Below, piece after piece: positions 1-64,000 of a DNA stretch of 64,000 bases. The translations under genes were made by a program, and so were the position numbers. The DNA comes from Dyella japonica A8. GTDB lineage: Bacteria > Pseudomonadota > Gammaproteobacteria > Xanthomonadales > Rhodanobacteraceae. The stretch covers positions 3,596,001 to 3,660,000 of the forward strand of contig NZ_CP008884.1 in the NCBI RefSeq assembly GCF_000725385.1, written 5' to 3'. Every line of letters begins with the position of its first letter. Position 1 is the stretch's first letter. Below the pieces are notes generated by a model, which had not been told where the DNA came from, did no database searches, and was given only the letters and a program-made list of their open reading frames with translations.

Positions 1-950
1 CCGGACATGTTGTTGATGCGGATGACCAGGCCCGTGCTTAGCGCGATGGCGCCCACCGTCACCTTGCCCTGGCTCCACAGCCACAACGCCAGCGCCGAGG
101 TGCCGACGATAAGGAAGCCGTTGAGCGTGGTGATGGTGGCGTCCATCGCCGTGGTCAGCCGCGTCATGGCGCGCATGCGCTTGATCTGCTCGCCCATCGC
201 ATCGGCAACGTATTGCTCCTCGCGTTGGGTGTGCGCAAACAGCTTGAGCGTGAGGATGTTGCTGTAGCCGTCCACGATGCGCCCCATCAGGCGCGAGCGC
301 GCCTCGGACTGCCGCCAGGAGCGCTCCTTGGTGCGCGGCACGAAGTAGCGCAGCGTGGCCACGTACGCCACCAGCCACACGATCAAGGGCACGGCCAGCC
401 AGTAGTCCGCCTTGGCGAACATGACGATGGCGCTGCCGGTGTAGATCGCCACGTACCAGATGGCGTCGACGATCTGCACCGCCGATTCGCGCAGCGCGCC
501 GGAGGTCTGCATGATGCGGTTGGCGATGCGGCCCGCGTAATCATTCTGGAAAAAGCCCAGGCTCTGGCGGATCACGTAGCGATGGTTCTGCCAGCGGATG
601 CGGTTGGTCAGGTTGGGCACGATGGCCTGGTTCACCAGCAGGTCGTGCAGGCCGATCAGCACCGGGCGCGCGATCAACGCCACGAAGCCCATCCACAGCA
701 GTTGGTTGCCGTGCAGGCGGAAGAAATCCCTGACCGGGGCGCCTTTGGCCATGTCCACGATGCTGCCGATGAAGCCGAACAGCGACACTTCCACCAGCGC
801 CACGCCGAAGCCCACCACCAACGCGGCGGCGAACACCGGCCAGACCTGGCGCAGATAGAACACGTAGAACCGCCACACCGACTGCGGCGGCATGCCGTCG
901 ACGGGCTCCTTGAACGCGTCGATCAGCGATTCGAACCAGCGGAACAGCAT
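1..950 (-). CDS. ABC transporter, membrane-domain half (partial, runs off left edge)
   Basis: The N-terminal 316 residues of an ABC exporter of the fused membrane-plus-ATPase type are visible; the nucleotide-binding part would lie beyond base 1. The translation begins MLFRWFESLIDAFKEP. It then shows several hydrophobic helices and an exporter-type membrane domain, with late segments such as KLFAHTQREEQ and STGLVIRINNMSG that are typical of the last helices of these half-transporters. The start is the ATG at 950, preceded by AAGGA at good spacing; no in-frame ATG lies further upstream. The substrate cannot be told from this part. The gene is divergent from the PadR gene. Confidence 0.8.
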   Translation of the reverse strand, partial: MLFRWFESLIDAFKEPVDGMPPQSVWRFYVFYLRQVWPVFAAALVVGFGVALVEVSLFGFIGSIVDMAKGAPVRDFFRLHGNQLLWMGFVALIARPVLIGLHDLLVNQAIVPNLTNRIRWQNHRYVIRQSLGFFQNDYAGRIANRIMQTSGALRESAVQIVDAIWYVAIYTGSAIVMFAKADYWLAVPLIVWLVAYVATLRYFVPRTKERSWRQSEARSRLMGRIVDGYSNILTLKLFAHTQREEQYVADAMGEQIKRMRAMTRLTTAMDATITTLNGFLIVGTSALALWLWSQGKVTVGAIALSTGLVIRINNMS

Positions 951-1293
951 GGGGTCGTCCTTGGGGTGGTGCCTGGGGATACATCGTGGGTGAAGGCATG
1001 GTGGGGGTGTTTCAAGGTTTGTTCTGTCATGGCGAAGGAGTGCTTCGCCATGACCCGGTACCGAGGCGCTGGATTCCGGCCTGCGCCGGAATGACGGTCA
1101 TGAGGGTAATCCGAGGCTTACAGCTCGCGACTCCGTTGTGGCATCCGAAAGACGCCTGATCCAACGTGCGAGAGACGCCGTGCTTATCCCACTCCGGAAC
1201 CGTTTTGACCGTCATTCCGGCGCAGGCCGGAATCCAGCGCCTCGTGGACAGTCGAGCCACAACCTCCCCAACGCCCCTTGTATTCCCCAAAAG
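951..1293. other. Intergenic region with REP-like inverted repeats
   Basis: This divergent spacer holds no convincing gene. Its main content is a pair of 39-bp inverted copies of a GGATTCCGGC-type palindrome (listed separately). Two short open frames crossing it are translations of the repeat and were not called. Confidence 0.7.
1062..1244. repeat. 39-bp perfect inverted repeat of a REP-like palindrome
   Basis: Bases 1062-1100 and 1206-1244 are exact reverse complements, separated by 105 bp. Each copy itself holds a short palindrome with arms TTCCGGC and GCCGGAA. The same family, with CCCGCC/GGCGGG arms, recurs at 29977-30078 and once near 53934-53970. This is typical of dispersed bacterial REP/BIME sequences. 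Confidence 0.85.
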
Positions 1294-1331
1294 TTACGAT
1301 ATATCTTAAGACTGTTACTTACGATATATCG
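1294..1331 (+). promoter_or_regulatory. Probable operator of the PadR gene
   Basis: TTACGATATATC occurs twice, at 1294-1305 and 1319-1330, 25 bp apart on the same face of the helix. The second copy includes the perfect palindrome CGATATATCG (1322-1331). The pair lies 10-47 bp upstream of the PadR start codon. AT-rich dyads in this position are usual for PadR autoregulation, so this is the most likely self-binding site; that role is inferred. Confidence 0.6.
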
Positions 1332-1340
1332 GAGTCTGTC

Positions 1341-1973
1341 ATGGGATTTCATCATCTGTTTGGCCGCCACCATCACCACCACGGCTGCGACGGCCGCGAG
1401 GCCTGGGCCCGTGAGGCCATGGGCATCGGCCGGGGCCGGGGGCGCCGGGGGTTCGGCGATGACGAGGGCGAAGGCGGCTGGGGTGGCATGGGCGGTCGTT
1501 TCCGGGGTGGGCGCGTGTTCGGCCACGGCGACCTCAAGCTCATCCTGCTGGCCCTGATCGCCGAGCAGCCGCGCCACGGTTACGAGCTTATCCGCACCAT
1601 CGAGGAGATGTTCGACGGCGCGTACGCGCCCAGCCCCGGCGCGGTCTACCCCACCCTCACCCTGCTGGAGGAACTGGGCCACGCCAGCGTGCAGAGCGAC
1701 GATGGCAAGAAGCTCTACACCATCACCGAAGCGGGCAAGGCGTTCCTCGCCGAGAACAAGGAGGCCGTGGACGCGGTGATGTCGCGCATGGAGCAGACGG
1801 CCAGGATGTTCGCCCGCGCCGCCGCGCCGATGGCACTGCGCGAAGCCATGCACAACCTCAAGCGCGCCCTGTTCATGCACGGTGGCCCGTGGAACACCGA
1901 GGAAGTGAAGCGCATCGTCGACATCATCAAGCGTGCCGCCGACGAGATCATCAAGGGCAAGAAGGATGCCTGA
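1341..1973 (+). CDS. PadR family transcriptional regulator, His-rich N-terminus
   Basis: A protein of 210 residues. Residues 1-60 are a Gly/Arg/His-rich, probably disordered leader containing FGRHHHHHGC. The PadR winged-helix domain follows (GDLKLILLALIAEQPRHGYE, then SPGAVYPTLTLLEELGH), ending in a helical C-terminal dimerisation part. Proteins of this family bind DNA as dimers and usually repress nearby transporter or stress genes; a metal role for the His/Cys cluster is only a guess. The ATG at 1341 follows GGAG by 7 nt, so the longer upstream in-frame extension is unlikely. The stop codon overlaps the next gene by 8 nt, so the two are probably co-translated. The ABC transporter on the other strand is a candidate target. 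Confidence 0.9.
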   Translation: MGFHHLFGRHHHHHGCDGREAWAREAMGIGRGRGRRGFGDDEGEGGWGGMGGRFRGGRVFGHGDLKLILLALIAEQPRHGYELIRTIEEMFDGAYAPSPGAVYPTLTLLEELGHASVQSDDGKKLYTITEAGKAFLAENKEAVDAVMSRMEQTARMFARAAAPMALREAMHNLKRALFMHGGPWNTEEVKRIVDIIKRAADEIIKGKKDA

Positions 1974-2331
1974 GCCCCTGCCCTCCGCGCCGGCCGGCAT
2001 CCAGCAGCTGCTGGCGCGGGTGGGCATGCGCGCCACGCCGCCGCGCCTGGCGATCTGGCGGGCCCTGCACGACGCCAGCGACGAACCCGATGCCGTGGCG
2101 CTGCTGTGCCTGGCGCAACGGATCGAACCACGCACCAGCCTCGGCACGGTGTACCGCTTCCTGCGCGAGCTGGAACAGCATGGGCTGGCCAGTTCACGCC
2201 CGGTGGCGCATCAGCGTTCGCGCTGGCGGCTGGGCGCTTCGGCGGCATCGACGGCGAAGAACGAGGCCGCCGTTGCTGCCGTCGCCCGCCTTGCGGCGGC
2301 GTTCGGCTATCGCCTGGTGCCCGCGGCCTGA
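1966..2331 (+). CDS. Fur-fold winged-helix protein lacking the metal-binding domain
   Basis: A protein of 121 residues. Residues 6-85 resemble the DNA-binding half of Fur/PerR/Zur proteins: LLARVGMRATPPRLAIWRAL, a recognition region TSLGTVYRFLRELEQHGL, then a wing. Standard Fur proteins are about 135-160 residues and continue into a dimerisation domain with His and CxxC metal ligands. Here only a short Ala-rich tail without Cys follows. The ATG at 1966 lies inside the end of the PadR gene, indicating translational coupling. It may act as a DNA-binding partner of the PadR protein or as a stand-alone repressor. The family assignment rests on motif similarity only. Confidence 0.75.
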   Translation: MPEPLPSAPAGIQQLLARVGMRATPPRLAIWRALHDASDEPDAVALLCLAQRIEPRTSLGTVYRFLRELEQHGLASSRPVAHQRSRWRLGASAASTAKNEAAVAAVARLAAAFGYRLVPAA

Positions 2332-2340
2332 GTCAACGCA

Positions 2341-3030
2341 TCAGCGTCGCACGCTGCCGCGACGCGAGGCCAACCGGTCGGCCAGCCGCGTCGGCTCGGG
2401 CAAGCGGTAGGTCGTATTGAAGGCCAGCACCAGTTCAGGCGCGGTCGCCATGCTCACGCGGTGACCCGGCGAGACAATCAACGGCCGGACGCGATCCTTG
2501 CTGCGCAATACGCAACCGATCACCTCGCCCTTGTGTTCAAGCGGCTGGCGATCACCGCGATGCGGCCCGACGTCCTCATGCGTGCCCACCAGGATCGACT
2601 TCGCCACGCCGATGGTCGGCAGGCCGGTGACCACGCCAAGGTGTGCCGCGATGCCCAGCCGTCGCGGATGCGCGATGCCCTGGCCGTCGACGAACACCAG
2701 GTCAGGCGACTCCGGCAATTCAGAGAGAGCCTGCAACAGCGCCGGGAGCTCGCGGAAGGAAAGCAGACCCGGGATATACGGCATCCGCGTCGGCTGCCGC
2801 GCGACCACCTCGGCCAGCGGCGCCAGCGTTCGCGCGTCAAGCAGCACCGCTGCCGCGCGCGTCACGGTGCCGCCGTCTTCGAACCCCACGTCCACGCCGG
2901 CCACGCGCCGCAGCGGCGGATAGTCGTCCTCCAGCCGCACCCGTGCCGCCAGTTCGGTCTGCAGCACGCGCGCCTTCGCCACGTCGCCATTCCAGACGGG
3001 TGCTGCATGCGTCATGTCGGTCGGAGTCAT
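2341..3030 (-). CDS. nfi: Endonuclease V (deoxyinosine 3'-endonuclease)
   Basis: This 229-residue enzyme nicks DNA at the second phosphodiester bond 3' of deoxyinosine, starting repair of deaminated adenine. Family hallmarks are visible: [12 protein letters not shown] with the first catalytic Asp, the [13 protein letters not shown] wedge segment, [20 protein letters not shown], and [10 protein letters not shown]. Length matches the bacterial family (about 220-230). The start is ambiguous: GTG at 3033, ATG at 3030 or ATG at 3015, none with a clear ribosome site; ATG 3030 is used. It converges with the Fur-fold gene, leaving only 9 bp between the stops. Confidence 0.93.
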
Positions 3031-3123
3031 CACGACAGCGTGAATGCCCGGGAATCAACGAACCGTCAAGAGTTGCCTTCCGAGACATTTATTCATTGAC
3101 CGGTTCAGGGGCGGGCCCGGATC

Positions 3124-5568
3124 ATGCGCCGCATGCCTATCTTGTCCCGCTTCCTGCTGATCCTCCTCCTCGCCATCGCCGGCGCGTCTCCCGTGTCAGC
3201 GCAGGATGCGCAAGGCAGTGCGCAGATCCAGCAGGCACCACTCGCCACGCCGGACCAGCTGAGCACGCAGCTGGACAAGATCAAGCAGACGCTCACCGAC
3301 AAGACCAAGCTCACCGACGACATCCTCACCGCCGCACGCACCAGCGCGCAGAGCGTGCAGCAGCAGGCCGACCAGCTCACCACCAGCCTTGCGCCACAGG
3401 CGGATGCGCTGAAGGCCAAGCTCGACGTGCTGGGCCCCGCGCCGGAGAAAGGCGCGCCGCCGGAAGCGCCCGAGGTGGCGAGCCAGCGCAAGCAGCTGCT
3501 GAAGGACCAGACCGACCTCAACGGCCAGATCACGCAATCGAAACTGCTCAGCCGCGACAGCCAGCAATTGCTGGCGGAAATCGGCGCGCTGCGGCGCGAT
3601 CTGTTCAATGCGCAGATCAGCCAGCGCACGGCCTCGCCGCTGAGCACCGTATTCTGGAGCCGGCTTGCCCAGGCCCTGCCGGACGACCGCGCCAACTTCG
3701 GCGTGCTCTGGCACGCGGCGAAGGGCGCCATCGCGCAGGCATGGCAGCCAGCCAACCGCCTGCCGTTCATCACCTGCCTGCTGGCCGCCATCGCGCTGAT
3801 CGCGGGCGGACGCCGGCTTCTGGAACACCAGTTGCTGGAGATGGCCGCGCACTACCTGCCGTCGGGTCACTTGCGGCGCAGCGCCATGGCCCTACTGGTG
3901 ACCATCGCCACCATGCTGGTCTACGGCATCGGCGCGTGGCTGATCTACCTCGCGGTGAACTGGAACGGCGCGTTCGACGCCGAGCTGGACGAGCTGGTGC
4001 GTCCGTTGGTCAACCTGATGTTCTACGTGGCAACCATGGCCGGCCTGGGTCGTGCCCTGCTGATGGTCAGGCACCCGTCATGGCGCCTGCCGCCCATCTC
4101 GGACGATCTGGCCAAACGCCTGCGGCCCTTCCCGTCACTCATGGCCTACAGCGCACTGCTGCTGGGCATCATCGAGCGCGTCACCAATGACATCGGCGCG
4201 AGCCTGGCCACCACCATGGCGGCCAACGCGCTGGCCGCCACCCTGATCGGCGGCCTGGTGGCCTATGCGCTCATGCTGATGAGTCGCGCCCGCCGCGCGA
4301 TGCTCGCCAGCGGCGGCAAGCCCGCCGAGCGCCCGCTATGGGTCGGGCTGCTGGTGCTGTGTGCCTTCCTGGGCATGCTGATCACCCTGCTGTCCGTGCT
4401 GACCGGCTACATCGCGCTGGGCTTCTACGTGGCCCGGCAGATGATACGCGCGGGCTTCCTCATCGCCGCGCTCTACGTCTTCATGCACCTGATCAACGAT
4501 CTGTGTGAATCGCTGCTGTCGCCGGAATCGCGCGCGGGCCAGCGTATGCAGGACAACTTCGGCATCGCGCCGGCACGTCTGGAGCAGGCGGCAACCGTGC
4601 TGTCCGGCGTCGGTCGCGCGTTCCTGCTGCTGCTCGCCATTCCGCTGATCCTGGCGCCCTATGGCGCCGGCCCCAACGAGTTGATGGATCGCGGCACGCG
4701 CATCTTCAGCGGACTGTCGGTGGGTACGCTGACCATCAATCCGACCAGCATCTTCAATGCCGTGCTGATGCTGGTGGTGGGCGGCATCATCGTGCGCCTG
4801 TCCAAGCGCTGGCTCAGCCAGCAGCTGCTGCCCAAGACCTCGCTGGACGTGGGCATGCAGATGTCCATCGTCACCCTGCTCGGCTACGTCGGCGGCATCC
4901 TCGTGTTCGTGCTGGTACTGGGCGCGCTCAAGGTGGATGTGCAAAGCATCGCCTGGGTGGCCAGTGCGCTGTCGGTCGGCATCGGCTTCGGCCTGCAGGC
5001 CATCGTGCAGAACTTCATTTCCGGCCTGATCCTGCTGGCCGAGCGGCCGGTGAAGGTCGGCGACTGGGTGAGCATCAGCGGTGTGGAGGGCGACATCAAG
5101 CGCATCAACGTGCGCGCCACCGAGATCCAGCAGAGCGACCGCTCCACCGTGATCGTGCCGAACTCTCAGTTGATCACCCAGAACGTGCGCAACGTGACCC
5201 TCGCCAACGCGCAGGGCCGCGTGCAGATCCGCCTGCCGATGCCGCTGAGCAGCGATGCGGGCAAGGTGCGCCAGATCATCTTCGATATCCTGCGCAACCA
5301 TCCCGTCACACTGAACACGCCTTCGCCCAGCGTGACGCTGGACAGCGTCGATGCGGGTTCGATGATGTTCGTGTGTACCGCCTACGTGGGCAACCCGCGC
5401 GAGGCGGGCACGGTGAAGAGCGACCTGCTGTTCGAGATCATCGACCGGCTGCGCAAGGCCGGCCTGCCGCTCACCACGCCGCAGGACATGGTGGTACGAA
5501 CCATGCAGCACGATCCCGCCACCGCACCCCAGCCGCCCACCACGGTGATCCCGGGCCAGAAAACCTGA
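3124..5568 (+). CDS. Large MscS-family mechanosensitive channel (DUF3772 type)
   Basis: An 814-residue inner-membrane channel that should open under membrane tension and release solutes during osmotic downshock. It has a cleaved-type signal peptide ending near PVSAQ. A periplasmic helical/coiled-coil region with DUF3772-like character follows (about residues 30-190), then many transmembrane helices. The conserved MscS core begins at GIGFGLQAIVQNFISGLILL and continues through the beta domain (VKVGDWVSISGVEG, VIVPNSQLITQNVRN). The overall plan resembles the large MscK/YbiO-like members rather than the 286-residue MscS. ATG 3124 is used; ATG 3133 is an alternative. It is divergent from nfi. Confidence 0.92.
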   Translation: MRRMPILSRFLLILLLAIAGASPVSAQDAQGSAQIQQAPLATPDQLSTQLDKIKQTLTDKTKLTDDILTAARTSAQSVQQQADQLTTSLAPQADALKAKLDVLGPAPEKGAPPEAPEVASQRKQLLKDQTDLNGQITQSKLLSRDSQQLLAEIGALRRDLFNAQISQRTASPLSTVFWSRLAQALPDDRANFGVLWHAAKGAIAQAWQPANRLPFITCLLAAIALIAGGRRLLEHQLLEMAAHYLPSGHLRRSAMALLVTIATMLVYGIGAWLIYLAVNWNGAFDAELDELVRPLVNLMFYVATMAGLGRALLMVRHPSWRLPPISDDLAKRLRPFPSLMAYSALLLGIIERVTNDIGASLATTMAANALAATLIGGLVAYALMLMSRARRAMLASGGKPAERPLWVGLLVLCAFLGMLITLLSVLTGYIALGFYVARQMIRAGFLIAALYVFMHLINDLCESLLSPESRAGQRMQDNFGIAPARLEQAATVLSGVGRAFLLLLAIPLILAPYGAGPNELMDRGTRIFSGLSVGTLTINPTSIFNAVLMLVVGGIIVRLSKRWLSQQLLPKTSLDVGMQMSIVTLLGYVGGILVFVLVLGALKVDVQSIAWVASALSVGIGFGLQAIVQNFISGLILLAERPVKVGDWVSISGVEGDIKRINVRATEIQQSDRSTVIVPNSQLITQNVRNVTLANAQGRVQIRLPMPLSSDAGKVRQIIFDILRNHPVTLNTPSPSVTLDSVDAGSMMFVCTAYVGNPREAGTVKSDLLFEIIDRLRKAGLPLTTPQDMVVRTMQHDPATAPQPPTTVIPGQKT

Positions 5569-5616
5569 CACGCGCCTTCCATCGGCCTAGACTGGACGGG
5601 TCGCCGGAGACAGCCG

Positions 5617-6432
5617 ATGGGACACCTTGCCGTCGTACCCGCACCACCGCTCGACGCCCTGATCGCCCGCCTGTGGGATTGGGACATGCCGCCGGCTGCC
5701 CATCACTATGAGCGCGTGCTGCCGGTGCCGGGGGCCGCGCTGATCATCAACCTCCACGAAAGCGAGACCCGCGTTTACAGCGACGACGCGGAGCGGCGCT
5801 GTGTGCGCTCCGCCGCCTCGGTCATCGGCGGCCCCTGCCTGCGCAGCCAGATCATCGATACCGCCGAGCAGGTGCGCGTGATGGGCGCGGTATTCCGCCC
5901 CGGCGGCGCCCATGCCCTCACCGGCGAGCATCACGAAGTGCTGGTGAACCAGGACATCGGGCTGGAGGATATCTTCGGCAGCAGCGCGCACGCCCTGCGC
6001 GAACGCCTGCTGGACACGCCGCGCCCCAGGGAACGACTGGCCCTGCTGGAGCGATGGCTGCTCGACCATATGCACACGCCCCGGCTGGCGTCCGAAGTGC
6101 TGTATGCACTCAGAGAGATCGGCGCACGTCCTCAGGTGGCGCGCATCGGCGCACTGGTGCGCGATATCGGCTGGTCCGAATACCGCTTTGGCCGCCTGTT
6201 CCGTCGGCAAGTGGGCATGGGCCCCAAACGATATGCGCGACTCATGCGCTTTCGTGGCGTGGTGGACGCGGTGTACTGCTCGGCCAAGGTGGACTGGAGC
6301 AGCGTGGCCGCCGATGGCGGCTATGGCGACCAGGCGCACCTGGTGCACGAGTTCCGCGAGTTCGCCGGCATGACGCCCACGGCGTTCATGGCCGCGCGCG
6401 GCCCGTACCCCAATCATCTCCCGCTGGACTGA
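5617..6432 (+). CDS. AraC family transcriptional regulator
   Basis: A protein of 271 residues with an N-terminal sensor domain of the kind found with AraC helix-turn-helix domains (PGAALIINLHESETRVY, GAVFRPGGAHALTGEHHEVL). The C-terminal DNA-binding domain of about 100 residues includes IGWSEYRFGRLFRRQVGMGP and the final segment GYGDQAHLVHEFREFAGMTP. GGAG lies 7 nt before the ATG. No target operon is evident; neighbours are the MscS gene and a DUF72 gene. The effector is unknown. Confidence 0.88.
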   Translation: MGHLAVVPAPPLDALIARLWDWDMPPAAHHYERVLPVPGAALIINLHESETRVYSDDAERRCVRSAASVIGGPCLRSQIIDTAEQVRVMGAVFRPGGAHALTGEHHEVLVNQDIGLEDIFGSSAHALRERLLDTPRPRERLALLERWLLDHMHTPRLASEVLYALREIGARPQVARIGALVRDIGWSEYRFGRLFRRQVGMGPKRYARLMRFRGVVDAVYCSAKVDWSSVAADGGYGDQAHLVHEFREFAGMTPTAFMAARGPYPNHLPLD

Positions 6433-6460
6433 CCAGCCCCTCGCATGGGGTTGCGGGATG

Positions 6461-6533
6461 GCACCCTGTGCGCGACGGTTCCCGCAACGACGCATGACGT
6501 CGACCGAGCGTCGCGCACAAGGTGCGCTCCCAC
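6461..6533. repeat. Degenerate REP palindrome (GCACCCTGTGCGCGAC family)
   Basis: The left arm gcaccctgtgcgcgacgg (6461-6478) and the right arm cgcgcacaaggtgcgctccc are imperfect inverses of each other. It is a decayed copy of the palindrome that is intact at 8881, 33927 and 53526 and repeated in the two tandem arrays. Confidence 0.75.
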
Positions 6534-6610
6534 AAAAAGACCGTCAGGGCCGACCGCTCTCCTTCACCTTTGCCATGGCATCATCACTCACCCTTGCGAG
6601 CTTCTCCGCC

Positions 6611-7453
6611 ATGCCCAGCGACCTGTTCTCTCCCGCTCCCGCCCAGGGTCCTGCTTCGCGCATCCGTACCGGCATCGGTGGCTGGAACTTCGCGCCGTGG
6701 CGCAACAACTTCTATCCGGCGGGACTGGTGCAGCGGCGCGAGCTGGAATTCGCGAGCCGGCATCTACGCGCCATCGAGATCAATGGCACCTACTACGGTG
6801 CGCAGAAACCGGCGACGTACGCGAAATGGGCATCTGAAACGCCGGACGGATTTATCTTCTCGCTGAAGGCGCCGCGCTACGTCACCGAGGGCAAGCGGCT
6901 GGCCGATGCCGGTCGCGGCATCGATGGCTTCGTGTACGGCGGCCTCGCGGAATTCGGCGACCGGCTGGGCCCCGTGCTGTGGCAGTTCACCCCCTCGCGT
7001 GCGTTCGACGCGGGCGACCTGGCCGCCTTCCTCGACCTGTTGCCCCGCGAACTCAACGGCCAGCCCATGCGCCACGTGCTGGAAGTGCGCCATCGCAGCT
7101 TCCTCGACGAACGCTACGTGGAGCTTGCACGCTCGTATCGCATCCCCACCGTGTTCACCGACTCGCCGCAATACCCTTCGCTGGCCGACCTGACGGGCGA
7201 CTTCGCCTATGCGCGGTTGATGCGCAGCGAGTCGCATCTCGAGTCCGGCTATGCCACCGCCGACCTGGATGCCTGGAGCACCCGCGCGCACGCCTGGGCC
7301 AACGGACAGGACCTGCCGGAACTGCCGCATTCGGCAACGCCCCGGGAGCCGCAGGCGTCACGCGATGTCTTCATCTACTTCATCAGCAGCGCCAAGGAGC
7401 GCAATCCCGCGGCTGCCATGGCGTTGCAACAGCGCGTCGACACCGCCGGCTGA
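6611..7453 (+). CDS. DUF72 family protein (YecE-like)
   Basis: A protein of 280 residues with the TIM-barrel-like DUF72 fold: an N-terminal RIRTGIGGWNFAPWRNNFYP motif, INGTYYGAQKPATYAKWASETP, and LKAPRYVTEGKRL. The later HVLEVRHRSFLDERYVELA and PTVFTDSPQYP segments align with the conserved acidic/aromatic pocket. The biochemical role of the family is not established. The start at 6611 matches the usual N-terminus; in-frame starts further upstream (for example 6575) would add unconserved residues partly encoded by the REP element. Confidence 0.88.
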   Translation: MPSDLFSPAPAQGPASRIRTGIGGWNFAPWRNNFYPAGLVQRRELEFASRHLRAIEINGTYYGAQKPATYAKWASETPDGFIFSLKAPRYVTEGKRLADAGRGIDGFVYGGLAEFGDRLGPVLWQFTPSRAFDAGDLAAFLDLLPRELNGQPMRHVLEVRHRSFLDERYVELARSYRIPTVFTDSPQYPSLADLTGDFAYARLMRSESHLESGYATADLDAWSTRAHAWANGQDLPELPHSATPREPQASRDVFIYFISSAKERNPAAAMALQQRVDTAG

Positions 7454-7481
7454 GGCCAGCGTGCCGGCGCGGACCGGAAGC

Positions 7482-7724
7482 TTTAGCGCAACACTGACTA
7501 CGTATCACCGTCGGCACCCGTTCTATCTGTTCGCAGGCCTCAGGACTGTTGGTAAGGCACATGGACAGACAGGACGGGCCCACTCCATGAAATCGCAAGC
7601 ATGGGTGATGTCTGGAAGGCTCGCTGGCTGCGCTGCGAGCCCGTCTTGCCCGCGCCACGCGGCGCAGCCAGCGAGTCTTCCAGACATCATGACGACGGTG
7701 ATACTTAGTCAGTGTTGCCCTAAA
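7482..7724. mobile_element. MITE-like element with nested inverted repeats
   Basis: The ends are 32-bp inverted repeats (7482-7513 and 7693-7724; 30 of 32 positions pair) that begin TTTAGSGCAACACTGACTA. Inside, 7607-7633 and 7662-7688 form a second 27-bp inverted repeat with one mismatch around a 28-bp loop. There is no coding capacity. Terminal repeats plus an internal hairpin in 243 bp fit a non-autonomous miniature element. No clear target-site duplication is visible, and the mobilising transposase is not in this window. It occupies most of the spacer between the DUF72 gene and the RNase gene. Confidence 0.6.
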
Positions 7725-7753
7725 CTCGCGCCACTTTGCCGAGGCCCCCTGCC

Positions 7754-8194
7754 ATGCGCTCACTGAAACCCCTGCTCTTGCTGGTCGTGCTGGCCATCGC
7801 AGCGTTGCTGTGGGGCCGTCACTCGCCCGAACCATCGCCCGGGAACACCCTCGCGCCGCACGCCACCACGACGCAGAACGCGCCGACGGCCCGTACCGCA
7901 GCGACGGCCACGGGCGAGCTGCCATCGTTCCTTCCGCCGGAGGCGGCGGACACGCTGCGTCGCATCGCCAGTGGCGGCCCGTTCGAGCACCGGCAGGACG
8001 GCGTGGTGTTCCAGAACCGCGAAGGCCGGCTCCCGGCGCAACCGGAGGGCTATTACCACGAGTACACCGTGGACACGCCAGGGCTCGACTACCGGGGCGC
8101 GCGGCGCATCATCACCGGCGGCACGCCGCCGCAGCTGTACTACTACACCGACGACCACTACCGCACGTTCCGCCAGTTCGAGGTATCCCGATGA
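7754..8194 (+). CDS. Secreted barnase/RNase Sa-type ribonuclease
   Basis: A protein of 146 residues. An N-terminal hydrophobic segment (LLLLVVLAIAALLW) acts as signal peptide or anchor, followed by a Thr/Ala-rich linker to about residue 58 and a compact microbial RNase domain. The catalytic trio of this fold is visible in order: Glu in YYHEYTV, Arg in GARRIITGG, His in DDHYRTF. The PEGYYHEYTVDTPG and RIITGG segments match guanyl-preferring RNases. It should cleave RNA after G in the periplasm or outside the cell. The stop codon overlaps the barstar start (ATGA), so toxin and inhibitor are translationally coupled. Confidence 0.88.
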   Translation: MRSLKPLLLLVVLAIAALLWGRHSPEPSPGNTLAPHATTTQNAPTARTAATATGELPSFLPPEAADTLRRIASGGPFEHRQDGVVFQNREGRLPAQPEGYYHEYTVDTPGLDYRGARRIITGGTPPQLYYYTDDHYRTFRQFEVSR

Positions 8195-8625
8195 GCGCGC
8201 AATTCGATCTCGATTTCGGCGATGCCGAAGACGGCGGCATCTTCTTCGTCACCAGCGAGGATCTGGAGCCCCTTGGCGAAGCCGCCGGCATGCAGGGCCT
8301 GCGCGTATGCCGCATCAGCCTGGCCGACTACACCGACCGCGAGGCCTTGTTCGACCGGCTGACCCAGGCGCTGCGCCTGCCGTCGGATTTCGGCCGCAAC
8401 TGGGATGCGCTGGCCGACAGCATGCGTGACCTCTCCTGGCTCAAGGCCACCGGCTACATCCTGCTGTTCGATCACGCGGAAGACATGCGCGACCGCAACG
8501 AGGATGACTTCGACATGCTGCTCGACATCCTCGAGGACGCTGTCGACTACTGGCAGGAAGCCCCCGCCCCGTTCTTTGTATTCTTCGCGCTGCCCGAAAG
8601 CGCCTTCGACGACACCGATGCCTGA
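8191..8625 (+). CDS. Barstar family ribonuclease inhibitor
   Basis: A 144-residue cytoplasmic protein. The C-terminal 90 residues show the barstar pattern: a DREALFDRLTQALRLPSDFG stretch, then NWDALADSMRDLSWL, which carries the acidic residues that block barnase-type active sites. The N-terminal 50 residues are an extension compared with the 90-residue Bacillus barstar. It is acidic overall (many Asp/Glu), as expected for an inhibitor of a basic RNase. It starts in an ATGA overlap with the RNase gene and is immediately followed by the S4-domain gene. Confidence 0.9.
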   Translation: MSAQFDLDFGDAEDGGIFFVTSEDLEPLGEAAGMQGLRVCRISLADYTDREALFDRLTQALRLPSDFGRNWDALADSMRDLSWLKATGYILLFDHAEDMRDRNEDDFDMLLDILEDAVDYWQEAPAPFFVFFALPESAFDDTDA

Positions 8626-8629
8626 CACC

Positions 8630-8851
8630 ATGCAAGAACTCGATTTCGAACTCGACCGCGACTACGTCGAACTCAACCAGCTGCTGAAACTGGTGGGCCT
8701 GTGCGACAGCGGCGGCGCCGGCAAGGCCATCGTGGCCAGCGGCGCGGTCTACGTGGACGGCGAACAGGAACTGCGCAAGACCTGCAAGATCCACGCAGGC
8801 CAGGTGGTGCAGGTGGAGGATGTGGTCATCCATGTGAATGGGTTGGACTAG
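8630..8851 (+). CDS. S4-domain RNA-binding protein (YbcJ-like)
   Basis: A small protein of 73 residues consisting of one S4 domain: VELNQLLKLVGLCDSGGAGK, VASGAVYVDGEQELRKTCKI, then AGQVVQVEDVVI. This is the YbcJ/RlbA-like group of stand-alone S4 proteins linked to ribosome or RNA binding. ATG 8630 gives the usual N-terminus (MQELDFELDRDYV); ATG 8618, overlapping the barstar stop, would add four residues. It is probably co-transcribed with barstar. Confidence 0.85.
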   Translation: MQELDFELDRDYVELNQLLKLVGLCDSGGAGKAIVASGAVYVDGEQELRKTCKIHAGQVVQVEDVVIHVNGLD

Positions 8852-8880
8852 GCGGGACAGACAAGACCCCGCCACCTCGT

Positions 8881-8963
8881 TGTGGGAGCGCACCCTGTGC
8901 GCGACCGCAGCGCCGCGTCATCACCGCTCCGTTGGCTTGTCGCCCACAGGGTGGGCTCCCACA
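8881..8963. repeat. REP palindrome between convergent genes
   Basis: The left arm at 8881-8905 (GTGGGAGCGCACCCTGTGCG core) and an inverted right arm at 8941-8963, in which GCGC has become GCCC or GGGC, surround a 35-bp centre. It sits between the 3' ends of the S4 gene and the arylamine acetyltransferase gene. Confidence 0.85.
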
Positions 8964-9015
8964 GGAGAGCCCGTGCGCCCCGTCTCCCGGTGGCGCCCCA
9001 AAACAGCGAGAGGGC

Positions 9016-9843
9016 CTACACTGTCTCTGGCATCGGCAACGCATCGAGCGTCGCATCCAGCAATGACGACACCGGCAGGCGAAGTCCGAACTGCTCCTCC
9101 AGCACGCGCTTGATCTCCTCCGTGGTCTGCAAGGTCCGGCGCACGGACTCCTGCCCCAACGCGTGCACGACGAACTCACGGTTGCGTAGCCCGAGGCGGC
9201 GATCGGCCAGCGTGCGCGCAACGATCAGCGAATGCAGGAAATGGGACTCCGGATAGGTCGAGGTGAAGTGGTTCGCCACGACATAGTCGATGCGTTCGGC
9301 GTCCTGCAGGCGGAAACGGTACAGCGTGCGCCACTCATCGCGGACCAGCGCCTGCGTGCGCCATTGCGTGCCATCCGTGATGAGCCGGAACGGTTCCAGC
9401 GACGTGGGTTGTGCCTCGTCGACCACCAGTCGTAACGCACCACCCAGGGCCATGCTGCCGAAGCCCACGTCGGCCAGCCAGCTTTCGCCTTCCACCTCCA
9501 CGCGCAGCAGCATGTGCGTCTGCGCCACTTCGGCATCCTCCGGCTTGTTCCACAGCACGCGGGCGATCAGGCCCGAAACGTCGAACCCGATGGCCCGCAG
9601 CACTGCCAGGAACAGGCCGTTCTGCTCGAAGCAATAGCCGCCGCGCTGGCTGTACACCAGCTTGTGCTCGATCGCGGCCAAGTCCACCGACACCGGCGTG
9701 CGCAGCAGTGGATCGAGGTTCTCGAACGGAATGGCGGCGATATGCGCCGTGGCCAGCGCGCGCAGCGTGGCCACGTCCACACGGGGCTCGCGGGTAAAGC
9801 CGATGCGCTGCAGGTAGCCGTCGAGATCAAGCCGATGCGACAT
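9016..9843 (-). CDS. nat: Arylamine N-acetyltransferase
   Basis: This 275-residue enzyme transfers acetyl from acetyl-CoA to arylamines and hydrazines. The Cys-His-Asp triad lies in QRGGYCFEQNGLF (Cys), THMLLRVEV (His) and WLADVGFGSMALG (Asp), in the expected order, and AIPFENLDPLL is the conserved N-terminal motif. Length fits the family (about 275-280). A longer in-frame extension upstream crosses the divergent msrA leader and is not credible; the ATG at 9843 (MSHRLDLDGYLQRIG) matches homologous N-termini. Confidence 0.93.
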   Translation of the reverse strand: MSHRLDLDGYLQRIGFTREPRVDVATLRALATAHIAAIPFENLDPLLRTPVSVDLAAIEHKLVYSQRGGYCFEQNGLFLAVLRAIGFDVSGLIARVLWNKPEDAEVAQTHMLLRVEVEGESWLADVGFGSMALGGALRLVVDEAQPTSLEPFRLITDGTQWRTQALVRDEWRTLYRFRLQDAERIDYVVANHFTSTYPESHFLHSLIVARTLADRRLGLRNREFVVHALGQESVRRTLQTTEEIKRVLEEQFGLRLPVSSLLDATLDALPMPETV

Positions 9844-10017
9844 GGGGATGTCCGCAGGATGGGGAGCCGCACCATAACACCGCCTTGGCGCCGCGTTCGC
9901 ACGCCAGGAGTCATACCGTAGAGGTAACCGGAGGCGATCCGGCAGCGAATAAGGAAGCAGAGCCCGCGCCGGCAGAGGCGGGTCGTGCCGTCCCTCCTTT
10001 CGATGGAGCGTTCCTTC

Positions 10018-10725
10018 ATGAGCATCCGCCGATTCACCTGGTTTTCTCCCCTCGCCGGCCTGCTGCTGATGGCGGGCGTCAGCGCCTGCACGCTGGCGAC
10101 GGCCGGCAGCGACCACGCGCCGCTCCCCGACCCCGCGGTCGATGCCGCCCCGGCGCAGGGCGATCAGGTCGCCGTGCTGGCCGGTGGGTGTTTCTGGGGT
10201 CTGCAGTCCGTGTTTGAGCACGTCAAGGGCGTGAAGAAAGTGTCGGCGGGCTACTCCGGCGGTGCGGCCAACACCGCCGAATACGACCGTGTCAGCGATG
10301 GTGACACCGGCCACGCCGAGTCGGTGAAGATCGTCTACGACCCCAGCAAGGTCAGCTACGGCCAATTGCTCAAGGTGTACTTCTCGGTCGCCACCGACCC
10401 GACCCAGCTCAATCGCCAGGGCCCGGATGTCGGCACGCAGTACCGCTCGGTGATCTTCTACGGCAACGACGACCAGAAGCGCGTCGCCACCGCCTACATC
10501 GCCCAGCTGGGCGCGGCCCATGCCTTCGCCGCCCCCATCGTGACGCAGGTGGTGCCGCTCAAGGGCTTCTACGTCGCGGAGTCCTATCACCAGGATTACG
10601 CCAGGCGGCACCCCGACGAGCCGTACATCGTGTTCAACGACGCCCCCAAGGTGGCTCACCTCAAGCAGCAGTTCCCCGCGCTGTACCAGCCCGACCGCGA
10701 CGTGGTCAGCGTGATGCTGCACTGA
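10018..10725 (+). CDS. msrA: Peptide methionine-S-sulfoxide reductase MsrA, lipoprotein form
   Basis: A protein of 235 residues that reduces methionine-S-sulfoxide in oxidised proteins. The catalytic motif GGCFWGLQSVFEHVKG is present, as are GYSGG and ESYHQDY. Unlike cytoplasmic MsrA, it carries a lipobox (LLLMAGVSAC, Cys at residue 24) and a Pro/Ala/Asp linker, so it is probably tethered in the envelope to repair periplasmic proteins. ATG 10018 is chosen because it starts a normal signal peptide (MSIRRFTWFSPLAGLLL); ATG 10003 is possible. Confidence 0.93.
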   Translation: MSIRRFTWFSPLAGLLLMAGVSACTLATAGSDHAPLPDPAVDAAPAQGDQVAVLAGGCFWGLQSVFEHVKGVKKVSAGYSGGAANTAEYDRVSDGDTGHAESVKIVYDPSKVSYGQLLKVYFSVATDPTQLNRQGPDVGTQYRSVIFYGNDDQKRVATAYIAQLGAAHAFAAPIVTQVVPLKGFYVAESYHQDYARRHPDEPYIVFNDAPKVAHLKQQFPALYQPDRDVVSVMLH

Positions 10726-10738
10726 CGCCCCGGGGGCG

Positions 10739-13489
10739 TCAGCTGGCCTCGGGTGGCACCAGGCGCAGGTGCGAGCTGCCCTGGCGCCGGCCGGCGTTGA
10801 GCAGCTGGGCGATGACGGCAGGCTCCACCGGGCGCGAATACAGGAAGCCCTGCCCTTCGACGCATCCCGCGCGCAGCAGGAAACGGTGCTGGTCTTCGGT
10901 TTCGATGCCCTCGGCGATCGGGCTGATGTCCAGGCGACGGCACAAGGTCAGCATGGCCTCGACGATGGCGCCGTCGCTGCCGTCGTCCGGCAGGCCGGCG
11001 ACGAAGCTCTGGTCGATCTTCAGGTAATCGATGGCGCGCAGCTTCAGGTAGCTCATCGAGGAATAGCCGGTGCCGAAGTCGTCGATGGCCACGCTGACGC
11101 CCAGTGCATGGAGCGCATGCAGCGTGCGCTCCATCTCCTCGCCCAGGCGAAGGATCGCGCCCTCGGTGATCTCCAGCATCAAACGCTCGGGCGCCAGCCG
11201 GCGTGCCTGCAACAGCATGCGGATCTCGTCCACGAAATTGGCCTGGCCGAACCAGTTGGCGGACACGTTCACCGCCATCCGCAAGGGCGGCAGGCCGGCC
11301 TGGTCCCACGCGTACATCTGTTCGCAGGCGGCCTGCAGCACCCACTGGTCGATGCGTCGGATCAGGCCCAGTTTTTCCGCCATCGGAATGAACTCGCCCG
11401 GCGAGATCAGGCCGCGCTGCGGGTGGAACCAGCGCAACAGGGCCTCTACCGCCACGATGCGCCCGGTGCGCATCTCGATCGTCGGCTGGTACACCAGCCG
11501 GAATTCGTTTTCGGCCAGCGCCTTGCGCAACTCCGACGCCAGCGCGATACGACGGCGTGCATCGGCCTGCATGCGCGGCGAATAGAAGCGGAAGGCGTTG
11601 CGCTCCTCGGTCTTCGCCGCGTACATGGCCGCGTCGGCGTTGGTGATGAGGGTGGGCACGTCGGTGCCGTCGAGCGGAAAGCAGGCAATGCCGATACTGG
11701 CGCTGAGCGCCAGTTCGTAATCGCCCACCCCGAACGGCGCCGCCAGCACGGTGAGCAGGCGCCCCGCCAGCGCGCTGGCCTGTTCACGCGAGTGAAGGTT
11801 CGGCAACAGCACGGTGAATTCATCGCCGCCGATGCGACCGGCCACCCCCTTGTCGCCCAGCTCGTAGGCGATGCGTTCGGCCACCTTCACCAGCAGCTGG
11901 TCACCGATGGCGTGGGTGTAGCTGTCGTTCACGGCCTTGAAGGCATCCAGGTCGATGAAGACCACCGCCGCCATGCCGCGGTCGCGGTCGGCTGCATTCA
12001 CCGCCTGCACGCAGCGCCGCTCGAACTCGGCGCGGTTGGCCAGGCCCGTCAGCGTGTCGTGCGCCGCCATGTATTGCAGGCGCTGCTCGTTCGCCTTGGC
12101 CGCGCTGATGTTGTTGATCACGGCGACGTAGTGCTGCACTTCGCCGTCCGGACTGCGGATGGCGCTGATGCTGAGCAGTTCCGGATAGCTGGAGCCGTCC
12201 ATGCGGCGGCTGCGCACTTCGCCGACCCAGTTGCCCTCGGCCTCGATGATTTCCCAAACCGAGTCGGGCAAGGAGGTACCGTCGGGCAGGCAGCGCAGGT
12301 CGTCGAACTTCAGGCCTTGCAGGGCCTGCACGGTGAAACCGGTCATGCGGATGTGCGCCGCGTTCACCCGCGTCACGCGCCGGTCGGCCTCGGCGATGAT
12401 CACGCCCTCGGCAATGCTGGCCAGCGCTTCGGATGCAATGCGCCGCTGCTGCTCCAGGTTCACGCGCTCAGTGATGTCGCGCATGATCGACTGGCGCACG
12501 CTCTGGGTGCCCCAGTGCGTGACGCTGCTGCGCATCTCCACGGGGCGCAGTTCGTCGTCCGGCCCGCGCAGCTCGCCGGTCACCGCGCCGTCGGCCCGGT
12601 GCAGCAGCGGGATGAAGAACGACGACAGCTGCTCGCCCGCAAGGTGGTCCACGTCGCGTCCCGTCCACTGCAACGCCGTGCGGTTCGCGTCCAGGATGCG
12701 GCCGCTTTCCTCCTCGATCATCAGGATGGCGTCGGCGGCGCTGTTGAACAGCACGCTGTAGCGCTCCTCTGTGCCGCGGATACGCAGCAGGATGCGCCGG
12801 GCCGTGCGCATCCACAGCAACGACGCCACGAACGCGGAGAGGAATACCGCCGCGAACAGCACGCGTCCCAGCCAGGTGGCGCCTTGTGCCACCTCAAGGG
12901 AAAAACCGTTGGTCAGCGGCTCCAGCTCGTGGTTGAGCCCGTTGATGCGGTCCATCTGCCACTGCAGCCACGCATGCTCGGGCTGTCCTCGCGCGTAGGC
13001 CTCCGCCAGCTCGGTCGCGACACCGTGGAGCTGCAGCAACGGGCCATCCGCCTGGCGCCACAGCGCTACCGCCTCACGCATGTGCGGCGCGCCGATGCAA
13101 TAGCGCAGCATGAAGATCATCCCGGGCTCCGCCTGCGGGAGGATCTTGCCGCGCTGGAAGGCCTGGTGGATCTGCGCGCGGTCGTAGTGGCCCGAAGCGA
13201 TGGCGTCGCGGGCCCAGCCGTCCGACCTTAGCAGCGCATAGTTCCCATGGAAGGCGGCCAGCCGGGCGGCATCGCCGGTTTCGGCGTAGCCGAGCAGGTC
13301 AACCACCGCCTGCTTCTGTGCCTTGCTCCAGACACTCTCGCCGTTGAGGAAACCGGCGAGAGTGACCTGGACCTGGGTGGTTCCCCAGGTGAGCATGAGA
13401 ATCAGGCCGATAACAGCCACCAGCCCATAGGCCAGTGGCCTCAAGCGCCGGGACAGCGGTCTTGGAGAGGTGCTACGGATCAAATCCAT
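10739..13489 (-). CDS. Membrane PAS-PAS-GGDEF-EAL c-di-GMP signalling protein
   Basis: A protein of 916 residues. Order: transmembrane helix (about 18-40), periplasmic sensor region (about 45-200), second helix (about 205-228), two PAS domains (about 240-345 and 352-465), GGDEF domain (about 475-640, GRIGGDEFTVLL at 552-563) and EAL domain (about 655-900, VEALLRW with EAL at 682-684, and DDFGTGYSSMSYLK). Both catalytic signatures are intact, so cyclase and phosphodiesterase activity are both possible. No RxxD inhibitory site precedes GGDEF. AAGGA precedes the ATG. It converges with msrA, 13 bp apart. Confidence 0.93.
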   Translation of the reverse strand: MDLIRSTSPRPLSRRLRPLAYGLVAVIGLILMLTWGTTQVQVTLAGFLNGESVWSKAQKQAVVDLLGYAETGDAARLAAFHGNYALLRSDGWARDAIASGHYDRAQIHQAFQRGKILPQAEPGMIFMLRYCIGAPHMREAVALWRQADGPLLQLHGVATELAEAYARGQPEHAWLQWQMDRINGLNHELEPLTNGFSLEVAQGATWLGRVLFAAVFLSAFVASLLWMRTARRILLRIRGTEERYSVLFNSAADAILMIEEESGRILDANRTALQWTGRDVDHLAGEQLSSFFIPLLHRADGAVTGELRGPDDELRPVEMRSSVTHWGTQSVRQSIMRDITERVNLEQQRRIASEALASIAEGVIIAEADRRVTRVNAAHIRMTGFTVQALQGLKFDDLRCLPDGTSLPDSVWEIIEAEGNWVGEVRSRRMDGSSYPELLSISAIRSPDGEVQHYVAVINNISAAKANEQRLQYMAAHDTLTGLANRAEFERRCVQAVNAADRDRGMAAVVFIDLDAFKAVNDSYTHAIGDQLLVKVAERIAYELGDKGVAGRIGGDEFTVLLPNLHSREQASALAGRLLTVLAAPFGVGDYELALSASIGIACFPLDGTDVPTLITNADAAMYAAKTEERNAFRFYSPRMQADARRRIALASELRKALAENEFRLVYQPTIEMRTGRIVAVEALLRWFHPQRGLISPGEFIPMAEKLGLIRRIDQWVLQAACEQMYAWDQAGLPPLRMAVNVSANWFGQANFVDEIRMLLQARRLAPERLMLEITEGAILRLGEEMERTLHALHALGVSVAIDDFGTGYSSMSYLKLRAIDYLKIDQSFVAGLPDDGSDGAIVEAMLTLCRRLDISPIAEGIETEDQHRFLLRAGCVEGQGFLYSRPVEPAVIAQLLNAGRRQGSSHLRLVPPEAS

Positions 13490-13559
13490 GGCGTCCTTTT
13501 ACACGACCACCTCATAAACCTACATCGTGTCCCGCCACGCTGTCGACGACGGGCTTCCC

Positions 13560-14333
13560 TTACGCCGCCTGCTCCTCCACTGCACCCACCGTGTGCTGCA
13601 TGAGGCAGCGCTCCAGGCCGTAGTGCAGGCTTACATAACTACGCTCGATGCACTCACGAACGTGCTCCACTTCCTCCGGGGCGGGCTGGCTGCCCATGAG
13701 GGTGCAAACGATCTCCAGCGCCTCCCACGGATGAGTATCGTCATAAGCCGCGTGTAGCTGAAGCCAACGCAGGGTGGCCTTGCGACCGGCCTCCGGCAGG
13801 CTGTTGGCGTATGCCACGCTGTCGTAGACCTTCTGGGACCATTCCCCAGTCACGCCTTCGATGGCGTAGTTGGTGGCCGCAATGCCGGCGGCCAGGCTGT
13901 CCCGGCCGCAGACATCGTGGCACCAGTCCGCCGCCGTCTGGGTACCGCGCGGCGGCATGCCGTCAAGAACGTCTTCACGCGGCACGCCGGCACCCTCCGC
14001 CCAGTCCAGCCAATACTCCGCATGGTTCTGCTCCACGCGGATATTACGTACCAGCCAACGTCGTGCCATGTTGTCGCCGGCGCTCCTCCCGTAGCGGGTC
14101 TTGAGCAGGCTCAGGGCCATGAAGGACGGGAAACGCTCGATCAGCGACCAGGTACCCACCATGAAGTTGTGCATGGTCTGAAGGTCGATGCTGCCGTCGC
14201 TCATCATGTCCCACATCACATGATCGCGAACGCTCCGGCGGGCGGGTTCGCAGGCTTCAACCATGTCACGCGCCCACTTGGGGTAGCTGGACAGTTCGGT
14301 CAGCGAGCCGGTGCGTACAGTGTTGGTGTTCAT
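13560..14333 (-). CDS. TenA/PqqC-fold protein (haem-oxygenase-like), function unknown
   Basis: A 257-residue all-helical protein of the TenA/PqqC/CADD-like superfamily, often annotated as a TenA-family regulator or iron-containing redox enzyme. Possible metal ligands are E159 (YAIEGVTGEW) and the H194-x3-D198-x2-H201 motif (LHAAYDDTH), the second half of the haem-oxygenase-like diiron signature. The first half is unusual: E-x6-H is expected, but the residue seven before H104 is Asn97 and the nearest Glu is E101. It may be a variant diiron enzyme or a non-metal member. GGAG sits 8 nt before ATG 14333; the nine-residue upstream extension is not needed. Confidence 0.75.
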   Translation of the reverse strand: MNTNTVRTGSLTELSSYPKWARDMVEACEPARRSVRDHVMWDMMSDGSIDLQTMHNFMVGTWSLIERFPSFMALSLLKTRYGRSAGDNMARRWLVRNIRVEQNHAEYWLDWAEGAGVPREDVLDGMPPRGTQTAADWCHDVCGRDSLAAGIAATNYAIEGVTGEWSQKVYDSVAYANSLPEAGRKATLRWLQLHAAYDDTHPWEALEIVCTLMGSQPAPEEVEHVRECIERSYVSLHYGLERCLMQHTVGAVEEQAA

Positions 14334-14694
14334 ACAAAGTTCTCCAATGGTCAATCAGGGAGTGCCGCCAGACCCTGCCGGCGGCCCGGCGCGTGCCGCG
14401 CCAGGCCTTCAGTGTGGTCACGCCTTGGAGAGCTTGAGAACGGTCCACGCGTGGATGGACGCCACGACGACGCCAACAAGCTGATAAATAAACGAAAATA
14501 GATGACATGAAGGCCATCGCAAAAGGCCGGGACGCCAGAAAAATGGCGCCAAAATCGTGACGAACGTCACCTTATTGACGTCGACTGCCGCACAAAAAAG
14601 GCGGCATTGCCCCCGATCAACCCTATGGGACATCGATGGCGGGGAAGCCAGCCTGGCCACCAGGCTCCCGCTACTACGCGCAGCGCCGGCAGCA
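14334..14694. other. Intergenic region, no gene seen
   Basis: This 361-bp stretch lies between the TenA-like gene start and the MAPEG gene end. It is locally AT-richer around 14480-14600. I see no convincing open frame, tRNA or strong terminator, only a 6-bp TGCCGC/GCGGCA hairpin near 14586-14606. It presumably contains the promoter for the TenA-like gene. Confidence 0.6.
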
Positions 14695-15090
14695 TCAGCC
14701 GGAGGCAAACATCCCTGACAGCACCATCACCAACCCCACCACCGACACCGCCCAGACCAGCGTGCGCAAGTAAGGGATACCGATCGCATAGACCGGCAGA
14801 TACACCACGCGCGCCCAGAAATAGAGTTCGGCACCCAACGCCGTCTTGGCGCTGGTGCACTGCCCCACCACCACCACCAGCACGGCGGCGGCGAAGAACG
14901 CGTAGGTTTCCAGGAAATTCCGGCTGGCGCGCTCCGCCCTGGCGGCGAGTCCGGTCAGCGGCACGGATTCTTCGCGATTGCCGGCGTTCCAGGTCATGCC
15001 ACGCTGCATCAGCGACAGTTGCGTGGCGAACACCAGGTAGACCAGGCCCAGTATCGTCGACCACCCCAACATCTTCAGCTCGACCGGCAT
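14695..15090 (-). CDS. MAPEG family integral membrane protein
   Basis: A protein of 131 residues with four hydrophobic helices (STILGLVYLVFATQL, TYAFFAAAVLVVVVGQ, WARVVYLPVYAIG, VWAVSVVGLVMVLSG). It shows the MAPEG pattern: RAERASRNFLETYAFF in the first cytoplasmic loop and FWARVVYLPVYAIGIPYLRT. The family includes glutathione-dependent membrane enzymes, but the substrate of bacterial YecN-like members is mostly unknown. A strong GAGGAGGT precedes ATG 15090; a longer upstream frame lacks this support. Confidence 0.87.
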   Translation of the reverse strand: MPVELKMLGWSTILGLVYLVFATQLSLMQRGMTWNAGNREESVPLTGLAARAERASRNFLETYAFFAAAVLVVVVGQCTSAKTALGAELYFWARVVYLPVYAIGIPYLRTLVWAVSVVGLVMVLSGMFASG

Positions 15091-15158
15091 GTCGCACCTC
15101 CTCGTTGGACGTGGCGACATGATGCGCCGGCCGGGCGACTCGACACCACTGCAGCCGC

Positions 15159-16178
15159 TTAGGGCGGTGTGGCGGTTACCTGCCGCGCGATATCGGCGAA
15201 CAGTTGTCCGCGCTCCTTGTCCGTCATCGACGAGTCCAGCAGGAACGCGGCAACGAGCACCCTGCGTCCATCCGGCCAGGTGATGATGCCGATGTCGTTG
15301 TAGGCCGCCGTGCGCTTGCCCAGCGATCCGGACGTGCCGGTCTTGTCAGCGAAACGCAAGCCTGAGGGCACGCCGGCGCGCAGCCGATTGGGGATGGTCT
15401 GCGCCTCCATCAACGCCAGCAGGCGCTGCGTCGAGGCCGGGGAAAGCAGCTCCCGGTCAACCAGCTTGTGCAGGAAGGCGACGGCCGCATCCGGGGTCGT
15501 GCGATTGCGTGGATCATCGAGGAACGCCTGGTAACCGCGCTCGTAACGCTGCGCAGCCGCTGCCTCGCTTTCGTGCTCTGGCTGCTCGCCACCTGGCGGC
15601 AGGCCGTTGAAGATCCGGGAGATGCCCGCCTCGTCCAGATCCACCCGCATGCCGTCGATGCCGTGCGCGTGCAGATACCCCGTTACCACGGCCGGGCCGC
15701 CGACCGTGCGGATCAAGGCGTTCACCGCCGTATTGTCGCTTTCGCTGACGGCCGCCTTCAGCAGTTGCTCCACGGTGAAGCGCATGCGCTCGCCGCGAAA
15801 GTGCGCACCGATGGAAGGAATGGCAGACCCGCCCTGCACCTGCCCGCGCGTGATCTCCACCGGCTCCTGCAATGACAACGTTCCCTCATCGACGCGCGAA
15901 AGCACCACCGCAGCCACCGGTGCCTTGAACACGCTCATCATGGGAAAGGCGTACTCCGCGTTGACGCGCGCCGACGCGCCGGTCGAGAGATCCACCACGG
16001 CGATACCCAGCGTGGCCGGACGGGCCCGTTGCGCAAGCGCATCAAGCGAGTGCTGAAGAGCGTCGTTGACCGGTGCCGCGGCAGGCTGTTCCGCCGCGAG
16101 CGACAGCGGCGATGCGCAGGCGCATGCCAGGGCGAAGGCCGCCGCTGCGAGTGTGCGGCCTACTGGGGGAAACGTCAT
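15159..16178 (-). CDS. Class A serine beta-lactamase
   Basis: A 339-residue secreted protein with a signal peptide ending near SPLSLAAE. Active-site motifs: S82-VF-K85 (MMSVFKAP), S147-D-N149 (SESDNTAVN) and DKTGTS. The omega loop has LDEAGISRIF instead of the common ExxLN, so the catalytic Glu is probably the one in DEAG. This suggests a divergent chromosomal class A enzyme rather than a TEM/CTX-M type. A C-terminal-half insertion (GGEQPEHESEAAAAQRYE) is also notable. AAGGA lies 6 nt before ATG 16178. No AmpR-type regulator is next to it. The spectrum cannot be predicted. Confidence 0.9.
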   Translation of the reverse strand: MTFPPVGRTLAAAAFALACACASPLSLAAEQPAAAPVNDALQHSLDALAQRARPATLGIAVVDLSTGASARVNAEYAFPMMSVFKAPVAAVVLSRVDEGTLSLQEPVEITRGQVQGGSAIPSIGAHFRGERMRFTVEQLLKAAVSESDNTAVNALIRTVGGPAVVTGYLHAHGIDGMRVDLDEAGISRIFNGLPPGGEQPEHESEAAAAQRYERGYQAFLDDPRNRTTPDAAVAFLHKLVDRELLSPASTQRLLALMEAQTIPNRLRAGVPSGLRFADKTGTSGSLGKRTAAYNDIGIITWPDGRRVLVAAFLLDSSMTDKERGQLFADIARQVTATPP

Positions 16179-16309
16179 GGGGAATCCTTGCCGATAGATG
16201 TTTGCCGCCGGCACTGTGGCAGCCGACGATGGCAAAACGGGGGCAAGGAGCTGTCCATGGAAGGATGACCCGCGGAGCCCTGCGCAAGGCGCAAGGCTCC
16301 GTCGTCCGG

Positions 16310-17980
<1,671 letters not shown>

Positions 17981-18168
17981 GGGAAGCGTCACAGCCAGGG
18001 GAAAACCCGATTGTGACCAGCCCCGGCGACGCCCGCAAACCGCAGTGCGGCAAAACGCGGTTATCGCCCGCGCGCTAAGCCTTCTGGTCAATTGAACACC
18101 GTTCATGGCGAGCCCAGACTGGTTCAGGGTATCCAGGGCTGACCGTCGCGACCTTGTGGGGGATCACC

Positions 18169-18726
18169 ATGAACGCGACCTACCCCGTTGCACTGCTGAC
18201 GCTGGCCTTGCTGGCAGCGGCAGGCAGCAACGCCGCTGAAAAAGGCACCCCGTCCGACCAGGAACTCATCGCCAGCGCCATGCGCGCCGCACCACCGGGC
18301 GTGGCAAAGGACGCCACCATTGTCGCCATGGACGCCCATGGGAAACCGCGCACATTGCGCCAGGGCAAGAACGGCTTCACCTGCATGCCCGACAACCCCG
18401 CCACGCCTGGCCCTGATCCGATGTGCATGGACAAGAACGCCTGGGAATGGGTTTCCGCATATATGGCGCACAAGCCGCCACCGGCGGGAAAGGTCGGCCT
18501 GATGTACATGCTCGAAGGTGGCACCGATGCGAGCAACACCGATCCTTATGCGGAAAAACCCACGGCGGGCAATCACTGGATCAAGACGGGCGCGCACGTG
18601 ATGGTGGTGGGCGCCGACGCGGCGTTCTATGACGGCTACCCGAAGAATCCAGACCCGGACACCAGCGCGCCGTATGTTATGTGGGCCGGAACGCCCTATG
18701 AGCACCTGATGGCGCCGGTGAAATGA
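18169..18726 (+). CDS. Secreted protein of unknown function
   Basis: A protein of 185 residues with a clear signal peptide (LLTLALLAAAGSNAAE). The mature part has a TCMPDNPATPGPDPMC motif with two Cys that could pair, and a conserved-looking C-terminal half (GTDASNTDPYA, HVMVVGADAAFYDGYP, PYVMWAGTPYEHLMAPV). I do not recognise an enzyme signature. A GGGGGATC tract precedes ATG 18169. It is divergent from hutU and upstream of ada. Confidence 0.8.
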   Translation: MNATYPVALLTLALLAAAGSNAAEKGTPSDQELIASAMRAAPPGVAKDATIVAMDAHGKPRTLRQGKNGFTCMPDNPATPGPDPMCMDKNAWEWVSAYMAHKPPPAGKVGLMYMLEGGTDASNTDPYAEKPTAGNHWIKTGAHVMVVGADAAFYDGYPKNPDPDTSAPYVMWAGTPYEHLMAPVK

Positions 18727-18801
18727 ACACCGCCGGGCACGCCGGCCATTGATGTCCGAAAACGGCGAGTCAAGCGGCTGGCCCGGTGCTAGCCTGCAGG
18801 C

Positions 18802-20295
18802 ATGACCGACCGACATGACCTGCCACTGGACACCCACACCTGCGAGCAGGCGCGGTTGAGCCGCGATGCGCGCTTCGACGGCTTGTTCTTCACCGCCGTC
18901 ACCAGCACCCGCATCTATTGCCGCCCGGTGTGCCCCGCGCCGCCGCCGAAGCCGGAAAACGTGCGCTATTACGGCAGCGCCGCGGCGGCCGAGGCCGCGG
19001 GCTTCCGTCCCTGCCTGCGCTGTCGCCCGGAACTGTCGCCGGGCAACGATGCGTGGCAGCGCGGCGACCACGTCATCGCGCGCACGCTCAAGCTGATGGA
19101 CAGCGATGTGTTCGACGATTTGTCGTTGGACGACATGGCCGCGCGCGTGGGCCTTGGTGCGCGCCAACTGCGCCGACTGTTCGTGGAACGCCTGGGCGCG
19201 CCGCCGATCAGCGTACACACCACGCGTCGCCTGCTGTTCGCGAAGCAATTGCTGACGGAAACCACCATGCCGGTGACCGAGGTGGCGCTCGCCTCCGGTT
19301 TCCGCAGCCTGCGCCGCTTCAACGCGGCGTTCCTGCAGTCCAATCGCATGGCGCCGCGCGATCTGCGTCGCCACCCCAGCGCGACGACAGGCGATGCGAT
19401 CACGCTGCGGCTCGGTTATCGGCCGCCGTACGATTTCGAAGCGATGCTTGCGTTCCTGCGCGGGCGTGCGCTGCCCGGCGTCGAGGCCGTGGACGAGCAC
19501 AGCTATGCGCGCGTGTTCGGTACGCCCGATGCGCCAGGCTGGTTGCGGCTCAGCGAATGGCCGGGGCGCGAGCATGCATTGCGGCTGGAACTGCATTGCC
19601 CGCAACCGGCACAGATGCTTGGCGTGGTGGGCAAGCTGCGACGCATGTTCGATCTGGACGCCAGCCCGCAATCGATCGGCGATGCGCTGAAGGAAAGCCC
19701 GGTGCTGCGACCGTTGCTGCGCAAGCGCCCCGGCCTGCGCCTGCCCGGCGGCTGGGATGGTTTCGAGATCGCCGTGCGCGCCATCCTGGGCCAGCAGGTC
19801 AGCGTGGCCGCTGCGCGTACGTTGGCAACGCGTATCGTGCAGAAGTTCGGCACACCGGTGCTGGCTCCTGTACCGGGTCTGGAGCGCCTGTTCCCCGGCC
19901 CCGAACTGCTCGTTGATGCGGATCTTCGCGCCATCGGGCTGACCACCGCACGCGCCGCTACCGTGCGCGGCGTGGCCCAGGCGCTGCAGGATGGCCGCAT
20001 CGATTTCCGCAGCGAGCAACCGCTGGACGCATTCGTCGAGCGGTGGGTCGCCCTGCCCGGCATCGGTGAATGGACAGCGCACTACATGGCGATGCGCGCG
20101 CTCAGCCATCCTGATGCGTTCCCGGCCGCGGACCTGATCCTTCGTCGCGCGGCGGCTGGCGGTGGCCCGGAGCTGTCGACGAAAGCGCTGACGTCGCTGG
20201 CCGAAGCGTGGCGCCCATGGCGCGCCTACTCGGTCATGCATCTGTGGCGCAGCGCCACGGACGCGGCCCAGGCAACGAATAAAAAGGTGGCGTGA
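18802..20295 (+). CDS. Ada-AlkA fusion: methyl-sensing regulator plus 3-methyladenine glycosylase
   Basis: A 497-residue protein. Residues 1-85 are the zinc-containing methyl-phosphotriester domain (four Cys: YCRPVC and CLRC). Residues 90-190 are an AraC helix-turn-helix domain (LGARQLRRLFVERLGAP, PVTEVALASGFRSLRRFN). Residues 195-490 are an AlkA-type glycosylase with helix-hairpin-helix LPGIGEWTAHYMAMRAL and catalytic Asp in FPAADLILRR. It should sense alkylated DNA, activate transcription and excise alkylated bases. The methyltransferase absent from this fusion is supplied by the next gene, overlapping by one base (TGATG). Often annotated as AlkA or AdaA. Confidence 0.94.
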   Translation: MTDRHDLPLDTHTCEQARLSRDARFDGLFFTAVTSTRIYCRPVCPAPPPKPENVRYYGSAAAAEAAGFRPCLRCRPELSPGNDAWQRGDHVIARTLKLMDSDVFDDLSLDDMAARVGLGARQLRRLFVERLGAPPISVHTTRRLLFAKQLLTETTMPVTEVALASGFRSLRRFNAAFLQSNRMAPRDLRRHPSATTGDAITLRLGYRPPYDFEAMLAFLRGRALPGVEAVDEHSYARVFGTPDAPGWLRLSEWPGREHALRLELHCPQPAQMLGVVGKLRRMFDLDASPQSIGDALKESPVLRPLLRKRPGLRLPGGWDGFEIAVRAILGQQVSVAAARTLATRIVQKFGTPVLAPVPGLERLFPGPELLVDADLRAIGLTTARAATVRGVAQALQDGRIDFRSEQPLDAFVERWVALPGIGEWTAHYMAMRALSHPDAFPAADLILRRAAAGGGPELSTKALTSLAEAWRPWRAYSVMHLWRSATDAAQATNKKVA

Positions 20296-20825
20296 TGTCC
20301 GGCGAAACGATCTGGTACGACGAATTGCAGACGCCGATCGGCGTGCTGCGGCTGGTGGCGGACGAGGTGGGACTGCGCGAGATCTGGTTCTCGACCGGCC
20401 GCCACCAGCGCTCGCCGCGCACCGAATGGATGCGTGCCGCCGAACCTCTTGCGCGGGCGAAGCAGCAACTGGAGGAATACTTCGCCGGCGAGCGCCAGCA
20501 CTTCGACCTGGCGCTGCATCCGCTTGGCACGCCATTCCAGACCCAGGTGTGGTGGGAACTGTCACGCATTCCCTACGGCGCCACCATCAGCTATGGCGAA
20601 CTCGCGCGGCGCATCGAACAGCCGCTGGCTGTGCGCGCGGTGGGTGCAGCCAATGGCCGTAATCCACTGCCCATCGTGCTGCCCTGCCATCGCGTCATCG
20701 GCGCGAACGGCAGCCTTACCGGATTCGGTGGCGGACTGCCGACCAAACGATTCCTGCTGTCACTGGAAGGCCGGGTCGCCGAGGGCGATCTGTTCGGCGT
20801 GCCTTCGCGCATCATCGCGCACTGA
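20295..20825 (+). CDS. ogt: Methylated-DNA--[protein]-cysteine S-methyltransferase
   Basis: A 176-residue suicide enzyme that removes the methyl group from O6-methylguanine. The acceptor Cys is in IVLPCHRVIGANGSLTGFGG; the preceding RAVGAANGRNPLP and the IPYGATISYGELA helix-turn-helix region match Ogt/MGMT. AAGGTGG precedes ATG 20295, which overlaps the ada-alkA stop. GTG at 20292 is an alternative one codon earlier. Together with the upstream fusion it recreates the full Ada response on two coupled genes. Confidence 0.95.
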   Translation: MSGETIWYDELQTPIGVLRLVADEVGLREIWFSTGRHQRSPRTEWMRAAEPLARAKQQLEEYFAGERQHFDLALHPLGTPFQTQVWWELSRIPYGATISYGELARRIEQPLAVRAVGAANGRNPLPIVLPCHRVIGANGSLTGFGGGLPTKRFLLSLEGRVAEGDLFGVPSRIIAH

Positions 20826-20866
20826 GGCGACGGCGGCCCGTTCCGCCAGTCGCATGCAGGGAACGA

Positions 20867-21196
20867 TCAACGCTCCGTGGCCGGCGGCGGTGTCACCGCG
20901 TTCTGGTACGAGTCGAGCGGATGCGCCTGGTGGGCAAGGCGATAGCCGCCATCCACCGAGGCCGGTTGCTTCTGCGCGGCTTGCACCGGCTTCTTGGCCA
21001 CAGACTTCTGCTGGCCTTCGACAGGGGACGAATGCGCGTGGACAGGCGCAGGCATGGGTGATGAACCGGGTGTCGACGATGCCGGCGTGCCGGCGGTCAC
21101 CCGCACATCATCGTGTGAGGCCTGCGCCAGAACCATGCCGCTCCAGCAGGAGCAGATGGCGAAAACTGCGTAAAAGAAAAGACGTGTAATGGTCAT
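20867..21196 (-). CDS. Small secreted protein, unknown
   Basis: A 109-residue open frame with a plausible signal peptide (MTITRLFFYAVFAICSC, cleavage near VLAQA) and a Pro/Ser/Lys-rich mature part of low complexity. No family is recognised. Support is moderate: it fills the gap between ogt and the pyrophosphatase gene with good ATG and signal-peptide logic, and no better frame competes. Confidence 0.5.
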   Translation of the reverse strand: MTITRLFFYAVFAICSCWSGMVLAQASHDDVRVTAGTPASSTPGSSPMPAPVHAHSSPVEGQQKSVAKKPVQAAQKQPASVDGGYRLAHQAHPLDSYQNAVTPPPATER

Positions 21197-21244
21197 ACGC
21201 CTGGGCGATGATACGGCCTTTGTTTTGATGGTACGTCATTGACT

Positions 21245-22522
21245 ATGAAGATCTTGTTTCGCTCGCTGCTGTGCTCGCTGTTGGTGCTTGCAGCCGGTTG
21301 TGCCACCACGCATGACCAGTCCAACGCAGCGCCCCCGGCCCACGTTGACGCGAAACCCGCATCGGCCCCGCTGCTGCTGATCTCCATCGATGGCTATCGC
21401 ACCGACTACCTTGCACGCGGGCTCAGCCCGACCCTGCAGGCGCTGGCCGATGGCGGCGTGCGTGCGACCGATGGCATGCAGCCCTCCTTCCCGTCGCTGA
21501 CCTTCCCCAATCACTACACCCTGGTCACCGGCCTGCGCCCGGATCACCACGGCATCGTCAACAACACCATGACCGATCCGGTGCTCGGCAAGTTCTCGCT
21601 CGGCAACCGCGAAGCGGTGAGCAACGGCCGCTGGTGGGACGAAGGCACGCCGCTGTGGGAAACCGTGCAGAAGCAGGGCCTGAAGAGCGCCACCATGTTC
21701 TGGCCGGGCTCCGAAGCCGATATCCACGGCCAGCATCCCAGCGACTGGAAGCCGTACGACGGCAACGTGACGGCGGATCAGCGCGTCGACCAGGTGCTGG
21801 CGTGGCTGGATCTACCCGCCGACCAGCGCCCGACCTTCATCACCCTGTACTTCGATGAAGTGGATCACGCCGGCCACAGCTACGGCCCGGACTCGCCGCA
21901 GGTCAACGACGCCATCCGCCATACCGACGCGGCGCTCGCGCGCCTCGTTCGCGGGCTCACGGAGCGCGGCCAGCTCGACCACATCAACCTTATCGTGGTC
22001 GCCGACCACGGCATGGCACACGCCCCCACGCACCAAATGGTTCTGGTGGACAAGCTCATTCCGCTCAAGCACGTGGAGGTGGTGAGCATGGGCGTGCTGG
22101 CGGGTTTCAACCCCAAGCCCGGCTTCGACTTCGCCAGGATCGAAGCCACGCTGGAGAAGCCGCAGAAGCACATGACCTGCTGGGACAAGACGCGCGTACC
22201 GGCACGACTCGCCTACGGCAGCAACCCGCGCGTGCCGCAGCTGCTGTGCCTGGCCGACGTAGGCTGGCGGATCTCCAGCAGCGACTACGTGGCGAAGAAG
22301 AAGACCACCACGCAGGGTGAGCACGGCTACGACAATGCGGCGCCCGAGATGCAGGCGCTGTTCATTGCCCACGGTCCCGCGTTCCGCCAGGGCGCGCAGG
22401 TGCCATCGTTCCCGAACGTGGACGTCTACCCGCTGATGACCCATCTGCTCGATGTTCCCGCCGCCGCCAACGACGGCGACTACAACGTCGTGAAGGGCAT
22501 GCTGAAGCCCGAGGCGCAGTAA
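21245..22522 (+). CDS. Ectonucleotide pyrophosphatase/phosphodiesterase (NPP family), lipoprotein
   Basis: A protein of 425 residues with a lipobox (LLVLAAGC, Cys19). Alkaline-phosphatase superfamily metal sites are visible: LISIDGYRTDYL (Asp49), catalytic Thr86 in PSFPSLTFPNHYTLVTG, YFDEVDHAGHSYGPDS, VVADHGMAH and GEHGYDN. This pattern is close to the NPP characterised from Xanthomonas, which hydrolyses nucleotide phosphodiesters and pyrophosphates. It acts in the periplasm or on the outer membrane. ATG 21245 is used; TTG 21239 is in frame but less likely. Confidence 0.93.
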   Translation: MKILFRSLLCSLLVLAAGCATTHDQSNAAPPAHVDAKPASAPLLLISIDGYRTDYLARGLSPTLQALADGGVRATDGMQPSFPSLTFPNHYTLVTGLRPDHHGIVNNTMTDPVLGKFSLGNREAVSNGRWWDEGTPLWETVQKQGLKSATMFWPGSEADIHGQHPSDWKPYDGNVTADQRVDQVLAWLDLPADQRPTFITLYFDEVDHAGHSYGPDSPQVNDAIRHTDAALARLVRGLTERGQLDHINLIVVADHGMAHAPTHQMVLVDKLIPLKHVEVVSMGVLAGFNPKPGFDFARIEATLEKPQKHMTCWDKTRVPARLAYGSNPRVPQLLCLADVGWRISSSDYVAKKKTTTQGEHGYDNAAPEMQALFIAHGPAFRQGAQVPSFPNVDVYPLMTHLLDVPAAANDGDYNVVKGMLKPEAQ

Positions 22523-22604
22523 GCGCCGGCTATCGCGGGGGCGTGCAACGCGCTCCCGCGAACATCCTCATCGAGGTGATCGGGCACATCGATTTTCACG
22601 CCCC

Positions 22605-23903
22605 TCACTGCGGAATGGGCGGCTCGGTTTCCGGCCTGGACGGGCTCACCAGCGGCGGCAATCGATACAGGCGCAGCGCGATCAGCAGGCCTGCCGCGAG
22701 CAAGGCGCCAACGAACACCGCCACGCCATTCCAGCCGTGCGAGGCGTAGAACAGGCCACCGCTGGCGCCCGCGATACTGGAACCCATGTAGTACGAGAAC
22801 AGGTAAAGCGACGACGCCTGCGCCTTGTTGCTACCCGCGCGACGCCCCACCCAGCTGCTGGCGATGGAGTGCCCGCCGAAGAAACCGAACGTCACCGCCA
22901 CAATGCCGGCCACGATCAGCGCCAGCGGTTTCATGGCGGTAAGCGCCAACCCCGCCAGCATCAGCGCGAACGCCGTCCACAACACCTTGCGCCGCCCCAG
23001 CTTGCCGGCGAGATGCCCCATCCATGCGGAGCTGAAGGTACCGATGAGGTAAACGCTGAAGATCGCGCCGACCACGGCCTGGTTCAGCCCATAGGGAGGC
23101 GCGAGCAGGCGGTAGCCAATGTAGTTGTAAACCGTGACGAAAGCGCCGAGCAGCAGGAAGCCCTCCGCAAACAGCCACGGCAGGCCCGCGTCACGGAACG
23201 CGGCGGCGAAGCGCCCCATCAGTGCCCCCAGGTGCAGGGGGTGGCGAACGTGATGGCGCGACGGGGGCAGGATGCGCCAGAACACCAGCCCCGAAAGCAG
23301 GCCGATCACGCCCACGGTGGCGACGCCGATGCGCCAGCCGACAAACTCCGCGAGCACGCCGGCCACCAGCCGTCCACCCATGCCGCCAATGGCGTTGCCG
23401 CTGATGTACAGCCCCATGCCCAGGCCGATGGAATCGGGGTGCATTTCCTCGCTGAGATAGGTCATGGCGACGGCGGGCAACCCGCTCAGCGTCAGCCCCA
23501 GCAACGCGCGCAGCACCAGCAGCATGTGCCAGTCCGGCACCAGCGCCGTGAGCAGGACGAGGACAGCCGATGACAGCAACGAGGCCGTCATGACCGACTT
23601 GCGGCCCCAGGCATCGGAGACACCGCCGGCAAACAGCATGGCGAAGGCCAGCACGCCCGTGGTGAGCGACAGCGACAGCGACGCCGTGGCGGCGCTGACC
23701 CCGTAGTCCCGGCTGAACTCCGGCATCAACGGCTGCGTGCAGTACAGCAGGCCGAAGGTCGCCAGGCCCGCGGCGAACAGGGCCAGGTTGGTACGGCGGA
23801 AAGCCGGGGTACCGTGGCGGGTGAAACCGGGAGGCTCAAGTTCGCCAGCCGGCGGCCGATGTTCTGGCCGAGACACCGGTTCCACGCTTTCCCGCCTTGC
23901 CAT
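22605..23903 (-). CDS. MFS transporter (YnfM-like)
   Basis: A 432-residue protein with 12 predicted helices after a 40-residue cytoplasmic leader. The loop 2-3 motif is GGVSDAWGRKSVMTASLL, and the C-terminal half repeats it as GHLAGKLGRRKVL. The FGLLYCTQPLMPEFSRDY and GFFGGHSIASSWVGRRAG segments resemble the YnfM/YgaY group of putative arabinose or drug efflux permeases. The substrate is unknown. GAGG lies before ATG 23903; the longer frame to 23969 is unsupported. Confidence 0.9.
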   Translation of the reverse strand: MARRESVEPVSRPEHRPPAGELEPPGFTRHGTPAFRRTNLALFAAGLATFGLLYCTQPLMPEFSRDYGVSAATASLSLSLTTGVLAFAMLFAGGVSDAWGRKSVMTASLLSSAVLVLLTALVPDWHMLLVLRALLGLTLSGLPAVAMTYLSEEMHPDSIGLGMGLYISGNAIGGMGGRLVAGVLAEFVGWRIGVATVGVIGLLSGLVFWRILPPSRHHVRHPLHLGALMGRFAAAFRDAGLPWLFAEGFLLLGAFVTVYNYIGYRLLAPPYGLNQAVVGAIFSVYLIGTFSSAWMGHLAGKLGRRKVLWTAFALMLAGLALTAMKPLALIVAGIVAVTFGFFGGHSIASSWVGRRAGSNKAQASSLYLFSYYMGSSIAGASGGLFYASHGWNGVAVFVGALLAAGLLIALRLYRLPPLVSPSRPETEPPIPQ

Positions 23904-24059
23904 GCTGCCGCCTCGATACCGCCGGGGCCGTAAGCATAAGACTTGCCGCGATCGTGTACGACCCGTCACTCAGCCACAGGACGGGGTCGCAGCACATGGC
24001 CGCCCCGGACTGACAAAAAAGTCATATCACAGGGCTAACGTGATACATAAGGGAGCAAC

Positions 24060-24128
24060 GGGGAGTGTCCCAGGAGAGGACACCCCCGCAAACCGGTAAT
24101 GGGGACCGGTGGATAAAGGGGGGGGGAT
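24060..24128 (+). promoter_or_regulatory. 5' leader with two hairpins before the diguanylate cyclase
   Basis: gtgtcc...ggacac (24064-24082) and ACCGGT...ACCGGT (about 24095-24113) can form two short stem-loops, followed by a G-rich tract (GGGGGGGG) ending 5 nt before the ATG, which serves as an unusually long purine ribosome site. The leader does not match the c-di-GMP riboswitch consensus. Its role, if any, is open. Confidence 0.35.
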
Positions 24129-25841
24129 ATGCCATTTCGCGGATCCGCGGTGGTTGTCGTTGCATGGCTGTGCGCCATGCTCTTCGTGCTGGCCACCGAG
24201 GCTGCGGCCGCGCCGTCGCGCCTGCCTGTCCTGCAGGCAGCGGCACTGGCGCCGCTGGACCCAGCCCCGACGCCGGACCAGGTCATCCATGGCGGTCTGG
24301 ACGCCGGCTTCCGGCCACTGGCCACCACGCACACGCCCAACGCGGTGGAAACCCGGCGCTGGTACCGGCTGACCCTCGACCGGGACTGGCACGAGGACAG
24401 CGCCCCCGTGCTCAACTTCACCGGGGCCACCTACATCCCCATCACGGTGTATGCGCCGCCGGACTATCGTCCGCAGCAGCTGTGGTTCGCGCAGACCGAC
24501 CGGCCGGCACGCTTCTCGCGCCACCACCTGGCACTGGAGCTGCCGCCTGACCTGCGCGCGGGCCAGCCGGTCTACGTGCAGATCGCCGCCGACAGCTTCA
24601 CCCGGCAGATCCGCGCCGACGTCACCGACATGGCGACGTACCAGGCGGACGACCTGAACCACGTGCGCGTCACGACGTTGTTTTCCAGCGTGCAGCTCAC
24701 CATGATCCTGGCCGCGCTGTGCCTGTGGCTGGTGCTGCGCGATCGCGTGCTGCTGTATTTCATCGGCTACACCGGTTGCCAGCTGCTGAACCAGTTGCTG
24801 ACCACGGGCGAGCTGTACGAACTGCCCGGCAGCGGGCTGCTGGTGCCGCTGGGTACGCACGTGCCGTGGCTGTTCACGGCACTCAGTGCGCCGCTGCTGC
24901 TCTCCTTCATCATCGAGTTCTGCGAACTGCGCGTGGTCACGCCGCGCGCGGCGAACCTGCTGGGCGCCATGCGCTGGCCTTTCCTGGTGATCGCCGCCCT
25001 GCTCTGCTTTCCGTTCGCCGAGCGCATGCATCTGCTGGCCAGCGCATTCAACTTCTGGTTCATCGTCTCGCAGCTGTATGCACTGGGCGCCGTGATACTT
25101 GCCACCGGCCGGCACGGGCGGCAGGCGCGGTTCTTCCTGGTGGCGTGGTTGCCGCAGGTACTGTTCACCGTCGTTCGCCTCAGCCAGGTGCTGCTGGCGC
25201 TGGACCTTCCGCGCTGGCTGGAATACGGCATGCCGGCCACCATGGCCTTCTGCAGCGTGGTGGTCACCATCGGCCTGGCCGATCTTTCCCTGCGGGCGCG
25301 CAGGGAACGCGACATGGCCCACCACCTGGCCGACCACGATGCACTTACCGGCGTGCTCAACCGGCGCGCGCTGGTGAAGCGCCTGCACGACGCCGCGGCA
25401 TTGGCCCGGCTGCAACACCAGCCACTGGCGCTGATCTTCCTGGACATGGACCACTTCAAGTCGGTCAACGACCGCTTTGGCCACCAGACCGGCGATGCCT
25501 GCCTGCGTGCCGTGGCCGAAACCATCGGCGACGAACTACGCCCCTCCGACAGCCTGGGGCGTTACGGTGGCGAAGAGTTCGTGGCTATGCTGCCGGGTAC
25601 CACGCAGGAAAACGCCATGGCCGTTGCCGAGCGCATTCGCCACAGCATCGAGGTGCTGCAGGTCCATGCCCGTGGCAACACCTTGCAGACCACGGTCAGC
25701 ATGGGTGTCGCCAGCCTGCTGGGCACCGCGGACAGCGTCGACGACCTGATCGCGCGGGCCGATGACGCGCTCTATCGCGCCAAGACCCAGGGCCGTAACT
25801 GCGTGGTCGCCCATACCCTGGTCATGGTGATGGCGGGCTGA
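24129..25841 (+). CDS. Membrane diguanylate cyclase with 7TM sensor
   Basis: A protein of 570 residues: signal peptide (to about 28), periplasmic ligand-binding region of the 7TMR-DISM kind (about 30-175), seven hydrophobic helices (about 185-390), then a GGDEF domain (about 400-560). The active site is GGEEF (480-484) and an inhibitory RxxD site (R471-PSD474) lies five residues before it, so a product-inhibited active cyclase is expected. It contrasts with the GGDEF-EAL protein at 10.7 kb, which lacks the inhibitory site. Its 3' end overlaps the convergent esterase gene by 20 bp. Confidence 0.93.
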   Translation: MPFRGSAVVVVAWLCAMLFVLATEAAAAPSRLPVLQAAALAPLDPAPTPDQVIHGGLDAGFRPLATTHTPNAVETRRWYRLTLDRDWHEDSAPVLNFTGATYIPITVYAPPDYRPQQLWFAQTDRPARFSRHHLALELPPDLRAGQPVYVQIAADSFTRQIRADVTDMATYQADDLNHVRVTTLFSSVQLTMILAALCLWLVLRDRVLLYFIGYTGCQLLNQLLTTGELYELPGSGLLVPLGTHVPWLFTALSAPLLLSFIIEFCELRVVTPRAANLLGAMRWPFLVIAALLCFPFAERMHLLASAFNFWFIVSQLYALGAVILATGRHGRQARFFLVAWLPQVLFTVVRLSQVLLALDLPRWLEYGMPATMAFCSVVVTIGLADLSLRARRERDMAHHLADHDALTGVLNRRALVKRLHDAAALARLQHQPLALIFLDMDHFKSVNDRFGHQTGDACLRAVAETIGDELRPSDSLGRYGGEEFVAMLPGTTQENAMAVAERIRHSIEVLQVHARGNTLQTTVSMGVASLLGTADSVDDLIARADDALYRAKTQGRNCVVAHTLVMVMAG

Positions 25842-26826
25842 CCGGCGCCGCCGGTTCCACGCCATAGGCCCAGCCGAGGAACACCGGCAGCATGCGTTTC
25901 CACGTCGCCTGGTTGTGCTCGCCGTCGGGGAACAGGTCGTAGGCCGCCGTGTCCGACGGCGAAGGGTGCGCCGCGTAATCCATGTCGACGGGATACCCCA
26001 GGTCTCGCAGGCCACGGCGATGCATGCCGTCGGGTGCGGTGTAACCGTTGATCAGGTCCTCAAGATCCTCGACGGCGTCGATGGTGCCGTTGTGGTTGCG
26101 GTCGTTTGTTTCCTCGCGACCGCCCACGGCGAACCAGAAGCGGACCGGCTTGCGCTGCCCTGCGCGATCCACCATGGCCTGCGCCAGCCGCGTGCTTTCC
26201 ACTGCATTGGCGTCGCTGCGATCCGCCGCCAGCCAGAATGACGGCGAGAACGCGCCGACCTGACCGAATACCTCGGGATACTCCCAGCCGATGCAGAACG
26301 CATTGAGCGCACCCAACGACCAACCGAGCATCGTGCGCCCCTGCGCCGAAGCCTGGGTGCGGTAGTGCGCATCGACATAGGGTACGAGTTCACCGGCCAC
26401 CCACGCGGCGTAGTCGTAGGCACGGGCGCCGATGGGCCCGATGCGCGAGCCACCGACCACGCTGCGCCGGCGCGCACGATCGAACAGGCCATAGCCGGAG
26501 GCGCGATCCTTCAGCATGTCCACCGCCACCACGATCACCGGGCGGATGGCGTGCTGCGCATAGAGTGCCGCCAGCGTGTCCTGCAGGCCCACGGCATCCA
26601 TGTCCTGCCCATCGTTGGCGTAGAGCACCGGATAGCGCGCCTGCGAGTCGGCATAGCCGGGCGGCAGGTACACGGTGACCTTGATCTGCTCGGGCGCGAA
26701 CGCGCTGGCATCCAGGGTGAGTTTCACCGGTGGCATGACTACGCCATCGGCGGCGTGCGCCGCGGACACCATGCCGAACGCAACGACCCACAGGCACATC
26801 GCCCGGTGTTTCCAGTTCGCGCGCAT
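25822..26826 (-). CDS. Secreted esterase (enterochelin-esterase/esterase D-like)
   Basis: A 334-residue alpha/beta hydrolase with a signal peptide ending SAAHAAD. The nucleophile elbow is GWSLGALNAFC (GxSxG). The Asp and His of the triad are probably in the C-terminal part, where FPDGEHNQATWKRML carries the His. YPVLYANDGQDMDAVGLQDT is the oxyanion-side segment seen in putative esterases of this group. GGAG lies 8 nt before ATG 26826; a GTG at 26835, overlapping the upstream stop as GTGA, is the alternative start. It follows the glycosidase directly, so it may remove acyl groups from the same glycan. Confidence 0.85.
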   Translation of the reverse strand: MRANWKHRAMCLWVVAFGMVSAAHAADGVVMPPVKLTLDASAFAPEQIKVTVYLPPGYADSQARYPVLYANDGQDMDAVGLQDTLAALYAQHAIRPVIVVAVDMLKDRASGYGLFDRARRRSVVGGSRIGPIGARAYDYAAWVAGELVPYVDAHYRTQASAQGRTMLGWSLGALNAFCIGWEYPEVFGQVGAFSPSFWLAADRSDANAVESTRLAQAMVDRAGQRKPVRFWFAVGGREETNDRNHNGTIDAVEDLEDLINGYTAPDGMHRRGLRDLGYPVDMDYAAHPSPSDTAAYDLFPDGEHNQATWKRMLPVFLGWAYGVEPAAPVSPPSP

Positions 26827-26831
26827 CGGCT

Positions 26832-29831
26832 TCACTCCACCTCGATCAACCAGCCCTTGCCGGGCTCCACGGGAATCGCCTCACCCGCCTTGAACGTCGC
26901 CTGCGGCTGGAAGCCGTTCACTGCTGTCGCGGTGAACGTCGCCTTCGCCGGCGACAGGCCCAGGGCCTTCCAGTCCACGGCCAGCTTCACCTCCACCTTC
27001 TGCGGTGCCCACGAGGCGATGGCGATAAGCGTCTTGCGGCCCTTGCGCACATAGCTGGTGGCCAGCACGTCGTCGCGGTTCGTCTTCACCGGGGTGTCGT
27101 GCACCCACCAGCCGATCATCTCGGCCTGTTCGATGCCAAACGCATCCCACAGCTTCCACAGACCGCGCGGGTCGCTACCGGCCGACCAGCCGAGGCGGTT
27201 GGTCATGCCGAACAGCATGCCGCGCCAGGGGTTGCCGTCGTTCTGCAGCATCTCGCCCATCAGGCCATAGGGAATGCCGGAGATCTCGGTGAGCCAGTAC
27301 GCGGGCGAGGTCTTTTCATAGTCGAACTCCTCACCGAACCACAGCCGGTCGATGTACGGGAACAACTCCATGTAGAGCAAGGCGCTGTTGATGTAGCCGT
27401 CGCGCGGGTTGTACTGGCTGGCCGAATGCAGGTCGATCAACGGATCGGGACGATGGGCCTGAAGCACTTTGCGCACACGCTTCATGGTCGTGCGGTCATA
27501 GGCCACGTCATCCAGATACAGGCCGTCGATGCCCTCGTTGCGGGCGAGCCAGTCGAGCCCTTCGATGTAGTAGTTGTGCCAGCGGCTCTGGCCCGCATTG
27601 ATCACCGCCGCGTCGCGATTCTCCGGCACATGCCACGCGGCGATGTAATCGCCATCCAGATGCTCCTGCAGCCACGAGAAACCGCCGCCCTTGCCGGTGC
27701 TGATCACCTCGTGCCCCAGGCTTTCGAGCATGGGCAGTTCGGGCGCACGGTCGGACACCTCGCGCACGGTGTCGTAGATCTTCACGCGCATGCCACGCTG
27801 GTGGGCGGCATCGATGTAAGCGCGCATCGCCGCCGGCTCGAGGAACGGATAGTTGATCCACGGATTGATCGGCGTGGCATGGTGGATGTTCACCACGTTC
27901 GCGCCGTCGGCCTTGATCGCGTCGAGATCGCCGTACTTGTGGAAGAAGCGCTCCGCGAAATGCTTTGCCGGATCGATGGTCTTGAACGGGGTGACGCGCA
28001 TGACGATGTCGTAGTGCAGCGTTTCGCCGGCTTTCATCTGGCGGGGGCCGCTGTAGGCTTCCGCCAGATAGTCCTTGTCCTCGTTGCGCAGGCGGATCCC
28101 GCCCTGCCCCTGGTTGTCCCAGGATGCGGGCATGCGCAGCGGCTGTTGCTGGTAGAAATTCGTATTGAGCGGACGCCGGTAGTTCTCATCGCGCAGATGG
28201 AACTCCAGCCCCGCATTCACTGTGCCAATCCACGCGCCGTCCTGATTGTTCTGCACGCGCCACTTCCAGCCGACATCGTCCGGCGCCCGGTCACCCTGCC
28301 GGCCAAGACCCAACTGGTAACGGGCCGCATCATGTTGCATCGGAATGGACAGGCGGATGTCCCGAAGCGATACGTCCTGCGCGGCAGACAACGCGATGCT
28401 GTAGACCAGCGTGCCGTCGGCTTCGAGGCTGGCATTCACGTCGCCTCGCAGCGCCCCCGCGCTGGCACCGACCTGCCAGTGCACCTTGCCCGGGCCATCG
28501 GAGTGAATTTGCGGCACGTGCGCGCCCTTGAGCACATGCGCACCGCCGTCATCCTCCACGATGAGCTGCACGGGCGCGGCAAGCAGGGTCTTGCCTTGCC
28601 CGCTGAACCCAGTCATGCGTTCGTCGAAATGGCTGGTGATCTGCGCCGGCAGGCCGCTGGCATCGAGCCGGATCTCACGCCCGAGGATGCCAAGCGTGCC
28701 ATCCTTCACGGCGATCGGCGTAAACGGCTTTACCACCGAATCATCCTGAGCCAGCGTGGAATTGAGCCAGCGCAGGCGGGTGAGCTTGACGGGGTCGTCA
28801 TCGCCATGGGCAACGACGTTGCCCTCGCCCACGGTGATCGCCATGGGAATCGATTGAGCGGCGACGCCATCGGCCGAAACGATCACCTCGCCACGATACA
28901 CACCGGGCTTGGCCGACGCGGGCACATCCAGCCCCATCCACAAGGCCTGCACGCGCCCTTGCGCCACGTCCACGCGCGACGTGAATGGCTTGCCGTCATA
29001 ACCGATGCCACCGAGGTTGAAGCAGGTCAGCGCGCTGGCCGGGATGATCGAACCATCGTCGGCGCGCAGGTCGGCAAAGCGGACGTCCACATGGTTCACG
29101 GCGACGCGAGGCGCCCATGCGCCAACCTGGAAACTCAGGTATTCGCCGCGCTGTGCAGTGTCGCTCAACGTGCCGCCGGCACCGCGCTTCGCCCAGCTCT
29201 CGGGCAGCGCGTCGAACATGCGGATCGGGTTGGCGCGGGTTTCGGGAAACAGCAGCAAGGCATCCGAGCCATGCCCTGCAAGCAGGGCCTGCTGCTCGGC
29301 CGGCGTCGCGGTGCGCTCCATCGAGGTGTAGGCGTCGAAATCATCGACGGCCTCGTAGCGCAGTACTTTCGCCTGCGGCAGGTGCGTCCAGTGCGTCGCG
29401 TCGCCAACCTTCCTGGCCCATGCGGCGTCGGCCGTGTCGCTGGGCTCGGCGTAGCTCACCGTCGGGTAGTTGCTGCGGCCCTTGCTCACGTAGGGCTGGT
29501 AGTAGACCGCATAGGTTCCTGCCTGCGCGGCCTGGAACACGAGTTCGCCGCTCGCCTGGTCGATGCGGCCGCGCCGCACGTTGGCCACGGTGGATCCGTC
29601 AGGTGCCGTGACGATGACGGCAACGTGCTGCGGTTGCGCATCGCGACGGCGCCAGGGAATCACCACATGCACGGCCTTCGCGGGCGCGTCGACCTGGAGC
29701 AGATAGCGGTGATTGCCCAACGCATCCGCGTTCCAGCGCAGCGGTTGCTGAGTCACGAGAGTCTGTGCATGCGCGGCACCCGCTACACCCAGCAACCATC
29801 CCGCCATGATCCAAGCACTACGTCGATGCAC
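26832..29831 (-). CDS. Secreted glycoside hydrolase, GH123-like (DUF6067 type)
   Basis: A 999-residue exported protein. Signal peptide ending GAAHAQ; N-terminal beta-rich domains (about 25-330); central beta-sandwich/linker (about 330-600); a TIM-barrel-like domain (about 640-930) with GANVVNIHHATPINPWINYP, GMRVKIYDTVREVSD, GIDGLYLDDVAYDRTTM and GEEFDYEKTSPAYW; and a short C-terminal beta domain. The acidic residues in LYLDDV and WFGEEFDY are candidate catalytic residues. The substrate is not known. A GGGGAGAA tract precedes the GTG at 29831, favouring it over ATG 29807. It is probably co-transcribed with the downstream esterase. Confidence 0.8.
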   Translation of the reverse strand: MHRRSAWIMAGWLLGVAGAAHAQTLVTQQPLRWNADALGNHRYLLQVDAPAKAVHVVIPWRRRDAQPQHVAVIVTAPDGSTVANVRRGRIDQASGELVFQAAQAGTYAVYYQPYVSKGRSNYPTVSYAEPSDTADAAWARKVGDATHWTHLPQAKVLRYEAVDDFDAYTSMERTATPAEQQALLAGHGSDALLLFPETRANPIRMFDALPESWAKRGAGGTLSDTAQRGEYLSFQVGAWAPRVAVNHVDVRFADLRADDGSIIPASALTCFNLGGIGYDGKPFTSRVDVAQGRVQALWMGLDVPASAKPGVYRGEVIVSADGVAAQSIPMAITVGEGNVVAHGDDDPVKLTRLRWLNSTLAQDDSVVKPFTPIAVKDGTLGILGREIRLDASGLPAQITSHFDERMTGFSGQGKTLLAAPVQLIVEDDGGAHVLKGAHVPQIHSDGPGKVHWQVGASAGALRGDVNASLEADGTLVYSIALSAAQDVSLRDIRLSIPMQHDAARYQLGLGRQGDRAPDDVGWKWRVQNNQDGAWIGTVNAGLEFHLRDENYRRPLNTNFYQQQPLRMPASWDNQGQGGIRLRNEDKDYLAEAYSGPRQMKAGETLHYDIVMRVTPFKTIDPAKHFAERFFHKYGDLDAIKADGANVVNIHHATPINPWINYPFLEPAAMRAYIDAAHQRGMRVKIYDTVREVSDRAPELPMLESLGHEVISTGKGGGFSWLQEHLDGDYIAAWHVPENRDAAVINAGQSRWHNYYIEGLDWLARNEGIDGLYLDDVAYDRTTMKRVRKVLQAHRPDPLIDLHSASQYNPRDGYINSALLYMELFPYIDRLWFGEEFDYEKTSPAYWLTEISGIPYGLMGEMLQNDGNPWRGMLFGMTNRLGWSAGSDPRGLWKLWDAFGIEQAEMIGWWVHDTPVKTNRDDVLATSYVRKGRKTLIAIASWAPQKVEVKLAVDWKALGLSPAKATFTATAVNGFQPQATFKAGEAIPVEPGKGWLIEVE

Positions 29832-29976
29832 TCTGTTCTCCCCGGATGACCCAATAGCCGGCCACTCTTTCGAGTGCCGACTCCGGTGTTTAACCCGAGG
29901 AGATGCATGGGGGCAAGTTCCGGAAGGCCTGCCGGTGGCAGTCCGTCAGTTGGCCGTTCGCAAGGTGTACGCGAGA

Positions 29977-30078
29977 GCAAAGTCACTGGATTCCCGCCTT
30001 CGCGGGAATGACGTTCAAGAACCGGAGCGTTGCCTATCACTCGTCATTCCCGCGAAGGCGGGAATCCAGCGACTTTGC
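29977..30078. repeat. 37-bp inverted pair of REP-like palindromes
   Basis: 29977-30013 and 30042-30078 are inverse copies with a single mismatch, 28 bp apart. Each contains ATTCCCGCCTTCGCGGGAAT, a self-complementary core. It is the same family as 1062-1244 but with CCCGCC arms. It lies between the glycosidase start and the end of the exporter gene. Confidence 0.85.
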
Positions 30079-30088
30079 CCCCAACCGC

Positions 30089-31075
30089 TCAAGCTCCGCG
30101 ATCGCTCTTCAACGTCCGCACCTCTTCTTCATGCCCCGCTGCCGAACGCCCACTCACCCAGCCGAACAACGCGATGCCCACCACGATCAGCACGGCCCCC
30201 AGCGCGGAGAAACCGTGCGGCCATGCTTCGCCAAGGAAGACCGCGCCGATCACCGTCGCAAACAGCAGCTCGGCGGCCTGCATCGCCTCCACCGCGGCCA
30301 GCGCCGTGGGCTCAGTGCGCACCATGTCGGTGGCCCGGAAGAACAGTACGGTGGCGATCACGCCGGACGACAGGGCCACGCCACCCGCCAGCAGGATCTC
30401 GCGCCAGCCTGGCGGCCCGACCAGCAGCCAGGTGGCCACGGCCAGCACCAGCCACAACGGCCAGCTGCACAAGGTCATGCCGAATACACGCTGCGTGGCA
30501 CCGATGCGCGAACCGCTCTTTTCCAGGTGCAGGAGCACCATGCGATTGCCCAGCGGATACATGAAGGCCGAGAACACCACCGCCGCCATGGCCAGCCAGT
30601 CACTCGCCCGCAGCTGGCCCTGCGCATGGCCCCACTGCAGGGCGAACACGCCGGCCACGATCAACACGCCGATGGCCACGCTGCGCCATGCCAGGTGCCG
30701 CCGCTCGTCGCGGTAGATGAAGGGCGCCAGCAGCGGGCCGGCCAGCACGGTGGTCTGGAAGCTGCCCGCCACCAGCCAGGACGGGCCGCTGTTCGCCGCC
30801 CAGGTCAGCGGCAGACCAAACAGCACGAAACCCACCGCACTCCACCGCAACCAGGTGCGTGGATAACGCTTCAGCTCGGCCGGCAATGCGCCCAGGCCGC
30901 CCTGCCACGGCAGCGCCACCGCCAGCAATGGCAAGGTGATGAGGTAGCGCAGGATCACCGCCCACGCCCAATGACCGCCGCCCGCGACAAGGCTGCGGTT
31001 GAGCACATAGGTCATGGTGAAGAACAACGCCGCGCACAGCGCCAGTCCCACCGCGGCGACAGCGTTGGAGCGCAT
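30089..31075 (-). CDS. EmrE/DMT-superfamily multidrug efflux transporter
   Basis: A protein of 328 residues with about ten hydrophobic helices in two EamA-like halves (GLALCAALFFTMTYVLNRSL and WLAMAAVVFSAFMYPLGNR mark the half starts). It resembles the multidrug resistance efflux transporter family within the drug/metabolite transporters; the substrate is unknown. ATG 31075 is used; TTG 31093 is in frame. The C-terminal tail (HEEEVRTLKSD) is charged and cytoplasmic. Confidence 0.85.
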   Translation of the reverse strand: MRSNAVAAVGLALCAALFFTMTYVLNRSLVAGGGHWAWAVILRYLITLPLLAVALPWQGGLGALPAELKRYPRTWLRWSAVGFVLFGLPLTWAANSGPSWLVAGSFQTTVLAGPLLAPFIYRDERRHLAWRSVAIGVLIVAGVFALQWGHAQGQLRASDWLAMAAVVFSAFMYPLGNRMVLLHLEKSGSRIGATQRVFGMTLCSWPLWLVLAVATWLLVGPPGWREILLAGGVALSSGVIATVLFFRATDMVRTEPTALAAVEAMQAAELLFATVIGAVFLGEAWPHGFSALGAVLIVVGIALFGWVSGRSAAGHEEEVRTLKSDRGA

Positions 31076-31144
31076 ACCCGGGCCGTGGTTCAAAGCGTCG
31101 AGTGTCGCAGACGCGCGGACGTTTTCGAAGACATCCGCGCCGAT

Positions 31145-32512
31145 TCAGGCCGTTCCGGCCGGCGCCAGCGGAAGCTGCAGGCGGATCACCAGCCCTGCCT
31201 CTTCGCCGTTCTGTGCATGGATATCGCCGCCATGCGCCTTCACCACGCGTTGCACGATGGCCAGCCCGAGGCCGTGGCCATCGGCGCGCGATGCATTGCT
31301 GCCACGGAACAACGGGCGGAACAGCGAGCTGATTTCTGTCTCCGGCACACCCGGTCCGTTGTCGCGAATGGACACCTCGACCTTGCCAGCCGACGCGTGG
31401 GTGACCAGCTCCACCTGCCCACCTTCCGGACTGAACTTGATGGCGTTGCCGATCAGGTTGTCGAACGCGCGCTCCAGCAGGAGCTCGTTGCCCGACACCA
31501 CCGCCGTGGCGTCACTGGCCAGATGGAACGTGATGCCACGCGCCTGTGCCTCCACGCCCGCGCGCCTCACGCATTCGCGCAGCAGTGACGCCACGTCCAC
31601 CGGCTCGCGGCTCATGCCGGGGATGCCGCCCTCCAGCCGCGACAGCGCCAGCATTTCGCCGGTCATGCTGTCGAGCCGGCCGATCTCCTGTTCTGCCTGC
31701 AGGAAGTAACGCGCGGCCTCGTCCGGCGTGGCGCTGCGCTGTGCAAGATCGAGGATCAAATGCAGCCGCGCCAGCGGCGACCGCAGTTCGTGGGAGAGAT
31801 CCTGCAGCACGCTGCGATCGTGCGCGACGAGCGCTTCGATGCGTTCGGCCATGGCGTCAAAATCGCCGGCGAGCTGGTGAAGCTCTTCCGGTGCGCGGCG
31901 TCCCGGCGCTTCCACGCGCGCGGACAACTCGCCCGCCGCCATGCGTCGCGTGGCACGACTGATCGCCTCCACCGGCTTAGCGACGCTGCGCGCCACCCAC
32001 CAACCCACCAGGCCGATGAACAACAGCGAGAGCCCGCCCTGGATGGCAAGGAAGATGGTTTGCCGCGTACCTTGCCGCAAGCGCGAATGCGTGCGGCTCA
32101 AGGCCACCAGCTGCCTCACCTGCCCGTCGCTGCCCCGCACCTGCTGCACGGCCAGGTAGAGGTTCGGCCACGGCTGCAGCACCACATCGCGCTTTTCATC
32201 CAGCCAAGTCTGCAGCGAACCCACCACCGACATCGGCATGCGTATCGGCGACAACGCCTGCCCGTTCTCGTACAACGTGGCCTCGATGCCCTCGCGGCGT
32301 TGCTGCAGCGACCATTCGGTCAGCGCCGTGGCGCCGCCGCTTTCATAAGCCTGGTCCGCACCCTGCGCCAGGGCCGACCAGTTGATCTCCACCGCGGTGG
32401 TGAATTCGATAAAGCGTTGCGTGAGGAAGATGCCCAGCGCGAGCGCCAGCAGATTGGCGGCGCAGAAGCTGATCAGCACGCGCCAGTAGAGAGAGTTGCC
32501 GAAAGGATTCAC
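31145..32512 (-). CDS. CpxA-like sensor histidine kinase
   Basis: A protein of 455 residues: transmembrane helix 1 (about 11-31), periplasmic sensor (about 35-150), helix 2 (about 153-174), HAMP (about 175-228), dimerisation domain with phospho-acceptor His241 (LQDLSHELRSPLARL) and ATPase domain (NLIGNAIKFS, DNGPGVP, GHGLGLAIV). The CpxA-type phospho-acceptor region and the genetic context favour an envelope-stress sensor. It starts in an ATGA overlap with the regulator gene. The CpxA-like label is inferred from the regulator, the CpxP-like neighbour and the box between them. Confidence 0.9.
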   Translation of the reverse strand: MNPFGNSLYWRVLISFCAANLLALALGIFLTQRFIEFTTAVEINWSALAQGADQAYESGGATALTEWSLQQRREGIEATLYENGQALSPIRMPMSVVGSLQTWLDEKRDVVLQPWPNLYLAVQQVRGSDGQVRQLVALSRTHSRLRQGTRQTIFLAIQGGLSLLFIGLVGWWVARSVAKPVEAISRATRRMAAGELSARVEAPGRRAPEELHQLAGDFDAMAERIEALVAHDRSVLQDLSHELRSPLARLHLILDLAQRSATPDEAARYFLQAEQEIGRLDSMTGEMLALSRLEGGIPGMSREPVDVASLLRECVRRAGVEAQARGITFHLASDATAVVSGNELLLERAFDNLIGNAIKFSPEGGQVELVTHASAGKVEVSIRDNGPGVPETEISSLFRPLFRGSNASRADGHGLGLAIVQRVVKAHGGDIHAQNGEEAGLVIRLQLPLAPAGTA

Positions 32513-33195
32513 GCCGCACCCACCACCAGGCTGTAGCCCGCGCCACGCACGGACTCGATGCGCGGCGCCTGCGCCGACGCCTCCGACAGCTTGTGGCGCA
32601 GGCGGCTCACGTGCACGTCGATGCTGCGGTCGAAGCGCTCCAGCTCCCGCCCCAGCGCCATGCGGGTGAGCGTCGCCTTGTCCACCAGTTCACCGGCGCG
32701 CTGGGCCAGCGCCAGCAGCAGCTGGAACTCCGCGCCGGTCAGCGACAGCTCCTGCTCGCCGACATAGGCACGACGTTCCGATGGCTCCAGCCGCAACACG
32801 CCCACCTGTAGGCTGCCGGCGCTCACCGGCGCGTTGCGCCGCAACTGGGCGCGCACGCGCGCCAGCAGTTCACGCGGCAGGCAGGGCTTGGTGAGGTAGT
32901 CGTCCGCGCCCAGCTCCAGGCCGATCACGCGATCGACCGGCTCGCCCTTCGCCGACAGCATGATCACCGGCAGTCGGTGCTTGAGGCGCAGTTCGCGCAG
33001 CGTTTCCAGGCCGTCGCGGCCCGGCATCATCACGTCGAGGATCAACAGGTCCGGCCGCGTCGTCGGGTTGTGCAGCTGGGCCAGGCCGGCGTCGCCGTCA
33101 TGGGCCACGTCCACGGCGAAGCCTTCGCGCTGCAGGTATTCGGCCAGCAGGGCGGCCAGCGCGCGATCGTCGTCAACAATGAGGATTCTGGGCAT
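32509..33195 (-). CDS. CpxR-like response regulator (OmpR family)
   Basis: A protein of 228 residues: receiver domain with phospho-acceptor Asp54 (LLILDVMMPGRDGLE), acidic pair D8/D9 and KP motif (YLTKPCLPREL), then an OmpR-type winged helix (LSLTGAEFQLLLALAQRAGE, IDVHVSRLRHKL). ATG 33195 (MPRILIVDDD) is the natural start; an upstream extension crosses the regulatory spacer. It is divergent from the Spy/CpxP-like gene and is probably autoregulated through the box at 33263. Confidence 0.93.
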   Translation of the reverse strand: MPRILIVDDDRALAALLAEYLQREGFAVDVAHDGDAGLAQLHNPTTRPDLLILDVMMPGRDGLETLRELRLKHRLPVIMLSAKGEPVDRVIGLELGADDYLTKPCLPRELLARVRAQLRRNAPVSAGSLQVGVLRLEPSERRAYVGEQELSLTGAEFQLLLALAQRAGELVDKATLTRMALGRELERFDRSIDVHVSRLRHKLSEASAQAPRIESVRGAGYSLVVGAA

Positions 33196-33262
33196 GTCTC
33201 GGGGCAACGATTTCTTGCGGAGGCGTTCATTCAAACCGGGCCGGAGGGCCGCCACTACTGGC

Positions 33263-33277
33263 TTTACCCTTCTTTAC
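33263..33277. promoter_or_regulatory. CpxR-box match between cpxR-like and spy/cpxP-like genes
   Basis: TTTAC at 33263-33267 and TTTAC at 33273-33277 are separated by exactly 5 bp, which on the other strand reads GTAAA-N5-GTAAA, the consensus CpxR-P site known from enterobacteria. It sits in the 163-bp divergent spacer, 82 bp upstream of the Spy-like ATG and 68 bp upstream of the regulator ATG. Confidence 0.75.
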
Positions 33278-33358
33278 CTTCCCGCAAAGAACATACACAT
33301 GGCGTTGTCGTCAAATAGGCATCACGCAAGACCAACCCCAACGACACAGGTAATCCCC

Positions 33359-33853
33359 ATGCGCAAGAACATCTCTCTCGCTCTGGTGCTCGCTTCGGCT
33401 GTTGCCCTCGCTCCGTTTGCCATCGCGTCCGCGCAGGATGGTGGTCCGAATGGTGGCTTCCATGGCCACGGCCACGGCGCGTTTGAGGCGTACAGCAAGC
33501 TGAACCTGAGCGACGCCCAGAAGGCCAGCATCAAGCAGATCCTCCAGACCGCCCGCTCGCAGGGCAAGACCCAGCGCGACGCGCTGCGCCAGCAGCGTGA
33601 AGCCTTCGAGCAGATGGCGCCGAATGCCTCGGGCTACCAGGCCGCGGCTACCGCCCTCGCCCAGGCCGAAGGCGCAGCGACGACCGCCCGCGTGCAGCAG
33701 CGTGCCGCCATCCGCGCACAGATCTACGCCATCCTGACCCCGGCGCAGCAATCCCAGCTCGCCACGATCAAGGCCGAGCGCATGGCCCGCCGCCAGCAGT
33801 GGCAGCAGTTCAAGGCGCAGCACCCGGTGTCGGGTTCGTCCACGGCGCAGTAA
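33359..33853 (+). CDS. Spy/CpxP family periplasmic protein
   Basis: A 164-residue exported helical protein with a signal peptide ending FAIASAQ. A short Gly/His-rich stretch (GFHGHGHGAFE) precedes a Spy/CpxP-type helical region (LNLSDAQKASIKQILQTA; later AILTPAQQSQLATIKAER, the LTxxQ repeat). Such proteins act as periplasmic chaperones and, in CpxP, as inhibitors of the CpxA kinase. The His-rich tract could bind metal. It is divergent from the CpxR-like gene and followed by a strong terminator. Confidence 0.88.
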   Translation: MRKNISLALVLASAVALAPFAIASAQDGGPNGGFHGHGHGAFEAYSKLNLSDAQKASIKQILQTARSQGKTQRDALRQQREAFEQMAPNASGYQAAATALAQAEGAATTARVQQRAAIRAQIYAILTPAQQSQLATIKAERMARRQQWQQFKAQHPVSGSSTAQ

Positions 33854-33880
33854 AGCTTCGGAAGACGTCATAAGAAACAA

Positions 33881-33914
33881 CGGCGCCAGCCTGCATGCTG
33901 GCGCCGTTTTTTTT
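33881..33914 (+). terminator. Rho-independent terminator after the Spy-like gene
   Basis: A 10-bp GC-rich stem (CGGCGCCAGC / GCTGGCGCCG) around a 6-nt loop is followed by eight T residues, 28 bp after the stop codon. Confidence 0.93.
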
Positions 33915-33926
33915 GGAACAAACCCG

Positions 33927-34007
33927 GTGGGAGCGCACCCTGTGCGCGACAGCCTGACGGAACGGCATCGCCATCGCTCCGCAGTCGCGCACAGGGTGCG
34001 CTCCCAC
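33927..34007. repeat. REP palindrome with perfect 24-bp arms
   Basis: GTGGGAGCGCACCCTGTGCG plus CGAC (33927-33950) is exactly inverted at 33984-34007. It lies between the converging Spy-like and aldo-keto reductase genes and is identical in its arms to 53526-53606. Confidence 0.9.
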
Positions 34008-34025
34008 AGGAGATGGCGACCGGGA

Positions 34026-35141
34026 TCAATCCGCCTTGAATCCCGCCTGCTGCACCGCGGGCACATACACCGGCGGCGCATAGCCGGCCGGCTTGCTGCC
34101 CACGGCCACGCCGCCGTGGATGCGCGACTGCTGCACATCGCCGAAGAACCAGTACGGGAAGGTCGGCTCCAGCGCGCTGACCTCATCGAGGCGGGCGCGC
34201 AGGTCGGCCGGGATCTCGAACGACAACGCGGACAGGTTGTCGTCCAGCTGCGCCAGCTTCGTCGCGCCGATGATCACCGAGGCAATGCCCGGCTGCGTGG
34301 CGACCCAGTTGAGCGCCACTTGCGCCATCGGCCGGCCCATCTTGCCGGCCACTTCCTCCAGCGTGGCGACGATGGCCCAGTTGCGCTCGGTGAAGCGGTC
34401 GAACCCCGGCGTACCGGAAATCTTGGCGAGACGGCCTTCGCCGGCGCCACCCGCTTCGCTCGGCTTGTACTTGCCCGACAGCAGGCCCATGCCCATCGGG
34501 CTCCATGCGGTGATGCCCATGCCCAGCTCGCCCGCCATCGGAACGAACTCGTGCTCAATGTGGCGCTCGATCAGCGAGTACTCCAGCTGCAGGTTCACCA
34601 GCGGCGTCAGCGCGTGCGCTTCGGCGTAGGTCTGCGCCCGCGAGGCGTACCAGGCGGGAACGTCCGACAGGCCGGCGTAGCGGATCTTGCCGTCGCGCAC
34701 CAGGTCGTCAAGCGTGCGTACCACTTCCTCGGCCGGCGTCAGGCGATCCCAGGTGTGCAGGATGTACAGGTCGATGTAATCGGTGCGCAGGCGGCGCAGC
34801 GAGCCTTCCACCGCACGCAGGATGTTCTTGCGACCGTTGCCGCCGGCGTTGGGGTTGCCGGGCTGGGCGTTGTAGCTGAACTTGGTGGACAGCACCACGC
34901 GGTCGCGGCTGCCGCTGTCGGCGACGAACTTGCCCAGCAGCTCTTCGCTGGCGCCTTCGGTATACAGGTCGGCGGTATCAAAGAAGTTGCCGCCGGCATG
35001 GAGATAGCGGTCGAACATGGCGCGTGCGGTGTCCTCCGCGGCGCCCCAGCCCCAGTTGTCCCCGAAGGTCATGGTGCCCAGGGCAAGGCGGCTGACGCGC
35101 AGGCCGGAGCGTCCCAGGGTGTAGTAGGCATCGAGCGACAT
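34026..35141 (-). CDS. Aldo/keto reductase
   Basis: A 371-residue NADPH-dependent oxidoreductase, (beta/alpha)8 barrel. Catalytic tetrad residues are visible: Asp and Tyr in FFDTADLYTEG, Lys in VVLSTKFSYN, His in YILHTWD. The nucleotide site is near SVIIGATKLAQLDDN. The C-terminal 45 residues extend past the usual barrel and may form a lid. The substrate is unknown. It is divergent from a LysR gene across 120 bp, the classical arrangement for LysR control. Confidence 0.92.
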   Translation of the reverse strand: MSLDAYYTLGRSGLRVSRLALGTMTFGDNWGWGAAEDTARAMFDRYLHAGGNFFDTADLYTEGASEELLGKFVADSGSRDRVVLSTKFSYNAQPGNPNAGGNGRKNILRAVEGSLRRLRTDYIDLYILHTWDRLTPAEEVVRTLDDLVRDGKIRYAGLSDVPAWYASRAQTYAEAHALTPLVNLQLEYSLIERHIEHEFVPMAGELGMGITAWSPMGMGLLSGKYKPSEAGGAGEGRLAKISGTPGFDRFTERNWAIVATLEEVAGKMGRPMAQVALNWVATQPGIASVIIGATKLAQLDDNLSALSFEIPADLRARLDEVSALEPTFPYWFFGDVQQSRIHGGVAVGSKPAGYAPPVYVPAVQQAGFKAD

Positions 35142-35261
35142 GGTGAACTCCCTTTACGAATGGCATGGATGGGTGGGTGGAGCCGATGGGCGAAGTCTGC
35201 GCCTTGCCATTAAGGGGAAAAATCCGCATCTTGTGGATGCTTTATTAAGCAAAACTAATCA

Positions 35262-36179
35262 ATGAGCTTCGATCACACCGCCGCCCTGCGCGCCTTCCGC
35301 CTGATCGCCCGGTACGGCAGCTTCACCCGTGCCGCCGCCGAGCTGCAGGTCACCGCCTCCGCCCTGAGCCAGACCCTGCGCCAGCTGGAGGATCACGTCG
35401 GCGCACGCCTGCTGCACCGGACCACCCGCCGCGTGGGCCTCACCGAAGCCGGCCATGCCTTCCTTGAACGCATTTCCCCGGCCCTGAACGAGATCGACGA
35501 AGCCATCGACGCGCTGCGCCAGCATGGCGACCGCCCGGCCGGCACGCTGCGCATCGCCGTGCCGCAGATGGCGCTGGACCACCTGCTCGCCCCCAGCATC
35601 GCCAGCTTCATGCGGGCCTGGCCCGAGGTGAAACTCGACATCCAGGTCGAGAACCGCCTCACCGACCTGATCGCGGAAGGTTTCGACGCCGGCATCCGCC
35701 TCGGCGAGCGGCTGGCGCGCGACATGGTGGCGATTCCGCTGGGCGGACGGCAGCGTGCCGTGGTGGTCGGCTCACCGGCCTATTTCGCCGCCCATGGCCG
35801 ACCGGCTCATCCCCGCGACCTGGCGGCACACGATTGCGTGCGCTTCCGCTTCAGCAGCAATGCGATCTATCGATGGGAGTTCGCGCACCCCGCCGGTGCA
35901 TCGAAAGGCCAGTGGTTCGAGATCGATGTGGACGGCCCCATCACCACCAACGATCCCACCATGGCCATACGCGCCGCGCTCGACGGCCTGGCGCTGGCAC
36001 ACATGGTGGAGCCTTCCGTGCGCGAAGCACTGGCGGATGGCCGGCTGGCATCCGTGCTCGACGACTGGCTACCGCCGTTCGACGGTTTCTATCTCTACTA
36101 CCCGAGCCGGTTACAGGTGCCGCCGAAACTGCGCGCATTCATCGAGCACCTGCGGCAGCACACCGCCACCCGGCGTTGA
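35262..36179 (+). CDS. LysR family regulator, probable controller of the aldo/keto reductase
   Basis: A 305-residue protein. The N-terminal helix-turn-helix (AALRAFRLIARYGSFTRAAA, TASALSQTLRQLEDHVGARL) is followed by a substrate-binding domain (about 90-295) of the CrgA/DsdC-like subgroup (FDAGIRLGERLARDMVAIPL). It is divergent from the aldo-keto reductase gene; the AT-rich spacer (35200-35261) probably holds both promoters. The effector is unknown. Confidence 0.9.
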   Translation: MSFDHTAALRAFRLIARYGSFTRAAAELQVTASALSQTLRQLEDHVGARLLHRTTRRVGLTEAGHAFLERISPALNEIDEAIDALRQHGDRPAGTLRIAVPQMALDHLLAPSIASFMRAWPEVKLDIQVENRLTDLIAEGFDAGIRLGERLARDMVAIPLGGRQRAVVVGSPAYFAAHGRPAHPRDLAAHDCVRFRFSSNAIYRWEFAHPAGASKGQWFEIDVDGPITTNDPTMAIRAALDGLALAHMVEPSVREALADGRLASVLDDWLPPFDGFYLYYPSRLQVPPKLRAFIEHLRQHTATRR

Positions 36180-36214
36180 CCCCTGCAGACAGCGAGAAGA
36201 TCGGCGTTGGCTCA

Positions 36215-36385
36215 TCACGAACGCCAGTGGCCAGACACGTACACGCCCGTCGGCGCGTAGTAGGCAGGCACCCAGACACGAGCCACGTAATGCGGCCGCG
36301 GCGCAACGACCACGCAGCCGGTAAGTGACAGGCTCGCGCTGAACATGACGGCGAGGCCAAGACCGATCAGCATGAGTCGACGCAT
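36215..36385 (-). CDS. Small lipoprotein, unknown
   Basis: A 56-residue protein: MRRLMLIGLGLAVMF, then a lipobox SLSLTGC and a short Tyr/Val-rich mature part (PHYVARVWVPAYYAP, ending VYVSGHWRS). The repeated V-aromatic pattern and WRS ending resemble small YXWxGHW-type lipoproteins common in xanthomonads. GGAG stands 7 nt before ATG 36385, which fixes the start well inside a longer open frame. Confidence 0.75.
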   Translation of the reverse strand: MRRLMLIGLGLAVMFSASLSLTGCVVVAPRPHYVARVWVPAYYAPTGVYVSGHWRS

Positions 36386-36517
36386 GGCGTTCTCCTTCGG
36401 GTGGGTTTGCTCCGGAAAACGCCGGCCCGATCGCCGCGCTGACGCACGTTTCCCAAAACGATGGCCGCCATTCAGGCTACAGGCGGCCATGGTTCATGCT
36501 GACCCGAAGCTTGCGCG

Positions 36518-37885
36518 TCAGTGCGGCGAGAGCCGCTCCATGACGGAGCGATAGCGCGCGGCGATGCGGTCTTCGTCACGATGCGCGAACCCGCGCACCA
36601 TCCACTCGCCGCCCACCATCACGTCGCGCACCAGCGGCACATTGCCGGCGAACAGGAAACTGTCGATCACCGAACGTTCGTCGCGCGCGGCAAGCAAGGG
36701 CGCGCGGTCGTCGAGCACCAGCAGGTCCGCGCGGTTTGCTGCGCGCAGCTCGCCGATGGGTAGGCCCGACGCCGTGGCGCCACCGCGCAAGGCGGCGCGC
36801 CAGAGCGTTTCGCCAACGCTGTCACCCTGGTGGCGGGCGGCAATATTGCGATGGCAGGTCGACAGACGCTGGCCGTATTCCAGCCAGCGCAGTTCCTCTA
36901 CCGGCGACACGGAGATGTGCGAATCAGAACCGATGCCCAGGGTTCCGTTCGCGTCGATGAAGTCGGCCAGGGGAAACAGGCCGTCGCCAAGGTTCGCCTC
37001 GGTGGTGGGACACAAGCCGGCCACGGCGCCGCTGCGGGCAATCTGTGTGGTTTCCTTGTCGCTCAGGTGCGTGGCGTGCACCAGCGTCCACCGCGCATCC
37101 ACCGGCGCGTGATCGAACAACCACTCCACCGGCCGCGCGCCGCGCGTGGCCAGACAATCCTGCACCTCGCCGATCTGCTCAGCGATGTGAATATGGATCG
37201 GGCAGGACTTCGTCGCGTCATTGGCAAGCACCAGCCGCAATGCTTCCTCCGGCACGGCGCGCAACGAGTGCAGCGCGATGCCGACGCGCAGCTTGTCGCT
37301 CTCGTGTGCCTTGAGGGTTTCCAGCAGCCGCAGGTACGACGGCACGTCATGGCCGAAACGGCGCTGGCGCGGCGCGAGCGGGCGTCCGTCGAAACCGCCG
37401 CTCATGTAGAGCACCGGCAACAGCGTGAGCGCAATGCCGGCCTCGCGCGCGGCCTCGATCAAGGCCAGCGACATGGCCTCCGGTTGCGCGTAGGGCGTGC
37501 CGTCCGGCTGGTGATGCAGGTAGTGGAATTCGCACACCTGCGTGTAGCCGCTCTTGAGCATCTCCACGTACAACTGCGCGGCGATGGCCTGCAGTTCGTC
37601 TGGCCCGACGGTGGCGGCGAACGCATACATGGTTTCGCGCCAGGTCCAGAAGCTGTCGTCGCTCTTGCCCTTGCGCTCGGCAAGGCCGGCCATGGCGCGC
37701 TGGAACGCGTGCGAGTGGAGGTTGGGCATGCCGGGCAATACCCAGCGCCCGAGGCGCTCCCCTTCGCCGCTGGTGACGCCCGCGAGCATGCCGCCGTCGT
37801 CCACTGCCAGCATGGCATCCGGCGTCCAGCCCTGCGGCGTCCACAGACGATCGGCGGTGTAACGGGTCGGAATACTGCCAGCCAT
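36518..37885 (-). CDS. hutF: Formimidoylglutamate deiminase
   Basis: A 455-residue amidohydrolase that converts N-formimino-L-glutamate to N-formyl-L-glutamate and ammonia in the five-step histidine pathway. Metal site LPGMPNLHSHAFQRAMAG (HxH), HIHIAEQIGEV and LVHATHLSD, with the final metal Asp in GIGSDSHISVSP; KGKSDDSFWTWRE is characteristic of HutF. GAGGAG precedes ATG 37885. HutG, which would finish this branch, is not in the window. It is divergent from the GNAT-nitrilase operon that contains hutI. Confidence 0.95.
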   Translation of the reverse strand: MAGSIPTRYTADRLWTPQGWTPDAMLAVDDGGMLAGVTSGEGERLGRWVLPGMPNLHSHAFQRAMAGLAERKGKSDDSFWTWRETMYAFAATVGPDELQAIAAQLYVEMLKSGYTQVCEFHYLHHQPDGTPYAQPEAMSLALIEAAREAGIALTLLPVLYMSGGFDGRPLAPRQRRFGHDVPSYLRLLETLKAHESDKLRVGIALHSLRAVPEEALRLVLANDATKSCPIHIHIAEQIGEVQDCLATRGARPVEWLFDHAPVDARWTLVHATHLSDKETTQIARSGAVAGLCPTTEANLGDGLFPLADFIDANGTLGIGSDSHISVSPVEELRWLEYGQRLSTCHRNIAARHQGDSVGETLWRAALRGGATASGLPIGELRAANRADLLVLDDRAPLLAARDERSVIDSFLFAGNVPLVRDVMVGGEWMVRGFAHRDEDRIAARYRSVMERLSPH

Positions 37886-37992
37886 GACCAGGCTCCTCGG
37901 GAACAGACGCCGAGTGTACCCGGTCGCCAGGGCAAGGCTGATCAAGTCTCACCCTGGCCGTCTCGTTCACATCGGTGCGGCATAATGCACTG

Positions 37993-39567
37993 ATGGCCAA
38001 GAAAACCCCGGAATACTCCCCGAAACTGCTGGTGCGGCAGGCAACGCCTGGCGACGTGCCCGCACTGGTCGATCTCACCGCCCGCGTCTACACCCCCGAA
38101 TGGGGGCATTCGGCGGAAATGCTGCGCTCCCAGCAGACGCATTTCCCCGAGGGCCAGTTCGTGGTCGAGTACGAAGGAAAGCTCGTGGGTTACTGCGCCA
38201 CCTTCCGCATCGACGAAGCCACCGCGCTTGCGCCGCATACGTGGATGCAAATCACCGGTGGCGGCATGGCCTCGCGCCATCGGCGCGACGGCAACTGGCT
38301 GTACGGCATGGAAGTGGTAGTGCATCCGGACTACCGCAACATGCGCATCGGCCAGCGCCTGTACCAGGCACGCAAGCGCATCTGCACCGACCTGAAGCTG
38401 CGCGGCATCGTCTTCGGCGGACGCATGCCCGGGCTGGCGCGCAACCTGCAGCGCTACGGCAGCGCGGAGGCCTACGTGCAGGCGGTGTCCGAAGGCAAGC
38501 GCCGCGATCCCACGCTCAGCTTCCAGCTCAACAACGAGTTCGAGGTGATCGGCCTGCTGCGTGGCTATGTGCCGTCCGACTATGAATCGCTGGGCTACGC
38601 GGCACACCTGGTATGGCGCAACCCGGCCCTGCTCGATCATCCGGACATCCCGTCGGTGCCCTCGACACAGCGGTTGCCCGACCTGGTGCGCGTGGCGTCG
38701 GTGCAATACCAGCAGCGGCGCATCCGCTCCTATGAGGAGTTCGCCACGCAGGTGGAGTACTTCACCGATATCGCGGCGGACTACAACGCCGACTTCGTCG
38801 CCTTCCCCGAGCTGATCACGCTGCAGCTGCTGTCGATCGAGAACGAGGAGCTCTCGCCGGTCGAAACCATCCGCAAGCTCAGCCAGTACACGCCACAGGT
38901 GAAGGAACTCTTCAGCCGACTGGCGGTGCATTACAACATCAACATCATCGCGGGCTCGCATCCCACCGAACAGGCCAACGGCGACATCCACAACGTGTGC
39001 TACGTGTGCCTGCGCGACGGCTCCATCCACGAGCAGGAAAAGCTGCACCCCACGCCCAGCGAGCGCACGGTGTGGAGCATCACCGGTGGCGACACGGCAG
39101 CCACCATCCAGACCGACTGCGGCCCGATCGGCGTGATGATCTGCTACGACTCGGAGTTCCCAGAGGTCGCGCGCCATCTTACCGACCAGGGCGCGCTGAT
39201 CCTGTTCGTGCCCTTCTGCACGGACGTGCGCGAGGGCTACCTGCGCGTGCGCTACTGCTCGCAGGCGCGCGCCATCGAAAACCAGTGCTATGTGGTGTTG
39301 TCCGGCAACGTCGGCAACCTGCCCGGCGTGAACAACTTCGACATCCAGTACGGCCAGAGCTGCATTCTTACGCCCAGCGACTTCCCGTTCGCGCGTGACG
39401 GCATCGCCGCCGATTCCACGCCCAACATCGAAACCGTGCTGTTCGCCGACCTGCACCTGGAAAGCCTGGCCCGCGCGCGCAACGCCGGCGCGGTGCAGAA
39501 CCTGAAGGATCGTCGCTTCGACCTTTACGAAACGCGCTGGACCCGCAAGTCCGAGGCGACATCGTGA
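37993..39567 (+). CDS. GNAT acetyltransferase / nitrilase-family hydrolase fusion
   Basis: A 524-residue two-domain protein. Residues about 10-200 form a GNAT domain (acetyl-CoA loop VHPDYRNMRIGQRLYQARK). Residues about 222-500 form a carbon-nitrogen hydrolase domain with the Glu-Lys-Cys triad in FVAFPELITLQ, HEQEKLHPTPSE and GVMICYDSEFPEVAR. Such fusions are widespread but without a settled substrate; an N-acylated amide or amidine is plausible. Its stop overlaps the next gene (GTGA), making it the first of three coupled genes ending in hutI. ATG 37993 is used; a GTG at 37975 is in frame. Confidence 0.9.
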   Translation: MAKKTPEYSPKLLVRQATPGDVPALVDLTARVYTPEWGHSAEMLRSQQTHFPEGQFVVEYEGKLVGYCATFRIDEATALAPHTWMQITGGGMASRHRRDGNWLYGMEVVVHPDYRNMRIGQRLYQARKRICTDLKLRGIVFGGRMPGLARNLQRYGSAEAYVQAVSEGKRRDPTLSFQLNNEFEVIGLLRGYVPSDYESLGYAAHLVWRNPALLDHPDIPSVPSTQRLPDLVRVASVQYQQRRIRSYEEFATQVEYFTDIAADYNADFVAFPELITLQLLSIENEELSPVETIRKLSQYTPQVKELFSRLAVHYNINIIAGSHPTEQANGDIHNVCYVCLRDGSIHEQEKLHPTPSERTVWSITGGDTAATIQTDCGPIGVMICYDSEFPEVARHLTDQGALILFVPFCTDVREGYLRVRYCSQARAIENQCYVVLSGNVGNLPGVNNFDIQYGQSCILTPSDFPFARDGIAADSTPNIETVLFADLHLESLARARNAGAVQNLKDRRFDLYETRWTRKSEATS

Positions 39568-41069
39568 GCGAGCAGGACGACGAACCGGCACGTTCGGCAT
39601 CGACGGTCACAGGACGCCTCCAGCAACTTGCCAGCTCCGATCTGTTCTCGCCGGTGCAGTGGCGGCGACGCATCCTGTTCTGGGGTGGCGCCGTGCTGGT
39701 CGGCCTGGCCGCCATCGGCTTCGCACGCGCGGCGGACTGGGCGTTCGAGGTGTTCCATGGCGTGGTGACGCACAACCGGCTTTGGGCCTTCCTGATCACA
39801 CCCGTCACGTTCGCCCTGCTCGCCTGGCTCACCGAAGGCGCGCTGAGGCCGACGCGCGGCTCGGGCATTCCGCAGGCCATCGCCGCCCTGAAGATCGAGG
39901 ACGAAGGCTTCCGGCAAAGCCTGCTCTCCCTGCGCGTCGCCATCGGCAAGATGGCGCTTACGCTCGCCGCGCTGCTCGGTGGCGCCTCGGTCGGTCGCGA
40001 GGGCCCGACGGTGCACGTGGGCGCGGGCCTGCTCTACTCGCTGGGTCGCCGCTTCGGTTTCGCGGAACCGGCCGCGGCGGGGCGCTTCATCCTTGCCGGT
40101 GCCGCGGCTGGCCTGGCCGCCGCGTTCAACACGCCGCTGGCGGGCATCGTGTTCGCCATCGAGGAAATGAGCGGTTCATTCGAGCATCGCATGAGCGGCA
40201 TCCTGCTCACGGCCGTGTTCGTTGCCGGCCTGGTGTCGCTGGGCATCCTGGGCAACTACGCCTACTTCGGCCACTTCGACATCGGCCTGCCGCTGGGCAA
40301 GGCATGGTGGGCCGTGCTGGCCACGGGCATCGTATGCGGTCTTGCCGGTGGCTTGTTCGCCCGGCTGATCCTGCCGCACGACACCGGCTTTCGCGGCTTC
40401 GTCGGCAGGCTGCGCGCGCGGCAGCCGATCGTGTTTGCCGCCGCCTGCGGCCTCGCACTGGTCCTGCTGAGCCAGCTCACGCACACCGGCCTGTACGGCA
40501 CGGGTTATGCGCAGGCCAAGGACATTCTCGAAGGCCACACGGGCACGGTGACGAGCTTCGGCGTGCTGAAGTTCCTCGGCAACATCGCCTCGTACTGGGC
40601 CGGCATTCCTGGCGGCATCTTCTCGCCCGCGCTGGCGGTGGGCGCGGGACTGGGCAACAACCTTTGCGCCATCCTGCCGGGCGTCGATCCCTCGGCGGTG
40701 GTGCTGCTGGCCATGGCGGCCTATCTGTCCGGCGTGACCCAGGCGCCGCTCACCGCCACGGTGATTTCCATGGAGCTCACCGCCAACCAGCAGATGGTGC
40801 TGCCCATCATGGCCACCTGCCTGCTGGCGCGCGCCACCTCGTCCCTGCTGTCGCGCAAGCCGGTGTATCGCGCGCTTGCCGACAAGCTCATTGAAGGCTA
40901 CGAGCGCGAACTCGCGCGTCGCGCCGCCGAATCATCGCCGGACGATGAAGAAACCGCGCACGCTGCATGGACAGAGTCGCCGATGGTGGAAGATCCGGCC
41001 ACACCCCTGCCACCAGCCGACCAGCCGCCCCATCCCTCTGATTCGCCAACCGATCAACGACCATCATGA
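39564..41069 (+). CDS. ClC family chloride channel/antiporter
   Basis: A 501-residue inner-membrane protein with the ClC anion-pathway motifs [19 protein letters not shown] (carrying the gating Glu) and [12 protein letters not shown]. It has about ten or more long hydrophobic helices and a hydrophilic Pro/Glu-rich C-terminal tail of about 60 residues without a recognisable CBS domain. It starts with GTG inside the nitrilase stop and ends inside the hutI start (ATGA), so all three should be made from one message. Confidence 0.93.
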
Positions 41070-42301
41070 CGCCACGCTGGGATCACCTGCTGACCAACGC
41101 CACGCTCGCCACCTTCACCGGCGACGCCCCCTACGGCCTGATCGAACATGGTGCGATCGCCATGCACGAGGGACGCATCGCCTGGGTGGGTCCGCAGCAT
41201 GCACTGCAGGGAGAAGCCAACGCGCTTGCATCCCACGTGGAAGACCTTGGCGGTGCCGTCGTCACGCCTGGCCTGGTCGATTGCCACACGCACCTGGTGT
41301 TCGGCGGCAACCGCGCGCATGAATTCGACATGCGCCTCAACGGTGCCACCTACGAGGAGATCGCCCGCGCCGGTGGCGGCATTGTGTCGACGGTGAAAGC
41401 CACGCGCGACGCCAGCGAGGATGAGCTGTTCGCGCAGGCGTTGCCGCGCGCACAGGCGCTGCTGGCCGATGGTGTCACCACGCTGGAAATCAAATCCGGC
41501 TACGGACTGGATCTGGAAACCGAGCGCCGCATGCTGCGCGTGGCGCGGCGCCTGGGCAAGGCGCTGGGTATCACCGTGCGCGCCACGTTCCTCGGTCTGC
41601 ATGCCCTGCCACCGGAATATCGCCATGACCGCGACGGCTACGTCGCCCTGATGTGCGACGAGGTGTTGCCCGCGCTTGCCGGCGAAGGCCTTGTCGACGC
41701 CGTCGACGCCTTCTGCGAGAACATCGGCTTCACGCCGGAAGAAACCCGGCGCGTGTTCGATCGCGCCACGCAACTCGGCCTGCCGGTGAAGCTGCATGCC
41801 GAGCAGTTGTCGGACCTCGACGGCGCGGCGCTGGTCGCCCGTTACCGCGGCCTGTCCGCCGACCATCTGGAATACCTGAGCGACAGCGGCATCCGCGCCA
41901 TGGCGCAGGCAGGCACCGTCGCGGTGCTGCTGCCCGGCGCGTTCTACGCGCTGCGCGAAACGAAGCTGCCGCCCATGACCAGCCTGCGCGAGCACGGCGT
42001 GGCGATGGCCGTGGCCACCGACTGCAACCCCGGTACGTCTCCCCTGCTGTCGCTGCGGCTGGCGGCGGGCATGGCGTGCACCCTGTTCCGTCTCACACCG
42101 GAAGAGGCACTGCGTGGCATCACGGTGAACGCGGCCCGTGCGCTCGGTCTCAGTGACCGCGGCACGCTGGAAGTCGGGCAGCGGGCGGATCTTGCCGTCT
42201 GGAACGTGAAGCAGCCGGCCGAGCTGTGCTACTGGATCGGCGGCAACCATGCCCTGCGGAAGACCTTCCTCAGCGGCGCGGCGCCTTCACCGGCCGCCTG
42301 A
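41066..42301 (+). CDS. hutI: Imidazolonepropionase
   Basis: A 411-residue amidohydrolase for step 3 of histidine breakdown: imidazolonepropionate to formiminoglutamate. Metal ligands in [17 protein letters not shown] and KLHAEQLSD, with ADHLEY and [24 protein letters not shown] is a family marker. It begins in an ATGA overlap with the ClC gene, an unexpected partner, rather than in a hut operon. A two-way terminator follows. Confidence 0.96.
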
Positions 42302-42319
42302 CACCTTTCCCGCGCGCAT

Positions 42320-42350
42320 AAAAAAAGCCCCCGTCAAACGGGGGCTTTTT
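42320..42350. terminator. Bidirectional terminator between hutI and the bTHX gene
   Basis: The stem AGCCCCCGT / ACGGGGGCT closes over 3 nt, with five T on the + side and seven A on the left, which become T on the - strand. It therefore serves both converging genes. Confidence 0.92.
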
Positions 42351-42365
42351 CGTGAGCCGGATGGC

Positions 42366-42527
42366 TTAGGCCGACTTCTTCTTCGGCGCTGCCTTCTTGG
42401 CGGCTGCCGACTTGGTCACGGTCGCCTTGCCACCGGCCACGGCCGGCTGCACCGAATGAGCGCGGCTGTTGCCGTAGCTGCCACGATAGGTCTTGCCACG
42501 ACGGGTCCTGCGATCGCCCTTGCCCAT
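42366..42527 (-). CDS. 30S ribosomal protein bTHX (S31-like)
   Basis: A 53-residue, very basic protein. The N-terminal MGKGDRRTRRGKTYRGSYGN matches the THX family, a small peptide that sits in the head of the 30S subunit. The C-terminal part is extended with an Ala/Lys-rich tail (AAKKAAPKKKSA) beyond the usual 25-30 residues. AAGGAG lies 6 nt before ATG 42527, a strong site fitting high expression. It converges with hutI at a shared terminator. Confidence 0.92.
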   Translation of the reverse strand: MGKGDRRTRRGKTYRGSYGNSRAHSVQPAVAGGKATVTKSAAAKKAAPKKKSA

Positions 42528-42608
42528 GGGGAACTCCTTGATTCGTTGGGGTGAATACGGCCGACCATCGTATCAGCGACGGCCCAAAGCGCAATAGTCG
42601 GAAAGCCC

Positions 42609-43595
42609 CTAGCGGCAGCCGGGGCCCGCGCAGCCGCGCATCTCGTCCGGACAGCGTTCGGAATCGATCTGCACGGTGACGTGCTGGATGCCGAAACGTT
42701 CCGCCAGCACCTGGTTGATCGCACGGATGGCTGACGCACTGCTGGCGCCGTCATGCAGTTCCGCATGCAGCGTTGCCATGCGCGAGCCGGAGGCGAGCTG
42801 CCACACATGCAGGTGGTGCACGTCGCGGATGGATTCGTCCGCGACGCGCAGGGCCGCCTCGACATCGCCGGTGTTCATGCCTTCCGGCACGCCCTCCAGC
42901 AGGATGTGTGAGGAACGGCGCAACAAGCGCCACGCACTGTTGAGGATAAGCAGCGACACCAGCAGCGAAAGCACCGGATCGGCCCAGTTCCAGCCCATCC
43001 AGCGCACCAGCAGCGCCGCCACCACGGCGGCCACCGAGCCGAGCAGGTCGCCGATCACGTGCAGGGTGGCGCCGGCAAGATTCACGTCATCGTGGGCGTG
43101 CCCGTGCAGTGTGCTCAGCACCAGCACGTTCACCACGAGCCCGATGAGCGCAACCACCAGCATCATCCCCGACAGGATGTGCGTGGGCTCGAACAGTCGG
43201 GTGATCGCCTCGTAGGCAATGAAGGCCACCAGCACGAACTGGGTGAGTGAGTTGACGAAACCGGCCAGCACTTCGAGGCGGCCGTAGCCGTAGCTTCGGC
43301 GCGCATCCGCCGGGCGACGGGCGAACCATGCGCCGGCCACCGCAAGCAGCAGTGCCAGCGCATCGATGAGCATGTGGCCGCCATCGGCCACCAGCGCGAG
43401 CGAACCGGACCAGAAGCCACCCACCATCTCCACCAGCATCATCAGCGTGGTGAGCACGAAGGCGAAGAGCAGCTTCTTTTCCTTGCCGGTCACGCTGCCG
43501 TGGGCGTGGTCATGGCCATGCGCGTGGTCGTGCGCATGACCGTGGGCATGGTCATGGCCGTAATGTTCATGGGTGTGCGCGTGGGCAGAGCTCAT
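42609..43595 (-). CDS. Cation diffusion facilitator (zinc/cobalt/cadmium exporter, CzcD-like)
   Basis: A 328-residue protein: a His/Asp-rich metal-sensing leader (residues 1-33), six transmembrane helices, and a cytoplasmic C-terminal domain. The transport site is H74-x3-D78 (DGGHMLID) in helix 2 with the matching HVIGD motif in helix 5. It exports Zn2+ or similar ions by proton exchange. It follows merC on the same strand 62 bp apart, downstream of zur. Confidence 0.93.
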   Translation of the reverse strand: MSSAHAHTHEHYGHDHAHGHAHDHAHGHDHAHGSVTGKEKKLLFAFVLTTLMMLVEMVGGFWSGSLALVADGGHMLIDALALLLAVAGAWFARRPADARRSYGYGRLEVLAGFVNSLTQFVLVAFIAYEAITRLFEPTHILSGMMLVVALIGLVVNVLVLSTLHGHAHDDVNLAGATLHVIGDLLGSVAAVVAALLVRWMGWNWADPVLSLLVSLLILNSAWRLLRRSSHILLEGVPEGMNTGDVEAALRVADESIRDVHHLHVWQLASGSRMATLHAELHDGASSASAIRAINQVLAERFGIQHVTVQIDSERCPDEMRGCAGPGCR

Positions 43596-43657
43596 GGGTG
43601 CAAATGCTAGGAACCGTGGGGCCCGTTACACAATCACGACGAAGGGCGCCGAGGCGC

Positions 43658-44083
43658 TCAGTGGGCGCATTGCGGGCCGTGCACGTGCAATGCGCGATGC
43701 GTGCGCAGATTGACGAAATGCCCCGCCGCCACCAGCAGGCCACCGCAGGTGACCATCGCGCTATGCAGCCCGACCGAGTAACTCTCGGCGAAGGTGACAC
43801 CCACGATCAGCAGCGCGAGCCCCGGCAGCGCCAGGAACAACGCCCGCGGGCGGTGATGGTGCCGATAGCCGCTGATCAGGCTGATCAGCGCCAGCGCGCA
43901 GGCGAACATCACGAAACCGCGCTCGAACGCATGATCGGCCAGGAAACCGAGCCCGAGGACAGGCAGCAGGGCCAGCACGAACGGTAGCGCCGCGCAGTGG
44001 ATGGCGCACAGGAACGACGCCGTCGCGCCTATCCGGTCGGCCAGGGACCACCAGCGTTTCTTGTTCTGTTGAGGAGCTTCCAT
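43658..44083 (-). CDS. MerC-domain membrane protein
   Basis: A 141-residue protein with four hydrophobic helices. The first has the conserved SFLCAIHCAALPFVLALLP with a CxxHC-type metal-binding Cys pair, followed by GFLADHAFERGFV and a His-rich loop (GYRHHHRPRALF). MerC proteins move mercury in resistance operons; outside mer operons, as here, they probably handle zinc or another soft metal. ATG 44083 is used; ATG 44140 lies within the Zur-like dyad and is unlikely. Confidence 0.87.
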   Translation of the reverse strand: MEAPQQNKKRWWSLADRIGATASFLCAIHCAALPFVLALLPVLGLGFLADHAFERGFVMFACALALISLISGYRHHHRPRALFLALPGLALLIVGVTFAESYSVGLHSAMVTCGGLLVAAGHFVNLRTHRALHVHGPQCAH

Positions 44084-44138
44084 CGGATCGGGGCCGGAGC
44101 GGAGCGCAGACCGGGCCGTGGGATGGCCCGTTCGCCAC

Positions 44139-44155
44139 ATGTTACATTATAACGT
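44139..44155 (-). promoter_or_regulatory. Zur-like dyad overlapping a TATAAT -10 box
   Basis: ATGTTACATTATAACGT is an imperfect dyad (ATGTTA / TAACGT) resembling Zur/Fur-family operators. Read on the minus strand it contains a perfect TATAAT. It lies 56 bp upstream of the merC start and 40 bp after the zur stop, so zinc-dependent control of merC-CDF is likely. No good -35 hexamer is seen. Confidence 0.55.
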
Positions 44156-44193
44156 CACGAACGCAAGCCCGGCCCGGCGAACCATTCAGGCCA

Positions 44194-44676
44194 TCAGCTC
44201 TTGCGGCAGTTCTTGCAGAGGCCGTGCACTTCCAGCGTCTGTGCCTGCGGCCGGAACCCGAAGGCCCTGGCCTGCGCCTCGATCAGCTCCGCCACGCGCT
44301 CGTCGCACACTTCCTGAGCACTGGAGCAGTTGTCGCAGATCAGGAACGGCACCTGGTGCGCCTCCGCCGGATGGTGGCAGGAGACGAAGGCATTGATGGA
44401 TTCGAGCTTGTGGATGAAACCGTGCTCGAGCAGGAAGTCGAGCGCGCGGTAAACCGTGGGCGGCGCCGCATTGCCATGACGCTCGCGCAGCTGGTCGAGC
44501 AGGTCATACGCCTTCACCGGCTTGCCGGCGGCGGCGACCAGTTCCAGCACTTCCTTGCGCAGGGGCGTAAGCCGCAGGCCGCGCTCCTCGCTGGCGTGTT
44601 CCACCGCACGAACGAAGCTCTGCGCGTCCTCGTGGTGATGGTGATGCACGTGCGGCTTGTCGGCGGTATGGCTCAA
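44194..44676 (-). CDS. zur: Zur-type zinc uptake regulator (Fur family)
   Basis: A 160-residue protein: a His-rich start (HVHHHHHED), Fur-type winged helix (LRLTPLRKEVLELVAAAGKP, PPTVYRALDFLLEHGFIHKL) and dimerisation domain with two CxxC pairs (CDNCSS, CKNCRKS) and SCHHPAEAHQ. The final paired Cys and the zinc-gene context favour Zur over Fur. The TTG at 44676 is chosen because AAGGAG lies 6 nt before it; the ATGs at 44697/44700 have no ribosome site. It stands upstream of merC and the CDF exporter. Confidence 0.85.
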   Translation of the reverse strand: MSHTADKPHVHHHHHEDAQSFVRAVEHASEERGLRLTPLRKEVLELVAAAGKPVKAYDLLDQLRERHGNAAPPTVYRALDFLLEHGFIHKLESINAFVSCHHPAEAHQVPFLICDNCSSAQEVCDERVAELIEAQARAFGFRPQAQTLEVHGLCKNCRKS

Positions 44677-44748
44677 TGGAATCTCCTTGCCGGCCATCAT
44701 ACACCGTCGCTTACATGAGGCCTGCGGCGACCCAGCGCAAGCGCTTGT

Positions 44749-45033
44749 TCAGCGTCGCCCCGGCAACGGCGGCGGCGTGGACTTGTCCCTGCCGCGCGGC
44801 CGCACCAGCACGATGATCCAGCCGATGGGCCCGAGCACGACCGACCAGACGATGCCTTCCACCGTGCGGCCACGCCACCAGCCAAGCAGCGCACCGACCG
44901 CCACGAACCCCAGGTTCCACCACAGCAGCGTCACCCAGGGCACCATGCTCATGAGGTTGAGGAAGATGTGCAGGAAGGCGTCCGGGCTGTCCGGATCCAC
45001 GCCCTGCATAGCCTTGTCCAACCACTGCTCCAC
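44749..45033 (-). CDS. Small membrane protein, unknown
   Basis: A 94-residue protein starting at GTG 45033. Two or three hydrophobic helices (VPWVTLLWWNLGFVAVGALLG, GIVWSVVLGPIGWIIVLV) end in a basic, Pro-rich tail (RPRGRDKSTPPPLPGRR). I recognise no function. It is divergent from the two-component genes at 45.1 kb. Confidence 0.6.
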   Translation of the reverse strand: MEQWLDKAMQGVDPDSPDAFLHIFLNLMSMVPWVTLLWWNLGFVAVGALLGWWRGRTVEGIVWSVVLGPIGWIIVLVRPRGRDKSTPPPLPGRR

Positions 45034-45123
45034 GCCGGCCCCATCGACTGATTACGATGGGGTGATGATGAAGCCTCGGCGCCTGCCTGCCTACGCCGTT
45101 CTTGCCCCTGATGGACCGGAGCC

Positions 45124-45825
45124 ATGCGCTGCCTGCTGATCGAAGACGACATTCCCACTTCGGAGCTGATCCGCGAGGGCCTGGCCGGGGCGGGACACGA
45201 GGTGGAGGCCAGTCATGACGGCGCCAGCGGGCTGGCCCGCGTCAGCAACGAACGCTGGGACCTGGTGGTGCTGGACCGCATGCTGCCCGGCGGCGTGGAC
45301 GGCCTGGATATCCTTGCGGCCATGCGCCTGCGTGACGACCGCACGCCGGTGCTCGTGCTCAGCGCGCTCAGCAGCCTGGACGAACGCATCCGCGGCCTGC
45401 GCAGCGGCGGTGACGATTACCTGACCAAGCCGTTTGCGCTCGACGAAATGCTGGCCCGGGTCGAGGCACTGGCGCGCCGCGCCGGCCAACGCCCGGAACC
45501 GGATGTGTTCAACGTGGGCGACCTGACGCTGGAACCGCGCACGCGCCGCGTGTTCCGCAACGGTCGCCCGGTAGCGCTGCAGCCGCGCGAATACCAGTTG
45601 CTCGAATACCTGGTACGCCACCAGGGCGAAGTGGTGACGCGCAAGATGCTGCTCGCCGCCGTCTGGGGGTTCCATTTCGACCCGGAAACCAACGTGATCG
45701 ACGTGCAGATGAGCCGACTTCGCACCAAGCTCGACGAGGATGGCGCCCCGCCGTTGATCCACACGGTGCGCGGCGTCGGCTTCACCATCGGCGCCAGCGA
45801 CGACGGCACGCATGTCGCTGAGTGA
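45124..45825 (+). CDS. OmpR-family response regulator of the RND operon
   Basis: A 233-residue protein: receiver with Asp51 (LVVLDRMLPGGVDGLD), acidic pair D8/D9, YLTKPFALDEM, then an OmpR winged helix (VALQPREYQLLEYLVRHQGE, NVIDVQMSRLRTKLDEDG). CGGAGCC precedes the ATG. It overlaps the kinase gene by 14 bp. Similar to CopR/CzcR-type regulators that sit beside heavy-metal efflux genes; it probably drives its own operon. Confidence 0.92.
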   Translation: MRCLLIEDDIPTSELIREGLAGAGHEVEASHDGASGLARVSNERWDLVVLDRMLPGGVDGLDILAAMRLRDDRTPVLVLSALSSLDERIRGLRSGGDDYLTKPFALDEMLARVEALARRAGQRPEPDVFNVGDLTLEPRTRRVFRNGRPVALQPREYQLLEYLVRHQGEVVTRKMLLAAVWGFHFDPETNVIDVQMSRLRTKLDEDGAPPLIHTVRGVGFTIGASDDGTHVAE

Positions 45826-47191
45826 CTTCCGCCATTCGGTGGTGTTTCGCATGGCCGCCGGCTACGGCGTCCTGCTGCTGCTTTCGGTGGCGCTGATCGC
45901 GGCGGTGTTCTACGTCGCCACGGCGGGATTCCTGCGCAGCAACATCGACGAGCAACTGCGCAGCCGCGCGCGGCACCTCGTGCAGGAAGGACAACAGCAC
46001 GGGCCGGCCGCACTGGCCAGCGACATCCACGACCTGCTCACCGACAACCAGGACACCGATACGGAGATCTACCTGCTGCTGGACCCCCACGGCCGGAAGA
46101 TCATCGGCAACCTGACCGCATGGCCCAGCGCCGCCGTCGCCACGGATGGCATGCACCAGCTGGAGGTGGACCGGCTCGACCGGCATTCGCCCAGCCGCCT
46201 GCTGACCCATCATTTCGCCGACGGCAGCACGCTGCTGGTGGGGCGCGACATGCAGGACGTGCGCACACTGGAACACCTCATCGTGGTGGCGTTCGGCATC
46301 GGCGGCCTGCTTGCGCTGCTGCTCGCCGGCGGCGGCGCGTTGCTGCTGCGGTCGCAACTGCAACGCCAGCTCAAGGCCATCCATCGCACCACGACGGAAG
46401 TCTCCGCCGGCCGGCTGGACCACCGCATCGCCGTGGGACGTTCGCGCGACGAGTTCGCCATCGTGGCGCGCGACGTCAACGACATGCTCGATGAGATCGA
46501 ACGGTTGATGGACAACACGCGCCAGGTCTCCAACGCCATCGCGCACGATCTGCGCACGCCGCTGGGGCGGGTCCGCGCCGCGCTGGAGCAGGCCCTGCGC
46601 TCGCCGCAGCGGGACACGCGCCTGCCGCGCGACGCCCAGTACGCCATTGACGAAATCGATAGTCTGATCACCGTGCTGGACAAGCTGCTGCAGATTGCCG
46701 AAGCCGAATCAGGCGTGCGCCGCGGCAGCTTCGAAACGCTGCCCTTGCGCGGCCTGCTCGGGGACATCGCCGAGCTCTACCAGCCGGCCGCCGAACTGCG
46801 CTCGATCACCCTGCAATGGACCGTCGAGGACGATCCCTGCGTGCTGGCCGACCGCCATCTGCTGGCGGGCGTGCTGGCCAATCTGCTCGACAACGCCTTC
46901 AAGTACGCCGGTGAAGGCGCCAACGTCGTCACGGCCGCCGCCGTGGCTGGCGAGTGGGTCCGCATCAGCGTGCAGGACGATGGCCCCGGCATCCCCGAAG
47001 TCGCGCTGTCGCGCGCCACCGAGCGCTTCTTCCGCGTGGACAGCAGCCGCCACCAGCGCGGCAATGGCCTGGGCCTGAGCATCGTGGCGGCGGTGGTCGC
47101 GTTGCATCGCGGCCGGCTGAGGCTGGAAAACACCTCGCCGGGGCTGCGGGTCACCATCGAGCTGCCTGCGGCCAACCTTTCCAAACCGTAA
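45812..47191 (+). CDS. Sensor histidine kinase of the RND operon
   Basis: A 459-residue protein: helix 1 (about 15-37), periplasmic sensor (about 40-150), helix 2 (about 154-180), HAMP, dimerisation domain with His245 (NAIAHDLRTPLGRVR), and ATPase domain (LANLLDNAFKYA, QDDGPGIP, NGLGLSIV). It should sense an envelope or metal signal and phosphorylate the regulator encoded just upstream. A 143-bp gap leads to the adaptor gene. Confidence 0.92.
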   Translation: MSLSDFRHSVVFRMAAGYGVLLLLSVALIAAVFYVATAGFLRSNIDEQLRSRARHLVQEGQQHGPAALASDIHDLLTDNQDTDTEIYLLLDPHGRKIIGNLTAWPSAAVATDGMHQLEVDRLDRHSPSRLLTHHFADGSTLLVGRDMQDVRTLEHLIVVAFGIGGLLALLLAGGGALLLRSQLQRQLKAIHRTTTEVSAGRLDHRIAVGRSRDEFAIVARDVNDMLDEIERLMDNTRQVSNAIAHDLRTPLGRVRAALEQALRSPQRDTRLPRDAQYAIDEIDSLITVLDKLLQIAEAESGVRRGSFETLPLRGLLGDIAELYQPAAELRSITLQWTVEDDPCVLADRHLLAGVLANLLDNAFKYAGEGANVVTAAAVAGEWVRISVQDDGPGIPEVALSRATERFFRVDSSRHQRGNGLGLSIVAAVVALHRGRLRLENTSPGLRVTIELPAANLSKP

Positions 47192-47334
47192 CTGTCGCCG
47201 GACACGCGCCTGCCCTAGGGTGTCGGGGCTTTCTTCGCCCGCGCGGGCCTGTCGGCCTGTCGTTGGCGCGACGAAGCTCGCTGTGCGGCCTCCTGCCGCC
47301 CTCCCTGCCCCCAGTGCGACACGTCACAGGTTTC

Positions 47335-48513
47335 ATGAAGAAGCATCAAGGACGACTCATCGCCGCCGGCTGCCTCCTCGCGGCCATCCTGCTGGCCGTG
47401 TGGCTGCGCCCTGCCCCTAGTGCCGCGAACAACACGGTACAGCGAGCGGCCGCACCCGCCGACGTGGAGGACGTCACCATCAACGCGCAGCAGGCTCGTC
47501 AGGTGCGCGTGTCGCCGGTGACCATGCGTGATTTCACCCCGGGCGTCGATGCCGTGGGTTACGTCGACTTCAACCAGGACCAGCTGGCCCAGGTCAGCTC
47601 GCCCTACGCCGGGCGCGTGCGCGACGTGCTCGCCAGGGCCGGCGACACGGTGAAGCGCGGCCAGCCGCTGTTTTCCGTCGACAGCCCGGATCTGGCCCAG
47701 GCCGAGGCCAGCCTGGTCAGCGCCGCCGCTGCCCGCGTACAGACCAGCGCCGCGCTGGAACGTGCCAAGGGCATGGCACAGGTGCAGGCCAATGCGCCGA
47801 AGGATCTGGAGCAGGCCGTATCCGACCAGCAGACGGCGGAAGGCAATTACCAGGCCGCGCGACGCGCCCTGCATATCTTCGGCAAGAACGATGCGGACAT
47901 CGACCGCATCGCCGCCACGCGGCGAGTGGACGGCGAGCTGCGCATCGACAGCCCCATCGACGGCCAGGTCAGCACGCGCAGCATCGCTGCCGGCGACCTC
48001 GTGCAGCCGGGCAACAGCCCGGCACCGTTTACGATCTCCGATGGCGACAGCCTGTGGCTGGTAGCCAACGTCAGCGAGGACGAAGCAGCACAAGTCCACG
48101 TGGGCGATGCACTGACCGCCACGTTGTCGGCCTTGTCGCAGCCGCCCATCAAGGCCACGGTCGACTACGTCGGCAACAGCGCCGATGCCGCCACGCACCG
48201 CGTGATGCTGCGTGCGGTCCTGCGCACGCCGCCCAAGGGACTGCGTGCGCAGATGCTGGCCACCTATCGCATCTTCACGGCGCCGCCGGCATCACACGAA
48301 GCGGTGCCCGTCGACGCCGTGGTGCGCGAAGGCACAGGCGCAATGGTGGTGTTCACCACCGCCGACGGCCTGCGCTTCACCCGCCACCCGGTGCAGCTGG
48401 GGCCGTTGCAGGACGGCTACTACCCGGTGTTGTCCGGCCTCCCCGCCGGTCAGCGCATCGCGACGGAAGGCGCGTTGTTCCTCAGCAACGCGCTGGCGCT
48501 GCAGTCGCAGTAA
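47335..48513 (+). CDS. RND efflux periplasmic adaptor (CusB/CzcB-like)
   Basis: A 392-residue membrane-fusion protein: an N-terminal anchor (LIAAGCLLAAILLAVWL), barrel-sandwich hybrid (VSSPYAGRVRDVLARAGDTV with its partner RIDSPIDGQVSTRSIAAGD), a helical hairpin (about 120-190) and beta-barrel domains. It links the inner-membrane pump to the outer-membrane channel. No His/Met-rich metal-binding extension is seen, so a metal substrate is not certain. Confidence 0.9.
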   Translation: MKKHQGRLIAAGCLLAAILLAVWLRPAPSAANNTVQRAAAPADVEDVTINAQQARQVRVSPVTMRDFTPGVDAVGYVDFNQDQLAQVSSPYAGRVRDVLARAGDTVKRGQPLFSVDSPDLAQAEASLVSAAAARVQTSAALERAKGMAQVQANAPKDLEQAVSDQQTAEGNYQAARRALHIFGKNDADIDRIAATRRVDGELRIDSPIDGQVSTRSIAAGDLVQPGNSPAPFTISDGDSLWLVANVSEDEAAQVHVGDALTATLSALSQPPIKATVDYVGNSADAATHRVMLRAVLRTPPKGLRAQMLATYRIFTAPPASHEAVPVDAVVREGTGAMVVFTTADGLRFTRHPVQLGPLQDGYYPVLSGLPAGQRIATEGALFLSNALALQSQ

Positions 48514-48537
48514 GCACCCAACGAATAAGGACCGAAT

Positions 48538-51500
48538 GTGTTCCGTGGTCTTGTCGCCTTCGCGCTGACCCGCCGCGCCATCGTGCTGATGTCGCTGGCG
48601 GCGTTCGCCATCGCCGGGCTTGTGGCCTACGCCAAGCTCAACATCGAGGCTTACCCCAATCCCGCGCCGGTGATCCTGGAAATCACCGCGCAGGCGCCGG
48701 GTCTTTCCGCCGAGGAAATGGAACGCAGCTATACGCGGCCGATGGAAGTGGGCCTGGCGACCACGCCGGGGGTGGAAAGCATCCGCTCCACGTCGTTCTA
48801 CGGCTTGTCGTTCGTGCGCGTCACTTTCAAGTACGGTACCGACTACTACTTCGACTACACGCAGGCCGCGCTGTCGTTGCAGCAGAACGTGAGCCTGCCC
48901 AATGCGGTGCAACCGCAGATCCAGGCGTCCAGCCTGGTCGGCGAGATCTTCCGCTACCAGCTGGCCGGCCCGCGCTCGATGAGCCTTACCGAGTTGCGCA
49001 CCCTGCAGGACTGGGTGGTCACGCGCCGCCTGCTGTCGGTGCCGGGCATTGCCCAGGTGGTGACCTGGGGCGGCACCACCAAGGAATACGACGTCGAAGC
49101 CGACCTGCACAAGCTGCAGGGCTACGGCATCACCCTGCCCCAGCTCGTCAGCGCCATCGGCAATGCCAACAGCAACGTCGGCGGGCGCACGATCAACATC
49201 GGCCAGCAATCGGTGAACATCCGTGGCGTGGGCCTGGTCAAGGATGTCGACGACATCGGCCACATCGTGCTCAACCAGTCCAACGGCACGCCAGTGCTGG
49301 TGAAGGACGTGGCCAAGGTGAAGGTGGGCGCCGTACCGCGCCTGGGCCGGGCCGGACGCGACACCCAGGATGACGTAGTCACCGGCATCGTGGTGATGAA
49401 CCGCACGCTGCAGACCAACGACGTAGTCGCGCGCGTGAAGGACGAAGTGGCCAGGCTCAACAGCGACGGCACTCTGCCGCCCGGCGTGAAGCTGGTGCCG
49501 TTCTACGACCGCTCCACGTTGGTGGCGGTGACCACGCACACCGTGCTGCACAACCTGATCTTCGGCTGCCTGCTGGTGTTCCTGATCCAATGGATCTTCC
49601 TGGGCGACCTGCGCAGCGCCATCATCGTCAGCGCCAACATTCCCGTGGCGCTGTTCTTCAGCATCATCATCCTGGTGTTGATGGGCGACTCCGCCAACCT
49701 GCTGTCGCTGGGCGCGGTGGACTTCGGCATCATCGTCGACTCGGCGGTGATCCTGATCGAAAACATCTTCCGCAATTTCCAGAAGAGTCACGAAGAGCAG
49801 CGCGAATTGCTTCACGAGTCCGCGCAGAGCGACCTCGGCACCTATATGCGCGGCGGCGCCACCCATGGCTGGACCGATCGCCTGCGATTGCTCTTCATCA
49901 GTGCCATGCAGGTGGACCGCGCAATCCTGTTCTCCTCCGCCATCACGGTGGCGGCTTTCATCCCGCTGTTCACCATGCAGGGCGTGGAGGGCCAGATCTT
50001 CAACCCGATGGCGCGCACTTACGCCTACGCGCTAACCGGTGCGCTGATCGCCACTTTCACCATCTCGCCGGTGCTGGCGTCACTGTTGCTGCCCAAGCAC
50101 GTGAAGGAGACCGAGACGGTGTTCGTGCGCGCGATCCGCCGCGTCTACACACCGGTGCTGCGCTGGGCGCTGGCTCGTCGCCGTACCACGGTCGCCCTGG
50201 GCGTGGGCTTCCTGCTGTTGGCCGGCTTGCTGTTGACGCGCGTCGGCACCGAGTTCCTGCCCGCACTGGAAGAAGGCAACCTGTGGATACGCGCCTCGAT
50301 GCCACCCACCATCTCACTGGAGGCGGGACAGGACAAGGTGAACGAACTGCGTCGCATCCTGCTCAAGCATCCGGAGGTGGTGACGGTAGTGTCGCAACAT
50401 GGACGCCCCGACGACGGCAGTGATGCCTCCGGCTTCTACAACGTGGAGTTGTTCGTCCCGCTCAAGCCGCAGGACGACTGGCCCAGCGGCCACACCAAAG
50501 AGAAGCTGGTGGCCGACCTGCAGCGCGAATTCGAGAACGCGCTGCCCGGCGTGGAATTCAACTTCTCGCAGTACATCCAGGACAACATCGAGGAAGGCCT
50601 CTCCGGCGTGAAAGGCGCGAACTCGGTGAAGATCGTCGGCCCCGAGTTGCCCGAACTGGAGCACCTGGCCGACGAGGTCATGCACCAGATGCAGCAGGTT
50701 CCGGGCGTGCAAGACCTCGGCGTTTTCCACGTACTGGGCCAGCCCAACCTCAACATCACTATCGACCGCGCCAAGGCTGCGCGCTACGGCCTCAACACCG
50801 GCGATATCAACACCGTGGTGCAGGCGGCAGCCGGCGGTACCTCGGCAACGACGGTGCTGGAAGGTGATCGCCAGTTCGACCTGGTGGTGCGCCTGGCACC
50901 CCAGTTCCGGCGCAGCATCGAGGACATTGGCAATATCCAGGTGGGTTACAGCCTGCCCAACGGGGGTACCGGCTACGTCCCGTTGCGCGATGTAGCCAAG
51001 ATCAGCCTCGACACGGGCGCTTCGTACATCTACCACGAACGCAACGAGCGCTTCGTGCCGGTGAAGTTCAGCGTGCGCGGGCGCGATCTGGGCGGCACCG
51101 TGGCGGAGGCGCAGCGCCGCATCGCCGAGCACGTCACGCTGCCGCCGGGCTACCACCTCTCGTGGGCGGGCGAGTTCAACGACCTGCAGCAGGCCAAGCA
51201 GCGCCTGGCGGTGGTGCTGCCCATCGCGGTGGGCCTGATCCTGGCCCTGCTGTTCGCCCTCTTCAATTCACTGCGTGACAGCCTGCTCACGCTGGCAGCG
51301 ATTCCCTTTTCCATCGGCGGCGGCATTGTCGCCCTGTATCTCTCGGGACTGGATTTCAGCATCTCCGCGGCGATCGGCTTCGTGTCGCTGTTCGGCGTAT
51401 CGGTGATGAACGGCATCCTCGTCATCACCTACTTCAACCATCTGGTCTTCGCCGGCCTCTCGCCGGTGGAAGCCATGGCGCAAGCCGCCGAGCAGCGCAT

Positions 51501-51729
51501 GCGCCCCATGCTGATGACCGCCCTGTCGGCCTGCATCGGCTTGCTGCCTGCCGCGCTGTCCACCGGCATCGGCAGCCAGGTGCAGCGGCCGCTCGCCACC
51601 GTGGTGGTCGGCGGCATGCTGATCGGGCCGGTGATGCTGCTGGTCGTGGCGCCGGCACTGCAGGTACTGGTGGTGGAGTGGTCGCACAAGCGCCGCAGCC
51701 GTCGACAGGCGGCAGGAGAGGCAGCATGA
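48538..51729 (+). CDS. HME-type RND efflux pump (CusA/CzcA-like)
   Basis: A 1063-residue proton-driven inner-membrane pump of 12 helices and two large periplasmic loops. The helix-4 motif VDFGIIVDSAVILIENIFRN resembles the heavy-metal RND group more than the AcrB drug group. Also TEFLPALEEGNLWIRASMPP and IGFVSLFGVSVMNGILVI. AAGGA precedes the GTG at 48538; the nearby ATG at 48536 is out of frame. The stop overlaps the channel gene start. Confidence 0.93.
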   Translation: MFRGLVAFALTRRAIVLMSLAAFAIAGLVAYAKLNIEAYPNPAPVILEITAQAPGLSAEEMERSYTRPMEVGLATTPGVESIRSTSFYGLSFVRVTFKYGTDYYFDYTQAALSLQQNVSLPNAVQPQIQASSLVGEIFRYQLAGPRSMSLTELRTLQDWVVTRRLLSVPGIAQVVTWGGTTKEYDVEADLHKLQGYGITLPQLVSAIGNANSNVGGRTINIGQQSVNIRGVGLVKDVDDIGHIVLNQSNGTPVLVKDVAKVKVGAVPRLGRAGRDTQDDVVTGIVVMNRTLQTNDVVARVKDEVARLNSDGTLPPGVKLVPFYDRSTLVAVTTHTVLHNLIFGCLLVFLIQWIFLGDLRSAIIVSANIPVALFFSIIILVLMGDSANLLSLGAVDFGIIVDSAVILIENIFRNFQKSHEEQRELLHESAQSDLGTYMRGGATHGWTDRLRLLFISAMQVDRAILFSSAITVAAFIPLFTMQGVEGQIFNPMARTYAYALTGALIATFTISPVLASLLLPKHVKETETVFVRAIRRVYTPVLRWALARRRTTVALGVGFLLLAGLLLTRVGTEFLPALEEGNLWIRASMPPTISLEAGQDKVNELRRILLKHPEVVTVVSQHGRPDDGSDASGFYNVELFVPLKPQDDWPSGHTKEKLVADLQREFENALPGVEFNFSQYIQDNIEEGLSGVKGANSVKIVGPELPELEHLADEVMHQMQQVPGVQDLGVFHVLGQPNLNITIDRAKAARYGLNTGDINTVVQAAAGGTSATTVLEGDRQFDLVVRLAPQFRRSIEDIGNIQVGYSLPNGGTGYVPLRDVAKISLDTGASYIYHERNERFVPVKFSVRGRDLGGTVAEAQRRIAEHVTLPPGYHLSWAGEFNDLQQAKQRLAVVLPIAVGLILALLFALFNSLRDSLLTLAAIPFSIGGGIVALYLSGLDFSISAAIGFVSLFGVSVMNGILVITYFNHLVFAGLSPVEAMAQAAEQRMRPMLMTALSACIGLLPAALSTGIGSQVQRPLATVVVGGMLIGPVMLLVVAPALQVLVVEWSHKRRSRRQAAGEAA

Positions 51730-53195
51730 ACCCCGCCATGAACGTGCCGCGCTGGGGCGCGCTGGCCGCTGCTCTCGCGGTTTGCGTCGGCTGCGCGGTG
51801 GGCCCCGATTATCAGCGCCCTGCCACGCCCACCCCGGCGCAGTTCACCCGGCAAGCCCCGGCCGCCACCGTGAGCAGTGCGAGCGGCGCTTCCCAACAAT
51901 GGGCGTCCAGCGAAACGATCGCGCAAACCTGGTGGCAGGTATTCGGTTCCGACGCACTCAACCAGCGCGTCCAGCGCGCGCTGGCGCATAGCCCGGACAT
52001 CGAGGCGGCCACCGCTGCCCTGCGGCAGGCGCAGGAGAACGTGGCCGCGCAACGGGCGAGCTTCTTCCCTTCCGCCCAGGTCAGCTACTCGCCATCGCGC
52101 CAGCGCGATGCGGTGGGCACGCTCTCGCCCGCGCTGACGTCCAACGCCACCTACTACACGCTGCACACCGCCCAACTCAACATCAGCTACGCGCCGGACG
52201 TGTTCGGCCTCAACCGTCGCACGGTGGAATCCTTGCAGGCCCAGGCCGACAACCAGCGTTACCAGCTTGAAGCCGCGCGACTGACCCTTGCCGCCAACGT
52301 GGTCAACGCAGCCATTCAGGAAGCCTCGCTGCGAGCGCAGATCGAAGCGACCCGGACCGTGATCGATGCGCAGACACACGCGCTCGCGATCCTGCATGAC
52401 CAGGCGCGACTGGGCTATGCCTCCGGCCTTGATGTGGCCGCGCAGGAGAGCGCGCTGGCACAGGCCAGGCAAGCACTGCCGGCACTGGAAAAACAGCTGG
52501 AACAGAACCGCGACCTGTTGGCGGTGCTGTGCGGTGACACGCCCGATCAGGCCGGAATGCCGGAGTTCGACCTCGAGCACCTGACCCTTCCGGTGACGCT
52601 GCCCCAGACCCTGCCATCGCAACTGGTGACGCAACGGCCCGACGTGCGCGCCGCCGAGGAAAACGTCCACGACGCCAGCGCCCAGGTCGGCGTGGCGCTG
52701 GCCAACCGCCTGCCCCAGTTCACGCTTTCGGGCAGCTACGGCGGCAGCTCCACCTCGTTCACCCGCATGTTCAGCGACGACAACGTGTTCTGGAGCCTCG
52801 CCGGCAGCATCAGCCAGACCGTGTTCGACTTCGGCGCCCTCAAGCACAAGCAACGCGCGGCGGAAGCCGCCCTGCAGCAGGCCGCCGCACAGTATCGCGG
52901 CGTCGTGCTCGTTGCGTTCCAGAATGTCGCCGACACCTTGTACGCCATCGACAGCGATGCACGCGCACTCGCCGCCGCGGACGATGCGGAGAAGGCTGCC
53001 GGGCGCACGCTGGAGCTCACGCAGAAACAGCAGCAGCTCGGCTACGTGAATGCGCTGGCCTTGATCAACGCGCAACAGGCGTACCAGCAAGCGCGGATCT
53101 CGCGGGTGCAGGCACAAGCCGCGCGGCTTGGCGATACGGCGGCATTGATTCAGGCGCTGGGTGGCGGGTGGCAGGGTTCGACGGGGACGAACTGA
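51726..53195 (+). CDS. Outer-membrane efflux lipoprotein (NodT/OprM family)
   Basis: A 489-residue TolC-like channel with a lipobox (ALAVCVGC) and the family signature CAVGPDYQRP. It has two repeated OEP domains with long helices (AATAALRQAQENVAAQRASF and QRPDVRAAEENVHDASAQVG), ending LIQALGGGWQG. It starts in ATGA overlap with the pump and completes the tripartite system. Confidence 0.94.
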   Translation: MNPAMNVPRWGALAAALAVCVGCAVGPDYQRPATPTPAQFTRQAPAATVSSASGASQQWASSETIAQTWWQVFGSDALNQRVQRALAHSPDIEAATAALRQAQENVAAQRASFFPSAQVSYSPSRQRDAVGTLSPALTSNATYYTLHTAQLNISYAPDVFGLNRRTVESLQAQADNQRYQLEAARLTLAANVVNAAIQEASLRAQIEATRTVIDAQTHALAILHDQARLGYASGLDVAAQESALAQARQALPALEKQLEQNRDLLAVLCGDTPDQAGMPEFDLEHLTLPVTLPQTLPSQLVTQRPDVRAAEENVHDASAQVGVALANRLPQFTLSGSYGGSSTSFTRMFSDDNVFWSLAGSISQTVFDFGALKHKQRAAEAALQQAAAQYRGVVLVAFQNVADTLYAIDSDARALAAADDAEKAAGRTLELTQKQQQLGYVNALALINAQQAYQQARISRVQAQAARLGDTAALIQALGGGWQGSTGTN

Positions 53196-53525
53196 GGGCC
53201 CTGCGGTTCCTTGCTTCCGCTTGCATGGCAAGGAGGGAGTGAGGACTCAACCTTGCCTCACCGTTTCGTTCTTCAGCCGTCATCCCGGCGCAGGCCGAAA
53301 AAGGGTAAGGGCCGGAGGCGCTTCACAACAGCCGAAGGCTGGTCATCCAGTAGCGGTAGTGGTCGGTCGTCGCCTCGGACGTTTCCGCGACCTGGCACCC
53401 CTGCAGGGCCTGATCTCCATCCGCCCGCCGCGTCATACGGGGACCCGGTAGGTCAAAAGCCAAAAGCCAAAAGCCGAAGCAAGAGCCCGAGCCGTCAGCG
53501 GGGCATCCAAAGAGGCGAGTCCCTT

Positions 53526-53606
53526 GTGGGAGCGCACCCTGTGCGCGACTGGGGCGTCTGGTGATCACCGCTCCGTTAGGTTGTCGCGCACAGGGTGCGC
53601 TCCCAC
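53526..53606. repeat. REP palindrome with perfect 24-bp arms
   Basis: The arms 53526-53549 and 53583-53606 are exact inverses and identical to those at 33927-34007; the 33-bp centre differs. It lies in the spacer between the converging efflux channel gene and gltX. Confidence 0.9.
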
Positions 53607-53823
53607 AGAAAAGAGAAAAGCGGGCGACCGTGCGGGTCCCGACCACGCCAAAGCGAAGCGAGGGGCCGCTTTCAGTCCTCATCGCTCCGGCGCGTTGCGA
53701 AGCGCTTGGAAGTATCCGCTGTGTAGAGGCGAAGGTGGCCGCGCCACAACGCGCCTCACGCGTTCGGGCGTATCCCCACAGAATGCTGCCAGCTCTGGCT
53801 CTTCAGGCCATTTTCTTTGGGTT

Positions 53824-53855
53824 ACTTTTCTTTTGGGCCAGCAAAAGAAAAGTGA
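53824..53855. repeat. AT-rich inverted repeat
   Basis: ACTTTTCTTTTG and its inverse CAAAAGAAAAGT surround a few bases (ggccag), giving a 12-bp stem. Similar sequences are familiar dispersed repeats in related genomes (from memory). It may act as a two-way terminator, since each side carries T/A runs. Confidence 0.55.
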
Positions 53856-53933
53856 CTCGGCCTTCGGCAGAAGGTCGAAACGCCCGCTGCGTAAGCGGCC
53901 CGATCGCGGTCACGCACGAGGCGACAACCAACC

Positions 53934-53970
53934 GCAAAGTCACTGGATCCCGGCCTACGCCGGGATGACG
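53934..53970. repeat. Single REP-like palindrome (GGATCCCGGC family)
   Basis: It starts gcaaagtcactggatccc and ends ccgggatgacg, matching the 29977-30013 copy over its whole 37 bp except for a few stem positions that changed in pairs. Confidence 0.8.
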
Positions 53971-54194
53971 GTTCTTTTGTGGTCCAGGGGCTAGTTTGGG
54001 CTAGCTTGGCAGAGCCCCTCTGCATGGGTTCTGTCGTGCAAAGCCAGCCCTATGAAACGCGCTTCGCCGATACCCCGCGTTCGCAAGGATAACGACCAAA
54101 GGGCCAGACCCTGAGGCGCCCCTCGCCCCACCCCACTCCCCGGAGCAGCAAGAAAAAAACCGCGAGTACGCCACCTAACGACCAAGGACGGGCC

Positions 54195-55595
54195 TCACCC
54201 CTTCGCCCGCGCCACCGCATCATCAATACGCTTGAGCGCTTCCTCGCGCCCCGCCAGATAAATCGTGTGATCAATCGACGGCGACACCTGCGTCCCCGTC
54301 ATCGCCACGCGCAGCGGCTGCGCAATCTTGCCCATGCCCAGTTCAAGCTTCGCAGCCACCTGCTCGATCACGCCGTGGATCGGCTCCGGCTTCCACTCGA
54401 CATCAACCAGCAAACCCTTCGCCGCCTCGAGCACGGCAACGGCGCTGTCGTTCTGCAGATGCTTGGCGACAGCCTTGTCATCCCACTCGGTGATCGGGCC
54501 GTACCAGATCTTCGCGCGCTCGGCCATTTCCTTCAGCGTCTGCACGCGGTCGCGCAGCGCGACGATGACGTCAGCGGGGTTCGGTCCCTTGCTGAAGTCG
54601 ATGCCCGCCTGCGCGAGGTGCCACTCGAATTCCGGCGCAATGGACGCGGGCTCTTCCGTCTTCAGGTAATGCTGGTTGAGCCACGACAGCTTGGTGACGT
54701 CGAAGCGCGAGGCCGCCTTGTTGACGTCGGCCACGTCGAACAGGCGGATCATCTCTTCTTCGGAGAAGATTTCCTGGTCACCATGCGACCAGCCCAGGCG
54801 CACGAGGTAGTTGAGCAGCGCGTGCGGCAGGAAGCCGTCGTCGCGGTATTGCATGACGCTCACTGCGCCGTGGCGCTTGCTGAGCTTCTGGCCATCGGGG
54901 CCGAGGATCATCGGCAGGTGCGCGAACTCCGGCACCGGCTTGCCGAGCGCCTTGTAGATGTTGATCTGACGCGGCGTGTTGTTCACGTGGTCATCGCCGC
55001 GGATCACCTCGGTGATGCCCATGTCGATGTCGTCCACCACCACGGCGAAGTTGTAGGTCGGCCAGCCGTCGGAACGGAAGATCACCAGGTCGTCGAGCTC
55101 GGCGTTGGCCCATTCGATACGACCCTTCACCTTGTCCTCGAACACCACCGAGCCTTCCAGCGGGTTCTTGAAGCGCATGACACGGTTCGGATCGTCGCGG
55201 TACGGCTCGTTGCGGTCGCGGTAATAGCCGTTGTAGCGGGGCTTCTCGCCCTTGGCCATCGCCTCGTTGCGCATGGCCTCGATCTCGTCCTTCGACTCGT
55301 AGGCGTAATAGGCAAGGCCGGCCTTCAGCAACTCGTCGGCTACCTGCTTGTAACGCTCCAGGCGCGCGGTCTGATAGACGGGGCCTTCGTCGTGACGCAG
55401 GCCCAGCCAGTTCATGCCGTCCAGGATGGCCTGCACGGCCTCCTCGGTGGAGCGCTCGCGGTCGGTATCCTCGATGCGCAGCACGAACTCGCCGCCGCGG
55501 CGACGAGCCTCCAGCCAGCAGTACAGCGCCGTGCGGGCACCGCCAATGTGCAGGAAACCGGTGGGACTGGGGGCAAAACGAGTGCGGACGGTCAT
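54195..55595 (-). CDS. gltX: Glutamyl-tRNA synthetase
   Basis: A 466-residue class I aminoacyl-tRNA synthetase. HIGH motif in [21 protein letters not shown] equivalent in [28 protein letters not shown] and the [20 protein letters not shown] segment. Full length for the bacterial discriminating/non-discriminating group. It starts [13 protein letters not shown] at 55595. Confidence 0.97.
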
Positions 55596-55757
55596 GGGAC
55601 GCGGCTGTCCTGAAAGACGAAAAGCGGAATTTTAGCCGATCTGACCGGCTCGCCGGCATCCCGGCGCGGCGACAACAGCCAGCCGCCCGGGTATGCCTGG
55701 GAGCGTCGATGATCCTTCTCCCCGCCCCGGCGAGGACAAGGGGTCAACCTCAGCCCG

Positions 55758-56192
55758 TTACTTGACCGTGATGGTGACGGGCTTGGACACCACCGCCGGG
55801 TCGAACGGGATGTGGTTTTCGTCCGCCAGCTCCAACTGCAGCGTGTGCTTGCCCGGCGCCAGCTTCAGCGTGGTTTCGGTCTGGCCGTTGCCGAAGTGGA
55901 GGTGCTGCTCGTCCTTCGGGATGGGCTGCCCGGCCGCCGGCAGTTCCTTCACGTCCACCAGCAGGTGGTGGTGGCCGGTACCTTCCTTCTTCACGCCCGC
56001 GGGCGCCACGCCCATGCCCTTCAGGCCAAACTGCACGGTGACTTCCGTGCCGACGATGGCCCCGTCCCGGGGCGAGATGATATAGACCTCGGCACCCGCG
56101 GGCGCCTTCGTCACGGGTAATCCCGGGGCATCCGCAGCCACGGCCGCGCCCGTCAGGCCGGCCAGAGCAACAGCAAGCAGAAAGCGTTTCAT
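55758..56192 (-). CDS. DUF4399 periplasmic protein
   Basis: A 144-residue exported protein: signal peptide MKRFLLAVALAGLTGAAVAA, then a beta-sandwich-like domain with AEVYIISPRDGAIVGTEVTV, the His-rich EGTGHHHLLVDV and DEQHLHFGNGQTET. The His pattern suggests metal (possibly copper) binding. Family function is not established; it is sometimes mis-named RodA in databases. GGAG lies 8 nt before ATG 56192. Confidence 0.87.
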   Translation of the reverse strand: MKRFLLAVALAGLTGAAVAADAPGLPVTKAPAGAEVYIISPRDGAIVGTEVTVQFGLKGMGVAPAGVKKEGTGHHHLLVDVKELPAAGQPIPKDEQHLHFGNGQTETTLKLAPGKHTLQLELADENHIPFDPAVVSKPVTITVK

Positions 56193-56305
56193 CGACGTTT
56201 CTCCGCGGTGACAAGTAGCCGGAGTGTACCCCGCGAAAACGCCACGGGCGCGTGCAGGGGAAGAGCCTCCCGCTGCCGCCGTCACGCGGGCGTCATACAT
56301 ACGCC

Positions 56306-57523
56306 ATGCACCCGCAACGCCTTTGGAGGAACCTGCGCCGGGCCAGCAAACGGTATGTCCTAGTGCGCATCGGCATCGTCAGCGAAACGTATCCACCCGA
56401 AATCAACGGCGTGGCACTGACCGTGCACAGCCTCGCCGCCGGGCTCGCCTTGCAGGGCCACACGGTCGACCTGATCCGTCCCCGCCAGCGGCAGCCGTTC
56501 CAGGACGAGCCCGGCATCGCCACCCTCGAGGTGCGCGGCGCCTCCCTTCCCCGCTATCCAGGCCTGCGCTTCGGCCTGCCTGCAGGCAGCACACTGCGGG
56601 AGCGCTGGACGCGCCTGCGACCGGATGCGATCTACGTGGCGACGGAAGGCCCGCTAGGCTGGTCCGCCGTGCGCACGGCCAAGCGGCTGGGCATTCCCAC
56701 TGCCACGGGCTTCCACACCCGCTTCGATACCTATGCCGACCACTACGGCGTGGGTTTCCTCACCCCGGTGGTGCGCAACTATCTGCGCAACTTCCACCGC
56801 CGCGCGAAAGCCACCCTGGTGCCGACCGACGCGCTGGCTGGCGAGCTCACCGCGCTCGGCGTGGATACGGCGCGACTGCTGCGCCGTGCGGTCGATACGC
56901 AGCTGTTCCATCCGCGCCATCGCAACACCGCGTTGCGCACGGCCTGGGGCGTGGATGGCAACACGCCCGTGGTCCTGTATGTCGGCCGCATCGCGCCGGA
57001 AAAAAACCTAGACCTGGCCGTACGCACCTTCCGTGCCGTGCAGCAGCAGGTGCCCAAGGCCAAGTACGTGTGGGTGGGCGATGGCCCGGCTCGCGCCGCG
57101 CTGCAGGAAGCCAATCCCGATTTCATCTTCGCCGGCATGCAGCGCGGCGAGGCACTGGCCCAGCACTACGCCAGCGCCGATCTGTTTCCGTTCCCGAGCC
57201 TGAGCGAGACCTTCGGCAATGTGATCCTGGAAGCGCTCGCCTCCGGCCTGCCCGTGGTGGCCTACGAAGAGGGCGCAGCGCGCGAACACCTGCATACGGG
57301 CCACAACGGCTATCGCATCGACGCAGGCAACGAAAGGAACTTCATTGAATCCGCCGTGATGCTGGCCTCCAACGCCAGCCTGATCCGGCACATGGGGCGC
57401 GCCGCGCACGCGAGCATCGCCAACCTCTCGCCCGACGCGGTCATCAAAGAGTTCGAACACCTGTTGCGTGAACTGGCCCAGGAGAATGCGCATGAACACC
57501 ATGCCACCGCTGCACACGCCTGA
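56306..57523 (+). CDS. GT4 family glycosyltransferase
   Basis: A 405-residue GT-B enzyme. N-terminal half: VRIGIVSETYPPEINGVALT, TEGPLGWSAVRTAKRLGIPT and the loop GFHTRFDTYADHYG. C-terminal nucleotide-sugar half: VVLYVGRIAPEKNLDLAVRTF and the E-x7-E motif in SLSETFGNVILEALASGLPV. Similar to glycolipid mannosyl/glucosyl transferases. ATG 56306 is used, but the core begins at GTG 56363, which is an alternative start. The stop overlaps the PAP2 gene. Confidence 0.88.
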   Translation: MHPQRLWRNLRRASKRYVLVRIGIVSETYPPEINGVALTVHSLAAGLALQGHTVDLIRPRQRQPFQDEPGIATLEVRGASLPRYPGLRFGLPAGSTLRERWTRLRPDAIYVATEGPLGWSAVRTAKRLGIPTATGFHTRFDTYADHYGVGFLTPVVRNYLRNFHRRAKATLVPTDALAGELTALGVDTARLLRRAVDTQLFHPRHRNTALRTAWGVDGNTPVVLYVGRIAPEKNLDLAVRTFRAVQQQVPKAKYVWVGDGPARAALQEANPDFIFAGMQRGEALAQHYASADLFPFPSLSETFGNVILEALASGLPVVAYEEGAAREHLHTGHNGYRIDAGNERNFIESAVMLASNASLIRHMGRAAHASIANLSPDAVIKEFEHLLRELAQENAHEHHATAAHA

Positions 57524-58073
57524 GCTGATGGAGCGTGCTCATGGCCCCCGCTTCGCCATTGATCGGCGCATGTGCGTCGCCGCCAACCGCTGGGGCACGC
57601 GCCGCGCCGTTGGCGTGTTCTTCGGCATCATCAGCCGACTGGGCGATGGGGTGTTCTGGTATTCGCTGATGGCAGTGCTCGCCCTGGTCGACGGCCGCCG
57701 CGGCTTGCTGGCGGCCTCGCAGATGGCCATCACCGGCCTGGCCGCCCTGCTGCTCTATCGCCTGCTCAAGCGCTGGACACGGCGCCCGCGCCCCTTCCGC
57801 GCCTGCCCCGGCGTGATCGCGCATGTGCCGCCGCTGGACGAATTCAGCTTTCCCTCGGGCCACACGCTGCAGGCGGTGAGCTTCACCGTCGTGGCGCTTG
57901 CCTGGTATCCGCTGCTCGCGCCGCTGCTGCTCACCTTCACCGTGCTGGTGGGCGCCTCGCGTGTGATCCTCGGTTTGCACTACCCGAGCGATGTCATTGC
58001 CGCCACCGTCATCGGCAGCGCGCTGGGTGCCCTGTCTCTGTGGCTGTTGCCGTTCCACTCGCTGCTGGCCTGA
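57492..58073 (+). CDS. PAP2 family phosphatase
   Basis: A 193-residue membrane protein with the three acid-phosphatase motifs: KRWTRRPRP, FPSGHTLQAVSF and ASRVILGLHYPSD. About five hydrophobic helices. It should dephosphorylate a lipid phosphate in the envelope; its overlap with the glycosyltransferase gene suggests a shared glycolipid or polyprenyl-phosphate task. AGGAG lies 7 nt before ATG 57492. Confidence 0.9.
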   Translation: MNTMPPLHTPELMERAHGPRFAIDRRMCVAANRWGTRRAVGVFFGIISRLGDGVFWYSLMAVLALVDGRRGLLAASQMAITGLAALLLYRLLKRWTRRPRPFRACPGVIAHVPPLDEFSFPSGHTLQAVSFTVVALAWYPLLAPLLLTFTVLVGASRVILGLHYPSDVIAATVIGSALGALSLWLLPFHSLLA

Positions 58074-58133
58074 GCCTTCTTCTCAACGGTGAAAGGCATC
58101 CTGCACGACTCACGGCCCGCCGAGGCTGTGCAT

Positions 58134-58989
58134 TTGCGCGCCACGATGTCGTCATCGCTTTGACATCAGTGAGATAGCCCACCTATCCACAGGCTTCTCC
58201 CGTGCGCATCCACATTCGCTGTGGAAAACATCCGGTGACTGATCAAATAGTGACCACCGCGTGACAAGTGGTTGTCGGCAAAGAGGCCTTGGGTGGTTTT
58301 CCACAGGCTTATGCAGGTGGCGTCCACATGAGCTGTGGAAAACGTGATGCCGTTTCGCACGTCAGTCGCGCACAGGGTGCGCTCCCACAGGAAACACGAT
58401 CGCGCGGTGGGAGCGCACCCTGTGCGCGATGCAGGCTCGCCTCGCGCTGCACATTTGCACGCCAACGCGTCGCCATGCCTTTGACGTCAGCGACATAGCG
58501 CACCTATCCACAGGCTTCTCCCGCACGCATCCACATTCGCTGTGGAAAACGTGATGTCGTTTCGCACGTCAGTCGCGCACAGGGTGCGCTCCCACAGCAA
58601 ACACGATCGCCCTATGGGAGCGCACCCTGTGCGCGATGCAGGCTCGCCCCGCGCTGCACGTTTGCGCGCCAACGCGTCGCCATGCCTTTGAGGTCAGCGA
58701 CATAGCGCATCTGTCCACAGGATTCTCCCGCGCGCATCCACATTAGGATTCTCCCGCGCGCATCCACATTCGCTGTGGAAAACGTGATGCCGTTTCGCAC
58801 GTCAGTCGCGCACAGGGTGCGCTCCCACAGGAATGACGATCGCGCGGTGGGAGCGCACCCTGTGCGCGACGCAAGCTCACCTCGCGCTGCACGTTTGTGC
58901 GCCAACGCGTCACTCATCCTTTGGCGTCAGCGACGTAGCGCACCTATCCACAGGCTTCTCCCGCGCGCATCCACATTCGCTGTGGAGAA
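58134..58989. repeat. Tandem array A: about 207-bp units of DnaA-box-like module plus REP palindrome
   Basis: Unit order: CTATCCACAGGCTTCTCCCG ... GCATCCACATTCGCTGTGGA-AAAC, a GTTTCGCACGTC linker, an inverted pair of GTGGGAGCGCACCCTGTGCG arms, then AACGCGTCGCCATGCCTTTG. CTATCCACA or CTGTCCACA starts at 58183, 58504, 58711 and 58944. TTTTCCACA, usually as TGTGGAAAA, is at 58220, 58298, 58334, 58541 and 58774. Spacing is 207 bp, or 233 where a 26-bp duplication lies. It sits between converging PAP2 and accD ends. Confidence 0.88.
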
Positions 58990-58997
58990 CTCGCGCA

Positions 58998-59027
58998 TAA
59001 AAAAACAGCGCCCGAGGGCGCTGTTTT
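58998..59027 (-). terminator. Rho-independent terminator of accD
   Basis: The stem AACAGCGCCC / GGGCGCTGTT with a 2-3 nt loop runs into seven or eight T on the minus strand (A-run 58998-59005 as written), 26 bp after the accD stop. Confidence 0.92.
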
Positions 59028-59052
59028 CTGGACATCGGCGATGCACGAACCA

Positions 59053-59925
59053 TCAGGCCACGCGTGGCGCCTTCATCAGGATGCCGAGCAGGTCCGCCAG
59101 CTTGTCGCGCATTTCGCGGCGATCGACGATAAGGTCGACGGCGCCGTGCTCCACCAGGAACTCCGAACGCTGGAAGCCTTCAGGCAGGGTCTCGCGCACG
59201 GTCTGCGCGATCACGCGCGGACCGGCGAAGCCGATCAGCGCCTTCGGCTCGGCGACGTTGATGTCACCCAGCATGCCCAGGCTCGCCGTCACGCCACCGG
59301 TGGTCGGGTCCGTGAGCACGCTGATGTACGGCACGCCAGCATCACGCAAACGCGCCAGTGCTGCCGAGGTCTTGGCCATCTGCATCAACGAGAACAGCGA
59401 CTCCTGCATGCGGGCGCCACCGGAGGCCGAAAAGCACACCAGCGCGCTGCGGTCGGCCAATGCACGTTCGGCGGCGCGGGTGAACTTCTCTCCCACCACC
59501 GAGCCCATCGAGCCGGCCATGAACGAGAAATCGAAGGCCACGGCCATGAGCGGACGGCCCTTGAGGCGACCGCTCATCGCCACCAGCGCATCCTTCTCGC
59601 CGGTGGATTTCTGCGCCGCGATGACGCGGTCGCGGTACTTCTTGGAATCACGGAACTTGAGCGGGTCGTTCGGCTCCATGCTGGCCCACAGCTCCTGTGC
59701 GGAACCCGGATCCAACAGGGCATCCAGACGCGCACGCGCATCGATGGCGTGGTGATGTCCGCACTTGGGGCAAACCATCAGGTTGCGCTCCAGCTCCGGA
59801 CGGTACAGCACCGTGCCGCAGCCATTGCACTTCTCCCACACACCTTCGGGCACCTTGCCCTTGCCAGCGTTGCCGGCGGCTTCCGTGCGGGCACGGGGGG
59901 TCATGATTTTCTGGAGCCAGTTCAT
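59053..59925 (-). CDS. accD: Acetyl-CoA carboxylase carboxyltransferase subunit beta
   Basis: A 290-residue subunit that transfers carboxyl from carboxybiotin to acetyl-CoA in fatty-acid synthesis, partnered by AccA. N-terminal four-Cys zinc ribbon (C33-NG-C36, C52-PK-C55), then the crotonase-like carboxyltransferase fold ([52 protein letters not shown]). It follows trpA by 54 bp, the xanthomonad-type arrangement, and ends at a strong terminator. Confidence 0.97.
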
Positions 59926-59979
59926 CGCAACACCTCAAACGTTCATGACGCGACGCCGCGTCATAAACGCAGCGTGTCC

Positions 59980-60780
59980 TCAATGCGCATCCAGCGCGGC
60001 GCGGATCGGCGCCAAAAATTCCTTGGCCCGCGCGGTGATGTCTTCGACACCTTCCGCACTAGCCAGGCGCTCCACCAGCGCACTGCCGATCACCACCGCA
60101 TCCGCGAAGCCGGCAATGGCCTTCGCCGACTGCGCGTCGCGCACGCCAAAGCCCACGGCCACCGGCGCTTTCGACTTCGACCGGATATCGGCCACGCGGG
60201 CGGCGATGTCGCTGGTGCTCAATCGTGCCGCGCCCGTGATGCCGGCGAACGAGACATAGTACAGGAAACCCTCGGCCGACCCGCACAACTGCACCATACG
60301 GTGGGGTGCGGTGGTGGGCGCGGCCAGCAGGATCTGTTGCAGGCCCGCCTGGCGCAACGGCGCCAGCACGGCCGATTCCTCCAGCGGGCAATCCACCACC
60401 AGCACGCCATCCACGCCGGCCTCGACGGCCTCGCTGGCGAAGCGTTCGTAGCCGTGGATTTCCACCGGATTGAGGTAACCCATCAGGACTACCGGGGTAT
60501 CGGCATCGCGTTGACGGAATTGCGCGACCCAGCCAAGCACCTCGCCCAGGCCCACGCCTTTCGCGATGGCGCGCTCGCTGGCGTACTGGATCACCGGGCC
60601 ATCGGCCATGGGATCGGAGAACGGCACGCCCAGTTCGATCACGTCGGCCCCGGCATCCACCAGCGCGTGCATCAGCGCCACCGCGTGCGTCGGCGACGGA
60701 TCACCCGCCGTAACGAACGGGATGAGGCCCGTGCGGCCAGCCGCCTTCAAAGCGGCAAATCGGCGGTCAATGCGGCTCAT
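59980..60780 (-). CDS. trpA: Tryptophan synthase alpha subunit
   Basis: A 266-residue TIM barrel that cleaves indole-3-glycerol phosphate. Catalytic Glu and Asp are in [20 protein letters not shown]; phosphate-binding [13 protein letters not shown] and [13 protein letters not shown]. It starts in an ATGA overlap with trpB, giving coupled equimolar synthesis. Confidence 0.97.
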
Positions 60781-61985
60781 ACCTGCACTCCTTCGCGGGC
60801 GGCAATGGTGTGCACGTCCTTGTCACCACGACCGGACAGGTTGCACAGCACCAGTCCGTCCTTCGGGTACTCGCGCGCCAGCTTGATGGCCTGCGCTACG
60901 GCGTGGCTGGATTCCAGGGCGGCAAGAATGCCTTCGGTGCGCGCCAGCAGGTGGAAGGCTTCCAGTGCTTCGTCGTCGGTGACGCCGACGTATTCGGCGC
61001 GGCCGGCGTCCTTCAGGAAGGCATGCTCCGGCCCCACGCCCGGATAGTCGAGGCCCGCGGAAACGGAGTGTGTTTCAGTGATCTGCCCGTTGTCGTCGCA
61101 TAGCACATAGGTGCGGTTGCCGTGCAGCACGCCCGGGCGCCCCGCCGCCAGCGAAGCCGCGTGATGCCCGGTGGCGATGCCCTCGCCCGCCGCCTCCGCA
61201 CCCACCACACGCACGCCCTCGTCATTGAGGAAGGCATGGAACAGACCGATGGCGTTGGAGCCACCGCCCACGCAGGCGGTGATCACGTCCGGCAAGCGCC
61301 CGAATTGCTCCAGTACCTGCGCGCGCGCCTCGCGACCGACGATGGCATTGAAGTCGCGCACCATCAGCGGATACGGATGCGGACCGGCCACGGTGCCGAT
61401 GATGTAGAAGGTGTCGGCCACGTTGGTGACCCAGTCGCGCATCGCTTCGTTGAGCGCGTCCTTGAGCGTCTTGGAGCCCGACGTCACCGGCACCACCTCG
61501 GCGCCAAGCAGCTTCATGCGGTAGACGTTGATCTTCTGCCGCTCGATGTCCACCGCGCCCATGTAGACCACGCACTTGAGGCCGAAGCGCGCCGCCACCG
61601 TGGCACTGGCCACGCCATGCTGGCCCGCGCCGGTCTCCGCGATGACGCGCGGCTTGCCCATGCGGCGGGCGACCAGCGCCTGGCCGATGGTGTTGTTGAT
61701 CTTGTGCGCGCCGGTATGGTTCAGGTCCTCGCGCTTGAGCAGGATGCGCGCGCCGCCGACGTGCCGGCTCAGGTGCTCGGCGTAGTACACCGGGCTGGGG
61801 CGGCCCACGTAGTACTGCAGGTCGCGGTCCAGCTCGGCGATGAAGTCGGGATCCTTGCGCAGGCGCAGGTAGGCCTCGGTCAGCTCGGCCAGTGGCGCCA
61901 TGAGGGTTTCGGCCACGTAGGTGCCGCCGTAATTGCCAAAGCGCCCGTGCTCGTCGGGGTAGGCGCTGAAATCGATCTTGCTCAT
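60777..61985 (-). CDS. trpB: Tryptophan synthase beta subunit
   Basis: A 402-residue PLP enzyme that joins indole and serine. PLP Lys in [20 protein letters not shown]; phosphate-binding [26 protein letters not shown]. It is divergent from a LysR-type gene over 106 bp, as in Pseudomonas trpBA/trpI. Confidence 0.97.
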
Positions 61986-62091
61986 GGGGCGTCGGGAAAG
62001 TCACAGGAGAATACCGCCCAACCTACCCCAAAGCGCTGGCGGTAAAAAGCGATATGATGGAAGCCATCCGTCAGGAAAACTCACACGTGCC

Positions 62092-62985
62092 ATGCCCCGT
62101 GCGTTGCCATCGCTGAATGCCCTGCTCGCCTTCGAGGCCGCCGCCCGTCTGGGCAGCGTGAGCCGCGCCGCCACCGAGTTGCACGTGACCCACGGCGCCA
62201 TCAGCCGTCATATCCGTGCACTGGAGGAAGACCTGCGCACGGCGCTGTTCCAGCGCCAGGGACGCGGCCTGGTGCTCACCCCAGCCGGCCAGCGCCTGCG
62301 CGACACCAGCACCACCGCCTTCGCGCAGTTGCGCGACACCTGTGACGCGGTGCGCTCGGGCGCGACGAACGCGCCGTTCGTGCTGGGTTGCCCGGTCAGC
62401 CTGCTCGCCCGCTGGATGATTCCTCGCCTGGAACGCCTGATGGACGAGCTGCCGGACCTGGACCTGCACCTGCGCCCACAGGAAACCGGCTTCGACGAAT
62501 CGCTGACCGGCCTCGATGCCGCGGTCATGGCGGGCGAACCGCCGTGGCCACCGGGATGGCGGGTGTATCCGCTGGCCCACGAGCGCGTCGGCCCGGTCGC
62601 CAGCCCCGACTTCGCCAAGGCGCACCGGCTGGTGCGCAGCCGCCCGCAAGCGCTCTATGAGCAGGCCCTGCTGCATACGCTTTCCCGGCCCGACGCATGG
62701 TCGAGCTGGGCTGAAAGCATCGAACTGCCGGCGAAGCGGCTGAAGCCAGGGCAAGGCTATCCGCACCTTTATCACATGATCGAAGCGGCCGTGGCTGGCC
62801 GTGGCGTCGCCATCGCCCCCGAGCCGCTGGTCGCAGACGACCTGGCCTCGGGCCGGCTCATCGCTCCATGGGGCTTCCAGGCCATCCGTGCCCAGTGGGT
62901 ATTGGCCACGCCCGCGCGAATCTCCGATGTCCGGGCGGAACCGCTCGCTGAATGGTTGAAGGCGGCCTTCGCCGATCGCCAGTAG
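62092..62985 (+). CDS. LysR family regulator, TrpI/GcvA-like
   Basis: A 297-residue protein. Helix-turn-helix LLAFEAAARLGSVSRAATEL, THGAISRHIRALEEDL, then FQRQGRGLVLTPAG; the effector domain ends SDVRAEPLAEWLKAAFA. This N-terminus is typical of the GcvA/AmpR/TrpI subgroup. Its position, divergent from trpBA, strongly suggests control of tryptophan synthase by indoleglycerol phosphate as for Pseudomonas TrpI; that effector is inferred. Confidence 0.88.
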   Translation: MPRALPSLNALLAFEAAARLGSVSRAATELHVTHGAISRHIRALEEDLRTALFQRQGRGLVLTPAGQRLRDTSTTAFAQLRDTCDAVRSGATNAPFVLGCPVSLLARWMIPRLERLMDELPDLDLHLRPQETGFDESLTGLDAAVMAGEPPWPPGWRVYPLAHERVGPVASPDFAKAHRLVRSRPQALYEQALLHTLSRPDAWSSWAESIELPAKRLKPGQGYPHLYHMIEAAVAGRGVAIAPEPLVADDLASGRLIAPWGFQAIRAQWVLATPARISDVRAEPLAEWLKAAFADRQ

Positions 62986-63045
62986 CCGGGTTCGCGCGGA
63001 TGACGAACACCCGCTGCATCACCATCATGGATTGCGCAATCGCGC

Positions 63046-63755
63046 GCCAGCACGTCGCCATGTCTTTCGCATCAGACAGATAGGCTCTCTATCCACAGCG
63101 TTTTCCAGCGTGCATCCACATTCGCTGTGGAAAAGATGCGAGGTGCTGCAGCGATGGAGGCCGGTCGCGCACAAGTGCGCTCCTACAGTAGGGATCGCGT
63201 CGTTGTGGGAGCGCACCCTGTGCGCGACGGCGACACCCTGCACATTCAGGCATCAACGCGTCGCGATGACTTTCCCGTCAGATAGATAAGTGACCTATCC
63301 ACAGCGTTTTCCAGCGTGCATCCACATTCGCTGTGGAAAACATGAGCGGTGCTGCAGCGATGGAGGCCAGTCGCGCACAAGTGCGCTCCTACAGTCGGGA
63401 TCGCGTCGTTGTGGGAGCGCACCCTGTGCGCGACGGCGACGTGCTGCGCATTCACGCATCAATGCGTCGCGATGTCTTTGCCGTCAGATAGATAAGTGAT
63501 CTATCCACAGCGTTTTCCAGCATGCATCCACATTCGCTGTGGAAAACATGAGCGGTGCTGCAGCGATGGAGGCCAGTCGCGCACAAGTGCGCTCCTACAG
63601 TAGAGGGATCGCGTCGTTGTGGGAGCGCACCCTGTGCGCGACGGCGACACCCTGCACATTCACGCATCAACGCGTCGCGATGTCTTTGCCGTCAGATAGA
63701 TAAGTGACCTATCCACAGCGTTTTCCAGCGTGCATCCACATTCGCTGTGGAAAAC
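63046..63755. repeat. Tandem array B: about 206-bp units homologous to array A
   Basis: CTATCCACA starts at 63089, 63295, 63501 and 63709 (spacing 206, 206, 208). Each is followed by GCGTTTTCCAGCGTGCATCC, an ACATTCGC link and TGTGGAAAA at 63126, 63332, 63538 and 63746. Between them are TGCTGCAGCGATGGAGGCC, an inverted pair formed by GTCGCGCACAAGTGCGCTCC and GTGGGAGCGCACCCTGTGCG, and AACGCGTCGCGATGTCTTTG. It lies between the converging ends of the LysR gene and trpF and shares its linker (AACGCGTCGC) with array A. Confidence 0.9.
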
Positions 63756-63774
63756 GCGGGCTTGGCATACACCG

Positions 63775-64000
63775 TTACCGGGAGGCAACAGAGTTTGTCT
63801 GAAGCAACGCGTCCGCTTCGCGAACGGCGCGAATGAACTCCGCCAGTTTCAGGGGATCCTTGATGCCCGGCGATGCCTCGATGCCACTGGCGACATCCAC
63901 GCCCCAGGGCCGGGCGACGCGCACGGCATCACCCACGTTGGCGTGCGTCAGGCCACCCGCGAGAATCAGCGGCTGCGTCAGATCATGGGGCATCAACGAC
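63775..64000 (-). CDS. trpF: Phosphoribosylanthranilate isomerase, C-terminal part (runs off right edge)
   Basis: The last 74 residues or so of TrpF, which performs the third step of tryptophan synthesis. Visible are PLILAGGLTHANVGDAVRVA and the phosphate-binding WGVDVASGIEASPGIKDPLK, followed by a short tail. The start codon lies beyond base 64000, so the ATG near 63996 is internal. Confidence 0.92.
   Translation of the reverse strand, partial: SLMPHDLTQPLILAGGLTHANVGDAVRVARPWGVDVASGIEASPGIKDPLKLAEFIRAVREADALLQTNSVASR

Follow-up and report, generated by a model that had tools for sequence, protein, structure and literature searches.

The closest described systems are the Escherichia coli loci DARS1 and DARS2, in both of which a core of three DnaA boxes is equally spaced with box I opposite to the other two, and in which the head-to-head pair of boxes I and II is essential for the release of ADP (PMC5742627 and PMC10380432, in the portions of these papers covered here). 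The same portions describe datA as located near oriC and as dependent on an IHF site flanked by DnaA boxes (PMC5742627, PMC10380432). Fis is needed at DARS2, and IHF is needed at DARS2 and not at DARS1. Sequences resembling DARS1 and DARS2 are already described as conserved in many proteobacteria in the published abstracts and excerpts covered, and in that literature the DARS mechanism rests on the two E. coli loci. No paper on the arrays described below was found among the open-licence PMC papers listed, as judged from titles and the opening parts of abstracts.

In the MG1655 genome, DARS1 reads TAATACACA-N3-TTATCCACA-N5-AGTGGATAA and DARS2, with its boxes placed by eye, reads TTCTTCACA-N3-CTATCCACA-N5-GGTGAATAA; both share this III-N3-II-N5-I layout with a core upstream of priA in the Dyella genome analysed here. 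The array units that are our main subject resemble the two E. coli sites in having three predicted DnaA boxes with box I inverted relative to II and III, a 5-bp head-to-head gap between I and II, and an intergenic, non-coding chromosomal position, and the unit length of about 103 bp resembles that of DARS1 (101 bp). They differ in the III-II gap, which is 14 bp as opposed to 3 bp in both DARS (a difference of 11 bp, or about one helical turn) and contains a weak extra box, and in number, the array form reaching 15 copies per genome and being in tandem here. Because the II/III spacing is 14 bp, and the 3-bp spacing is found at the organism's own priA site, we call the array units DARS-like and do not class them as DARS. 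With datA they share the character of a DnaA-box cluster outside oriC, but they differ from it in lacking a clear IHF-like site and in having boxes I and II head to head; arrays A and B are situated close to the terminus, and none of the arrays A, B and C is near oriC. An earlier sequence-only reading had offered datA and DARS together as analogues, and the head-to-head I/II pair with its 5-bp gap makes DARS the better fit of the two.

Three arrays of DnaA-box clusters

The window, the whole 64-kb stretch of DNA that was analysed, covers positions 3596001-3660000 of a genome assembled as a single contig of 4.83 Mb. Array A (58183-58989 of the window) contains five clusters of three DnaA-box-like 9-mers, each consisting of CTATCCACA, GCATCCACA and minus-strand TTTTCCACA, with small variations, at fixed spacing within a 46-bp block whose layout is III-N14-II-N5-I (inverted). 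The sequence-only reading had reported these 9-mers within about 46 bp, in four to five clusters, and both statements are borne out. The blocks start at 58183, 58297, 58504, 58711 and 58944, with start-to-start distances of 114, 207, 207 and 233 bp, such that the period of about 207 bp given in that reading holds for two of the distances and not for the other two.

All five cores of array A are on the plus strand. Core 1 (58183-58228) has box III CTATCCACA, N14, box II GCATCCACA, N5 and the inverted box I TTTTCCACA; core 2 (58297-58342) has TTTTCCACA, GCGTCCACA and minus-strand TTTTCCACA; core 3 lies at 58504-58549; in core 4 (58711-58782) box II is repeated by a 26-bp tandem duplication (58719-58770), and this core appears with hexamer gaps of 20 and 5 in the free-gap scan described below; and in core 5 (58944-58989) box I is TTCTCCACA. 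A PAP2-family gene (57468-58073, plus strand, Pfam PF01569) ends before the array, and an accD-like gene (Carboxyl_trans, 59053-59925, minus strand, Pfam PF01039) is convergent with it across the array. Three REP palindromes lie in the spacers, at 58365-58429 between cores 2 and 3, at 58572-58636 between cores 3 and 4, and at 58805-58870 between cores 4 and 5. There are thus three palindromes for five clusters, with none at cluster 1, contrary to the earlier statement that each cluster is joined to one.

Array B (63089-63754) has the same core as array A, a related spacer with REP and a 206-bp period. Its four cores, all on the plus strand, lie at 63089-63134, 63295-63340, 63501-63546 and 63709-63754, between a LysR-family gene (61978-62985, plus strand, Pfam PF00126 and PF03466) and trpF (PRAI, L010:776-1453, minus strand, Pfam PF00697), which are convergent. 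Array C (genome positions 4725951-4726621) is 1.07 Mb from the window arrays and contains six exact cores, mostly with a 128-bp period, in near-identical units with an unrelated spacer and no REP. A variant unit with one mismatch, in which box II is TTTCCCCA, precedes these cores at 4725826-4725865. Among the matches listed, this variant first unit is kept in 14 of 16 Dyella genomes, and it is also present in one genome of another genus (G017).

A genome-wide count, which had been put forward as a check together with mapping to oriC and ter, places all exact cores in the three arrays: the pattern TCCACA-N17-TCCACA-N5-TGTGGA has 14 exact matches (four in A, four in B and six in C), with one further match at one mismatch, in array C, and none outside the arrays at one mismatch or fewer. 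At two mismatches the priA site, matched on either strand, is the only one outside the arrays; a third mismatch adds three scattered matches, compared with two for the reversed control at three mismatches or fewer. The single-box motif TTWTNCACA has 70 matches in the 4.83 Mb against 40 for its reversed control, and 15 of the 70 fall inside arrays A, B and C, which make up about 0.05% of the genome; within the 64-kb window, 17 of the 24 9-mers within one mismatch of TTATCCACA are inside arrays A and B. Enrichment of the 9-mers in the arrays is far above chance.

The dnaA gene is at about 806 kb, and a dif-type site, one mismatch from the pattern used, is at 3167 kb. With oriC taken as next to dnaA, arrays A and B lie at about 80% and array C at about 37% of the distance between the dnaA locus and this site, on the same arm. 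Two ATATCCACA boxes 12 bp apart are present upstream of dnaA (L013:2408-2428, genome 807177-807197), near an rpmH-like start identified by eye.

The core and the REP palindrome are separate elements: dispersed copies of REP are not accompanied by the core, and in array C the core stands without REP. In a genome search with one 207-bp unit, for which 40 of 238 candidates were scored, the REP part is found at at least 37 other places without the core, and the core part only in arrays A, B and C. The spacer palindrome is therefore an ordinary, high-copy dispersed palindrome of the REP/BIME kind and the core is not; the core is no part of the dispersed REP and is also found where REP is absent. 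The palindrome rides along as a passenger, and the conserved part is the 46-bp core. The earlier proposal of an array built from a REP-type repeat is accordingly not supported, relatives conserving the core, and we reject a REP-derived titration array on the same grounds (dispersed REP without core, array C without REP). Decay of the 9-mers with conservation of REP had been named as an outcome that would count against a DnaA role; the reverse is seen. In arrays A and B the palindromes probably became caught in the spacers and were then multiplied together with the units.

Range, setting and anatomy of the core

At one mismatch or fewer the core is present in 147 of 233 genomes of the family, in 19 of its 26 genera and in 20 of 20 genomes of the genus, with the reversed control pattern at zero in every family genome; these sequences are related by descent, and neither genome nor locus counts are independent. 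The array core is dispensable, because seven of the 26 genera are without it at this threshold. Exact cores occur in 164 of 398 genomes of the order, all in two of its twelve families, and a sample of the class yields five of 369 genomes, all five within the order and none among the 364 outside it. Copy number in Dyella ranges from 2 to 15 per genome at one mismatch or fewer. A contig scan of the whole collection gives at least 119 stretches with cores, and the named records include Dyella, Rhodanobacter, Luteibacter, Xanthomonas, Stenotrophomonas, Pseudoxanthomonas, Luteimonas and Thermomonas. Among the 119 stretches listed, 28 have titles that we take as outside the Xanthomonadales, a few of them reading only 'proteobacterium', with a single core each; they exceed a chance estimate of about 7.5 (whole collection, uniform base composition) and were left out of the alignments.

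The order of PAP2 gene, cores and accD is syntenic in Rhodanobacter and Dyella by tblastn, and both flanks are present in L101, L109, L111, L143, L157, L160 and L180. At the locus of array C, a DegV gene lies upstream of the cores and an SDR gene on the other side, an arrangement that recurs in two Dyella loci (L142 and L153). In Xanthomonas and Stenotrophomonas the cores occupy other recurring loci, for example between miaB and phoH (names assigned by eye); neighbouring open reading frames in Xanthomonadaceae were clustered with a codon-position filter and the clusters likewise named by eye. Among the named relatives, 107 of 119 cores lie outside predicted genes. Neighbouring genes are convergent at 34 of 53 core loci as against 65 of 450 other gene pairs, the 53 being those of 91 loci with both neighbours within 600 bp, and the loci not being independent. 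We rejected a promoter element, the cores favouring gaps between convergent genes, and a mobile element, there being no solo core copies in the genome.

Adjacent cores are at least 113 bp apart, with none of the 92 adjacent pairs spaced between 40 and 112 bp, and 91 of the 92 are in the same orientation (pairs taken over a 40-400 bp range; at least two loci were entered twice and a few pairs are double-counted). The only opposite pair is at a Dyella marensis locus (L136), where cores in both orientations surround one site. No helical phasing of the array spacing was found at 10.5 bp (mean vector 0.14, 41 distinct spacings).

In an alignment of 165 distinct array cores from the loci analysed, information falls towards background right after position 47, and bases outside the searched hexamers fit a DnaA box (T at position 2 in 97%, A at positions 45 and 46 in 84% and 90%). 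Mean matches to the nine bases of TTATCCACA are 8.2 for box III (position 1), 6.89 for box II (position 24) and 7.98 for box I (position 38, minus strand). Position 13, in the III-II gap, is a weak fourth box, 'm' (TTNTCC), with a mean of 4.84 against a background of about 2, which would explain a conserved GGCTT; values are likewise elevated at offset 2 on the minus strand (4.3) and at offset 37 on the plus strand (4.09), which overlap boxes III and I. Box II in the form GCATCCACA has two mismatches to TTATCCACA, with G in position 1. The conserved unit spans about -56 to +47 (163 units) and the spacers are unconserved. Before box III there are extra conserved bases, CT at -24/-23 and CA at -15/-14, which match no site known to us.

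The organism's own DnaA is identical to that of E. coli at 17 of 22 compared residues, including R399, K415, P423, H434, T435 and T436, and differs at five (E21, F46, H136, V211 and R245); it keeps the box-reading residues. It also keeps D269, R285 and L290 of the E. coli protein. D269 (sensor 1) and L290 (AID-2) are needed for DARS, in the portion of the source covered (PMC5742627). An Hda homologue is present in the genome, so a pool of ADP-DnaA is expected. The view that these are clustered DnaA sites away from the origin gains from the non-hexamer bases, the fixed geometry across two families and the identical box-reading residues, and DnaA is accordingly a strong candidate for the protein that would bind here.

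Canonical cores and a Fis-like site at a fixed distance

A free-gap scan of 36 family genomes, with hexamer gaps of 3-33 and 0-20 (651 combinations) and gap classes counted by eye, gives 157 matches, of which at least 142 have gaps of (6,5) or (17,5); among the 150 listed, 31 are (6,5), 111 are (17,5) and eight are others. The reversed control gives one match in one genome. The (6,5) form corresponds in the organism's own genome to CCATCCACA-GAC-TTATCCACA-GAGGC-TGTGGATAA, upstream of priA at genome positions 4734929-4734963. In this canonical DARS-type core, just as in the array units, a Fis-like match stands 78 bp from box II; the core differs from the units in being a single copy with near-consensus boxes and the exact E. 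coli geometry, III-N3-II-N5-I.

Unlike the array core, the canonical form extends across the class: with up to two mismatches allowed, 278 of 369 class genomes have it, and with no more than one mismatch it is present in 343 of 398 genomes of the order. It lies upstream of priA in 10 of 11 order regions, and a priA match is found beside it in three of 12 class loci of 3 kb each; in the E. coli priA region it is absent at five mismatches or fewer. The core upstream of priA is widely kept in the order and may, in addition, couple priA expression to DnaA.

Fis-like sites were first scanned with a consensus that has 13 informative positions. The peak lies at -54 from box III across all 163 array units and at -65 in the canonical cores of the order (12 loci); counted from box II, it is at -78 in both, and 12 canonical cores from the class also peak at -78. 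In a second set of 39 canonical class cores (40 chosen before the test, one dropped at a contig end), -78 ranks first of 245 offsets with a mean of 9.49 against a background of 4.96, and 30 of the 39 score at least 9 of 13 there, compared with 1.04 expected and a value reached in none of 2000 column shuffles. The published six-position consensus, GnnYAnnnnnTRnnC in the part of the source covered (PMC4245941), also peaks at -78 in the canonical sets (4.64, 4.25 and 4.58 of 6); in array units it scores 3.42 there and slightly higher, 3.55, at offset -32. With a weight matrix built from 51 class sites outside the order, the array units reach their highest score in the -78 register (1.65 against a background of -8.04), with 5.05 in Xanthomonadaceae, 2.37 in the organism's own units and a best position 1 bp off in Rhodanobacteraceae.

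In the organism itself, 13 of the 14 exact cores exceed the 95th percentile of the matrix in this register, and the priA core reaches the 99.99th; core 2 of array A is the only exact core without a Fis-like match in register (17th percentile). The site of core 1 (58128-58142, plus strand) lies 78 bp before box II, at the 98.5th percentile of the window, and the corresponding positions are 58449-58463 for core 3 and 58889-58903 for core 5. These sites are weak, matching 6-8 of the 13 positions of the first consensus.

E. coli lacks the shared Fis-like position, because the best matrix matches of DARS1 and DARS2 lie elsewhere: in the 800 bp scanned around each they are found at +119 (12.84) and -180 (12.95) from box II respectively. 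Neither locus has a Fis-consensus match at -78 (5 of 13 each), and in this register the matrix ranks DARS1 44th and DARS2 520th of 800. In DARS2 the nearest Fis-consensus and IHF-like matches flank the core on the side that bears the Fis-like site in the array unit; the full Fis-consensus match of DARS2 is at 137 bp as opposed to 78 bp from box II. In each of the three canonical sets (L073-L084, L208-L218 and L220-L259) the strongest IHF-like match outside the boxes lies at -110 from box II, and this position falls outside the array unit. Within the array unit the scan found no clear IHF-like site (at best 4.03 of 9, at offset -42 on the other strand, compared with 5.0-5.3 at -110 in the canonical cores), and in this the unit differs from both the canonical cores and DARS2.

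Possible roles of the arrays

We consider it reasonably probable that arrays A, B and C consist of DARS-type units, amplified and modified, which DnaA would bind and at which it would probably be recharged. From layout and comparison we infer DnaA binding, Fis binding, nucleotide exchange and an effect on initiation. In each unit of about 103 bp a Fis-like site is followed by predicted DnaA boxes III, the weak 'm', II and inverted I, with tandem copies in A, B and C. The sequence evidence points strongly to DnaA binding at the boxes, and the molecules on I and II would face each other head to head over the 5-bp gap, in the manner of DARS1 and DARS2 in E. coli. By analogy with E. coli, ADP would then leave ADP-DnaA, and the apo-protein would depart and reload ATP. 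Since, compared with the E. coli-type core, box III is displaced outward by one helical turn and the gap contains a degenerate box, the unit could hold four DnaA molecules. Amplification into arrays would increase the number of exchange sites and, at the same time, retain DnaA on the chromosome. Fis may assist the recharging.

The main rival, which could act alongside recharging, is titration, in which the arrays form a sink that holds DnaA in any nucleotide state and delays or stabilises initiation without exchange. Many boxes lie in one place, the variable copy number within the genus is as expected of a sink, and there is a precedent in E. coli, where DARS1, DARS2 and datA themselves contribute to titration, in the part of the source covered (PMC12371093). 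However, a sink could do without a constant 5-bp gap between head-to-head boxes, without a uniform orientation of its units and without a set distance to a Fis-like site, and DnaA boxes in E. coli are enriched near oriC whereas arrays A and B are most of the way to dif; titration on its own is an unlikely account of the arrays.

The cores could alternatively be operators of a protein other than DnaA, for example a nucleoid protein of the Xanthomonadales, their likeness to DnaA boxes being fortuitous. We regard this as improbable, since the three boxes and the weak fourth fit the DnaA box beyond the searched hexamer, and since the canonical core, with the same 5-bp gap and an equally distant Fis-like match, is found class-wide, although the restriction of the array core to two families, the poor DnaA box at II and the conserved bases at -24/-23 and -15/-14 would suit such an operator. 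Very unlikely is a neutral or selfish tandem repeat, a functionless REP/BIME-type element amplified by slippage or by a RAYT transposase. The 207-bp period does include the dispersed REP, and the 26-bp duplication and the near-identical units of array C look like recent local duplications; against this, the genome has no solo or decayed cores elsewhere, the three 3-mismatch matches being about the number in the reversed control, REP is missing from array C, different genera share syntenic positions, and the unit is conserved while the spacers are not. An RNA element, with the inverted TCCACA/TGTGGA pair (6 bp, 5-nt loop, often between convergent genes) forming a transcript hairpin or terminator, is scarcely credible, given that only pair 26-44 shows a slight excess of complementarity (51 of 165 cores, 40.2 expected), the other pairs tested outside the hexamers are at or below chance (25-45, 30 against 27.1; 24-46, 24 against 33.9; 33-37, 35 against 34.8), no T-run follows the core and no Rfam family reaches its gathering score within the window.

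Returning to recharging, a broader reading is possible, which we offer more tentatively. A Fis site exactly 78 bp from the head-to-head pair may be the common form of recharging site in Gammaproteobacteria, overlooked because DARS1 and DARS2 deviate from it; in Xanthomonadaceae and Rhodanobacteraceae a derived version, in which box III has shifted outward by one helical turn and a weak fourth box is present, may have spread to several loci; and in Dyella this form may have been built into tandem arrays whose copy number would set the rate at which ADP-DnaA is recharged.

The occurrence of 14 exact DARS-like cores and one canonical core in a single genome constitutes natural variation in number and spacing, through which the spacing requirements of such sites, and the relation of recharging capacity to copy number, can be probed. 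The 78-bp distance to the Fis-like site in canonical cores across the class offers a simple signature by which such sites could be recognised in other species, and it places a structural limit on any model of a Fis-DnaA complex. The layout of the arrays suggests that some bacteria may carry many DnaA-recharging-like sites in a row.
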